Assembly (NCBI GenBank): GCA_028066245.1
Contig: JALCBR010000037.1
Coordinates: 1-41,328 of the forward strand
Direction of reading: 5' to 3'
From: Pirellulales bacterium
Lineage (GTDB): Bacteria; Planctomycetota; Planctomycetia; Pirellulales; S012-138
DNA: 41,328 bases
Shown here: in pieces, positions 1 to 41,328 of the stretch
How positions within the stretch are numbered: position 1 is the first letter of the stretch
How the letters are laid out: each line of letters starts with the position of its first letter
Made by a program: the position numbers and the translations under genes
The notes under the pieces: model-generated
Databases searched by the model: none
Seen by the model: the letters and a program-made list of their open reading frames with translations, nothing else
Told to the model about the DNA's origin: nothing

Positions 1-2
1 AG

Positions 3-76
3 TAGCGGCGCAGGGATTCGAACCCCGGACACGCGGATTATGATTCCGCTGCTCTAACCAACTGAGCTACGCCGCC
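3..76 (-). tRNA. tRNA-Met (CAU), elongator type
   Basis: Read on the minus strand, a complete 74-nt cloverleaf is visible. The acceptor stem GGCGGCG pairs with CGCCGCT (the first pair is G-U) and the discriminator is A. The D-arm is AGCTCAGTTGGTTAGAGC, and the T-arm contains GGTTCGAATCC. The anticodon loop ATCATAA gives CAU. The first pair and D-arm fit elongator Met rather than initiator Met; a lysidine-modified Ile2 tRNA also has a CAU gene and cannot be fully excluded. CCA is not encoded. Confidence 0.95.
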
Positions 77-909
77 ATGTGTTGCTTTCGCTTGATTCCA
101 AGAGTTGCCGTTCCGCCAATGCCACGCTGTTATTGCTGCTTGGCACCCGTTAGCATCCCAGGAGCTAACTGTTGCTTGCGGTGTGCCAGATAGTAGCCCA
201 ACACGCCGTGGGCGTTTCACCTGATTTAATAGGTGTCACGCCATGGCGAGCCATTCTACTGCATGTCGCTCGCGCGAAAAGCCCAGAAAGCCGCGGCCGA
301 AGTTCCCGCTCTTTCCTCATGTTAGTGGCCGCTGGGCCAAGAAGGTTCGCGGCCGATTTTTGTACTTTGGCAGAGTCAAGGACGATCCCAAAGGCGAAGG
401 TGATGCCCAATTTAGAGGCGGACTGCAGGGGCTATCGAAACGACAATCGAAGCAAGACAATTTACACCGAGATTGATCTTCATCACGAGGGCTAGTCAAT
501 CACGGCACAAGGAGGAGTCGAGCGCCACTCCGTTGTCTGCCGAGTTTCGGAAACTACGCAAAGCTCAGAACTTGTATCGCAAGAGGCGAGAGCTCTATGG
601 GCTCCGCAATACTTTTGAAATGATCGGGGCGACAGCCGCGACCAAGTCGCCGTCAACGCCGTCATAGGGCACATCGATACGTCAATGGCAGCCGTGTCTC
701 GCGAACGCATCGAGGGCGCACGGCTTATTGCGGTTTCCACGCATGTCGAAAACTGGCTCTTCTCAGTCGTGCCTGCGTCGAAGCGGAGGGCCTAAAAATG
801 AAGCTTTCCCAAGGCGTGTGGCTTCCCATCGCGGGGTGACTTGACAGCGCCCGCCTGGGCTGTCGGACAGGTGCTCTGGATTCCGTCGATGCGTTGAAGA
901 CCGACACAG
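77..909. other. Gene-poor stretch, no recognised gene
   Basis: Between tRNA-Met and the transposase remnant I see only short open frames with no recognisable motif and no convincing ribosome binding site. The part next to 910 may hold more of the decayed transposase C-terminus (minus strand, about 790-909, frame-shifted), but the similarity is too weak to annotate. Confidence 0.5.
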
Positions 910-1221
910 TCATTGAAGCTTGAGATGGTAACGCAGTCGACGAAGGAACTGCAGACATCCGCCGTGCGAATGTTGTCGTCTTGCATGTCGAAGTACGAGC
1001 CGATTTGCTGCCGCTGTGGCGACAGTGTCAACGCGTCGATCATGTTGACTTCTCGGATGGCTCCACGAATCTTGCACAAGCGTTTGTTCACGCGGCGCCC
1101 ATGTTCTTCGATTCAACGGCTGCAATTGAAAGCCACATTCGTCGATGAACACGATGCTGGCTTGCTTCGCCGTCCTTTTTGATTCGCGGCCACTCCACGC
1201 GGCAAATCCATGATCCCGCAA
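910..1221 (-). pseudogene. Decayed IS630-family transposase fragment
   Basis: The minus-strand frame contains VFIDECGFQLQPLNRRTWAP, the segment around the first catalytic Asp of IS630/Tc1-type DDE transposases (usual form F-[IV]-D-E-[SC]-G-F ... R-R-T-W-A-P-R-G-Q-T). Upstream WPRIKK, in another frame near 1190-1215, is the expected preceding segment. After the SW that ends the good match, the family-typical continuation LTLSPQRQQIGSYFDMQDDN lies in a different frame (about 950-1030), and the cue RRLRYHLKL returns to the first frame. The reading frame is therefore broken at least twice. Neither the second Asp nor the Asp/Glu of the C-terminal half is recognisable. No intact inverted repeats were found. 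This is a dead insertion-sequence remnant close to a tRNA gene. Confidence 0.75.
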
Positions 1222-1332
1222 GAGCCCCCTGCCGCAAGGGACGCAGAGGCTTTACCATAGGGGCCTCGCTGCGGAGGGCAATACAGTCAGGCACCAACGC
1301 GGTACTCTATTTCTGCTTAATGAAGGTTTGCT

Positions 1333-2556
1333 ATGCCGAGCTTTGTCACACATTTGGAATCTGCCATCGATGGCACGCACTTGCCGGCGAATCAGCCACA
1401 GACCCTGCACAAGGACCGGCCACTCTGGGTGCGATATGACCTTCCCGCCGTGGCGAAAGCCATGACAAAAGATCTCGTGCAAAGCCGTCCGCCAACCATG
1501 TGGCGATACCGCGAATTGCTGCCGCCGGTGGACGATGATCGCATCGTAACGCTTGGCGAAGGGATGTCTCCGTTGTTACCCACACTTCGGTTGGGCGAGA
1601 AGTTTGGGCTCAATAATGTGTGGGTCAAGGATGAGTCACAGCTGCCCACAGGCAGTTTCAAGAGCCGTGGTTTGGCCGCCGCGGTGACCATGGCGAATCA
1701 ATTTGGCACAAAACGCGTCGCAATCCCCACGGCCGGAAATGCTGGCGGAGCGATGGCTGCCTATGCCGCCCGCGCTGGGATGGAAGCCTATGTCTTTATG
1801 CCCCAGGATACTCCGGAAATCAATCGATATGAGTGCGTCCTGGCCGGGGCGCGAACGTTTCTTGTTGATGGCTTGATCACTGACTGCGGAAAGATCGTGC
1901 GCGAAGGAAAGGAGCGCATGGGCTGGTTTGACTGTTCAACACTCAAGGAGCCCTATCGCATCGAAGGTAAGAAGACGATGGGGTTGGAATTGGCCGAGCA
2001 GTGCGACTGGGAACTGCCAGATGTGATTCTCTATCCGACCGGCGGCGGAACAGGATTGATTGGAATGTGGAAAGCTTTCGCCGAGTTGGCTGAAATCGGT
2101 TGGTTGAAGGGAGACCGCCGGCCACGGATGGTCTCGGTGCAATCCACCGGATGCTGTCCGATTTCCACGGCGTTCGAGGCGGGTGAGCGATTCGCCGAAC
2201 CTTTTGCCAACGCCAGCACCATCGCCAGTGGTCTTCGCGTGCCTGCCGCGGTTGGCGATTTCATGATTCTGGATGCAGTTCGTGAAAGCGGTGGTTGCGC
2301 TATTGCGGCCGATGAAAACCACCTGCGCGAATGGATGAAAATGGCTATCGCCGCTGAGGGCATCTCAATCTGTCCAGAAGCAGCTGCTTGTGTGGGAGCG
2401 CTTGAACAACTGGCGGCCAGTGGATGGATCAAGCCTGATGAGCGAGTGGTCATCTTCAATACGGGCGCGGTGCAGAAATACCCGGAAGCGATGCGGTGTG
2501 ATCTGCCGCAGTTGAAGAAGGATAGTGTGGATTGGGGGATGATTGAGTCTGGCTAG
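1333..2556 (+). CDS. thrC: Threonine synthase (PLP-dependent)
   Basis: 407 aa. Converts O-phospho-L-homoserine to L-threonine in the cytoplasm, the last step of threonine synthesis. The fold-type-II PLP motifs are visible: PTGSFKSRG with the Schiff-base lysine K110, the asparagine loop TAGNAGG (residues 133-139), and the phosphate-binding glycine loop PTGGGTG (235-241). The N-terminus LDGT...L...RPLWVRYDL resembles the degenerate zinc-ribbon lead of archaeal-type threonine synthases, but the cysteines are lost. GSFK is followed by S where most members have D. The ATG has AAGG six bases upstream. A related threonine dehydratase or cysteate-synthase-type enzyme is a less likely alternative. The gene stands alone, with no hom or thrB nearby; threonine dehydrogenase lies 6 kb downstream. 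Confidence 0.88.
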   Translation: MPSFVTHLESAIDGTHLPANQPQTLHKDRPLWVRYDLPAVAKAMTKDLVQSRPPTMWRYRELLPPVDDDRIVTLGEGMSPLLPTLRLGEKFGLNNVWVKDESQLPTGSFKSRGLAAAVTMANQFGTKRVAIPTAGNAGGAMAAYAARAGMEAYVFMPQDTPEINRYECVLAGARTFLVDGLITDCGKIVREGKERMGWFDCSTLKEPYRIEGKKTMGLELAEQCDWELPDVILYPTGGGTGLIGMWKAFAELAEIGWLKGDRRPRMVSVQSTGCCPISTAFEAGERFAEPFANASTIASGLRVPAAVGDFMILDAVRESGGCAIAADENHLREWMKMAIAAEGISICPEAAACVGALEQLAASGWIKPDERVVIFNTGAVQKYPEAMRCDLPQLKKDSVDWGMIESG

Positions 2557-2623
2557 AGCACCTGTCTGACTGCTGTTCCGCTAGCCCAACCGGACGTTGG
2601 CAAGTCGTCCCGCGATGGGAAAC

Positions 2624-2884
2624 CGCACACCAGGCTCTCACGCGTACGGGCGAAATTGACATTGGTCAAATTTTGGGGTGTTTCGGGCCAACAGGCACGC
2701 TGCCGAGCGCCATAAGAGGTTGACGGTTAACAGGCTACTGAACGTAACGTCAAGGTTGTCGGTGATGTTTGCGGTCCCGTTGCTGGTCCATTGCATAGGC
2801 GTGAAGCGTTTGCGCCACGCCTTGGAGGCGGGAAAAGTTTGACCAATGACAATTTCGCCCGTACGCCTGAGAGCCTGGTGTGCG
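2624..2884. repeat. Imperfect inverted repeat, 47-bp arms
   Basis: Arm 1 (2624-2670) and arm 2 (2838-2884) are reverse complements at 45 of 47 positions by eye, separated by 167 bases. Read as arm 2 the arm begins TTTGACCAATG and contains CAATTTCGCCCGTACGC and GAGAGCCTGGTGTGCG. The first bases of each arm can be read as a coding start, M[TS]ISPVR[LV]RAWCA. A diverged relative of arm 2 plus its downstream flank occurs at 41241-41325. The rest of the gap 2557-3096 holds no other recognised gene. Confidence 0.85.
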
Positions 2885-3022
2885 CGGAACGCCGCGGCAA
2901 TTTCATCGCGCATCCCAGAATCGATGGGACCTGCGATCAACACAACACCCGTCAAGAAGATGCTCTTGAGCGTGTTGCTGGTTTCAGTTCTGACCGCAGT
3001 CGGGTTCCACCCAGCGTCTTAG
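2846..3022 (+). CDS. Possible 58-aa ORF starting inside the repeat
   Basis: An ATG inside arm 2 of the inverted repeat opens a 58-codon frame. It starts MTISPVRLRAWCARNAAA and ends in a segment KKMLLSVLLVSVLTAVGFHP followed by AS and a stop. The second half resembles a Sec signal peptide that stops just before the mature protein, so this may be a repeat copy abutting a truncated secreted-protein gene rather than a working gene. No Shine-Dalgarno sequence is evident. I do not recognise a function. Confidence 0.2.
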   Translation: MTISPVRLRAWCARNAAAISSRIPESMGPAINTTPVKKMLLSVLLVSVLTAVGFHPAS

Positions 3023-3096
3023 CAATACTCAAGGTCGTCAATGTTGGCGACGAAGGTCAACCAGAAAGCGCTTAGCACCAAGCTCGGGTGGTCTTC

Positions 3097-4071
3097 ATGC
3101 CGGAAGCACTCAACATCATCATCATGGGGACAGGCCCGTTTGCGGTGCCTCTGTTTGAGGCGCTTGCGGCGTCTCGTCATCTCTTATGTGCCCTGATCAC
3201 TCAGCCGACTCGTCCCGTGGTGGGTAATAAGCCGCCGCCGGTGAATCCGATGCGCCAGGTCGCGGAGCGATTTGACATCCAAGTTTTGACGCCACAGAGC
3301 GTTAATACGGGTGAATCTCGTAAGGAATTGGAGAGGTTTTCTCCGGACCTATTTGTCGTTGCTGACTACGGTCAAATCCTTAAGCCGGAGACATTGGCAG
3401 TCGCTCGGTTGGGCGGAGTCAACCTGCATGGTTCGCTCTTGCCCAAGTATCGCGGCGCGGCTCCGATCAATTGGGCCATCTACAACGGCGAGACAGAAAC
3501 CGGGGTGACTGTGATTCAGATGACGCCGCGAATTGATGCGGGGCCAACCATCGCCCAGGCAGTGCTGGCGATTGGAGCCGAGGAAACGGCCGAGGATCTC
3601 GAACCGCGATTGGCGATTTTGGGCGCAGGACTAATTCGTGAGTCCGTGGACAAACTCGCCGAAGATCCGCAAAGCGTTCGTCCGTTGTCTCAATCGCCAG
3701 CAGACGTGACTCGGGCGCCACGACTCAAGAAAACCGACGGCGAAATTGACTGGAGTCGCACAGCGCAGCAAGTCAGCAACCAATGGCGTGCAATGCAGCC
3801 GTGGCCTAAGTGCTATTCTCATTGGCTGCGAGCAGAGGGGCAGCCCCTGCGGTTGATCTTCGGCCCACTGAAGACAGTCAAAACGGAAGGTTTGCCGCCC
3901 GGCCAGCCGGGAGAAGTCACCTCCGTGAGAGACGATGAGATCGTCATCGCGACGGGAGCAGAAGCCGTTCTCGCCCACGCGCTGCAACCCGCGGGCAAAC
4001 GAATGCTCACTGTGGCGGAGTTTCTCAACGGTTATTCTCTACAGCCTGGCGACCGCTTTGGCACGCCCTGA
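3097..4071 (+). CDS. fmt: Methionyl-tRNA formyltransferase
   Basis: 324 aa. Transfers a formyl group from 10-formyl-THF to Met-tRNA(fMet) for translation initiation. The N-terminal formyltransferase fold starts IIIMGTGPFAVPLFEAL. The catalytic set is visible as VNLHGSLLPKYRGAAPINW (Asn and His near residues 109 and 111) and the Asp of RIDAGPTIAQ (about 147). The C-terminal part with RAPRLKKTDGEIDW is the expected linker to the tRNA-binding domain. ATG 3097 is chosen, preceded by GGTGG; a GTG at 3088 in the same frame would add three residues. No peptide deformylase gene is adjacent, unlike in many bacteria. The gene is convergent with the hydrolase at 4093, with only 21 bases between stops. 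Confidence 0.93.
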   Translation: MPEALNIIIMGTGPFAVPLFEALAASRHLLCALITQPTRPVVGNKPPPVNPMRQVAERFDIQVLTPQSVNTGESRKELERFSPDLFVVADYGQILKPETLAVARLGGVNLHGSLLPKYRGAAPINWAIYNGETETGVTVIQMTPRIDAGPTIAQAVLAIGAEETAEDLEPRLAILGAGLIRESVDKLAEDPQSVRPLSQSPADVTRAPRLKKTDGEIDWSRTAQQVSNQWRAMQPWPKCYSHWLRAEGQPLRLIFGPLKTVKTEGLPPGQPGEVTSVRDDEIVIATGAEAVLAHALQPAGKRMLTVAEFLNGYSLQPGDRFGTP

Positions 4072-4092
4072 TGTCATCGGAGCACAGCTAGG

Positions 4093-5427
4093 CTATGGTC
4101 GATTGGTGGCGACTGTTTCTTCATCTCCTGCTGCGGTCGATACGTCATGCGGCTCCTCGTCGCTCGTCGGGAGTTCCACGCCTGGCAAGTTGGCTTCCAG
4201 GAAGGCAATCAAGCGATTGTAATACTGCTGGCGCGCCTGAGGGCTGACGCTCCTGGGAGAGGAGTCATCAAGCCATAAGTAGCCCTTGGGGCCATCATAG
4301 CTGGCGGAGAGTTCCTGCCCTTGCTTGAGTGATGTCTTGTCATCCGTCTGGCCGTGCACAAAGAACAACGGCGTATTAACACCATTGAGCACTTGCTCAA
4401 GTTGGATGTCGTCGGGATTGAACCCGCAATCCAGCCACAAGATGATCCGAGCGATCGAGACGGCGGCTCCTTGCAACTGTGTTGGCTTCAAGAATGAGAA
4501 CTGCTGCCAGAGCACGTTGTCCATGCTGGCGAATGTTGAGTCGACCCATGCCGCCCGAACGTCCGACAACTCGGGTAGCGTTTGCAGCCCCACCGCGGCT
4601 CCATAGGAAACGCCCACCATGAACAGCGGTTGATCAGGGAATGCCGCCCGGGCGAAGTCACATGCAGCTTTGACGTCGTTTGTTTCACGATGTCCAAAGG
4701 TCACAGTGTGTCCCTGGCTTTGACCGTGGCCGCGAAAATCAAAGGCGACCACGTTGAACCTGGCGTCATGGAGTGGCTGAAGGATGGAAATCACCTGGGA
4801 ACGGTTCTCCCCATAGCCATGCAGATAGACAACCGTGCCGCGAGCTTCGGGTGCCGGGATCGACCATCCCGCCAGGTTGAGGCCGTCCTTAGTTCGCACG
4901 GCAACATCCTGATGCGCAATCCCCAATGCGTTAGGAAATATGGAAGGCACCTTGTGCACGAGATGTACGGTTGAGAGCGGATAGAGAATGGCCAACGGCA
5001 GCGTCACGCAGGCGGTGAGCATGACCATCCGAAGTGCCCCCGCGCGGCCAACGCTTGAATTTTCCGTCCCGCCGAACAGCAAGTTGATCCACTGAAGCAA
5101 CGTCTCAAACAGGAATGCCGTCAATGAGAGGGCCGTGCCAGCAAGAAGAGCTTCGCGAACAGCGATGTGCGTGTCGGTAATAAACACAAACCAGAATGCG
5201 CCAAAGATCACGTAGCCCAGGCGAACCGCCAACTGATGGGTCCACTTATCGCGATCTGGCCAGGGAAAGACCTGGAATGAGAATCGATCGACGAGCATGA
5301 CCGGAGCCCACCCAAGGACGATCCACCCGGCAACGCTGTGGGTTTCCAACGCGGCCAAGAGCAGCACTGCCGCGTAACAAACGATGGCCACGGTAACTTG
5401 CGCCGCTTTGCCAAAATTCTTAATCAT
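4093..5427 (-). CDS. Membrane-anchored alpha/beta hydrolase-like protein
   Basis: 444 aa. The N-terminal third holds three or four hydrophobic segments (about residues 10-28, 33-46, 70-85, 95-118 and 133-152), then an alpha/beta hydrolase domain from about 175. Visible hydrolase features are VVYLHGYGENRS (oxyanion-hole HG), FRGHGQS, the nucleophile elbow GVSYGAA with S274, and the acid region VHGQTDD (D362 or D363). The position where family members carry the catalytic His (usual G-x-G-H) reads LDDSSPRSVS at 386-395 and has no His. The C-terminal tail of about 25 residues is acidic and probably disordered. Substrate is unknown. It may be inactive or use a different His. It lies 82 bases downstream of the HAMP-like gene on the same strand and could be co-transcribed. 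Confidence 0.75.
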   Translation of the reverse strand: MIKNFGKAAQVTVAIVCYAAVLLLAALETHSVAGWIVLGWAPVMLVDRFSFQVFPWPDRDKWTHQLAVRLGYVIFGAFWFVFITDTHIAVREALLAGTALSLTAFLFETLLQWINLLFGGTENSSVGRAGALRMVMLTACVTLPLAILYPLSTVHLVHKVPSIFPNALGIAHQDVAVRTKDGLNLAGWSIPAPEARGTVVYLHGYGENRSQVISILQPLHDARFNVVAFDFRGHGQSQGHTVTFGHRETNDVKAACDFARAAFPDQPLFMVGVSYGAAVGLQTLPELSDVRAAWVDSTFASMDNVLWQQFSFLKPTQLQGAAVSIARIILWLDCGFNPDDIQLEQVLNGVNTPLFFVHGQTDDKTSLKQGQELSASYDGPKGYLWLDDSSPRSVSPQARQQYYNRLIAFLEANLPGVELPTSDEEPHDVSTAAGDEETVATNRP

Positions 5428-5509
5428 GAGTCGCCCTTAAGAATGATCAACAGAACTAGTGGGACCGTGCGTGCTTCCCGCGTTTTGATTGAGCGATTGT
5501 GAAGTGTGT

Positions 5510-6097
5510 TCACTCCGCTTGTTTGACGACAGAGGACTGTGCACCGTGTGACTGAGCTCCGGGAGATTTCCCTTGTCGAGCCGCCTTTTGCACGGCATCA
5601 CGGACGTCTCTTGCGGACTTCAACGTCAAATCCGCTTCTGCATCGTCTGCGTCGTTCGTGTCTCCCTCGGCTCCGGATCGTAGTGCGTCGAATCGTGCCA
5701 AGAGCCGGTTCAAGTCATCGGCGAGATCTTGCCAGTGGTCCGTTTCACGCAGTTTGACAGGGTCGACTCGCTTTCCTTCGACCGCAGCCTGCATCGTCTT
5801 GCGAATACGCGTGATCTGTCCCGTGAATCGATGACTCAGCCGGATGGCATCGAAAACCACAATCGGTGAGAGGAGAACCAGTGAAAGAGCCCCTGGTCCA
5901 AGCTGTGACCACAACACCGCCAAGTGGCCCTGTAATCCCATTTGTGACCCATGGACGGCCACGCGCCAGGCAACTAGCAGGCAGGTCGCCGTGATTCCAC
6001 AAGCTAAGTAGTAGGTCAGCAAACGAAGGATGATGGTTCTTTGAATGCCCACATCTCCCCATAAGTTTTGTCGGCGGAAGCGCTGTTTTTCAGACAT
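5510..6097 (-). CDS. HAMP-like two-helix membrane protein, conserved in planctomycetes
   Basis: 195 aa. Two hydrophobic segments (about residues 22-46 and 68-84) are followed directly by a HAMP-like signalling stretch, FDAIRLSHRFTGQITRIRKT, and then W-x-D-L-A-D-D-L-N-R-L. The tail (about 145-195) is charged, low in complexity and probably disordered. The architecture looks like a chemoreceptor or sensor kinase cut off after the HAMP helix, with no output domain. Similar short proteins are familiar from planctomycete genomes without an assigned function. It is divergent from the DUF1501 gene and may share the intergenic region 6098-6374 with it for promoters. Confidence 0.65.
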   Translation of the reverse strand: MSEKQRFRRQNLWGDVGIQRTIILRLLTYYLACGITATCLLVAWRVAVHGSQMGLQGHLAVLWSQLGPGALSLVLLSPIVVFDAIRLSHRFTGQITRIRKTMQAAVEGKRVDPVKLRETDHWQDLADDLNRLLARFDALRSGAEGDTNDADDAEADLTLKSARDVRDAVQKAARQGKSPGAQSHGAQSSVVKQAE

Positions 6098-6374
6098 CGT
6101 GCTCCTCTTGGGAAGGTGGATGTTGGTTGGGCATGAACCCGTCTTAAACCTAGCTCAAGATGGACCAGTCAGTCGGGTTATCCTGCCGCGCCATTCAAAA
6201 TCTGACGTTGTCCGCAAAGAGCGTCGCGGACGGGCGATAAATCCTGAAGTATTGGCAAATCCGATCCGATCATGGCAAACTGGTAACGAGACCAAACGTG
6301 CGCTGCTCGGGACTCCAGTCCAGCAATATCCACACTTGCAGGTGGCTCTGACGCCAGATGGCGAGGGGAGAAAC

Positions 6375-7697
6375 ATGTCACGTCTGAATCGACGCCAGAT
6401 GCTGGCATCCGCCGGAGCAGGCTTGTTGGGCTGGGGGTGTTTGGGCCGCAGCGCAAGCGGGTGGCTGCCTGCGTTAGCGGAAGGTCTGGCAAATGCCCCT
6501 TCACGGCGACGTCACTGTGTTTTGCTATGGATGTCCGGTGGGGCATCACAGTTGGATACGTTTGACCTCAAGCCGGGCCACGCCAACGGCGGTCCCTTTG
6601 CCGAGATCGAAACGTCCGTCCCCGGCCTGCGAATCTCGGAACACCTGCCCAAGCTTGCACGGCATGGTGACAAGCTGGCGGTTTGTCGTGGGCTGAGCAC
6701 CAGTGAGGGTGACCATTCGCGGGGAACTTTTCTGATGCACACCGGCTTTCCGCCTGGTGGCCCCATTGCATATCCAACAATCGGGGCAGCGCTTTCCAAA
6801 GAGTTAGGCCGTTCAGACACGGACTTGCCCAACTTCGTCAGCATTGCACAGCCTGATTTCCTGAACCGCGCGGCTTTTTCGCCTGGCTTCCTCGGACCGA
6901 GATACGCGTCGCTCAAAGTGGGCCAAGCAGATGTCACCCCCGGCGGCAACGTCCCAGATGAAGGGTTCGCAGAGCTTGGCGTTGATGACTTGATAAGCCA
7001 GGGGGGCAGCCACAAACAGCAGGCTGCCAGACTCGATCTGTGGAGGACGTTGCAGGAAGGATTTTTGGCGGGGCACGGATCTTCCGCGCCCAACGCTCAT
7101 CAGACGGTCTATGACAGCGCTGTGCGCATGATGCAATCAGAAGCCGTCAAAGCATTTGACCTTTCGCAAGAGACAGACGCCGTGCGTGAACGGTACGGCC
7201 GCGGGCAGTTTGGCCAAGGTTGCCTGATGGCACGTCGGCTGATCGAGCGTGGAGTGCCGTTTATCGAAGTGGGACTTTCCAATTGGGACACTCACCAAGA
7301 CAATTTTGACGCGGTGGCTGAGCTTTCAGCACAACTGGATTCCGGTTGGTCTGCACTCATGACCGACCTGTCCGAACGAGGACTACTGGAATCAACAACA
7401 ATCTTGTGGATGGGCGAATTTGGACGGACTCCTCGCATCAATCCGCAAGCCGGGCGAGATCATTTCCCCAACGCCTGGTCATGCGTTTTGGCAGGGGGTG
7501 GCATCAACGGCGGACAAGCCTTTGGCGAAACCAGTCCGGACGGAATGGAAGTTGTTGACGGAAAGATTGATATTCCCGATGTCTTGGCCACGCTGTGCAA
7601 GGCGCTTGGGGTTGACCCGGAGACTCAGAATATTTCTGACCTCGGACGCCCGATCCGAATTGCCGAAGGCACGGCGATCAAAGGAATTTTGGCGTAG
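6375..7697 (+). CDS. DUF1501 family secreted protein
   Basis: 440 aa. The N-terminus MSRLNRRQMLASAGAGLLGW is a twin-arginine export signal. The mature part shows the DUF1501 hallmarks CVLLWMSGGASQLDTFDLKP, GLSTSEGDHSRGTFLMHTG, GWSALMTDLSERGLL and TILWMGEFGRTPRIN...GRDHFPNAW. These resemble alkaline-phosphatase-superfamily sulfatase-like folds; the enzymatic role is not established. DUF1501 proteins are very numerous in planctomycetes and usually sit next to a DUF1549/DUF1553 cytochrome-like partner, which is absent here. The frame is open back to 6045, but ATG 6375 is chosen because GAGGGGAG lies just upstream and the Tat signal begins there. Confidence 0.88.
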   Translation: MSRLNRRQMLASAGAGLLGWGCLGRSASGWLPALAEGLANAPSRRRHCVLLWMSGGASQLDTFDLKPGHANGGPFAEIETSVPGLRISEHLPKLARHGDKLAVCRGLSTSEGDHSRGTFLMHTGFPPGGPIAYPTIGAALSKELGRSDTDLPNFVSIAQPDFLNRAAFSPGFLGPRYASLKVGQADVTPGGNVPDEGFAELGVDDLISQGGSHKQQAARLDLWRTLQEGFLAGHGSSAPNAHQTVYDSAVRMMQSEAVKAFDLSQETDAVRERYGRGQFGQGCLMARRLIERGVPFIEVGLSNWDTHQDNFDAVAELSAQLDSGWSALMTDLSERGLLESTTILWMGEFGRTPRINPQAGRDHFPNAWSCVLAGGGINGGQAFGETSPDGMEVVDGKIDIPDVLATLCKALGVDPETQNISDLGRPIRIAEGTAIKGILA

Positions 7698-7753
7698 CGA
7701 GCCCTACCGCAGGCAGGAACTCGTAATCAAATCAAGCGTTCGTTGACAACACG

Positions 7754-8593
7754 TTGATTACAAGCTTTCAAAACGAACGCGTAAAACGCGTCAGCCGCCT
7801 ACGCAAAGGGCGCTATCGCCGCAAGTCAGGGCTCTTCGTCATTGATGGCGCCAGAGAGCTATCGCGTGCTGTCTCTGCCGGTGTGGAAATCACTGAACTA
7901 TTCCATACTGCGGCCAAAACAAACGCCACTGACGTGGAGCAAGAGGTGCTGTCGGCCGCGAGTGTTGCGGCTGAAGTCGTAGAAGTTACACCGGCAATCA
8001 TGAGGAAACTTTGCTTCGGTGATCGTGATGAAGGGTTCGTCGCCGTCGCACGCATGCCACAACGGCGTCTCTCCGAACTGCAACTTCCCGACAACCCGCT
8101 GCTCAGCATCATTGAAGGCATTGAGAAGCCAGGAAATCTTGGCGCGATCTTGCGCACCGCTGACGGCGCCGGATTCCACGGCGTGATTGTCATTGACGGT
8201 GGAACAGATCTCTACAACCCCAATCTCATTCGTGCAAGCTTAGGCACGGTATTCAGCTTGCAGGTCTGCAAGGCGGATAGAGAGGAACTACATTCCTGGT
8301 TGAGTGAACGACAGTTTCAAATTGTCACGACAATCGTGGAAACGCGCCAGGCGTACACGGAAGTGGATTATCGACAGTCAACGGCGGTTGTGTTGGGAAG
8401 TGAGCATGCTGGACTGAGTGATGCATGGCGGGATCCCAGCGATGCCAAGGGAAAATCCGGACAAGTGTGGCCAGTACGAATTCCGATGCTCGGCGTTGCC
8501 GACAGTTTGAACGTATCCGCGGCCGCTGCCGTGCTGTTCTACGAGGCGCGACGACAGCGGGATTTCGCTCAACAACAAAACACTGCGGAATAG
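7754..8593 (+). CDS. TrmH/SpoU family RNA 2'-O-methyltransferase
   Basis: 279 aa. SAM-dependent methylation of a ribose in rRNA or tRNA by a knotted SPOUT domain. The N-terminal L30e-like substrate-binding region starts MITSFQNERVKRVSRLRKGR. The SPOUT motifs are present in order: motif 1 IEGIEKPGNLGAILRTADGA, motif 2 VVLGSEHAGLS, and motif 3 IPMLGVADSLNVSAAAAVL. The start is TTG: a stop lies in frame at 7724, and no ATG or GTG follows it before the MITS typical of the family. No strong Shine-Dalgarno sequence is visible. The exact target (23S rRNA or tRNA) cannot be told from sequence. It starts 56 bases after the DUF1501 gene. Confidence 0.88.
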   Translation: MITSFQNERVKRVSRLRKGRYRRKSGLFVIDGARELSRAVSAGVEITELFHTAAKTNATDVEQEVLSAASVAAEVVEVTPAIMRKLCFGDRDEGFVAVARMPQRRLSELQLPDNPLLSIIEGIEKPGNLGAILRTADGAGFHGVIVIDGGTDLYNPNLIRASLGTVFSLQVCKADREELHSWLSERQFQIVTTIVETRQAYTEVDYRQSTAVVLGSEHAGLSDAWRDPSDAKGKSGQVWPVRIPMLGVADSLNVSAAAAVLFYEARRQRDFAQQQNTAE

Positions 8594-8743
8594 AAACCTT
8601 TGACTGCCGGCCGCACAGCACCATTTCCGTCTTGCCCCGCTGGCAACCAACGGCGCGGACCGTATATTGACTGCGTCGAGTTTGCTTTGCGAAACGGCCG
8701 CGTGCGGCCGGCTCGCACCCGGTTCCCCGTTGGTGAAACGCCT

Positions 8744-9769
8744 TTGAAAGCCCTGGTTAAGAAGCATCGCGAACGAGGTTTGTGGCTGGACGATGTTCCC
8801 AAGCCGGCTGTCGGCCCGCACGATGTTCTGGTTCGGATCCGCAAGACCGCAATTTGCGGCACCGATCTCCACATCTTCAAGTGGGATGACTGGGCTCAAA
8901 GGACAATTCCCGTCCCCATGACCGTCGGCCATGAGTACATGGGCGTGGTCGAGGAAATTGGCGCTGAGGTGACGGTTGTCCAGCCGGGCGACCGAGTCAC
9001 TGGCGAAGGGCATCTGACATGTGGAATTTGTCGCAATTGCCAAGCTGGGCGACGGCACCTCTGTCGGCAAGCAATCGGTGTCGGCATTGATCGCCCCGGC
9101 GGTTTCGCCGAATATCTTTCCTTACCGGAATCCAACATCTTCAAGCTCCCTGGTGACGTTGGCGATGAGCTGGCCGCCATCTTTGACCCGTTGGGAAACG
9201 CTGTCCACACCACGCTTTCTTTTGATCTGGTGGGGGAAGATGTCCTGATTACCGGCGCCGGCCCGATTGGCGTCATGGCAACGGCCATTGCGATTCATGC
9301 AGGAGCACGGTACGTAGTCGTCACGGATGTCAACGATTATCGTTTGCAACTGGCAAGCGCGTGCGGCGCCACACGCACGGTCAATCCCCAACGAGAGGAT
9401 TTGAAGGACGTCATTCCGGAATTGGGCATGACCGAAGGCTTCGATGTTGGATTAGAAATGTCCGGCAACGGATCAGCCTTCCGGTCCATGATTTCGACCA
9501 TGATCCACGGAGGTTCCATCGCTATGCTGGGAATCTTTCCTGGACCAGAAACAATCGACTGGAGCGACGTGATCTTCAAAGGTTTGCAGATCAAAGGCAT
9601 CTACGGTCGAGAGATGTTTGAAACCTGGTACAAGATGACCGCCATGATTCAAAGCGGCTTGGATGTCACTCCCGCAATTACACATCGGATGCTGGCCGAC
9701 GATTTCCAGCAAGCGTTTGACATCATGCAAAACGGCCACGCGGGCAAAGTCATCCTGGATTGGAGTTAG
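8744..9769 (+). CDS. tdh: L-threonine 3-dehydrogenase
   Basis: 341 aa. Zinc- and NAD-dependent oxidation of L-threonine to 2-amino-3-ketobutyrate. It follows the E. coli enzyme almost residue for residue from memory: catalytic zinc ligands C38 ([11 protein letters not shown]) and H63/E64 (VGHEYMG), structural zinc cysteines C93, C96, C99 and C107 ([11 protein letters not shown]), and the Rossmann loop [11 protein letters not shown]. The frame is open back to 8600, but TTG 8744 gives exactly 341 residues and aligns with the E. coli start MKAL, so I prefer it. Kbl, the usual partner (2-amino-3-ketobutyrate CoA ligase), is not adjacent. The gene follows the RNA methyltransferase by 150 bases. 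Confidence 0.93.
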
Positions 9770-9965
9770 CCATCGGCACAGTTTGGAAAGTACAAGCGAA
9801 CAAGTACTGAAATCGCGTGTCGTCCTTGGAGAGTTTCATCCTGTCGCGCTGGCGATAGTTCATCACCAACGCAGGCGGGGACCATGACTGAGTGCCTTTG
9901 CTCTGACAGGTTGGAACAGCGCGAAAATCGAATTACAGCTTGGTAGGAATCATCGAAAACAGTGA

Positions 9966-10047
<82 letters not shown>

Positions 10048-10493
10048 CTTTTTCGATTTCACTGTAGTGGAAATGTTGGTGTTGCGTCGCAAATTGCGGC
10101 CTATCGAGACGGTGCGACCTCCGAATTTGCGAGATTGCATTGTAGGTGCGTTGCCCCCAGTGTTGGCAATATTTGCCCCTAATCTGCCTCCGAGCACAGT
10201 GGCCGATGGATCCGTATCGAATTGCAAGTTAGCTCAGACGCCGACCAAAGAAGCTCGATATGCGGGCAAGCTCCGCTGGAGTGGATCAGTGCCGAATGTA
10301 GTTCAACCAATACTGGACTCGACCGGATTCGACACTCATCGACGACCGCTGTGTTCGTTTTCAAGATGGACTTCACCAAGTCCTAAATGAAAGTTCTGTG
10401 AACAGAGCCTTAACTGTTGGTAGAACGAGTGTGGTTGCGCAAAGAGCGGGAATTTTTCCCTGCTGACTTGCGCGCCAGGCCGAACGTGATAAC
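10048..10493. other. Intergenic region without a recognised gene
   Basis: 446 bases between tRNA-Leu and the terminator of the Fe-S carrier gene. One plus-strand frame (10067-10390) is open, but it has no ribosome binding site, no recognisable motif and a tRNA-distal start. I treat the stretch as non-coding. Confidence 0.5.
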
Positions 10494-10528
10494 AAAAAAC
10501 GGTGCCGGCGATTGGATCGCCGACACCG
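10494..10528 (-). terminator. Rho-independent terminator of the Fe-S carrier gene
   Basis: On the minus strand, CGGTGTCGGCGAT - CCA - ATCGCCGGCACCG forms a 13-bp stem, broken only by T-G wobble, followed by TTTTTT. It lies 70 bases after the stop codon of the gene at 10598. Confidence 0.9.
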
Positions 10529-10597
10529 TGAATATCTGCAAATGTGCCAGAACTAGGACAGGAGTCGTCTAGATTTCGCTAACAACTGCCCTTGTGA

Positions 10598-10930
10598 TTA
10601 TGCCTGAAAAGAACTGCCGCAACCGCAGCTCTTGACGGCGTTGGGGTTCTCAAAAGTAAATCCTCGCTTTTCGAGTCCATCAAAGAAATCGAGCGTGGTG
10701 CCGTCAAGGTACAGCGCGCTCTTCTTATCGACCACGACTTCCACTCCGTGCTGTTGCAGACGCGAGTCTGCTTGAGCATCGAAGGCCTTGTCAAAGCCCA
10801 GAGAATACGAGAACCCACTGCAGCCTCCGCCGGTGACGCCGACACGGAGGACGGTGCCCTCTTCAAGCTTCTGCTCGCCCATAATTCGTTTGACTTCTTG
10901 GGCAGCGCGTTCTGTCAAGGTGACGGACAT
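10598..10930 (-). CDS. A-type iron-sulfur cluster carrier (IscA/ErpA/HesB family)
   Basis: 110 aa. Receives and delivers Fe-S clusters during cofactor assembly. The three conserved cysteines are in place: C37 in GGGCSGFSY, and C102 and C104 in SCGCGSSF near the C-terminus. Length is typical. AGGAG lies about 12 bases before the ATG, a TATAAT box lies about 55 bases upstream, and a strong terminator follows, so this is probably a single-gene transcription unit. IscA, ErpA and SufA cannot be separated from sequence alone. No isc or suf genes are adjacent. Confidence 0.93.
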
Positions 10931-10985
10931 GGCCTGGATCGCTCCTGTCGAGGGTACCTAAGAGATTTGCCTGGGATGCTATTAG

Positions 10986-11012
10986 ATTATACACCGCAAT
11001 TACTGGAGGCAA
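10986..11012 (-). promoter_or_regulatory. Candidate sigma-70-type promoter for the Fe-S carrier gene
   Basis: On the minus strand a perfect -10 box TATAAT (10991-10986) follows TTGCCT (11012-11007). The spacer is only 15 bases, which is short, so the -35 assignment is weak. The position fits transcription of the gene starting at 10930. Confidence 0.35.
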
Positions 11013-11220
11013 GGCGTGATTAACGCCTGGAAATCTGACGACTATGTGGGTTGAAATCGCGGTGGGCATCCTGCTCCGCTGCGCATAATCGCCCTGCTTG
11101 CAGCTAGCACCAGCCCACCCCTCACATTGACCGCAATCCCGGCACTTGCTACAAGTCGCGACCCGAATCTGGAATCCGATCTCCGCAGTTCGCGGACCGC
11201 GATCGCACCTGTGCCTGGCA

Positions 11221-12600
11221 ATGAACAGACGACACGCTCAATTCTTGGCTTTGGCGTTCTTCGTCGGAGATATCGTCGTGACGGCCACGGCTTGGGTCAC
11301 GGCATATGCCGTGCGGTTTACATTGCTGCCGGCGCCCGGGGGCGTCCCCGAGATGACGACTGTCTTGGCAGGTCTTCCCACGATCCTTGTTCTGGCCGCC
11401 GTGGCCTACCATGTCTGTGGGATGTACCGCGTTGGCCCTTTGCGGCGGCTCGCGCGCGAAGCCAATGCAGTGAGCCTGGCGAGCGGGTTATTGTTCCTGT
11501 TAGTGATTGCCGTCACATTTTATCGTCGCGATCTCTACGAATCTCGCCTGGGATTAGCGATGTTCTTTGTGCTCAACGCTACAATGCTGATCGGCGTCCG
11601 TCGTTTTGGCTGGCGACTGTTTGCGCACCATCGCGGACAGACACAACGGGTGGCGGTGGTTGGAGACGGTCGCAATGGGCGTCGTGTGGCCGAAACGCTC
11701 TTGGCAAATTCTTGGGCAGGACTACGTCCCGTCGGGTTTGTGGAACGCACGGATATCAAGCATTCGACCGTTTTGCCACGACTCGGCGAGATCCACCAAC
11801 TCAAAGAACTGATCGACCAGCACCAGATCGACCAGGTGCTGATCGCGCTGCCGCTTTCGCGCTATGGTGAGTTGCCTGGTGTGTATCACGCGTTGTCGGA
11901 TGTTTTGGTTGAGGTTCAGCTCGCGCCCGAGATTCCCGACTTGTCTGGAATGACTGTCCGCCCCTGCGAGGTGGATCGGCTTTCATTCATCGGATTGCGA
12001 GAAAACCCTCACGCTGGCTGGCGGGAGATGGCCAAACGCGCGACCGATATCGTGCTGGGAAGTGCGGCCTTGCTGTTGCTCGCCCCATTGATGTTATTGC
12101 TGGCCGCGATGGTCAAGCTCACAAGCCGGGGCCCGGTGCTCTATCGGCAAATGCGGGCTGGCCTGGCGGGAAAGGAATTCGGTATGCTCAAATTTCGCAG
12201 CATGCGGATAGATGCAGAATCCCAAACAGGGCCTGTGTGGGCGAAAGCTGGCGATGAACGCTGCACGGCCGTGGGACGCTTCATGCGGCGCTGGAGCCTG
12301 GATGAACTGCCACAACTGCTGAATGTACTTGCTGGCCAAATGAGCCTGGTGGGACCACGGCCGGAACGGCATGTCTTCATTGAGAAATTCCGACGGCAGA
12401 TTCCGAATTACACTCAACGCCACCAAGTGAAAGCCGGCATAACCGGTTGGGCACAGGTCAACGGGTGGCGTGGCAACACATCACTCCGCCGCCGCATTGA
12501 GTGCGATTTGTACTACATCTGCAATTGGTCGCTGCTGTTGGATCTCAAGATCCTCGTGATGACCATCTGGTGCGGCTTGCGGCACCGGAACGCGTATTAG
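11221..12600 (+). CDS. Undecaprenyl-phosphate sugar-1-phosphate transferase (WcaJ/WbaP-type)
   Basis: 459 aa. Starts exopolysaccharide or O-antigen repeat synthesis by moving a sugar phosphate from a nucleotide sugar to undecaprenyl phosphate at the inner membrane. Four N-terminal membrane helices (about residues 6-33, 43-65, 78-100 and 104-118) precede a Rossmann-like CoA-binding domain (RVAVVGDGRNGRRVAETL, about 140). A re-entrant hydrophobic segment follows (DIVLGSAALLLLAPLMLLLA, about 275-300). The catalytic core has LKFRSM, RRWSLDELPQLLNVL, MSLVGPRPE and KAGITGWAQVNGWRG. ATG 11221 is chosen because the first helix follows immediately; the frame is open to 11146. No clear Shine-Dalgarno sequence. 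No glycosyltransferase, wzx, wzy or wza genes are nearby, so it is an orphan in this window. Confidence 0.88.
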   Translation: MNRRHAQFLALAFFVGDIVVTATAWVTAYAVRFTLLPAPGGVPEMTTVLAGLPTILVLAAVAYHVCGMYRVGPLRRLAREANAVSLASGLLFLLVIAVTFYRRDLYESRLGLAMFFVLNATMLIGVRRFGWRLFAHHRGQTQRVAVVGDGRNGRRVAETLLANSWAGLRPVGFVERTDIKHSTVLPRLGEIHQLKELIDQHQIDQVLIALPLSRYGELPGVYHALSDVLVEVQLAPEIPDLSGMTVRPCEVDRLSFIGLRENPHAGWREMAKRATDIVLGSAALLLLAPLMLLLAAMVKLTSRGPVLYRQMRAGLAGKEFGMLKFRSMRIDAESQTGPVWAKAGDERCTAVGRFMRRWSLDELPQLLNVLAGQMSLVGPRPERHVFIEKFRRQIPNYTQRHQVKAGITGWAQVNGWRGNTSLRRRIECDLYYICNWSLLLDLKILVMTIWCGLRHRNAY

Positions 12601-12619
12601 ATACGCTTGTCTTAGCAGC

Positions 12620-12766
12620 CTGTTGCTTTGTCAACCGGCTGCGTGAATCCCAAGGAGGGGATTCCAAATCGTGGTACGAATGTGCCGCGATTTGCGAGCC
12701 GTGTGAGATTCACTCTCGCACTTGGCTCGGGTTGAAAACGCCACGATGGCGTTTTTCAACGGACTG
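12620..12766 (+). repeat. Dispersed intergenic repeat, family A, copy 1
   Basis: About 147 bases clearly related to 17941-18084, with a partial inverted copy at 28803-28852. The shared backbone in order is TGAATCCCAA-GGA-GGATTCC, AAATCGTGGT, a GCGAGCC-GAGA block, CTCGCACTTGG-TCGGGTTGAAA, CCACGAT and GCGTTTTTCAAC. It contains two hairpins, GAATCCC/GGGATTC and the long terminator-like hairpin at its end. It fills the gap between two convergent genes and ends exactly at the stop codon of the downstream minus-strand gene. Confidence 0.85.
12731..12760. terminator. Bidirectional terminator-like hairpin inside repeat copy 1
   Basis: GTTGAAAACGCCA - CGA - TGGCGTTTTTCAAC forms a 13-bp stem with T-runs on both strands. 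It sits between the stop codons of the convergent sugar-transferase (plus) and desuccinylase-like (minus) genes. Confidence 0.7.
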
Positions 12767-14290
12767 CTAGTTCTGCTTCACCGTTCGCTGTACAGTTTGC
12801 GCGTCGATCACGCGCTGCAGCAAGTGCTCTGCGCCGACGGTTGATTCCGGACGTGGGGAGAAACAATAGACATCACCGTGTCCGAATCTGCCGTGGACAA
12901 TGGCTGGTGAATTGATCATCACCCCTTCCGGCGCTTCGTTCTCGCTGACTTCCTCTCGGAACCAGGCGAGTACTTGATAATCCGGGATGCTTGCCTTGTT
13001 GTCAGGAGTGAGAATTGGCCCGTTCGCATAGTTCAAATCAAGCTGACGGCGATCAACGCCGAAAAAAGTCTGCCCGGCTTTTTCGAATTCGACTTCGAGC
13101 GTTGCCTGCCCTCGTCGCCACTTATTGGATTTTGTGCGAGCGTCCAGCACTTCCAACCCCCAAGAGAAGCCACTGCAGGCCAAGTACGCTCCTGCACTAA
13201 CGCCAAGATAGTCCCCTCCGGAGTCAATGAATTTCCGCACCGCCGAACGCCCCTGAGTGCTGAGTGACTCGGAAAGCCCACTTCCACTGCCACCACCAAA
13301 GCAGACAACATCAAATTGATCTAAGACGCCTGCTTGAACATCCTGGGCACAGATACGACGAACAACGATCTCTTCGCTGTCCTTGCAAACTCGCAGCAAC
13401 GATACCACACCATTGGCGGAAGCTCCATCGTCATCATAGACGGCCACGCGCGTCTTACCGTTCATTCGCGGACCAAATGCCAACGTGTTCCCATCAACGG
13501 TAGAATCCAGCATCTCCAGTCGATCAAGGAGCGTGGCAACCATCAACCGATGTTGCCGTGTGCGTAATGAGAGTCGGCGGTCCTTGGTTGTTGTCTCCAG
13601 GATCATCCCGTGGGCTGGAGTGCGATCAGCGACGGCCCGGGCGAGACTGCCTGCGACCGGCGGGCCCAGAGACACAAATTGATCGGCAGCGTCAGCAATC
13701 TCCTCATTGACGGCCGCCAGCATGAGTTCCGTCAGCGTGTCTGCCTCTGGTGAACGGTCGTGAATGATGGAACTGCCAACGCTCTTCTTGTTTCTGGCGT
13801 TAACATCAAAACCTTCGTGCAGATCGATAACCCAGTCGGGCTTATGGGTTTCTACAACTTTCCACAGATCAGCCGCGATGGGTCCCAGCGTACGGATTCT
13901 TTGCCTGGTCAATTTGAAGTTTCGATTGAGATCGCGTTCTTCTTTGGGAACATCTGGCGACAGACGCTTGTTGATCTCCAACGCCGGCACGTTCGCCCGA
14001 GGCACCACAATCAACGTGCCGCGAGTGATTGGCCAATCCGCAATCTGTTGTGCCGCAGCAGCTCCTGCTGGCTCATTGCCGTGCACTCCACCTACAATCA
14101 TCACGGTTGGCCCTGGCAGCCCACTCTCCTGATAGATCACGGGCGTCTCGAACGGGGTTCCTCCAGCCAGGATCGCGGAACGCCATTCTGATTCCGCGTA
14201 CGCAGTTGCAGAGAAAGCGCAGCCGAAAACAATCAATAACAAGGCGTGCAGTGAGACGGACTTCAGATTGGGCAATGTCGGCATGCTCAA
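12767..14290 (-). CDS. Secreted aspartoacylase/desuccinylase fused to a BPL_N-like domain
   Basis: 507 aa. The signal peptide SVSLHALLLIVFGCAFSATA ends near residue 32. A zinc carboxypeptidase-like domain of the succinylglutamate desuccinylase/aspartoacylase family follows: GGVHGNEPAG (zinc ligands H70 and E73), DLNRNF, VIDLHEG (H158), and ILETTTK with the probable catalytic E232. From about 280 a second domain resembles the N-terminal glutamine-amidotransferase-like domain of biotin protein ligase (BPL_N): YDDDGA, FGGGSGSGL, GGDYLGVSAGAYLACSGF. The nucleophile-elbow residue, normally Cys (G-x-C-A-G-A-Y), is Ser at about 365. Export to the periplasm suggests cleavage of an acylated amino acid or peptide there. 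The substrate is unknown. It is convergent with the sugar transferase at 11221. Confidence 0.82.
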   Translation of the reverse strand: MSMPTLPNLKSVSLHALLLIVFGCAFSATAYAESEWRSAILAGGTPFETPVIYQESGLPGPTVMIVGGVHGNEPAGAAAAQQIADWPITRGTLIVVPRANVPALEINKRLSPDVPKEERDLNRNFKLTRQRIRTLGPIAADLWKVVETHKPDWVIDLHEGFDVNARNKKSVGSSIIHDRSPEADTLTELMLAAVNEEIADAADQFVSLGPPVAGSLARAVADRTPAHGMILETTTKDRRLSLRTRQHRLMVATLLDRLEMLDSTVDGNTLAFGPRMNGKTRVAVYDDDGASANGVVSLLRVCKDSEEIVVRRICAQDVQAGVLDQFDVVCFGGGSGSGLSESLSTQGRSAVRKFIDSGGDYLGVSAGAYLACSGFSWGLEVLDARTKSNKWRRGQATLEVEFEKAGQTFFGVDRRQLDLNYANGPILTPDNKASIPDYQVLAWFREEVSENEAPEGVMINSPAIVHGRFGHGDVYCFSPRPESTVGAEHLLQRVIDAQTVQRTVKQN

Positions 14291-14481
14291 TTGTCCAACA
14301 ATTTTGGGGCGTTGATTGACAGGTTCGCCTCCGCGAGAGAGCGCAGGCAGCCGGACAAAACAAGCTTACGCAGCGATGGTCGCGACGTCGAGAAAATACG
14401 AGTGGGCCCGCCTAACGCTCAAGTAAGCCAGAGGGCGTAGTGATTGTGCGACGGCTAAGTCGAACGGCACAACGTTCACGA

Positions 14482-14916
14482 CTACGGTGAGATCAGCAGG
14501 CAAAGCTCATCACGCACGAAGTCTCGGATCTCATCCCGCACTCGGCGGTAAGGAGCGAGCTGCTCCTCATCCGTCTGCGCCTGCTTGGCGAGCTTGGGTG
14601 GATCGTCAAATCCGCGATGAAACACGCGCCTGGCTCCGGCAAACACCGGACAATGCTCATCTGCATGAGCGCAGACCGTGACCACAAGATCAAAGTCCGT
14701 TCGTGGCAAGTCTTCCGTGGTTTTGGAAGGCTGAGTGCTGATATCCACGCCAGCTTCCTGCATCACCTTGACGGCATGAGGATTGATGCCATGAGCGACG
14801 ATTCCGGCTGAGTAAGCCTGAAACGCGTCCTCGTGGAAATGCCTTGCCCATCCCTCCGCCATCTGGCTCCGGCAAGAGTTACCAGTACACAAAAACAAGA
14901 CCGCAGGTGAATTCAT
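14482..14916 (-). CDS. arsC: Thioredoxin-type arsenate reductase / low-molecular-weight phosphatase
   Basis: 144 aa. The P-loop LCTGNSCRSQMAEGWARHF carries the nucleophile C10 and R16. The redox pair C82 and C89 lies in VTVCAHADEHCP, the same numbering as the thioredoxin-coupled ArsC of plasmid pI258, and GFDDPPK supplies the general acid Asp. The three-cysteine relay supports arsenate reduction rather than a plain tyrosine phosphatase. Neither arsR nor an arsenite exporter gene (arsB, acr3) is visible in the window, so physiological arsenic resistance is not shown. The gene lies 64 bases downstream of the TPR/alpha-CTD gene on the same strand. Confidence 0.88.
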   Translation of the reverse strand: MNSPAVLFLCTGNSCRSQMAEGWARHFHEDAFQAYSAGIVAHGINPHAVKVMQEAGVDISTQPSKTTEDLPRTDFDLVVTVCAHADEHCPVFAGARRVFHRGFDDPPKLAKQAQTDEEQLAPYRRVRDEIRDFVRDELCLLISP

Positions 14917-14979
14917 GGGCGATTCGCCCTCTGCAAGTCCAAGGTCTATGAGTTTGAGAGGGGTGCATCGCGGCTTCGC

Positions 14980-16305
14980 TCAATCGCCCCGCAACCGAAG
15001 CCCTTGAGCGGTCAGTTTCTCACGTACTTCGTTCAAGCTGGTCACACCGAAGTTCTTGCTCTCCAGCAACTCGTCTCCCGTCCGGCGAATCAGCTCGCCA
15101 ATTGTTCCAATACCCAAACGGATCATGCACTTACGAGCTCGCACGGAAAGGTTGAGTTCCGCGACAGGCTTGTTGAGCAAAGCTTGCTCGTCTGGACTGA
15201 GAGACGCGGTCTCCATGCCAAAATCTGGAACCCGGCGATCTGAGGCGAATTGTCCGATCTCAAGACCTTTGGAGTTCATCATCTCGCGGATTTCCACAAG
15301 CGACGTTTCACCAAAGTTCTTGCTGGCCAACAACTGAGCTTCGGAAATGCGCGTCAAATCCCCCAGAGAGCCAATTCCCATCCGCTGCAAACAATTCCGG
15401 CTGCGAACCGAAAGCTCAAAGTCAGAGACTGGAATGGCCAAGACCTGGCTCAGGCGGTCCTGACGGCGTTGCGCGTCTTCATCGTATTCTTGATCACGTG
15501 AAGCGGACGCGTCACGGACGTAGAGCCTGGCTTGGGGATGCTCCGGAAAAGACTCCAGGATCCGTCGATAGCAGGCTTCCGCCTCTTCGAAGCGGTTGAG
15601 ATCTTCATAGATGACGCCGAGGTTGAGCAGCGAGCCGACATTGGATGGTGCCCGTCGCGCACAGCGTTCATACAATGCCAGGGCGTCGTCATCGTTCCCG
15701 CGACGATCATTTTCCATCGCCAGGCCGAACAAAGCGCCCGGATGGTTTCCATCAGCTTCCACGGCCCGTTCATACAGCGCGACAACTTCACTGGGATTCC
15801 CACCCAGCGCCGCCACGGTTGCACCGCGTTGATAGAGATACTCCGCTGTCTGTTCCACGGCTCCTGAAAGATCGTCCAGCAGCCGTAGTGCATCTTCCGG
15901 TCGATTGAGGTATCGCGTGGATTCGGCCTCTCCCAGCCGGCATTCATCCCCCGGATAGCCGGCTTTGGCGGCGTCCTGATAAGCAGCAACGGCTTCTTCG
16001 TATTTCTCAAGCGCGAAGTAACATTTGGCCGTGTAAAACTTGGCGAGGGCACCGCCATCGGACGAGGACAGCAAATCGATGGCTGCTTGGTATCGACCCA
16101 ACAAATAGTTGCCCACGCCAAAACGGACTTTCATGGCCGGGGACAGGTCTGTCTGCTGGCTGAGCTGGCCCACGGCTTCGCGAAGCTGGGAATAGCTTGA
16201 GCGATCCGCCGCGATGGCTGTTGTGATTTGATGAATCTCTTGCGGACCAAATGTGGATTGAGAAAGCACCAGGCCGGAAATATCCGTCTGAACCATTGAA
16301 TCCAT
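14980..16305 (-). CDS. TPR protein with two RNA-polymerase alpha-CTD-like domains
   Basis: 441 aa. Residues about 55-260 form tetratricopeptide-type helical repeats, for example NVGSLLNLGVIYEDLNRFEE at about 222-241. After a charged linker (268-285) come two tandem domains matching the C-terminal domain of the RNA polymerase alpha subunit, at about 292-350 and 380-440. In domain 1 the DNA-contact positions known from E. coli align as R265, N268 and C269 (SVRSRNCLQ) and G296, S299 and E302 (NFGETSLVEI). Domain 2 keeps Arg, Cys, Gly, Ser and Glu but has K for N268 (SVRARKCMI, NFGVTSLNEV). K298 is T in both. It may bind DNA UP-element-like sites or transcription factors; this is inference. The frame is open to a TTG at 16374; ATG 16305 with GAGGG upstream is preferred. 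Divergent from pyrH. Confidence 0.85.
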   Translation of the reverse strand: MDSMVQTDISGLVLSQSTFGPQEIHQITTAIAADRSSYSQLREAVGQLSQQTDLSPAMKVRFGVGNYLLGRYQAAIDLLSSSDGGALAKFYTAKCYFALEKYEEAVAAYQDAAKAGYPGDECRLGEAESTRYLNRPEDALRLLDDLSGAVEQTAEYLYQRGATVAALGGNPSEVVALYERAVEADGNHPGALFGLAMENDRRGNDDDALALYERCARRAPSNVGSLLNLGVIYEDLNRFEEAEACYRRILESFPEHPQARLYVRDASASRDQEYDEDAQRRQDRLSQVLAIPVSDFELSVRSRNCLQRMGIGSLGDLTRISEAQLLASKNFGETSLVEIREMMNSKGLEIGQFASDRRVPDFGMETASLSPDEQALLNKPVAELNLSVRARKCMIRLGIGTIGELIRRTGDELLESKNFGVTSLNEVREKLTAQGLRLRGD

Positions 16306-16466
16306 CGGCGACAAACCCTCGTGTGGCAAAAAGTTCCGCGCGGGAAGCTCCCCTGTGAGCGCAGGGAGACGCAACGGATCGAACTGGCAATGTTAGCGAG
16401 ATCGCATGGAATTGGCAATTGCCTCCGCTGGCTTGCCGGCTTCCCAAGTCCTTGTCAGATGGCCAT

Positions 16467-16496
16467 TTGTCAACGCGGAACCTCCTAGGGTATGCT
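16467..16496 (+). promoter_or_regulatory. Candidate sigma-70-type promoter of pyrH-frr
   Basis: TTGTCA (16467-16472, five of six matches to TTGACA) and TATGCT (16491-16496, four of six) are separated by 18 bases. Transcription would begin near 16503, about 27 bases before the pyrH ATG. Confidence 0.45.
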
Positions 16497-16529
16497 GTCG
16501 GCGATTGGCGCTTTCTCCACGGATGATTC

Positions 16530-17333
16530 ATGCAAAGAACAATGTCTGAAGAACAAACGCAGCCCAAGTATCGCCGCGTCGTCCTGAAAATCTCCGGCGA
16601 AGGATTTGCTCCACCCTCGGAACGTGGCGTTAGCATGCCGGAAGTGGTCCATCTTGCCAAACAGACTGTGGCGGCCGCGGAGCAAGGCGTTCAGGTTGCG
16701 GTGGTGATCGGTGGCGGAAATCTGCTTCGGGGAGCTCAATTCACGGCGGGAAGCTCCAGCATCCAGGAGGCGACAGCCCACTACATGGGTATGTTGGCAA
16801 CCGTCATGAACGGCCTGGCATTGCAAGACGCCCTGGAATCGCTAGGGGCCAGTACACGGTTGATGTCTGCAATCCGTATGGATGGTGTGGCGGAGGCCTA
16901 TATTCGGCGTCGTGCTCGAAGGCATTTGGAGAAGGGCCGCATTGTCATCCTCGCCGCTGGAACCGGCAGTCCGTTTGTGACGACGGACACGGCCGCCGCC
17001 TTACGAAGCCTTGAACTGGAAGCGGATGTCGTCCTTAAAGCGACCAGAGTTAACGGCGTTTATAGCGACGATCCCGAAAAGAATCCCCACGCGGTTTTGT
17101 ATAGCGAATTGACCTACCAGGCCGTGTTGGCTCAGAAACTTCGCGTGATGGATCACACTGCCATTGCACAATGCATGGAGCACGGCATGCCGATCGTGGT
17201 CTTTAACTACCTGACTGAAGGCAACATCGTGAAGGCAGTCCTGGGTAAGAAGATCGGTACGCTTGTCCGGCCGGGCGATGACGAGATTCTAGTGGAAAAT
17301 ACGAGCCCTGCTTCATCCCAAGCTGCAGGATAG
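16530..17333 (+). CDS. pyrH: UMP kinase
   Basis: 267 aa. Phosphorylates UMP to UDP with ATP in pyrimidine synthesis; bacterial PyrH is a hexameric amino-acid-kinase-fold enzyme. Visible motifs are [10 protein letters not shown] (phosphate-binding Lys), [28 protein letters not shown] (UMP-binding Thr and Asp) and [12 protein letters not shown]. The protein is slightly longer than the usual 240 residues, because of extra residues at both ends. ATG 16530 is used; ATG 16542 (MSEEQTQ) is equally possible. It precedes frr by 42 bases, the conserved pyrH-frr order. rpsB and tsf, which often precede pyrH, are absent here. Confidence 0.95.
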
Positions 17334-17375
17334 ACGATCAGAATCCAACACATTGAGACGAGTGGGGGAAACGCG

Positions 17376-17936
17376 ATGACTGCCGATGAGATTTTGATGG
17401 ACGTAGAAGAGCGCATGGAGAAGAGTGTCTCCACTCTCAAGAAGAACTTGCTGGGAATTCGCACGGGTCGCGCAAACCCAGGTCTTGTTGATACGCTGCG
17501 TGTGGAAGCTTATGGCTCACCCACGCCCATCAAGCAAGTCGCGGCGGTGAGCGTGCCAGAGCCAACGCAAATCTTGATCCGCCCTTATGACCCGGGCACA
17601 CTCAAGGACATCGAGAAGGCCATCATTGCCGGAGATCTTGGGCTGACGCCCAACAATGATGGTCGCGTGATTCGCATCAATATCCCCGCGCTCTCCACGG
17701 AAGTGCGGAAGAAGATGGTTTCGCGCATTAAGGAGCTGACAGAAGAGGCCAAAGTTTCGATCCGCAATGTCCGGCGCGATGGCAATCGTGCTGCGGATCA
17801 GGCGGAGAAAGACAAAGCCATGAGCGAGGATGAACGTGATACGGTCAAGGACGAAATTCAGGACTTGACTAAGAAGTTTGAATCTCGCACGGACGAGCTT
17901 GCCAAGGCCAAGGAGCATGATGTGATGGACGATTAA
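17376..17936 (+). CDS. frr: Ribosome recycling factor
   Basis: 186 aa, the normal length. Splits post-termination ribosomes together with EF-G. Family features run the length of the protein: MEKSVSTLKKNLLGIRTGRA, the domain II entry SPTPIKQVAAVSVPEP, IRPYD, AIIAGDLGLTPNNDG, IRINIPALSTEVRKKMV and the long C-terminal helix with RNVRRDGN. GGGGG lies seven bases before the ATG. It is probably co-transcribed with pyrH. Repeat family A copy 2 begins five bases after the stop. Confidence 0.97.
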   Translation: MTADEILMDVEERMEKSVSTLKKNLLGIRTGRANPGLVDTLRVEAYGSPTPIKQVAAVSVPEPTQILIRPYDPGTLKDIEKAIIAGDLGLTPNNDGRVIRINIPALSTEVRKKMVSRIKELTEEAKVSIRNVRRDGNRAADQAEKDKAMSEDERDTVKDEIQDLTKKFESRTDELAKAKEHDVMDD

Positions 17937-17940
17937 TATG

Positions 17941-18084
17941 CTGTTGATTTGCCTGCAGCATGCATGAATCCCAAAGGAGTAGGATTCCAAATCGTGGTTG
18001 AATGTGACGAGATTGCGAGCCATACGAGACCCGCTCGCACTTGGTTCGGGTTGAAAGACCACGATAGCGTTTTCAACAACCTGC
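17941..18084 (+). repeat. Dispersed intergenic repeat, family A, copy 2
   Basis: About 144 bases aligning along most of their length with 12620-12766. Both share GAATCCCAA, GGATTCCAAATCGTGG, TTGCGAGCC, CTCGCACTTGGTTCGGGTTG and CCACGAT blocks. The terminal hairpin (18050-18076) is degenerate here, since GTTGAAAGACCA faces TAGCGTTTTCAAC. The copy fills the space between frr and the NagA-like gene. Confidence 0.85.
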
Positions 18085-18108
18085 GAGCCGCCAAACGTTC
18101 CGCTGGTG

Positions 18109-19317
18109 ATGAAGTCCTTTTCTGCTCGCCGTTACGATACGCTGCAGCCTGTTCGCGTTCATGTTGGGAAACTCGGTCGGGTTGATTCTGTTGAAGCGTT
18201 ACACGATTCCATTGAGCTAGTCGACGGAGACTCATCGCTCCCCTTGCTGGCGCCTGGACTGTTTGATCTGCAAGTCAACGGCTACGGCGGATGTGAATTT
18301 TCCTCCCCCCAGTTAACGATACCGGATGTCCGCGAGATCGCGGCCGTCATGGCAACTCAAGGAGTCGTGAAGTTCTTGCCGACCATCACAACGGCGCCCA
18401 TCGATGTGATGGAGCATGCACTGACCATGGTCGCCGTTGCGGCATCGCCGGACTCAGCCAAATCTCCTGAACCTTCTCGCAAATCGAATGGCGCGCAGAT
18501 TGCCGGAATCCATCTGGAAGGGCCATTCCTTTGTTCAGAGGACGGTCCGCGTGGCGCGCACCTGAAAGAACATTGCCTTGAGCCATCGCTGAGCTTGTTT
18601 CAGCGGCTGCAACGTGCAGCAGCGGGGCAAATCCGCTTGTTGACCATGGCAGTTGAGTTTCCCAATGCCGCGGAATTCATTCGACAGGTGACTGCAACCG
18701 GCGTGACCGTGGCCATTGGGCACACCGCTGCGACAGACGCGCAGATTCAAGCAGCCGTGGCAGCCGGAGCGAAACTTTCGACGCACCTGGGAAACGGTGC
18801 CCATGCCGTTCTTCCACGTCATCCCAACTATATTTGGAGTCAACTGGCGGACGATCGCCTGTCTGCTAGCCTGATCGCCGATGATTTCCACTTGCCTGCT
18901 GGTGTGTTGAAAACCATCATTCGCGCCAAGACGCCCGCAAGATGCCTGCTTGTCAGTGACATGTCTGGCTACGCAGGTAAGCCGCCCGGACGCTATATAA
19001 CGGGGTTGGGTGAAATTGAAGTGTTGGAGTGCGGTAAGATTATAACTGCCGACCAGGAAACATTGCTGGCTGCTGCTTCCATGCCATTGACTGCTGGAAT
19101 CGCCAACGTTGCCAAATTCGGAGATGTTCCTCGGGCGATTGCCATTGAGATGGCGAGCACACACGCTGCGCAATGCTTAGGCAGCCAGTCCGCATTCCTT
19201 CAACATGGGGCAAGTGCTGATTTTACCCTGCTAGACTGGTCAGATGACTCAGTCGAGGAAATCGCCGTCCGCGGAACCATGATTGGCGGCGACATCGTGT
19301 TTGGGCATTTCGACTGA
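18109..19317 (+). CDS. nagA: N-acetylglucosamine-6-phosphate deacetylase (NagA-like)
   Basis: 402 aa. An amidohydrolase-superfamily enzyme that removes acetate from GlcNAc-6-phosphate in amino-sugar catabolism. Visible motifs are PGLFDLQVNGYGG, the metal-binding Glu in IHLEGPF (about 137), metal His in VAIGHTAAT (about 205) and STHLGNGAH (about 226), and the catalytic Asp in LLVSDMSGY (about 284). The usual forms are THLFNAM and TDA, so the active-site surroundings are divergent and substrate preference could differ. A GTG at 18106 immediately precedes the chosen ATG. No Shine-Dalgarno sequence is evident. No nagB or sugar PTS genes are adjacent. Confidence 0.82.
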   Translation: MKSFSARRYDTLQPVRVHVGKLGRVDSVEALHDSIELVDGDSSLPLLAPGLFDLQVNGYGGCEFSSPQLTIPDVREIAAVMATQGVVKFLPTITTAPIDVMEHALTMVAVAASPDSAKSPEPSRKSNGAQIAGIHLEGPFLCSEDGPRGAHLKEHCLEPSLSLFQRLQRAAAGQIRLLTMAVEFPNAAEFIRQVTATGVTVAIGHTAATDAQIQAAVAAGAKLSTHLGNGAHAVLPRHPNYIWSQLADDRLSASLIADDFHLPAGVLKTIIRAKTPARCLLVSDMSGYAGKPPGRYITGLGEIEVLECGKIITADQETLLAAASMPLTAGIANVAKFGDVPRAIAIEMASTHAAQCLGSQSAFLQHGASADFTLLDWSDDSVEEIAVRGTMIGGDIVFGHFD

Positions 19318-19552
19318 ACAGCAATCACCAATCTCTTGAAACGCCTCCCGGTGTCTGGCGGTAGGCCTTGTAGTGGCCCTGGCCGGGTATTGTTTGGGAA
19401 AAATTGGCCACCTGATAGCCAAGGGAATTTGCCAAGAAATCAGGTGCTTCGGCGAAGAACGAACATTCCGGTATGGGGGCATGCGATTTTTACCGCCGGA
19501 ACTCTGGCTGCAAAACATCGCAAACAGCGCTCCAGCAAGGACTTCCAAACTC

Positions 19553-20218
19553 ATGGCTAACCCTGCCAAGTTGATCGCCACCCTGATTCTTGCCCTGGTT
19601 GCCGCCGCTGGCTGCACTGTCAGCACCAGTTCACCGATTCCAGGATCTGGAGTCTTGGCACTACAAGAGCGGGAGTTGAAAGAGTTTGACGAGATCGAAA
19701 TCCGTTGTTCGGCGACTGTCGTTGTGAAGATCGGGGAACTTCAATCTGTCCTTGTGCAGACGGACGACAACCTGATCGATCTTGTTGAAACGCGAGTATC
19801 GCGAGACACGTTGCGAATTGACTGCGATGAGAATCTTGCGCCGGTCAATGATGTTACTGTGACCATCACCGTCGCTCGGCTCAAGGACTTGACCATTCGC
19901 GGCTCTGCCGAGGTGACCGTCACGGAACTTTTCGAGCCTGAATTCGATCTCGAAATTAGAGGCTCTGGTCATGTGGCGATCGAAGGTATCGCTCACCAGG
20001 TGGAAGCAAAGATTAGCGGGTCTGGCAGTCTGGATCTGGTAAAGCTGATCGCCCAAGACGTGGAATTGAGCATCACCGGCCGCGGTGATGCACACGTGTA
20101 TGCTGAAGAAGAACTGGACGTTCGGATCACTGGCACCGGCGATGTGGTTTATTCGGGCAATCCAGCACACATTGAACGCCGCATCACCGGGTCTGGCAAC
20201 ATTCGCGAAAGCGATTGA
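19553..20218 (+). CDS. DUF2807 (GIN-domain) lipoprotein
   Basis: 221 aa. The signal peptide AKLIATLILALVAAAGC ends in a lipobox, with Cys at residue 21 as the lipidated residue. The rest is a repetitive right-handed beta structure of the putative auto-transporter adhesin head (DUF2807/GIN) family, with short repeats centred on Gly-Ser-Gly: TIRGSAEVTV, EIRGSGHVAI, KISGSGSLDL, SITGRGDAHV, RITGTGDVVY, RITGSGNIRE. These fit a beta-helix lattice with one rung per roughly 18-20 residues. The frame is open from 19373, but ATG 19553 with AAGGA upstream starts the signal peptide. Probably an envelope lipoprotein of unknown function. Convergent with the C39 peptidase cluster. Confidence 0.85.
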   Translation: MANPAKLIATLILALVAAAGCTVSTSSPIPGSGVLALQERELKEFDEIEIRCSATVVVKIGELQSVLVQTDDNLIDLVETRVSRDTLRIDCDENLAPVNDVTVTITVARLKDLTIRGSAEVTVTELFEPEFDLEIRGSGHVAIEGIAHQVEAKISGSGSLDLVKLIAQDVELSITGRGDAHVYAEEELDVRITGTGDVVYSGNPAHIERRITGSGNIRESD

Positions 20219-20271
20219 GATGCGCCGGATTGTTTCGGTGAAGAACACGCATACCTGAATTGGGCGTCCGG

Positions 20272-21009
20272 TCAGTTCCCTGATGAGCCGGGCCCAGTCG
20301 TCAGCCGGTCCCGCAAGTACAAGCGGTTGGTTCTGCCAAGGTATGTTTCTCCCGGCTGCAACATCAGCGGAGACCATTCGACAGGTTTGTCATCTTTAGG
20401 CACAACCACCAGTCCCAGGTTTTGTTGCCATTGTCCGAGGAATTCACGGATGGGAACTCGCAGGTTTCCTCGTGCTGGATCGGCAAGGTAGACGTATTTT
20501 CCGTCTAATCCGCGGAAGACGACAAAGTGGTCATACTCGTTGACCACAATCCCGACGATGATCGGGGTCTTGGACTTCGCCAGCCCTTGGAGTGTCATCT
20601 TGAGGATTGATGCGTTGTAGTCAAATTTGTTGGATAATCTTCGCAAGTCGGTCAGCGTGAGCCCTTTCTGGATGCGCTCCAGTAGCTCTTCTTGCGTGAG
20701 CAGTTCATCGAGTCCGACCAGCAACTGGTATTCAGAAGTTTTGTCTCCTATGTGGTACGTCAGCATCGTGGCTAACGCCGCGGCGCCGCAAGAGAAGTCG
20801 CGCTGCTGCATCACGATGTTTTGCCGCTTGATCTCCATCCATGATTTGGGAAATCGGCGGAACGTCCGCGTGGAGTCTCGTACGGGAGACCTTGCTGTCG
20901 GCGGCTGCTGGGCGCGCAATTCCGCGCTGCCAAGCGTTAGGTTCATTAACAACGTCAGGGCGCTTGCGAGCGCCGCAACGCTGATGCGTCGTCGATTGGT
21001 CTGAATCAT
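20272..21009 (-). CDS. Exported C39-like cysteine peptidase, paralogue B (FapD-like)
   Basis: 245 aa. A Sec-type signal peptide (about residues 11-34, ending SAELRAQ) is followed by a C39-like papain-fold domain. Catalytic positions are Q69 and C74 in MQQRDFSCGAAALATML, H161 in YDHFVVFRG and D177 in YLADPARGN. There is no ABC transporter part, unlike bacteriocin-exporting C39 proteins. The layout matches FapD, the C39-like protein of Pseudomonas functional-amyloid operons. The C-terminus RDRLTTGPGSSGN is shared with the neighbouring paralogue. ATG 21009 is chosen at the signal peptide; a longer frame to 21105 lacks one. Last gene of the minus-strand cluster. Confidence 0.82.
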   Translation of the reverse strand: MIQTNRRRISVAALASALTLLMNLTLGSAELRAQQPPTARSPVRDSTRTFRRFPKSWMEIKRQNIVMQQRDFSCGAAALATMLTYHIGDKTSEYQLLVGLDELLTQEELLERIQKGLTLTDLRRLSNKFDYNASILKMTLQGLAKSKTPIIVGIVVNEYDHFVVFRGLDGKYVYLADPARGNLRVPIREFLGQWQQNLGLVVVPKDDKPVEWSPLMLQPGETYLGRTNRLYLRDRLTTGPGSSGN

Positions 21010-21139
21010 CACGGTTGGTGCCTGGGTCTGGACGGACGAACCGTTTGCAAGTTGAAGAGATTTACTTCCGCAGTCAAAAGCGATGGCCGGCGAGCCAACA
21101 CTCAACGGGATTTATGAAATGTCCTGAATGGTGAGAGTG

Positions 21140-21883
21140 TCAGTTTCCGGTGGAGCCAGGCCCAGTAGTCAATCGGTCGCGGAGATACCAACGATTGGTT
21201 TCTCCCAGCCAAACCTCCTCGGGCTGAACCATCAACGGTGACCAGTTGATAGTCGACTCATCTTTCGGCACAACCACCAAGCCTAAGTTCTGTTGCCATT
21301 GTCCAAGGAATTCACGGACCGGCACGCGCAGGTTGCCGCGAGCCGGGTCAGCAAGGTAGACGTATTTGCCGTCAAGTCCTCTGAATACGACGAAGTGGTC
21401 GTACTCGTTGACAATAATACCGACAATGATAGGTGTCTTGGATTCAGCCAAATCCTTCAGTGTCAGCTTGCCTATCGTGGCCGGGTAATCAAATTTGACA
21501 GCCAGCCTTCGCAAGTCGGTGAGTGTGAGACCTTTTTTAATGCGATCGAGGAGTTCTTCTTGGGTGAGCAGTTCATCGAGTCCGACCAACAACTGGTATT
21601 CAGAAGTTTTGTCTCCGATGTGGTAGGTCAGCATTGTCGCCAGCGCAGCGGCTCCGCAGGAGAAGTCGCGCTGTTGCATCACCACATTCTGCTGCTTGAT
21701 CTCCGTCCAGGACCTTGGGTAACGCCGGAACACACGTGCAGGGTCACGAACCGGCGCCCTCCCCTCTTTTTGTTGTTGCTGAGCCTGACTCTCTGTGCTT
21801 CCGCCGATCACGAACACGGCGGCTGTAAACATTCCAGCGAAGACTGCACCAGGCTTCGACAGGGACTTCTGCTTTATTTTCAC
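21140..21883 (-). CDS. Exported C39-like cysteine peptidase, paralogue A (FapD-like)
   Basis: 247 aa. A tandem paralogue of the downstream gene; the middle of the two proteins, from MQQRDFSCGAA to about TQEELL, is identical, and DNA identity is high there. Catalytic positions are Q71, C76, H163 and D179 (YDHFVVFRG, LADPARGN). The signal peptide (PGAVFAGMFTAAVFVIGG, ending ESQAQ) is unrelated to that of the paralogue. The start is GTG 21883: it places the signal peptide at the N-terminus and gives nearly the same length as the paralogue, whereas the frame open to 22054 adds a non-signal, compositionally odd lead. It starts 74 bases after the barrel gene. Confidence 0.82.
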   Translation of the reverse strand: MKIKQKSLSKPGAVFAGMFTAAVFVIGGSTESQAQQQQKEGRAPVRDPARVFRRYPRSWTEIKQQNVVMQQRDFSCGAAALATMLTYHIGDKTSEYQLLVGLDELLTQEELLDRIKKGLTLTDLRRLAVKFDYPATIGKLTLKDLAESKTPIIVGIIVNEYDHFVVFRGLDGKYVYLADPARGNLRVPVREFLGQWQQNLGLVVVPKDESTINWSPLMVQPEEVWLGETNRWYLRDRLTTGPGSTGN

Positions 21884-21957
21884 GGTTATTTCGCCTGAGT
21901 TTGATGAGTGAAGTGTCCGCTGGTCGTGGGTCGCGGCCTCCGGCGAATTTTGCTGAC

Positions 21958-23598
21958 TTAACGTGTCCAGGTGATTCCGATCACAGTATCCAGGGCAGTT
22001 TCTGTCAGCCCGACGTTGACAAACGGTTCGATCGTGCGGAACCCGTGAGCGCAATCCTTGGGTGTCACCGTAGCGGCAAACCGCAACGACATTGGCTCAC
22101 GAATGCCGCCGGCGACGCGGACACCATCGATCACATCAGAACCGATGTAGTTGCCAAAGAATGCCGTGCTGAACGTCACCTGGGGGTTCACGGCGAATCC
22201 GACGCCGAGACGGTAGAACGCATGTTGGCCTGGGTCGATCGCGAAACCGTCAATCGAATTGTTGAATCGATGCCGGTAACCAAGTCCGTAGAAGATGACA
22301 ACCGGATCATAGTTCTGGATGAAGAGCAGGTCGCCCCGCATCGTCCAGAATCCCTCGCCCAAGTTTGTGCCAGGCACGGTGCGAGTATTCAACAGGCTTG
22401 CCTCTCCGGTGGGAGCGGACCAGGCAACCGTCCCCAAGATCTCCGGGCAGATTTCGTTGCCTTGGACAAGCCGTCGAGTCAAACCCCAACTGACATCGCC
22501 AATGCCACCCGTGTTCTGAAATTCCTCAGAACCGGCGAATGCAAGTTCACTGTTGGACCAACCAAAGGGCACATTGACAAACATCTGGCTTGAGGGACCA
22601 ACACCCAAGCGAATCTCAAGCGGCGCCTGGAGAATTCGCTGACGTCGCACCACTTCGCCAACAAACAGGTTGTTGTTCAGAATCGTCAACCCGGCTGTGT
22701 CAATCGTGTCTTGCGAGTATTGCAGCGTCAGGTCAAATTGCCATTCACCTGGCTGCAACAGAATCGTATCACTGCGGAGAAAGAACAGCGTGTTCACGGA
22801 ATCGTCTTCGGGTTCTTCACCAAAGGTTCTGTCTTCATCGCCGACAGCTGGCGGCTGAACATCCTCGGCGCCGCCTGGCTGATTCGGAGGAAGAACCTGG
22901 TTACCACCTTGCTGAGTGTCAACCGAACCTTGATTGCTGCCTTGCAGCAGGCCATTGGCCCGGAGGGCGCTCAATGTCGCGTTGCGTTGACCTCGACTGT
23001 CCGAAACAGTTGAAGCTGACATCCTCGGCAAGTCTTTCTCCGAGCTTGTTGAAACAGGGATGCTCGGTCCGTGCAACCGCTGCACGCTTGACTTAGCGAT
23101 GTGATGTGCCGACGAAGGCGAAGGCAGGCTTTGCCTTCGACGAGACGACGGCGTCGTCGATTGCTGCAGCGCCTTGCTCACCAGCTCATGAGCAGCGACA
23201 GGAATGATCGGACGAGAATCCGAGATCCTTGGTGGCGGGGGAAGCCGCATTTGTTGAACAGCGGTCTCCACCTGAGGTGTGTTGGTTTCAACAACCCTCT
23301 GCTGCGTTTGTGATACATCTGCCCGACGCGAAGCTGGCAAGCTCGACTGGCGCAGTGCGTTGCTTGCCAAATTGCCGGTGTTCATGCGCGAGCTCGGCTT
23401 TGATACCGGCTGCGACAGTTCCCTCAACGCATCAGCGGCGAGTTCATGCGCGGAGACAGCTTTGGCCTCTTTGTGCGCATCGCCAGCTGCGACAGTCATG
23501 GCATCGCGCGATGTGACCGCCCCGACGAGGAGCGCGCCAAATCCCGCGACAAATGCTGTCGCGATCAACCGGCGTTGTTTTCCACCTGTGGCACTCAT
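21958..23598 (-). CDS. FapF-like outer-membrane beta-barrel with repeat-bearing N-terminus
   Basis: 546 aa. A signal or anchor segment (about residues 10-30) is followed by a low-complexity region to about 265 and then a beta-barrel (about 270-546). The N-terminal region repeats a degenerate unit AHELxxxALRxxSxPxS at about 50-66, 75-90, 136-151 and 164-183. The barrel has alternating strands such as GEWQFDLTLQYSQD, EIRLGVGPSSQMFVNVPFGW, GGIGDVSWGLTRRL, YDPVVIFYGLGYRHRF and FYRLGVGFAVNP, as in FapF of Pseudomonas and the Phenol_MetA_deg-type transporter family. The tail ends VIGITWTR. AGGAG lies seven bases before ATG 23598. The neighbouring C39-like genes strengthen the FapF comparison. Export of a secreted substrate across the outer membrane is inference. 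Confidence 0.75.
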   Translation of the reverse strand: MSATGGKQRRLIATAFVAGFGALLVGAVTSRDAMTVAAGDAHKEAKAVSAHELAADALRELSQPVSKPSSRMNTGNLASNALRQSSLPASRRADVSQTQQRVVETNTPQVETAVQQMRLPPPPRISDSRPIIPVAAHELVSKALQQSTTPSSRRRQSLPSPSSAHHIAKSSVQRLHGPSIPVSTSSEKDLPRMSASTVSDSRGQRNATLSALRANGLLQGSNQGSVDTQQGGNQVLPPNQPGGAEDVQPPAVGDEDRTFGEEPEDDSVNTLFFLRSDTILLQPGEWQFDLTLQYSQDTIDTAGLTILNNNLFVGEVVRRQRILQAPLEIRLGVGPSSQMFVNVPFGWSNSELAFAGSEEFQNTGGIGDVSWGLTRRLVQGNEICPEILGTVAWSAPTGEASLLNTRTVPGTNLGEGFWTMRGDLLFIQNYDPVVIFYGLGYRHRFNNSIDGFAIDPGQHAFYRLGVGFAVNPQVTFSTAFFGNYIGSDVIDGVRVAGGIREPMSLRFAATVTPKDCAHGFRTIEPFVNVGLTETALDTVIGITWTR

Positions 23599-23836
23599 CG
23601 AATGGCTCCTGACCACTCTCCATCCTTGGCGGTCATTGGCGTTCTTGATTGGGTCATGACTCCCTCCCTGATCCGTCGAGAGGGCCGCGCAGGGCGTCGA
23701 ATCTCATCAATTCGGCCGCCCATGGATCGCGGGACAAACTCTTCTGAAACTGCTCTGGCTGCACGGTCGTCGTTCGCACTTGTGCGTCTGGCACCACCCC
23801 TAGGGGGGGCGAGTGCGAATGACGTACTACAACGGC

Positions 23837-24991
23837 TTAGTAGGTAAAACCGCTTCCGATCGTGAAACCGATCAGGTCCAGATCGCCATCATGAGCGACT
23901 GACGTGGAGTCCACTCGTGCGCCATACGGTCCGGGAACTCCCTGGACTTGGGCGAAGGAGGTGGATTGAGCAAAAGCATCGCCCGTATCCCAGTGCTGGT
24001 ATTCCACGGCAATCTTGCAGAAGAACAACGCCGGAACGCAGCAAAGCTGACGTTCATACTGCAGGCCGATTTGTGCTTCGGAGACGTAGACGCCTTCGTC
24101 ATTGTTCGCTGCGGCAAATGCGGCGTTGCGAGCGATCGCGGTGGCGTTCACCATGGGAGCCGTGCGGAAGGCATCCGCTTGCGTCAAGGACGAAGCGCTG
24201 TAATCCGTGTACAGGTAAGAACCGCGGTAGTTCCAGAAGAAGTTCCAGCCGCAGCGGTGGTATAGCGGACGCGAAGCGCCGATTGAGAACGTGATGCCAG
24301 CACCTTCGATCTCGTTACTGCCAACGGCCAGGCCAAGCAAGTCCGTGCCGCCACCGAGCCGGCCAATGCCGACAACTTTGGCTTCACGTTCAATGTCAGC
24401 GTAGCGACCACCAATTGAACTGTTGAACGTCCAGCAGTTGCAGGCGATCTCTTGAGTAAATTCCAAGTCGACAACATCCATGTTCAAGTGATAGATCTCA
24501 TTGAACTGGGTGAATGCCGGCGCGGCGAAGTTTGCCGCGATCGGATCGACATTGACGGTGTCTTCTTCAAAGTGCCAGTACGTGGCACGGGTTCCCCAAC
24601 CGCAGCGTTGGATGCCGACCCAAGTACGAACACCGGTTCCCAAGCCAGGGCTGGATGTGCCAGTGAACTGCTGACCGGTAAGCAAATCCGTAAGAACGAC
24701 CTGCTGATCGGGTTCGCTAAAGGCAACCAAGTTGGTGGATTCGACGCCACCATAGAATCCACATCCTACACAGGTGTTACAGGCGCTGATAAAGTCGCCG
24801 TAGACTTGCTGCCCAGCCGTTTGAGGACCAGTGTTTCCGCCATCAACCACGGGGGCTGGAGCGGGTGGATCCTGAAAGTAAGATGAAGGCGTGGCCGGAG
24901 CTCGAAACGGCTCTTCCGCCACAGCATTGGCTGACAGCAGGCCCGCCAACAAGATTCCATTCGCAATTGCGAAGAGTTTTACGCATCTCAT
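23837..24991 (-). CDS. Lpg1974-like outer-membrane beta-barrel protein
   Basis: 384 aa. The signal peptide LFAIANGILLAGLLSANAVA ends near residue 25, followed by a Pro/Ala-rich linker and a Cys-containing stretch FISACNTCVGCGFYGG. The remainder alternates hydrophobic and polar strands: RATYWHFEED, VVDLEFTQEIACNCWTFNSS, IGGRYADIEREAK, GLQYERQL, AVEYQHWDTGD. It ends in an aromatic residue (IGSGFTY), as expected for a barrel inserted by BamA. The pattern fits the Lpg1974 pore-forming family, which is common in planctomycetes. A run of Gs (CCGGGGGGG) precedes the ATG by about nine bases. It lies between the secreted-protein gene and the FapF-like gene on the same strand. Confidence 0.72.
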   Translation of the reverse strand: MRCVKLFAIANGILLAGLLSANAVAEEPFRAPATPSSYFQDPPAPAPVVDGGNTGPQTAGQQVYGDFISACNTCVGCGFYGGVESTNLVAFSEPDQQVVLTDLLTGQQFTGTSSPGLGTGVRTWVGIQRCGWGTRATYWHFEEDTVNVDPIAANFAAPAFTQFNEIYHLNMDVVDLEFTQEIACNCWTFNSSIGGRYADIEREAKVVGIGRLGGGTDLLGLAVGSNEIEGAGITFSIGASRPLYHRCGWNFFWNYRGSYLYTDYSASSLTQADAFRTAPMVNATAIARNAAFAAANNDEGVYVSEAQIGLQYERQLCCVPALFFCKIAVEYQHWDTGDAFAQSTSFAQVQGVPGPYGARVDSTSVAHDGDLDLIGFTIGSGFTY

Positions 24992-25292
24992 CGATCAATT
25001 CCCCCCCGGGAAAATGCGCCAAGGCGCAAGCCTCTTGCTTGCGCTACGGGATATGGATTGTCTGGGACATTCCTGGTTTCAACGGTCCCGCGATGTGCTC
25101 CACGTGGCGCAATGTCCATGCGATCCATCGCGGGAGCGGTTCCGTTCCATGCTGGGAGTATCGTCAGGGGGATTCCAAAGAATGTAACTGGAATAGGCAG
25201 GATTCATGAAATGCATGAGCTAGCGAACAGCAAAGTTATCCTTCTTTCCGTATGTTGCCAGCAGTCACATTAACGCGGCTTTTTTTCTCTGC
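24992..25292 (-). other. Structured leader region upstream of the Lpg1974-like gene
   Basis: A 301-base gap between the terminator of the secreted-protein gene and the barrel gene. It contains a perfect 8-bp hairpin, GCGCAAGC-CTCTT-GCTTGCGC (25024-25044), and a 10-bp inverted repeat, TCCCGCGATG/CATCGCGGGA (25086-25095 and 25126-25135). Neither has a T-run, so they are not terminators. No coding gene is recognised. Confidence 0.45.
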
Positions 25293-25331
25293 GCGCAACA
25301 AAAACGCCCCTCCTGGTTTCAGGAGGAGCGT
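25293..25331 (-). terminator. Terminator of the small secreted protein gene
   Basis: On the minus strand ACGCTCCTCCTG-AAAC-CAGGAGGGGCGT forms a 12-bp stem with one G-U pair, followed by TTTTTG. It lies about 40 bases after the stop codon at 25372. The strength of the terminator suggests the secreted-protein gene is transcribed alone and at high level. Confidence 0.88.
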
Positions 25332-25371
25332 TCGCGTTTTTGCTTAATGCTAGCTACCCGTTGAAGGGTGC

Positions 25372-25785
25372 TTACTGAGCCGAAGCGGTCGAGAAACCAC
25401 CAGAGTTGGCAACGTAACCAGCGGAGAGCGTACCGAATGTCGGGATGGTCGCCGTAACGGCACCATTGGCGAACGAGCCATTACCTTGAGCGGCAACGCT
25501 TTGCAGCGGCAGGAGGTGCAACGCGGCGGCGAAGCCAGCGTTGTTGGCCGAGCTGTTAGTGGCAGCCAAGAAGACGTTGGCGTTACCGGCGGCACTGCTG
25601 GTACCAAACGTGACAGCGATCGAAGCCATGCCACGGACTTCCATACCTTCAGCGTCGCTGGCAACTTGCATGTTGCTCAGGCCCAAGGCCTTCAGCGTGC
25701 TGGAGGAAACTTGACCGTCATTGGCCATGGCCGGTGTGGCAACGAAAGCGACCAAAGCCGCTGCGACAAAAAGAACTTTCTTCAT
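25372..25785 (-). CDS. Small Sec-secreted Ala/Asn/Gly/Ser-rich protein
   Basis: 137 aa. A clean signal peptide, MKKVLFVAAALVAFVATPAM, is cleaved after AMA (about residue 21). The mature 116 residues are rich in Ala, Asn, Gly, Ser and Thr, have no Cys, and read as short hydrophobic/polar alternations (VFLAATNSSANNAGFAAALH, GSFANGAVTATIPTFG, SAGYVANSGGFSTASAQ). Between residues 35 and 52, LGLSNMQVASDAEGMEVRGM loosely resembles the leader motif cut by C39 peptidases (hydrophobic residues spaced before a Gly). I do not recognise a family. GGAG lies about eight bases upstream, with a strong promoter candidate and a strong terminator. It is a candidate fibre, sheath or amyloid subunit exported by the adjacent cluster; this is inference. 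Confidence 0.75.
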   Translation of the reverse strand: MKKVLFVAAALVAFVATPAMANDGQVSSSTLKALGLSNMQVASDAEGMEVRGMASIAVTFGTSSAAGNANVFLAATNSSANNAGFAAALHLLPLQSVAAQGNGSFANGAVTATIPTFGTLSAGYVANSGGFSTASAQ

Positions 25786-25883
25786 AATACAAGCTCCAGA
25801 ACCAAGAAAAAAGAAACTGCAAAATTGCTATGCAAGTAAGCCGTCCGGCGCGGGCCGAAAGCTCTCGCTAGTGCATTGGTTGG

Positions 25884-25912
25884 ATTTTGATCGGAGCCCA
25901 AGTCGCTGTCAA
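25884..25912 (-). promoter_or_regulatory. Candidate sigma-70-type promoter of the secreted protein gene
   Basis: On the minus strand a perfect -35 box TTGACA (25912-25907) is followed after 17 bases by CAAAAT (25889-25884, four of six matches to TATAAT). This would leave a leader of about 90 bases before the ATG at 25785. Confidence 0.5.
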
Positions 25913-26064
25913 CTGTTTTGTTTGCCCAGCCCGACTAATTTGGTGATTCTTCTTGCTCATTGAACTTGCTCTAAACAATCCCAGAGACAGCATTGCCATA
26001 AACTGTTTTACAGTGAAGACTTGAGGCTGAGCAGGCTATGGTTTTCAGAGCTTGCCCAGGCGTG

Positions 26065-26092
26065 AAAAAAGACCGTGGCAAAGGCCACGGCC
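26065..26092 (-). terminator. Rho-independent terminator of the C26-like gene
   Basis: On the minus strand GGCCGTGGC-CTTT-GCCACGGTC forms a 9-bp stem with one G-U pair, followed by TTTTTT. It lies 48 bases after the stop codon of the gene at 26141. Confidence 0.9.
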
Positions 26093-26140
26093 TTGAGTTT
26101 TCCTGAGCAATCGGGCAATGAGCCTACTTGCATTCCCGCA

Positions 26141-26938
26141 TCATGCGGCGACGAGCCGGAATTCTGTTTCCGTTGCCACAGGCTCAGCCACCATTGGTTC
26201 ACTGGTGGTTTTCACGCCATCAATGAACTCCTCAAAGATGCGCATGTCCAAAGCTGAAGCTGAGTCAGACTCCGGATGAAATTGTGTTCCCAGCGCAAAC
26301 CAGTCTGGCATTTCGCTCTCGATGCATTCGACGACGCCATCAGGGCATCGCCCCGTTACTCGAAAACCTCGTGCAACTTCATCAATGGCCATGTGATGCA
26401 TGCTGTTGACGCGGATCTCACCATCGCCGAAAACGCGCCACATCAGAGAATCCGGCACGATATCAAGGGCATGCCGGTGCCCTTTGTCAATGCTGTCCGC
26501 ATGCGGAAGCGCCTTGGGCATGTCTTCCGGGATGTGTAGGAACAGGTTTCCACCTTGCGACACATTGAGCAACTGCATGCCTGACCCAATCCCAAACACG
26601 GGCATCCGGCGTCTCGCGATCTGTTCCATCAAGCGACGATCAAACGTTTCGCGCCGCGCCTCTTGCAGCCGAATCGATGGATGCAGCATGAATCCGTCTC
26701 TTCGCGGATCAAGATCAGATCCGCCGATGAGCACGATTGCGTCCAGTAGGTCCAGCAACTGGCTTAGATCGCCGTCTTCGGCAATGGGTGGAATCAAAAG
26801 AGGTACGCCACCAACTTCGCTGATTGAGTCGTAGTAACCAGCGGCAACGTAACTGAATGCTGGAGATGACTTGGCTGCGGCACGGTAGTCAAGATTGATG
26901 CCAATGACGGGCTTCGTTGATGCAGATTTTGACGACAT
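26141..26938 (-). CDS. C26 class I amidotransferase-like protein lacking the catalytic Cys
   Basis: 265 aa. Class I glutamine-amidotransferase fold of the gamma-glutamyl-GABA hydrolase (PuuD-like, peptidase C26) group: PVIGINLDY at the N-terminus, IGGSDLDP, MPVFGIGSGMQLLNVSQGG, NSMHHMA and ALGTQFHPESD. In active members the nucleophile elbow is G-I-C-R-G-M; here it is G-I-G118-S-G-M, so the Cys is Gly. The His/Glu pair of the triad (H221, E223 in FHPE) is intact. It may be a pseudoenzyme or regulator. GGGAGGATCGCT precedes ATG 26938, a strong Shine-Dalgarno sequence, so the longer open frame to 27196 is rejected. A strong terminator follows. Confidence 0.85.
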   Translation of the reverse strand: MSSKSASTKPVIGINLDYRAAAKSSPAFSYVAAGYYDSISEVGGVPLLIPPIAEDGDLSQLLDLLDAIVLIGGSDLDPRRDGFMLHPSIRLQEARRETFDRRLMEQIARRRMPVFGIGSGMQLLNVSQGGNLFLHIPEDMPKALPHADSIDKGHRHALDIVPDSLMWRVFGDGEIRVNSMHHMAIDEVARGFRVTGRCPDGVVECIESEMPDWFALGTQFHPESDSASALDMRIFEEFIDGVKTTSEPMVAEPVATETEFRLVAA

Positions 26939-27384
26939 AGCGATCCTCCCGAAACGCGTACGCGTTCCTCGCAAATTGAAGGGATGATGAGGCCCAGCAA
27001 GAATAGCGCGGGAAGCTCGCAACCAAGCAAGTGGTTGCGACGTCGTCAGTCGGATCGAATCCGAACCAAGGCATTTGAGAATCCTGACGGCCTGCGACGC
27101 TTCGAATCCATCGAGCACCAGCAAACTCCTATTCCAAGGAGGTGGCAAAATGCTGGTGTGCGTCTTTGTCTTCCTTAACTGGCCTTGCACTTCCATGTGA
27201 TGTCAGGGCAACGCGCCCTGCAAGTGGCCCAAACCATAGCGAGCGGTTAGCAAAACGCAAGAAATTGGCCGATTTTGCGGACCAGTTGGTCTTGCACTAC
27301 AAGATATCGAGCTAGCACCCTTCTGCGGCTTTCGCCACAAGTCCCATCCAAGGCTGGGTTTTTGCTGAGAACAAGTCGCTGGCG
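26939..27384. other. Intergenic region without a recognised gene
   Basis: 446 bases between the C26-like gene and the end of the MFS gene. On the plus strand AAGGAGGTGGCAAA precedes an ATG at about 27149, giving only a 16-codon frame. No terminator with a T-run is seen for the MFS gene. Confidence 0.5.
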
Positions 27385-28728
27385 TTATTCGCCTTGCGGT
27401 GTCTTCTCCTGGAGTGGTGAAGGGTCTTCTTGCCTGTAGTCTCCGCCGCGTTTTGCCGCAATCACAATCATTCCGCCGCCCAACAGCATGGTAAGAATTG
27501 CCAATGCAAACGGTCCGTAGCCGCTGCGATAGATCAACGGAACGCCCGCCAATGGCCCAAAGATGCGGGCCATCGAGTTCGCGCTCTGGAGCAACCCCAA
27601 CATCAACCCTTGCTTCTCTGGGGGAGTGCGGCGCGAAATCAGTGAGTTGATAGAGGGCGTAATGAACGCAAACCCTGAAACGACCAACCCAAGTCCGACA
27701 AAAAGCACCGACTGGAGATGGCGGTATGCCGCGTAGATCAGCACGGCATTGCCAATCACGGAAACAAGTACGCCAAAAGATGCTAATGAACGCTCCGCAT
27801 ACTTTTTGGCGAAGCGGCGCACAAACCCTCCTTGCACAACTAAGAGAACAAAACCGATGTAGGCAAACGTCAAGCAGATCTCGGCCAGATCGTAGTCAAA
27901 TGGCTTGACCGCTAATTCCCGCCCACCATCATCTCGCCGAAGCAAAAGCGCTAACGTGCTTTCAAAGTTCGCGAAAGCGAAAACGGTCACAAACGAAGCC
28001 AGAATCAACAACCCGACTGACGGTACGGAAACCGCCGTCCGCATGGCTTCCCTGTCAATCCATGATCTGCGCGCCGGGCGAACTCCGGGTTGGTAGCTTT
28101 CCGGTAACTTGAAGTACGCCAGCAGCAACGCGGCGAGCGAAAGCCCGGCCGCGGCAAAGCCAGGCATGCCGCTGGGCGTGATAGAGACTGTTCCGTCCAC
28201 GTTGGTCGTTGCACTCTCTCCGACTAGCGCCAGGATGGCGAACAGAGGCCCAAGAGTGAATCCGAGCCCGAAGGCAGCACCGATTAGCGCCATGCCTCGT
28301 GACCGTTCCTGATGCGGCGTTGTGTCCGCGATGTAAGCCTGTGCCGTCCCGATAGTCGCTCCAGCGATTCCAGCTCCGATACGGGAGACAAACAACAGGA
28401 TCACACTTCTTTGCATAGTTGCCCATCCAAAGAGGGCATAGAAGACAACTGAGCCTCCCAGGCCAATCATCAGCACTGGCCGGCGACCAATGGTGTCGGA
28501 AATACGTCCCCAAACCGGAGCAAACAAGAACTGCATCGCTGAAAAACTGGCAAACAGCAAGCCGACTAGGAGCGCCTTGTACTCGTTCAGAAACTGATCC
28601 GCGTAGATGGGCAACAGCGGGATCACGATTCCGAAGCCCAGCAGGTCGATAAAGACTGCCAAGAACAAGACGGCCAAAGATCCGCGCCCTGGGGATGAAG
28701 TCACGGATGTTGATTCTGGATTGCTCAT
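27385..28728 (-). CDS. MFS transporter, drug/H+ antiporter type (TetA-like)
   Basis: 447 aa. About twelve membrane helices. The first starts SLAVLFLAVFIDLLGFGIVI. Motif A, the loop between helices 2 and 3, is GRISDTIGRRPVLMIG. The helix 5 motif resembles the antiporter motif C: GAAFGLGFTLGPLFA. The D-L-L-G-F-G-I-V-I-P-L-L-P signature in helix 1 is typical of the TetA/Bcr-like drug efflux group. A large central loop (about 215-240) links the two six-helix halves. Substrate is unknown; the family also includes sugar and siderophore exporters. ATG 28728 (MSNPEST) is chosen over an upstream TTG at 28746. The gene stands alone. Confidence 0.85.
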   Translation of the reverse strand: MSNPESTSVTSSPGRGSLAVLFLAVFIDLLGFGIVIPLLPIYADQFLNEYKALLVGLLFASFSAMQFLFAPVWGRISDTIGRRPVLMIGLGGSVVFYALFGWATMQRSVILLFVSRIGAGIAGATIGTAQAYIADTTPHQERSRGMALIGAAFGLGFTLGPLFAILALVGESATTNVDGTVSITPSGMPGFAAAGLSLAALLLAYFKLPESYQPGVRPARRSWIDREAMRTAVSVPSVGLLILASFVTVFAFANFESTLALLLRRDDGGRELAVKPFDYDLAEICLTFAYIGFVLLVVQGGFVRRFAKKYAERSLASFGVLVSVIGNAVLIYAAYRHLQSVLFVGLGLVVSGFAFITPSINSLISRRTPPEKQGLMLGLLQSANSMARIFGPLAGVPLIYRSGYGPFALAILTMLLGGGMIVIAAKRGGDYRQEDPSPLQEKTPQGE

Positions 28729-28802
28729 AAAAAGAACGACCAACAAAGAACGGTCTGAAAGAAAACGAATAGCAGTAGTGGTCGAAAATTGTAACCGGAG
28801 TG

Positions 28803-28852
28803 CTCTTCACCACGAACCAACGCGAGAGTGAATCTCACACGGATGGCAAATT
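28803..28852 (-). repeat. Dispersed intergenic repeat, family A, partial inverted copy 3
   Basis: On the minus strand this reads TTTGCCATCCGTGTGAGATT, CACTCTCGCGTTGGTTCGTG, then GTGAAG. It aligns with the middle of copy 1 (TTTGCGAGCCGTGTGAGATT, then CACTCTCGCACTTGGCTCGG, GTTGAA). The flanking hairpins are missing. It lies just upstream of the MFS gene. The rest of the 358-base gap 28729-29086 holds nothing I recognise. Confidence 0.65.
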
Positions 28853-29086
28853 GGTTCTGTCATGCGATGATTGGGACCCTATCCTGATGTTTTCACAGGC
28901 GCACTGAGCTTGGACGCGTTGTGAACTCTTAAATCAGCCATGGAACCCCTGCCAGAGTTCTTCCCCAGTGTCTTGCTCTTCGGGGGGAGTTGACCGCGAA
29001 CTTAGCCGCATGGGGGGAGAATCGGCAAGAGCATCCAGCTGCGTGCTGTGGACATTCTCCAGCTCGATCCGGTCAATTCCATTCCC

Positions 29087-29893
29087 TCAAATGTGTTTCA
29101 AGCCTAAGACGTCATCCATTCCGTAGAGTCCTGGTGACTGTTTGACTACAAACCGTGCCGCAGCAAGGGCACCGATGGCATAACAGTCACGATTGCTGGC
29201 ACGAACGGTGATTTCTAGCGTTTCGCCCAACGGGGCAAAGATAATAGTATGCTCGCCCGGGTTGTCGCCCGTCCGCAGTGCGTGATAGCCGATCTCGTCG
29301 CTTGATCGCTGGCCGGTCATTCCTTCACGACCGTGACGATGCAGGGTTTGGCCCATTTCTTTGGCGACAATCTCACCGAAGCGGAACGCAGTGCCGCTAG
29401 GAGCGTCCTCTTTGAACCGATGATGCCGCTCAATAATTTCCACGTCCACCTGACCGGTTTGGGCGGCCAAGGTGCTGCTGGCAAGCGCACAGAGCTTCAT
29501 CGCCAAGTTGACGGTCAGGCTCATGCTGGGCGCCCAAACGATCGGAATAATCTCGGCCGCCGCGCGAATGGCCGCCTGCTGTGTATCGCTCAAGCCGGTC
29601 GTTGCAATGACCAACGGGATCCCCCGAGACCGTGCCAATGCTGTTGCATGCTCGGCGCCTTCCGGCTTGGAGAAATCGATGATCACGTCGATCTCGGCAT
29701 CATCATCAAGTTGTGACAAAACCGGAACGTTCAGCGTTTCAATTCCGGCTAACTCTCCAGCGTCACGGCCGATCTGAGGATGATCCTGATTCTCCAACGC
29801 GGCGATGACATGCACATCGTTGGCGGCAGCTGCAACCGCAGTGACACGGCGGCCCATTCGTCCAGCAGCTCCGTTGACAGTAAGTCTGAGCAT
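29087..29893 (-). CDS. dapB: 4-hydroxy-tetrahydrodipicolinate reductase
   Basis: 268 aa. NAD(P)H-dependent reduction of 4-hydroxy-tetrahydrodipicolinate on the diaminopimelate/lysine pathway. The N-terminal nucleotide loop is VNGAAGRMGRRV; DFSKPEGAEH and IATTGLSD follow. The substrate and catalytic motif is IERHHRFKEDAPSGTA, with the His-His and Lys. GYHALRTGDNPGEH is also family-typical. Its ATG lies five bases after the stop of the spermidine-synthase-like gene, and its Shine-Dalgarno sequence GAGGA lies within the end of that gene, so the two are translationally coupled. The presence of this pathway step fits lysine or DAP synthesis in the organism. Confidence 0.95.
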   Translation of the reverse strand: MLRLTVNGAAGRMGRRVTAVAAAANDVHVIAALENQDHPQIGRDAGELAGIETLNVPVLSQLDDDAEIDVIIDFSKPEGAEHATALARSRGIPLVIATTGLSDTQQAAIRAAAEIIPIVWAPSMSLTVNLAMKLCALASSTLAAQTGQVDVEIIERHHRFKEDAPSGTAFRFGEIVAKEMGQTLHRHGREGMTGQRSSDEIGYHALRTGDNPGEHTIIFAPLGETLEITVRASNRDCYAIGALAAARFVVKQSPGLYGMDDVLGLKHI

Positions 29894-29898
29894 CCGTT

Positions 29899-32226
29899 TT
29901 AGTCCTCTTGAGACGGTTCTTCAGGCGCAGGTTGATCCTGCTCGGAACCCGATGATGAACTCTGCCCGGCTGTGCGATCCTGTAAGACCGAGAGGAGACT
30001 GCTAAAGTCATCTGTCCACAATACCGTGGGTAAACGTTGGTCTGGCGGCGGATCATCCGGCAAATCCAAGCGATCGATGAACTCTTGGTTCCGCGTGACA
30101 AGCATCCACTCGTTTGAGGTGAAACGAATTCCATCACCTTTCTGGGGCGCATCGCTGATCCGAAACGCGCGGCGGTTGTCTGTCTCTGCAAGACCACGGA
30201 TCACGTGTTCCAGCTCGAGATATCTGTTGGAGATGTGGATCGCCAGGATTCCGTCCGACTCCAAATGCTTCCAATAGATGTCGTAACACTCCTTCGTCAA
30301 CAGATGAACAGGGATGGCATCACCGCTGAAGGCGTCCACGGCCAGCACGTCAAAACGTTGGAGATCTCCAGCGGCGGCTTGCTGTTCCAACTTCAGTCGA
30401 GCATCGCCCAAGATGACCTCGACGTCCGCGCCATCGTTTCGCGCGTCGGAAAGATAATAGAACACGGTTTCGGCCGTTTCGGCCATCATCGGGTTGATCT
30501 CATAAAACCGGAGATAGTCGCCCTCTCCTGCATAAGCGGCGGCGGTTCCGGTCCCCAACCCAATCATGCCAAACCGTATTGGATTGCCTTGGGTCTCACT
30601 GGGGTTTTCGACTGCGGCGGAGTTTCGTTTGGGATGGAGGGTTATTGCCAGGCCAAAGCCGGAGCTTTTGCTGTAGTAGCTGGTCGTCGCTCTCCGTAGG
30701 CTGCCGGTGAACTGATACCCGTGGACGATGCGACCGTGCACCAGGCTGCGCTTTCGTACAGGCTGAACGAGGCCGGGGAGGTGCCGGTACGTTTCCGTCG
30801 TTCGCCATACGCCAAAGAAGTTCCGTCGCACTTCCACCAAAGTGTTGCTACGGTCGCTAGACAGCAGATAGCTACGCACGACAGCATCTGAAAACGGCGC
30901 CCCACCCGCGACAGCGACCACGCCTGCCAACCAAAACGGCTCCCACCGGAGGGACGGTGAGAAAAACGCCTTGAATTTTTCGCGCTGGGAGAACGTGCGG
31001 AGAAACTGCAGGAGTCCGTTCGTTTCACCCGGTTGGGATGCTGCGGCGATGCCAATTAAGGTCAGGCTTAGAACGATGGCAATAGGGAATTCCCAATAAC
31101 CTAGGAAGAACAGCGGCGCGAAGATGCCAACAACCAGTCCGCCCAGCGCCCCACCCGCGGAAATGCACAGATAGAACAGCGTCAATCGGGAAGGATGGGG
31201 CTTAGATCGGGCAAGTTCTCCATGGCAACCCATACAAATCGCGAACAGCCCAGCACTAAACACGAGCACAAGCGCAAGGACCGGCCGTCCGACCAATCCT
31301 TCCAACAGCTCAGCGACTCCGTCTGGATCGATGGAAACCCACAACAGAACCGCAGCTCCGCATATCGCCGCCGGAAGAAAGACAGACCGCAGATACCAGC
31401 GGGGACTGTCGAAGGCGACAATAAAAGTCAGCAGGTAAATCGCCAACGGCACAACCCAGAGAAATGGCACGGCGGCGATATCTTGGCACATAAGGTTGGT
31501 CGTCGAAAGCAGCATGATTGAGCCGCAAGCGGACAATCCCAACCATGTCATAATCTGCCGGGCATTAATGGGAGCGCTTTGCTCCTGCAAAGCCGGTTGT
31601 TCAGCGACGGCAACTGTCGTCTTGAAAGCTTCCTCTGGCAATCGCGAACGTCGCCAAAGCAAGAATGCCACGCTGCCACAAGCCAGCACGAATCCCCCAT
31701 AGGCAACCGACCAGAACGTCGTTTGTGCGTGTAAGGTCATGCGAGGTTCAAACATAAACGGATACGTCAGCAGGCCCGCCAGGCTGCCGGCATTGGAAAG
31801 TGCAAACAAGCGATACGGCGACCGCCCGGGATGGAGCCGACCAAACCAGCGCTGCAGCAGCGGGCCGGTGGAAGCAAGCATGAGATAGGGCCCGCCGACG
31901 CAGGCCAACAACATCAGCACGATACTCCACGTTGGGTCGCCAGCAGTTGTCGGCTTCCAGAACTCGCTGGGCATAATCGGCAAAGCCAACAGACTCACCC
32001 CAAGCAAGACAATGTGAAGTGCAGTCTGCCCGCGCCAGGAAAGCTTCCTCACGATGCCATGAGCGTAGAAATAGCCCAGTAGGAGGGCTGTCTGGAAGAA
32101 CATCAGGCACGCAGTCCAAACGCCTGCGGATGAACCAAACCAAGGCAGAATCACCTTGGCGATCATCGGCTGCACCTGAAAAAGCAAAAAGGCGCTCAAG
32201 AAAATGACAATCGCAAACAACGGCAT
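29899..32226 (-). CDS. Multi-spanning membrane protein with spermidine-synthase-like domain
   Basis: 775 aa. From MPLFAIVIFLSAFLLFQVQP onward there are about a dozen or more hydrophobic segments in the first 440 residues, then a soluble methyltransferase-fold domain (about 545-730) of the spermidine synthase superfamily. SAM/dcSAM-binding features are GMIGLGTGTAAAYA (about 553-566), the acidic RFYEINP (about 573), and VDAFSGDAIP (about 630-640). The aminopropyl-transfer Asp context is partly kept. Such membrane fusions are common in planctomycetes and other bacteria and are often annotated as fused MFS/spermidine synthase, but activity is unproven. ATG 32226 has GGAG seven bases upstream; the frame is open to a TTG at 32307. 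Co-transcribed with dapB. Confidence 0.82.
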   Translation of the reverse strand: MPLFAIVIFLSAFLLFQVQPMIAKVILPWFGSSAGVWTACLMFFQTALLLGYFYAHGIVRKLSWRGQTALHIVLLGVSLLALPIMPSEFWKPTTAGDPTWSIVLMLLACVGGPYLMLASTGPLLQRWFGRLHPGRSPYRLFALSNAGSLAGLLTYPFMFEPRMTLHAQTTFWSVAYGGFVLACGSVAFLLWRRSRLPEEAFKTTVAVAEQPALQEQSAPINARQIMTWLGLSACGSIMLLSTTNLMCQDIAAVPFLWVVPLAIYLLTFIVAFDSPRWYLRSVFLPAAICGAAVLLWVSIDPDGVAELLEGLVGRPVLALVLVFSAGLFAICMGCHGELARSKPHPSRLTLFYLCISAGGALGGLVVGIFAPLFFLGYWEFPIAIVLSLTLIGIAAASQPGETNGLLQFLRTFSQREKFKAFFSPSLRWEPFWLAGVVAVAGGAPFSDAVVRSYLLSSDRSNTLVEVRRNFFGVWRTTETYRHLPGLVQPVRKRSLVHGRIVHGYQFTGSLRRATTSYYSKSSGFGLAITLHPKRNSAAVENPSETQGNPIRFGMIGLGTGTAAAYAGEGDYLRFYEINPMMAETAETVFYYLSDARNDGADVEVILGDARLKLEQQAAAGDLQRFDVLAVDAFSGDAIPVHLLTKECYDIYWKHLESDGILAIHISNRYLELEHVIRGLAETDNRRAFRISDAPQKGDGIRFTSNEWMLVTRNQEFIDRLDLPDDPPPDQRLPTVLWTDDFSSLLSVLQDRTAGQSSSSGSEQDQPAPEEPSQED

Positions 32227-32578
32227 GTATCGGCTCCGCGAGACGTCAAAGAGGGCTCTCGTTGTCGCAGATTGACTGCGGCCGGACAAGAAACCCAACC
32301 AAGCCAAAATTCATGCCCAGCATGCTATTTCGATCGTATTTCCTGTGGCAACGGGTTGCTCATTTCAGGCAGTGTTATTTGTTTGACAGCCCGTTTCACC
32401 CTGCCTAGAATCGACGGAAGTCCTTGCGATTCCGCCATTTTTGATGTTTCAGTGCGGCATCGTGGGTGCCCTCGCGGAGAAGCGTTCGCTTTGTCCGGTA
32501 GAGTCACGTCTTTGCATATGCTCATTCACCGCGCATGCGCGGCCGTCCGTACTTTCGCTTTAGCGGAGAACTTTGGCC
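32227..32578. other. Divergent intergenic region
   Basis: 352 bases between the divergent membrane spermidine-synthase-like and coiled-coil genes. It must hold promoters for both. I see no convincing -35/-10 pair, operator or small gene. The plus-strand frame 32272-32592 has no supporting signal. Confidence 0.45.
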
Positions 32579-33985
32579 ATGGCCAGAAGTGAGAATCAAG
32601 GGATTCAAATCGCGCTGATTGTTTTTGCCTTTATGTTCATATTGGCGACCGTTGGTTTCATCTACTACATCAGCGAAAATAGCAAGAACGTGGCTGCTGC
32701 CGAAACGGCTAAGAATAACGCCACGGCTGCGGAATCCAAAGCGAGGGACGCCAGCGCCAAATGGGCTGCCGCATGTGAGAAACTGGGCATCGAGCCCACT
32801 GCGACGCTTCAAGACGTTGAAACCGAATGGAATAGCAACGCGGAGGCCATCGCCAAACAGATGGCCAACAGTCGATCTAGCGGAAACGAGAATGATGAAG
32901 CCTCTTCTGGCTTGGATGCGTTCCAGGTCATTCAAAAGTTGGATGAGGCTCTCAAGAAGAAAGCCCGTGAGGTCCAGGAAAACAAGAACGAGTTGGCGGA
33001 TCTCAAAGTCCAATTGGAAGAGCTCCGCGATGCAGACGCCACGAAGATCGCCAACATCGAGAAGGAATTTGCAAAAGCCACCAAAGCTCACCAGGATGCT
33101 GTGGATAACTTCGGGGAAATTGAAACGCAGCTACGAAACACAATTGAACAGCTTACGACCGACCTACGAGTTCGCGATGGCGAAAAGACAGAACTCGAAA
33201 CGCAACTCGTACAGGCTCAGCAAAAGTATCAGACTGATATCACTGACTTGGAAGAAAAGCTGGAACGCGCCACCTACCAGCTTGCCATCCTAAGGAATGA
33301 GAGCTTTACCGAACCTGATGGGATTATTCGTTTGGTGGATCAGCGATCAGAAACTGTCTGGATCAACTTGGGAAGCGCGGACAACCTTCGCCCGCAGATC
33401 ACGTTCTCGATTTGGGATAAAGATACGACCGGCCTGGCTCGCGACGGGATGTCTCGTAAAGGGGCCTTGGAAGTCATGCGTGTGGACGGTCCTCACTCGG
33501 CTGAAGCCCGCATTACCCAACAAGATTCGCTCAACCCCATCGTGCCTGGTGATTTGATTTCTACGCCGCTATGGCGACCGGGTGAGCGATTAGGTTTTGC
33601 GTTGGTCGGTTCTCTCGATATCGATGATGACTCGATCAGCGATCGTGAGCGGATCGTTCAGTTGATCACCAGCAACGGTGGCACGTTGCATGCCGAACAA
33701 ACGGCCGAGGGCATTGAAGGTGAGATGACCGTTAACACCCGGTACATCATTGTTGGACCATCTGAGCCAGGCCAGGAGGAAGCGGTCTCGAGCATGCTCC
33801 GCGAGGCAGACCGTATGGGAATTCAGCGGATTTCCTTGGCGGACTTCCTGGAACGCTCCGGCTATCGTAAGTCACGTGACACCAAGAATTTTGGCGCCAG
33901 TGCCAAGATTTCGGACTTTGATGACCTGCCGGTAGACAACAATCGTTTCCGCACGCGGCGTCCGCCCAGCGGTATTGATCGATAG
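32579..33985 (+). CDS. Membrane-anchored coiled-coil protein with BRCT-like C-terminus
   Basis: 468 aa. A single N-terminal membrane helix (residues about 9-31, IQIALIVFAFMFILATVGFI) is followed by a long coiled coil (about 35-240, rich in Lys, Glu, Gln and Ala). A beta-rich module (about 245-335, DGIIRLVDQRSETVWINLGS, resembling the repeat-containing periplasmic part of MreC-type proteins) comes next. The last domain (about 338-427) fits the BRCT pattern: GFALVGSL, a helix, QLITSNGGTL, a strand, TRYIIVG, a helix with EADRMGIQRISLADFLERSGY. The tail is basic and disordered. Membrane orientation is uncertain: a cytoplasmic BRCT would require N-out. GGAG lies ten bases before ATG 32579. I do not recognise a function. 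A perfect bidirectional terminator follows. Confidence 0.7.
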   Translation: MARSENQGIQIALIVFAFMFILATVGFIYYISENSKNVAAAETAKNNATAAESKARDASAKWAAACEKLGIEPTATLQDVETEWNSNAEAIAKQMANSRSSGNENDEASSGLDAFQVIQKLDEALKKKAREVQENKNELADLKVQLEELRDADATKIANIEKEFAKATKAHQDAVDNFGEIETQLRNTIEQLTTDLRVRDGEKTELETQLVQAQQKYQTDITDLEEKLERATYQLAILRNESFTEPDGIIRLVDQRSETVWINLGSADNLRPQITFSIWDKDTTGLARDGMSRKGALEVMRVDGPHSAEARITQQDSLNPIVPGDLISTPLWRPGERLGFALVGSLDIDDDSISDRERIVQLITSNGGTLHAEQTAEGIEGEMTVNTRYIIVGPSEPGQEEAVSSMLREADRMGIQRISLADFLERSGYRKSRDTKNFGASAKISDFDDLPVDNNRFRTRRPPSGIDR

Positions 33986-34000
33986 ATGCCAACCGAAAAC

Positions 34001-34040
34001 AAAAAAGCCTCGTCGCACGCTCGTGCGACGAGGCTTTTTG
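34001..34040. terminator. Bidirectional rho-independent terminator
   Basis: AAAAAAGCCTCGTCGCAC - GCTC - GTGCGACGAGGCTTTTT is a perfect stem of about 17 bp with an A-run on the left and a T-run on the right. It lies 15 bases after the stop of the coiled-coil gene (plus) and 84 bases after that of plsC (minus), so it can terminate both. Confidence 0.95.
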
Positions 34041-34124
34041 TTGGGTGTGGCGAGTCTTCATGCACGTGGTGGGGGGCTCGTCTTGTTCGTGTGCAATTGG
34101 CCTTCCCCCATGGAAGCGAGTACG

Positions 34125-34817
34125 TCACGAGGTCCGTTGCACGCAATCGTGTCGACTTAACAGCCGGCGCCGCTCTCGCATTGCTCGGAGACGCTGGGCC
34201 CTGGCAAGGCATTCTCCCATCCGCTTCGTGACCTCAAAAACAAGCCGGTCATCGTTCCAGTCGGCATATTCATCCGGCAAGATCGGCCTACCATATTCCA
34301 TCTGAACAATGCCACGCCTGGGGAACTTTTTTCCGCGTGGCCAGACTTGAAATGCTCCATCGAGCGCCGCGGGAATGATCGGCAGCTTAGCGCGTTTGCA
34401 GATGGTGGCAAAGCCCGGCTTGAGTTCACTCAATTCACCGTCAGAGGTCCGCGTGCCTTCTGGAAAGAGGGCGATAATCTCACCACGCCTAGCCCGTTTG
34501 AGCATTTCCTTAATTCCGGCGAGTCCTATCCCTTCACGATCGAGAGGGATCGGGTCGAGTGGGCCAGCGACGAGCCGAAAGATGAGCGAACTGCTAAGAG
34601 TGGTCCGCGCGACAAAGTTCATCCGCCGAGAATGGCATTGGCCGACGAACGCTGGATCAAGGAAGCTCTGATGGTTCGAAAGGACCAACGCGCCGCCTTC
34701 TGCGGGAAAGTGTTCCGCGCCATGAAAGCGAAAACGAAAAAAAAGCACCGAGACCACGCGGCAGATCCATCGGCAGAAACGGTACCAAGTTCGATTGGCC
34801 CAGGAGCGATGATCCAT
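34125..34817 (-). CDS. plsC: 1-acyl-sn-glycerol-3-phosphate acyltransferase (PlsC family)
   Basis: 230 aa. Acylates lysophosphatidic acid, or a related lysophospholipid, at the inner membrane. Conserved blocks are the catalytic H-x4-D (LSNHQSFLDP, H49 and D54), RTTLSSS (a block II equivalent), the FPEGTRTSDGELS block III with E120, and LPIIPAALDGAFQVWPRGKK. An amphipathic or weakly hydrophobic segment at about 17-29 may tether it to the membrane. ATG 34817 is chosen to match family N-termini (WYRFCRW); the frame is open to 34901. Ornithine-lipid or other acyl acceptors are possible in this family. It is often downstream of cmk, which is not found here. Confidence 0.88.
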   Translation of the reverse strand: MDHRSWANRTWYRFCRWICRVVSVLFFRFRFHGAEHFPAEGGALVLSNHQSFLDPAFVGQCHSRRMNFVARTTLSSSLIFRLVAGPLDPIPLDREGIGLAGIKEMLKRARRGEIIALFPEGTRTSDGELSELKPGFATICKRAKLPIIPAALDGAFQVWPRGKKFPRRGIVQMEYGRPILPDEYADWNDDRLVFEVTKRMGECLARAQRLRAMRERRRLLSRHDCVQRTS

Positions 34818-35197
34818 CAGCGATAAGAACGAGACTTGCTTGTTGTCACAGGGTGAATCCGTCTGTCCATCATATTCCGGCGGCAAGCGCGTGCAATCCA
34901 CTCGCTGCGCGGAAACAGTGAATGAGCCTGCGAAAACCAGCGTGCAAGCGAAAGCTCGATCCGGTACAACAGATTTCTTGAAAGATCACCGGAGTCGTCG
35001 CGAATAGGATTGTTGGAAATCGCTTGATGGGACGCCGTTCGGCTCGCAGTCGAATGCTGGGTCCTGTGCGCAACGGCGACGTTTCGATATCCACGTGACG
35101 AATCACGGATCAACTTGCTGAACGGTCACTGCAAGAACTTGCGCTGATGGTCGCTCTCCCGTGGAAAGCGATCGTCATCCCTTCCAGGAAATCCGCC
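34818..35197. other. Intergenic region without a recognised gene
   Basis: 380 bases between divergent plsC and the small coiled-coil gene. Two overlapping minus-strand frames are open (34817-35113, 34870-35106), but neither has a recognisable motif or a strong ribosome binding site, and the first would abut plsC in another frame. Confidence 0.5.
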
Positions 35198-35713
35198 ATG
35201 CCTGAACCCAAAGAACATTTCAAAGATCGCGGTTGGATCGAGACAATCCTACGGTACATTCCCGGCTTTCGCGGATATCTGGAGAAGGAGTACCGGCGCG
35301 AGAGCGACGCCTTGCAACGGCAGTGGTTAGCCGATCGTTTGCAGCGTTCCAAGGCCGGCATTGATAGCGTTTCTCGGCAATTAGTGGACAAGGCTCAACT
35401 CGATGCGTTGCCACAATGTGATCGGCTACGGGGTCGGATTGATAAGCTGATCGGCAAGATCTCCGGCGCCATGAACGGCTATAGCGGTTTTTTTGATCTG
35501 GTCCAAGTTACAGAAGAAACGCTCGATCGCGTGTATGAGCATGACATGGCGATCATGCAAGATGTGGAAGCCTTTAGTGAAGCCGTTGAGAATCTTCCTC
35601 AGCAAACTGATGAAGCAGCCATCGTCAATGAATTGGCTCAACTCATGGCTCAAGTTGACCAGGTCGAAGTTCGCTTTGACGATCGCGCCGAGATCCTGGC
35701 AGGCTTGGCATAG
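35198..35713 (+). CDS. Small helical protein preceding an SPFH gene
   Basis: 171 aa, no membrane helix or signal peptide. It starts MPEPKEHFKDRGWIETILRY and continues IPGFRGYLEKEYRRESDALQ, then runs of charged heptad-like helices (residues about 40-75 and 110-165). It is a conserved-looking cytoplasmic protein. A basic plus amphipathic N-terminus with a G-x-x-G turn could bind membranes, but this is speculation. AGGAA lies eight bases before ATG 35198; the open frame to 35147 lacks a better signal. It lies 103 bases upstream of the SPFH gene and is probably in the same operon. No family is recognised with confidence. Confidence 0.6.
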   Translation: MPEPKEHFKDRGWIETILRYIPGFRGYLEKEYRRESDALQRQWLADRLQRSKAGIDSVSRQLVDKAQLDALPQCDRLRGRIDKLIGKISGAMNGYSGFFDLVQVTEETLDRVYEHDMAIMQDVEAFSEAVENLPQQTDEAAIVNELAQLMAQVDQVEVRFDDRAEILAGLA

Positions 35714-35816
35714 CCATTGCGGCAAGATTGAGCGAATCTTCGGCCCGCTGATCAAACTTCATTGACCATACGTTATCAACAAGTCACGCGCCCCTTCAAA
35801 TCCGAGATCACTCATC

Positions 35817-37280
35817 ATGGGCATTCGCTTAGAAGTTCTACAGTTCTTTGATGAAGCCAATAACTCACTGGTGCATCGTATTCCGCCCGAAGGTTCGGCT
35901 GACATCAAGTATGGCGCGCAGCTTATCGTCCATGAACAGCAGGAAGCCATCTTCTTTCGCGATGGCAAGGCGATGGACGGCTTCGGTCCCGGCCGGTATA
36001 CGCTCACCACGCAGAACATTCCGATCTTGACGCGGATTCTCACCATTCCTTGGGAGAAATCTCCGTTCCAGTCGCAGGTTTACTTCATCGGGAAGCAGAC
36101 GTTTTTGGACCAAAAGTGGGGGACACGCCAGCCGATCGTCTTCCGCGATTCTGAGTTCGGCATGGTCCGCCTGCGGAGCTTTGGCAAGTTCTCATTTCGT
36201 TGCGTCGACGGCAAGCTGCTGTTGAATGAACTTGTCGGCACACAAGGAAAGTACTCGACAGAAGAGATCACCTCGTTCATGCGGGATCTCGTCGTCGCGC
36301 GGATGACCGACTTGATGGGCACGCTGGGGATCAGCATTCTGGACCTGGCTGCCAAGTATGATGAGATCGCTTCCGGCACGCGGGCCAAAGTGGCTGAAGA
36401 GTTTGGCAAATACGGCCTGGAACTCGTCGACTTCTTCATCAACGCGATCACGCCACCTGAGGAAGTCCAGAAAGCCATCGACCAGCGGGCATCCATGGGC
36501 GCGATTGGTAATCTCAATGCCTTCTTGCAGTATCAGGCAGCGCAAAGCATGACCAAAATGGCCGAGCAGCCCGGCGGCGGCGCTGGTGGCGCGATGGGAA
36601 TGGGTATGGGAGCTGGGTTTGGCATGATGATGCCCGGCATGATCAATCAGGCCATGCATGGCCAGCAATTCAATCCTACCGGCGGGCCTCCGCCAGCCGG
36701 CGGTGCTCCTGGTGGAATGCCCGGCGGCGGCGCTCCGGGAGGTGGTGGCGGACCGGCAGCGCCTCCTCCTGTCACTCCGCCCGCTGGTGGTGCGGCGGCC
36801 GGAGGGTTGGCCGCAGCAGGCGCTGCCGCGGCAGCGGCGTTTGATGACCTGGAGGGCGGTTCGCCCGCCGCCGAAATTGACGTCAAATCTGTGATCGCCT
36901 CTGTGGCGGAAACGGCCGGTTACCAGGTCCAGAGCTCCGGAAACCGGCTCAATATCACGGTCCCCATCGGAACATTACGGAAGCAAGTCGTTGAGATTGA
37001 TTTTGACCGGCAGGACGAGGAAGGTGATGCTTTGGTCGCCATTCGCTCCATTTGTGGGCCGGCGACGGATGGTAACGCGATGAAGTTGCTCAAGTACAAC
37101 AGCCGCCTGGTTTACGGCGCGTTCGCCGTCGTTCCGCACAGCGGCGGAGATATGGTTGCCATTCAGGCGAACATCCTGGCGACTGCCGTTGACGCGATGT
37201 CTGCCGGACGCATGATTGCCTCCATCGCTTGGCAAGCCGACAAGGTGGAAGAAAAGCTGATGGGGACGGACAATCACTAG
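35817..37280 (+). CDS. SPFH (band 7) domain protein with Gly/Pro-rich linker and C-terminal domain
   Basis: 487 aa. Residues about 25-225 form an SPFH domain of the virion-core-protein/YdjI group: LIVHEQQEAIFFRDGKAMDG, GPGRYTLTTQNIPIL, RDSEFGMVRLRSFGKFSFRC and YGLELVDFFINAITPPEEVQ. A Gly/Pro/Met/Ala-rich low-complexity linker (about 252-342) leads to an alpha/beta domain (about 352-480; SVIASVAETAGYQVQ, LNITVPIGTLRKQVVEIDF). This last part resembles YbjN or type III secretion-chaperone folds in pattern. YdjI-type SPFH proteins act as scaffolds that recruit PspA-like proteins to membranes under stress; that comparison is family knowledge, not shown here. Convergent with recG, with 21 bases between stops. 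Confidence 0.85.
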   Translation: MGIRLEVLQFFDEANNSLVHRIPPEGSADIKYGAQLIVHEQQEAIFFRDGKAMDGFGPGRYTLTTQNIPILTRILTIPWEKSPFQSQVYFIGKQTFLDQKWGTRQPIVFRDSEFGMVRLRSFGKFSFRCVDGKLLLNELVGTQGKYSTEEITSFMRDLVVARMTDLMGTLGISILDLAAKYDEIASGTRAKVAEEFGKYGLELVDFFINAITPPEEVQKAIDQRASMGAIGNLNAFLQYQAAQSMTKMAEQPGGGAGGAMGMGMGAGFGMMMPGMINQAMHGQQFNPTGGPPPAGGAPGGMPGGGAPGGGGGPAAPPPVTPPAGGAAAGGLAAAGAAAAAAFDDLEGGSPAAEIDVKSVIASVAETAGYQVQSSGNRLNITVPIGTLRKQVVEIDFDRQDEEGDALVAIRSICGPATDGNAMKLLKYNSRLVYGAFAVVPHSGGDMVAIQANILATAVDAMSAGRMIASIAWQADKVEEKLMGTDNH

Positions 37281-37301
37281 GGGCGAGCGGCCAAGCTATC
37301 C

Positions 37302-39362
37302 TCACCCCACGCTGCCCAACTGCAACGCTTGACCGTAGTGCTGCGCCACCAGCGCGCGCAGTCGGGCCAATTCCGTCCGCGCCAGTTGCGGGTCGTCCTT
37401 GAGAATCCCTTCCGCGGCACCGCGTGATTCTTCTAAGATTGCCTCGTCGCGCATTAAGTCGGCAATTCTCAGCGGAGGTAGCCCGTGTTGGCGATCACCA
37501 AAGATTTCGCCCGGCCCACGAAGCTGGAAGTCCTTCTCAGCCAGCGCAAATCCGTCGGTCGTTGACGCGAAGGCCACCAGCCGTTCTTGGGCTTCCTTGG
37601 TCTTGGGTTCCGCGAACACTGAGCAGAAACCGAGGTGTGTTCCCCGGCTAATGCGGCCACGTAACTGGTGCAGCTGGGCCAGGCCAAACCGTTCGCCGTC
37701 TTCAATCGTCATCAGCGTCGCGTTGGGAACATCCAACCCCACCTCGACGGCGGTGGTGCAAATTAGCACCTGGGTTTCCCCATCGCGAAACGCGTTAATC
37801 CGCAGTTCCTTGTCTTCACTGGACAACCGCCCATGCACGACGTTCAGCCGAAATTCCTCAAGTTCACCATTGGCGAGAGCCTCGTATCGCTCTTCCGCGC
37901 TTGTGGCTTCGCCCGCGTCAACGCGCGGAGAAACGACGTACGCCTGCCGACCTTGGCGGAGTTTCTCTCGCACAAAGTCCCACCAACCTTGACGCTTGGC
38001 CTCTTCCACAATGTAGGTATGCACGGGCTGTCTGCCTGGAACTGGATCACGCAGCGAAGAAATGTCCAAGTCGCCATACAGTGTCATCGTGACTGTGCGG
38101 GGAATCGGTGTGGCGGACATGACCAGCGTATGCGGCTGAAACCCGGCCGCTTGCAAGCCGGCACGTTGCCGAACTCCAAACTTGTGCTGCTCGTCAATTA
38201 CCACAAGTCCCAGTCGTGCGAATTTCACGTCGGCTTGCAGCAGCGCTTGGGTTCCAATGACCAAGTCAACTTCGCCAGCAGCAATTTGTCGTAGCGCCTC
38301 TGTTCGTGCCGACGCGGAAATCCCTCCGTGCAGTTCGATCACTTTGGCTTTCGCTTGCGCCAACATGCCGGACAGCGTTTGCGCATGCTGTCGGGCGAGT
38401 ATCTCCGTGGGGGCCATCAGTGTGCCTTGATATCCAGCAGCAACGGCGGCCAACAACGCATACACGGCAACAATCGTTTTGCCGCTTCCGACATCGCCCT
38501 GGAGCAACCGATTCATCGGCTGTTCGCCTTGCAAGTCTCGCGAAATCTCCGCGATGGCCTGCTCTTGTCCCCACGTCAGCTTGAAGGGAATCAAGCGGCG
38601 AATCCTGGCATCGACAAGCGCGCTCACGTCAATTTTTGGAGCCACGTCCGCTCGAATTTGGACGCGGCGGATGCCCAATGCCAGCTGCAGGATCAACAAC
38701 TCTTGAAAAATGAAACGTCGCTGGGCCCGCTTGAGGTTGTCCCCATCAGCAGGAAAGTGAATTTGCGGCAACGCCTTCTCGATGGGCCAAAGATCATGTT
38801 CGGCCAAAAACTCCTCCGGCAAGGCTTCTTCTATCTGACCTGTGCATCCCTCTAATGCCGCTCGGGCGGCCGCGCGAATATCCAGCTGCTTGAGACCTTC
38901 AGTCAGCCGATAAACAGGCAACAGCGGCGCATCTGCATCCGCAGCCTCGTCAACATATTGCACGCGCGGATGTGACATCTCCCACACGAGACCTTTTTGT
39001 TTGACTTTGCCTGAAAGCAGCACTTCTTGGCCAATATGGAACTTGTCCCGCATGAAGGCCATGTTGAACCACACGGCACGGAGGTGATCGCCGGCGGCAT
39101 CGCGAATCAGCAGTCCTGTGATAGTCCGACCCGCAGTGGAGACGCGCTGGTCCAACTCTTCAACCTTGCCGCGAACACTGAGCGACAGGTCATCCTCCAG
39201 TTGACCGATGCCGCGGACTTCGGTGAAGTCCTGGTAGTCTCGCGGGAAATTGAACAGCAGGTCCGCCGCGGTCCTCAAGCCCAGCCGCGTGAAAAGCTCC
39301 GCCCGCTGGGGACCGACGCCTGGCACGTATTGCACTGGCGTGTTGAGACGGAGGGTTGGCAT
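37302..39362 (-). CDS. recG: ATP-dependent DNA helicase RecG
   Basis: 686 aa, close to the 693 of E. coli. Reverses stalled replication forks and branch-migrates Holliday junctions. It begins with the helix-hairpin and wedge region TPVQYVPGVGPQRAELFTRL; the OB-like wedge is at about 55-150. Helicase motifs are LLQGDVGSGKT (Walker A), APTEILARQHA, VVIDEQHKFGV (DEQH), VMSATPIPRT, STAVEVGLDVPNAT-like (CTTAVEVGLDVPNA) and RFGLAQLHQLRGRISRG. The DEQHKFG has K for the usual R. ATG 39362 is chosen by alignment with the family start; a GGAGG lies about 20 bases upstream, too far for certainty, and the frame is open to 39542. ATG 39413 is an alternative. Confidence 0.95.
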   Translation of the reverse strand: MPTLRLNTPVQYVPGVGPQRAELFTRLGLRTAADLLFNFPRDYQDFTEVRGIGQLEDDLSLSVRGKVEELDQRVSTAGRTITGLLIRDAAGDHLRAVWFNMAFMRDKFHIGQEVLLSGKVKQKGLVWEMSHPRVQYVDEAADADAPLLPVYRLTEGLKQLDIRAAARAALEGCTGQIEEALPEEFLAEHDLWPIEKALPQIHFPADGDNLKRAQRRFIFQELLILQLALGIRRVQIRADVAPKIDVSALVDARIRRLIPFKLTWGQEQAIAEISRDLQGEQPMNRLLQGDVGSGKTIVAVYALLAAVAAGYQGTLMAPTEILARQHAQTLSGMLAQAKAKVIELHGGISASARTEALRQIAAGEVDLVIGTQALLQADVKFARLGLVVIDEQHKFGVRQRAGLQAAGFQPHTLVMSATPIPRTVTMTLYGDLDISSLRDPVPGRQPVHTYIVEEAKRQGWWDFVREKLRQGRQAYVVSPRVDAGEATSAEERYEALANGELEEFRLNVVHGRLSSEDKELRINAFRDGETQVLICTTAVEVGLDVPNATLMTIEDGERFGLAQLHQLRGRISRGTHLGFCSVFAEPKTKEAQERLVAFASTTDGFALAEKDFQLRGPGEIFGDRQHGLPPLRIADLMRDEAILEESRGAAEGILKDDPQLARTELARLRALVAQHYGQALQLGSVG

Positions 39363-39568
39363 GTGGTGGACAATCGTTAGCCCTCCAGCAAGAAGAGCTG
39401 TGGTCAATCCCATTATTGTGGCAGGAGAAATCTCGCGCAGACGGCTTCTCGGCCAGGAGGTTAGAATCCCCCCGCATGGTGAATGCCATTTGCGCCAGGA
39501 ATCTCTCGACAATATCAACAAAGCTCGCCGCGACAATGTCAATCATACTCGCCGCCAAGGGGGCGTTC

Positions 39569-41134
39569 ATGCATCGTCAAAGATTCACCTTGAATTCGCA
39601 CCTCACCCGCGCCTGCGCAATCGGCGGCTTGCTCATCCTGCAATCGCTCAGCTTGTCATCAGTCAGGGCAGATCTTTCGGATTCCGCTGTCAAGTCAGCG
39701 GAGCAATCCATCACAGACGAGGAACTCAAACAGCACACTGCGTTTCTGTCCAATGATACGTTTGAAGGCCGTGAGGCAGGAACACGCGGGGGCCACGCAG
39801 CCGGTGGATATATCGTCAAGGAATTGTCAGCACTCGATCTCAAGCCTGCGGGCGAGAACGGATTTTATCAAAGCTGGGGTAACCAATACCGAAACATCTT
39901 GGCGCTATGGGAAGGGAGCGATCCGCAATTGAAACACGAGTTGGTTGTCATCGGTGCGCATTACGATCACGTCGGTTACGGTACGTCTTCCAACAGTTTT
40001 GGTCCCTTGGGTTACATCCACAACGGCGCAGACGACAACGCCAGCGGAACGTCTGCACTGCTGGAGTTGGCCGAAGCGTGCAGCGGACTGGAAAACCGCC
40101 CGAAGCGTTCCATCCTGTTCGTCTGGTGGGATGCCGAAGAGAAGGGATTGTTGGGCTCCAAGCATTGGTTCGCCAATCGGACATTGCGCAACTATCACGT
40201 TGTCTTCACGATCAACATGGATATGGTTGGGCGGATGAAGGACAAGCGACTGGAGATCTACGGCGTGCGCACAGCGCCGGGATTGCGCGAGTTTGTTGCC
40301 CGTAGCATGGACGGGATCGACGCGCAAGTGGCCTACGATTGGGACATTCGCGAAGACAGCGACCACTGGCCGTTCTTCAACGCCGGCGTACCGTTCTTAA
40401 TGCTGCACACAGGACTGCACGAAAACTACCATCGGCCCAGCGATGACGCTGAGTTGTTGAATATTGAGGGGATGCGCGAGACGACACGGCTGGCCTTGCG
40501 GCTGATGGCCAAAGCTGCGGACCGCAAGCAGGGTTTCCACTTCCGCCAGGCATCGCGCAACGAAAGCGAGTCGTTGCATCATAACGAGCAGGTACCAACC
40601 CAACCGCCACCCAGTCGTTTGGGCATTCGCTGGAGTCCCGAAGACGAATCCAACGGGTTGATCCTGACGGAAGTGGTCAACGGGTCCGCCGCGCAGACAG
40701 CGGGGCTGCGAATCGGCGATCGATTACTGGCGTTCAATAGCGAGAGGATTCCCGATGGCAATACATTCCGTGGCTGGATCATGGCCACCCAACCGGACAT
40801 TGAGCTTTCGTACGCGCGAGGCAACACCCAACACGCAGCCATGATTCAACTCACCGGCTATCCCGTTCGATTGGGGATTTCATGGAAAGAAGATGACGCG
40901 GAGCCAGGTTGCGTGAAGCTAAGCCGCGTTATCGTTGGTTCACCTGCGGATGTTGCCGGGTTGAGACTTGGCGACCGTGTGATGTCCGTAGCCGGGCAGC
41001 GGTTTGCCAGCGGAGAGGAATTCCGTAGTCAGCTTGATGACGCCGGTGATGGTGTCGTGATCGAAATGGAGCGGGCCGGTGTAATCCATGAGGTAACGTT
41101 GCAACTGCTGCGCGTACCGCGTGGCGGGGAATAG
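39569..41134 (+). CDS. Secreted M28 zinc aminopeptidase with two PDZ domains
   Basis: 521 aa. The signal peptide CAIGGLLILQSLSLSSVRA ends near residue 34. The M28 metallopeptidase domain (about 50-315) has its binuclear zinc ligands in sight: GAHYDHVG (H131), GADDNASGTSALLELA (D156), WWDAEEKGLLGS (E190 general base, E191 ligand), NMDMVGR (D218) and YHRPSDD (H288). Two PDZ domains follow (about 350-430 and 432-515), each with the carboxylate-loop context LG[IR] and the G-L-R-[IL]-G-D-R motif. The PDZ pair may hold substrates or partner proteins. GGGGG lies five bases before ATG 39569; the frame is open to 39356 on the far side of recG's start. Confidence 0.9.
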   Translation: MHRQRFTLNSHLTRACAIGGLLILQSLSLSSVRADLSDSAVKSAEQSITDEELKQHTAFLSNDTFEGREAGTRGGHAAGGYIVKELSALDLKPAGENGFYQSWGNQYRNILALWEGSDPQLKHELVVIGAHYDHVGYGTSSNSFGPLGYIHNGADDNASGTSALLELAEACSGLENRPKRSILFVWWDAEEKGLLGSKHWFANRTLRNYHVVFTINMDMVGRMKDKRLEIYGVRTAPGLREFVARSMDGIDAQVAYDWDIREDSDHWPFFNAGVPFLMLHTGLHENYHRPSDDAELLNIEGMRETTRLALRLMAKAADRKQGFHFRQASRNESESLHHNEQVPTQPPPSRLGIRWSPEDESNGLILTEVVNGSAAQTAGLRIGDRLLAFNSERIPDGNTFRGWIMATQPDIELSYARGNTQHAAMIQLTGYPVRLGISWKEDDAEPGCVKLSRVIVGSPADVAGLRLGDRVMSVAGQRFASGEEFRSQLDDAGDGVVIEMERAGVIHEVTLQLLRVPRGGE

Positions 41135-41240
41135 TCTTTGCCGACGTTCAAAAATCACCGCTTGGAATCACATCCTAGAGCGCTCTCTTCATGTTGATGT
41201 TCCGTTGTCCGATTAACGAAATTGATCGGTCATCTGTTCG

Positions 41241-41325
41241 TCGATAGTTCCCATCGCTTCGCGGACGCGCGATTGAATTGCCGCGGCGTTCCCGCGCGCC
41301 TGCTTTATTGCGTACAGGCGAAATT
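41241..41325 (-). repeat. Diverged relative of the 2851-2938 sequence
   Basis: On the minus strand, AATTTCGCC-GTACGC, the exact 16-mer GAACGCCGCGGCAATT, and ATCGCGC-TCC-CGAA-CGATGGGA blocks appear in the same order as at 2851-2938. Both can be translated into an N-A-A-A-I-x-S-R-x-x-E-x-M-G pattern, but here one base is inserted, which shifts the frame after ISPVR. The window ends here, so the full extent is unknown. The region 41135-41240 holds nothing recognised. Confidence 0.6.
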
Positions 41326-41328
41326 AAC

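Follow-up and report, generated by a model that had tools for sequence, protein, structure and literature searches.

Gene content and layout of the locus

The window analyzed here (the whole 41,328-nucleotide stretch of DNA, contig JALCBR010000037.1 of a Pirellulales bacterium) contains five minus-strand open reading frames at 25785 to 20272. In transcription order they encode a 137-aa secreted protein, a 384-aa barrel, a 552-aa FapF-like barrel, and two C39 peptidases (Table 1). An earlier examination of the letters alone (the sequence-only reading) had given the same five genes in this order and proposed a divergent Fap-like functional-amyloid export locus. The C39 genes likely start at a GTG near 21883 and an ATG near 21009 rather than with their longest open reading frames. 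The five-gene arrangement is not due to chance, as it recurs across planctomycetes. A strong terminator hairpin (z -5.4) lies between the small gene and the export genes, so that the two are probably separate or unequally expressed units; a separate pattern scan for terminators missed this hairpin. An Rfam search returned no match. Convergent with the second C39 gene is a gene for a secreted DUF2807 (head GIN domain) protein (19373-20218, plus strand).

Table 1. Features of the locus, with window positions
Feature	Position	Strand	Basis
Small secreted leader protein (137 aa), proposed exported substrate	25372..25785	-	ORF; leader profile match E 4.1e-16 in whole genome
Sec-type signal peptide, residues 1-21 (MKKVLFVAAALVAFVATPAMA)	25723..25785	-	Read from sequence
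C39-type leader, residues 31-52 (LKALGLSNMQVASDAEGMEVRG), predicted cut at or one residue after RG	25630..25695	-	Conservation in 44 leaders; FapE core pattern
Variable Ala/Ser/Gly/Thr/Asn-rich mature region, residues 53-137	25375..25629	-	Composition; no confident fold
Intrinsic terminator hairpin 3' of small gene	25302..25333	-	MFE -30.2 kcal/mol for 25290-25345, z -5.4, then T-rich run
Lpg1974/Legionella_OMP-like outer-membrane barrel (384 aa)	23837..24991	-	Legionella_OMP E 4e-4; relatives in 28/30 loci plus L092
FapF-like outer-membrane export barrel (552 aa)	21958..23616	-	NCBIfam FapF; PDB FapF; model vs FapF 5o67
N-terminal extension of FapF-like protein, residues 1-283, Pro/Ser-rich, predicted disordered	22768..23616	-	pLDDT <50 over most
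Beta-barrel domain of FapF-like protein, residues 284-552	21961..22767	-	Confident strands in model; Foldseek top 18 = FapF
Sec-exported C39 peptidase 1	21140..21883	-	GTG start likely; ORF extends to 22054; Peptidase_C39, FilB, FapD matches; Cys/His/Asp
Sec-exported C39 peptidase 2	20272..21009	-	ATG start likely; ORF extends to 21105; tandem duplicate

The two C39 proteins match Pfam Peptidase_C39 with E values of 5e-21 and 6e-19. Their matches to NCBIfam FilB (E 2.6e-23 and 1.3e-21; 83 and 77 bits, cut-off 475) are slightly better than those to FapD (E 1.8e-21 and 3.2e-20; 76 and 72 bits, equivalog cut-off 330), and both lie far under either equivalog cut-off. Each begins with an N-terminal hydrophobic segment, as read from the sequence, and neither contains an ABC domain by Pfam or NCBIfam. 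The catalytic Cys, His, and Asp are invariant across 44 aligned C39 relatives. These results bear out the description of two Sec-exported C39-like peptidases with intact Cys/His/Asp and no ABC domain. The two proteins are about 75% identical and, judged by their sequences, are a tandem duplication; related planctomycete loci show one C39 gene. Elsewhere, a proteobacterial genome (G477) carries at least six FapD-like C39 genes, and at one of its loci (L116, contig C111) two C39 genes each adjoin a FapF-like barrel.

For the 552-aa protein, FapF is the only NCBIfam match (E 2.9e-6; 26 bits, cut-off 700), and FapF chains are the only PDB sequence matches (E 3e-7). A Pfam search gave no match and hence no Pfam channel family. 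An AlphaFold2 model built from 20 relatives shows residues 284-552 as a confident barrel, and the first 18 Foldseek matches to this barrel are all FapF chains (best, 5o67, E 3e-20), followed by the COG4313 channel 4rl8 (E 1.5e-12). By sequence and fold, the large barrel is genuinely related to FapF. The sequence-only reading had left room for a generic Phenol_MetA_deg transporter; the HMM match, PDB, and fold agree on FapF, and on this ranking we reject a generic COG4313/Phenol_MetA_deg uptake channel. At the N terminus, where FapF has a periplasmic trimeric coiled coil, the AlphaFold2 model shows the Pro/Ser-rich residues 35-283 almost wholly without helix, with pLDDT <50. Loose HELxxxALxxS...P.SRR repeats occur in this N-terminal region (22768-23616, minus strand).

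For the 384-aa barrel, the Pfam match to Legionella_OMP (E 4e-4) stays under the gathering score and underlies the assignment as an Lpg1974-like outer-membrane barrel. Its relatives are found in 28 of 30 planctomycete loci plus L092. The window's genome has one strong Lpg-type copy, located in the export locus, and the barrel-positive genomes outside the Rhodopirellula type likewise have exactly one, in the locus. A genome of the Rhodopirellula type (G898) has several weaker matches, and the negative genomes scanned have distant homologs or none, with nothing better than about E 1e-40. On copy number and position in the locus, we reject an abundant planctomycete porin present as a bystander.

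A leader shared by the secreted proteins

The small protein has no Pfam or NCBIfam match, FapE (NF058559) included. It had been described as a small secreted low-complexity protein. The Sec signal and the Ala/Ser/Gly/Thr/Asn-rich tail hold, but the protein is not merely low-complexity, since residues 31-52 form an ordered leader. Its structural model is unreliable (pLDDT 43), and the leader is partly helical in it. The leader, L..[FM]GL....[MIVL]SD.E[GA]..[VI]RG, lies behind the Sec signal and is common to about 50 otherwise dissimilar Gly/Ser/Ala-rich proteins of these loci. When 44 distinct leaders were aligned on the motif, conservation extended from -22 to +2, with Leu at -22, an invariant Gly at -18, and a near-invariant Leu at -17. 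Further conserved positions are Ser -10, Asp -9, Glu -7, Gly/Ala -6, and Val/Ile -3, with Arg at -2 in 44/44 and Gly at -1 in 43/44. Conservation collapses beyond the Gly at +2, a pattern that a site for recognition and cutting would show. The leader of L092 (4942-5454, minus strand) has the sole VRA ending among the 44, the rest ending in VRG or IRG. Both the window leader VASDAEGMEVRG and the 44-leader profile fit the hydrophobic-Ser-x-x-Glu-x-x-x-hydrophobic-x-Gly form of C39 leaders. The mature regions of the leader proteins are 39% Gly+Ser+Ala, low in charge, and almost Cys-free, with 9% N+Q when pooled.

Leader genes number one to five per locus and one to ten per genome, and a few copies lie far from the export locus. 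The window's genome has such a second leader protein (L004/L091, G000:C123:57306), an orphan substrate candidate whose gene has an alpha/beta-hydrolase-like ORF and a Gln-rich ORF as neighbors. Loci of the Rhodopirellula/Rubripirellula type (L022, L024, L028, L029, L032, and L034) contain two Lpg-type barrels each and up to five different leader proteins, encoded on both strands, as a diversifying cargo array.

A C39-profile scan of 84,980 genomes yielded 36 loci, 23 planctomycete-like and 13 proteobacterial; scan loci and loci from further genome searches made up the set of 30 planctomycete loci. C39 and barrel genes have stayed together, fapF and C39 being adjacent on one strand in 30/30 of these loci (a few represent the same genome twice). 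The secreted protein is kept as well: it is present at nearly all loci, and within one family 39 of the 44 genomes with the barrel have it. The system is patchy, occurring in 6/392 genomes sampled across the phylum and 44/241 in that family. In the 392-genome sample, five genomes had a strong barrel match, and these same five, with no others, gave leader hits at E<1e-10. Among the 241 family genomes, the barrel occurs in 44 and the leader in 40 (both, 39; barrel only, 5; leader only, 1; neither, 196); the Fisher p value of 2.8e-38 is uncorrected for kinship, the genomes not being independent. At the genus level, the counts are 14 with both, five with the barrel only, one with the leader only, and 48 with neither. 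A leader lies within 10 kb of the barrel gene in 33 of the 40 leader-positive genomes. Some of the loci used to train the leader profile had been found next to C39 genes; that the leader is nearly absent elsewhere does not hinge on this training.

On this linkage, we reject a chance neighborhood of barrel, C39 genes, and small protein. It also bears on an account in which the barrel takes up hydrophobic compounds as a COG4313/Phenol_MetA_deg channel and the other genes are chance neighbors. Such channels share a barrel fold family with FapF, and 4rl8 follows FapF in the fold search; however, they match the structure less well, by about eight orders of magnitude in E, no Pfam channel family is matched, the planctomycete barrel is always beside a C39 gene (30/30), and the leader co-occurs with it. 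We regard the uptake account as very improbable.

Comparison with Fap and other C39 systems

Gammaproteobacterial genomes with strong FapD matches were used as the source of Fap operons, together with one Aeromonas operon. In the named control genomes, a FapD family search found nothing above the cut-off, so the comparison covers Fap operons from Gammaproteobacteria other than Pseudomonas. The gammaproteobacterial operons encode FapC-like repeats and then FapD, FapE, and FapF in order; NF058559 confirms FapE in three of them (L099, L101, and L103). A search of plasmids found no FapE. NZ_AP026896.1 and NZ_CP104448.1 (4.9 and 4.1 Mb) are filed as plasmids and, judging from their size, look like chromosomes.

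Ten FapE proteins (gammaproteobacterial, including Aeromonas) display a pattern of approximately L[ST]D.EL..[ML]RG[RK] just behind the signal peptide. By position, this comprises L/V/I at -11, S/T/P/A at -10, D at -9 in 6/10, E at -7 in 7/10, L/M at -6, M/L/I/Q at -3, and RG followed by R/K and Y/F. FapE was scored with the planctomycete leader profile, RG columns excluded, and the leader window was the best of all offsets. The score had a p value of 0.009 when one column permutation was applied to all sequences, which keeps their relatedness, and was reached by 0/20,000 permutations when each sequence was shuffled alone; some single FapE sequences fall below significance by themselves. These scores suggest a statistical link of moderate strength between the planctomycete and FapE leaders. 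As the pattern lies at the same place on all ten FapE, the leader is a candidate FapD recognition site.

The substrate of FapD was called undetermined (PMC6173800), and FapD was thought in 2025 to process FapE and FapF (PMC12822426). Fap proteins have been stated to lack canonical C39 sequences; FapD is periplasmic and needs its cysteine, C38A abolishing FapC secretion; and whole-cell mass spectrometry recovered N-terminal peptides of every Fap protein but FapE (PMC5557850).

Proteobacterial C39-FapF or C39-Fil loci also encode Sec proteins with leader-like motifs, such as LSTAEMGEIKGG, MTQTEMQETQGA, and VADSELNHSRG; LSTAEMGEIKGG, at a C39-FapF locus, has the canonical double-Gly form. The motif is MDDAALSAATG in an Acinetobacter FilA-type protein (L215). 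Tandem DUF6160 (FilA-type) proteins with the leader MTDTAMSNATG (L113:8512-10697, minus strand) lie near a C39-FapF pair, which suggests a C39-cargo role for DUF6160.

Like the Fap system of Pseudomonas (fapABCDEF), the window locus has a Sec-exported C39 peptidase beside a FapF barrel and a secreted protein with an SD.E...RG-type leader, carried in Fap operons by FapE. Unlike Fap, it has no FapA, FapB, FapC, or FapE family match, contains the extra Lpg1974-like barrel, has a long, predicted disordered N terminus on the FapF-like protein and a terminator between the substrate gene and the export genes, and scores far under the NCBIfam cut-offs. The absent subunits and sub-cut-off scores rule out a strict Fap operon. 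The Acinetobacter Fil locus similarly has a periplasmic C39 protein, FilB being the best NCBIfam match of the window C39 proteins, near a Sec-exported protein that has a motif resembling the leader (L215); it differs in that the window has no DUF6160/FilA match and reaches only 83 of the 475 bits for FilB. Double-glycine (C39, PCAT) bacteriocin export shares the C39 fold and catalytic residues and a leader with hydrophobic, Ser, Glu, hydrophobic, and Gly residues at matching spacing, whereas the window system is without an ABC transporter. The window peptidase and substrates carry Sec signals, and cutting would therefore be periplasmic.

Proposed export pathway and its cargo

With a FapF-type barrel, C39-barrel linkage, and a secreted protein at nearly all loci, the reading of a divergent Fap-like export locus stands. 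We consider it probable that the locus encodes a two-step, Fap-related secretion pathway, in which Sec export is followed by periplasmic C39 cutting of the leader and exit through the FapF-like barrel. We infer, with good support, that the small protein is exported; cutting of its leader, the position of the cut, and the function of the product are put forward conditionally. The small protein, C39 peptidases, and barrels would cross the inner membrane by Sec. A periplasmic FapD-like C39 peptidase would then recognize the leader behind the signal peptide and cut it at RG or one residue after. The released Gly/Ser/Ala-rich part would leave through the FapF-like barrel, probably unfolded. The Lpg1974-like barrel, a constant companion of this machinery, may act as an anchor at the surface or as another channel. 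Surface or matrix structures are what the exported proteins would most likely form.

Canonical C39 peptidases cut after a GG or GA motif preceded by an LSxxELxxI-type helix. Canonical spacing would put the bond one residue after RG, position -6 is Gly/Ala in planctomycetes where canonical leaders and FapE have Leu, and RG is followed by a variable residue; the predicted cut position is thus uncertain by one residue. Since the proteobacterial leader sits on FapE, this same motif would be where FapD cuts FapE.

Certain C39-like domains work without proteolysis. The leader might be a sorting or docking signal for the barrels, with the C39 proteins acting as chaperones or cutting a different partner, for instance the N-terminal extension of the FapF-like protein; FapF has been discussed as a possible FapD target (PMC5557850), and conservation to -22, with the invariant Gly and near-invariant Leu at -18/-17, reaches beyond classical double-Gly leaders. 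This is unlikely, given that the catalytic triad is invariant in 44/44 relatives, that conservation stops at the expected cut, and that FapD activity needs its Cys (PMC5557850). A similarly low probability is assigned to export of bacteriocin- or microcin-like antagonistic peptides, released via an outer-membrane channel instead of an ABC exporter. The leader resembles those of class II bacteriocins, C39 relatives mostly serve bacteriocin exporters, and the Gly/Ser/Ala-rich composition and several variable paralogs per locus would fit; yet no immunity gene was seen next to the window's small gene, the one studied case links FapF/FapD-type machinery with surface fibers, and the fiber-associated FapE has the same kind of leader.

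The periplasmic-cleavage pathway that we favor leaves the cargo to be considered, for which functional amyloid had been proposed. That proposal was not supported: no ORF within 18000-28500 of the window encodes an N/Q-rich imperfect-repeat subunit like FapB or FapC, the small protein is not N/Q-rich, and curlin-like repeats were found in one relative of about 50 leader proteins. In that relative (L036:11073-11792, minus strand), five 23-aa curlin-like IxQxGxxN repeats follow the same leader without recognition by Pfam; three fit the strict pattern and two more were placed by eye at the same spacing. Such cargo can therefore be attached to the leader. A partial search saw none of these repeats in the window protein, which by its leader resembles FapE rather than the amyloid subunits FapB/FapC. 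A strict functional-amyloid exporter, whose small proteins polymerize into extracellular cross-beta fibers like FapC, is consequently a possibility that we hold doubtful. The FapF/FapD-type machinery, the low-charge, Gly/Ser/Ala-rich, almost Cys-free mature regions, and the L036 protein speak for it, and the missing repeats, the pooled N+Q content, the FapE-like leader, and the unreliable model of the small protein against it.

The sequence-only reading took Fap to be described mainly from Proteobacteria. Fap was indeed reported as restricted to them (PMC3792158); co-located fapD/fapF homologs were reported in 2018 from five further phyla, in a text that makes no mention of Planctomycetes (PMC6173800), so the pair is not new outside Proteobacteria. 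Among the accessible papers that combine Planctomycetes with functional amyloid, titles and abstracts pointed to no such system. Descriptions of the leader, its occurrence on FapE, or the planctomycete cargo family were not found in a search outside of which most subscription literature and preprints lay.

On a broader view, to which we give about even chances, Sec export, periplasmic double-Gly-type cleavage, and exit by a FapF-family barrel would form a general pathway in Planctomycetes and Proteobacteria, with Fap and Fil as branches, FapE as a FapD substrate cut at RG, and a planctomycete branch whose exported surface proteins are numerous and diversify fast. Fap amyloid secretion requires FapD, and the leader shared by planctomycete proteins and FapE offers a precise and easily tested cut site. 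In a phylum with poorly known surface biology, the leader may also provide a route to secretion cargo that does not depend on knowing the fold of that cargo.
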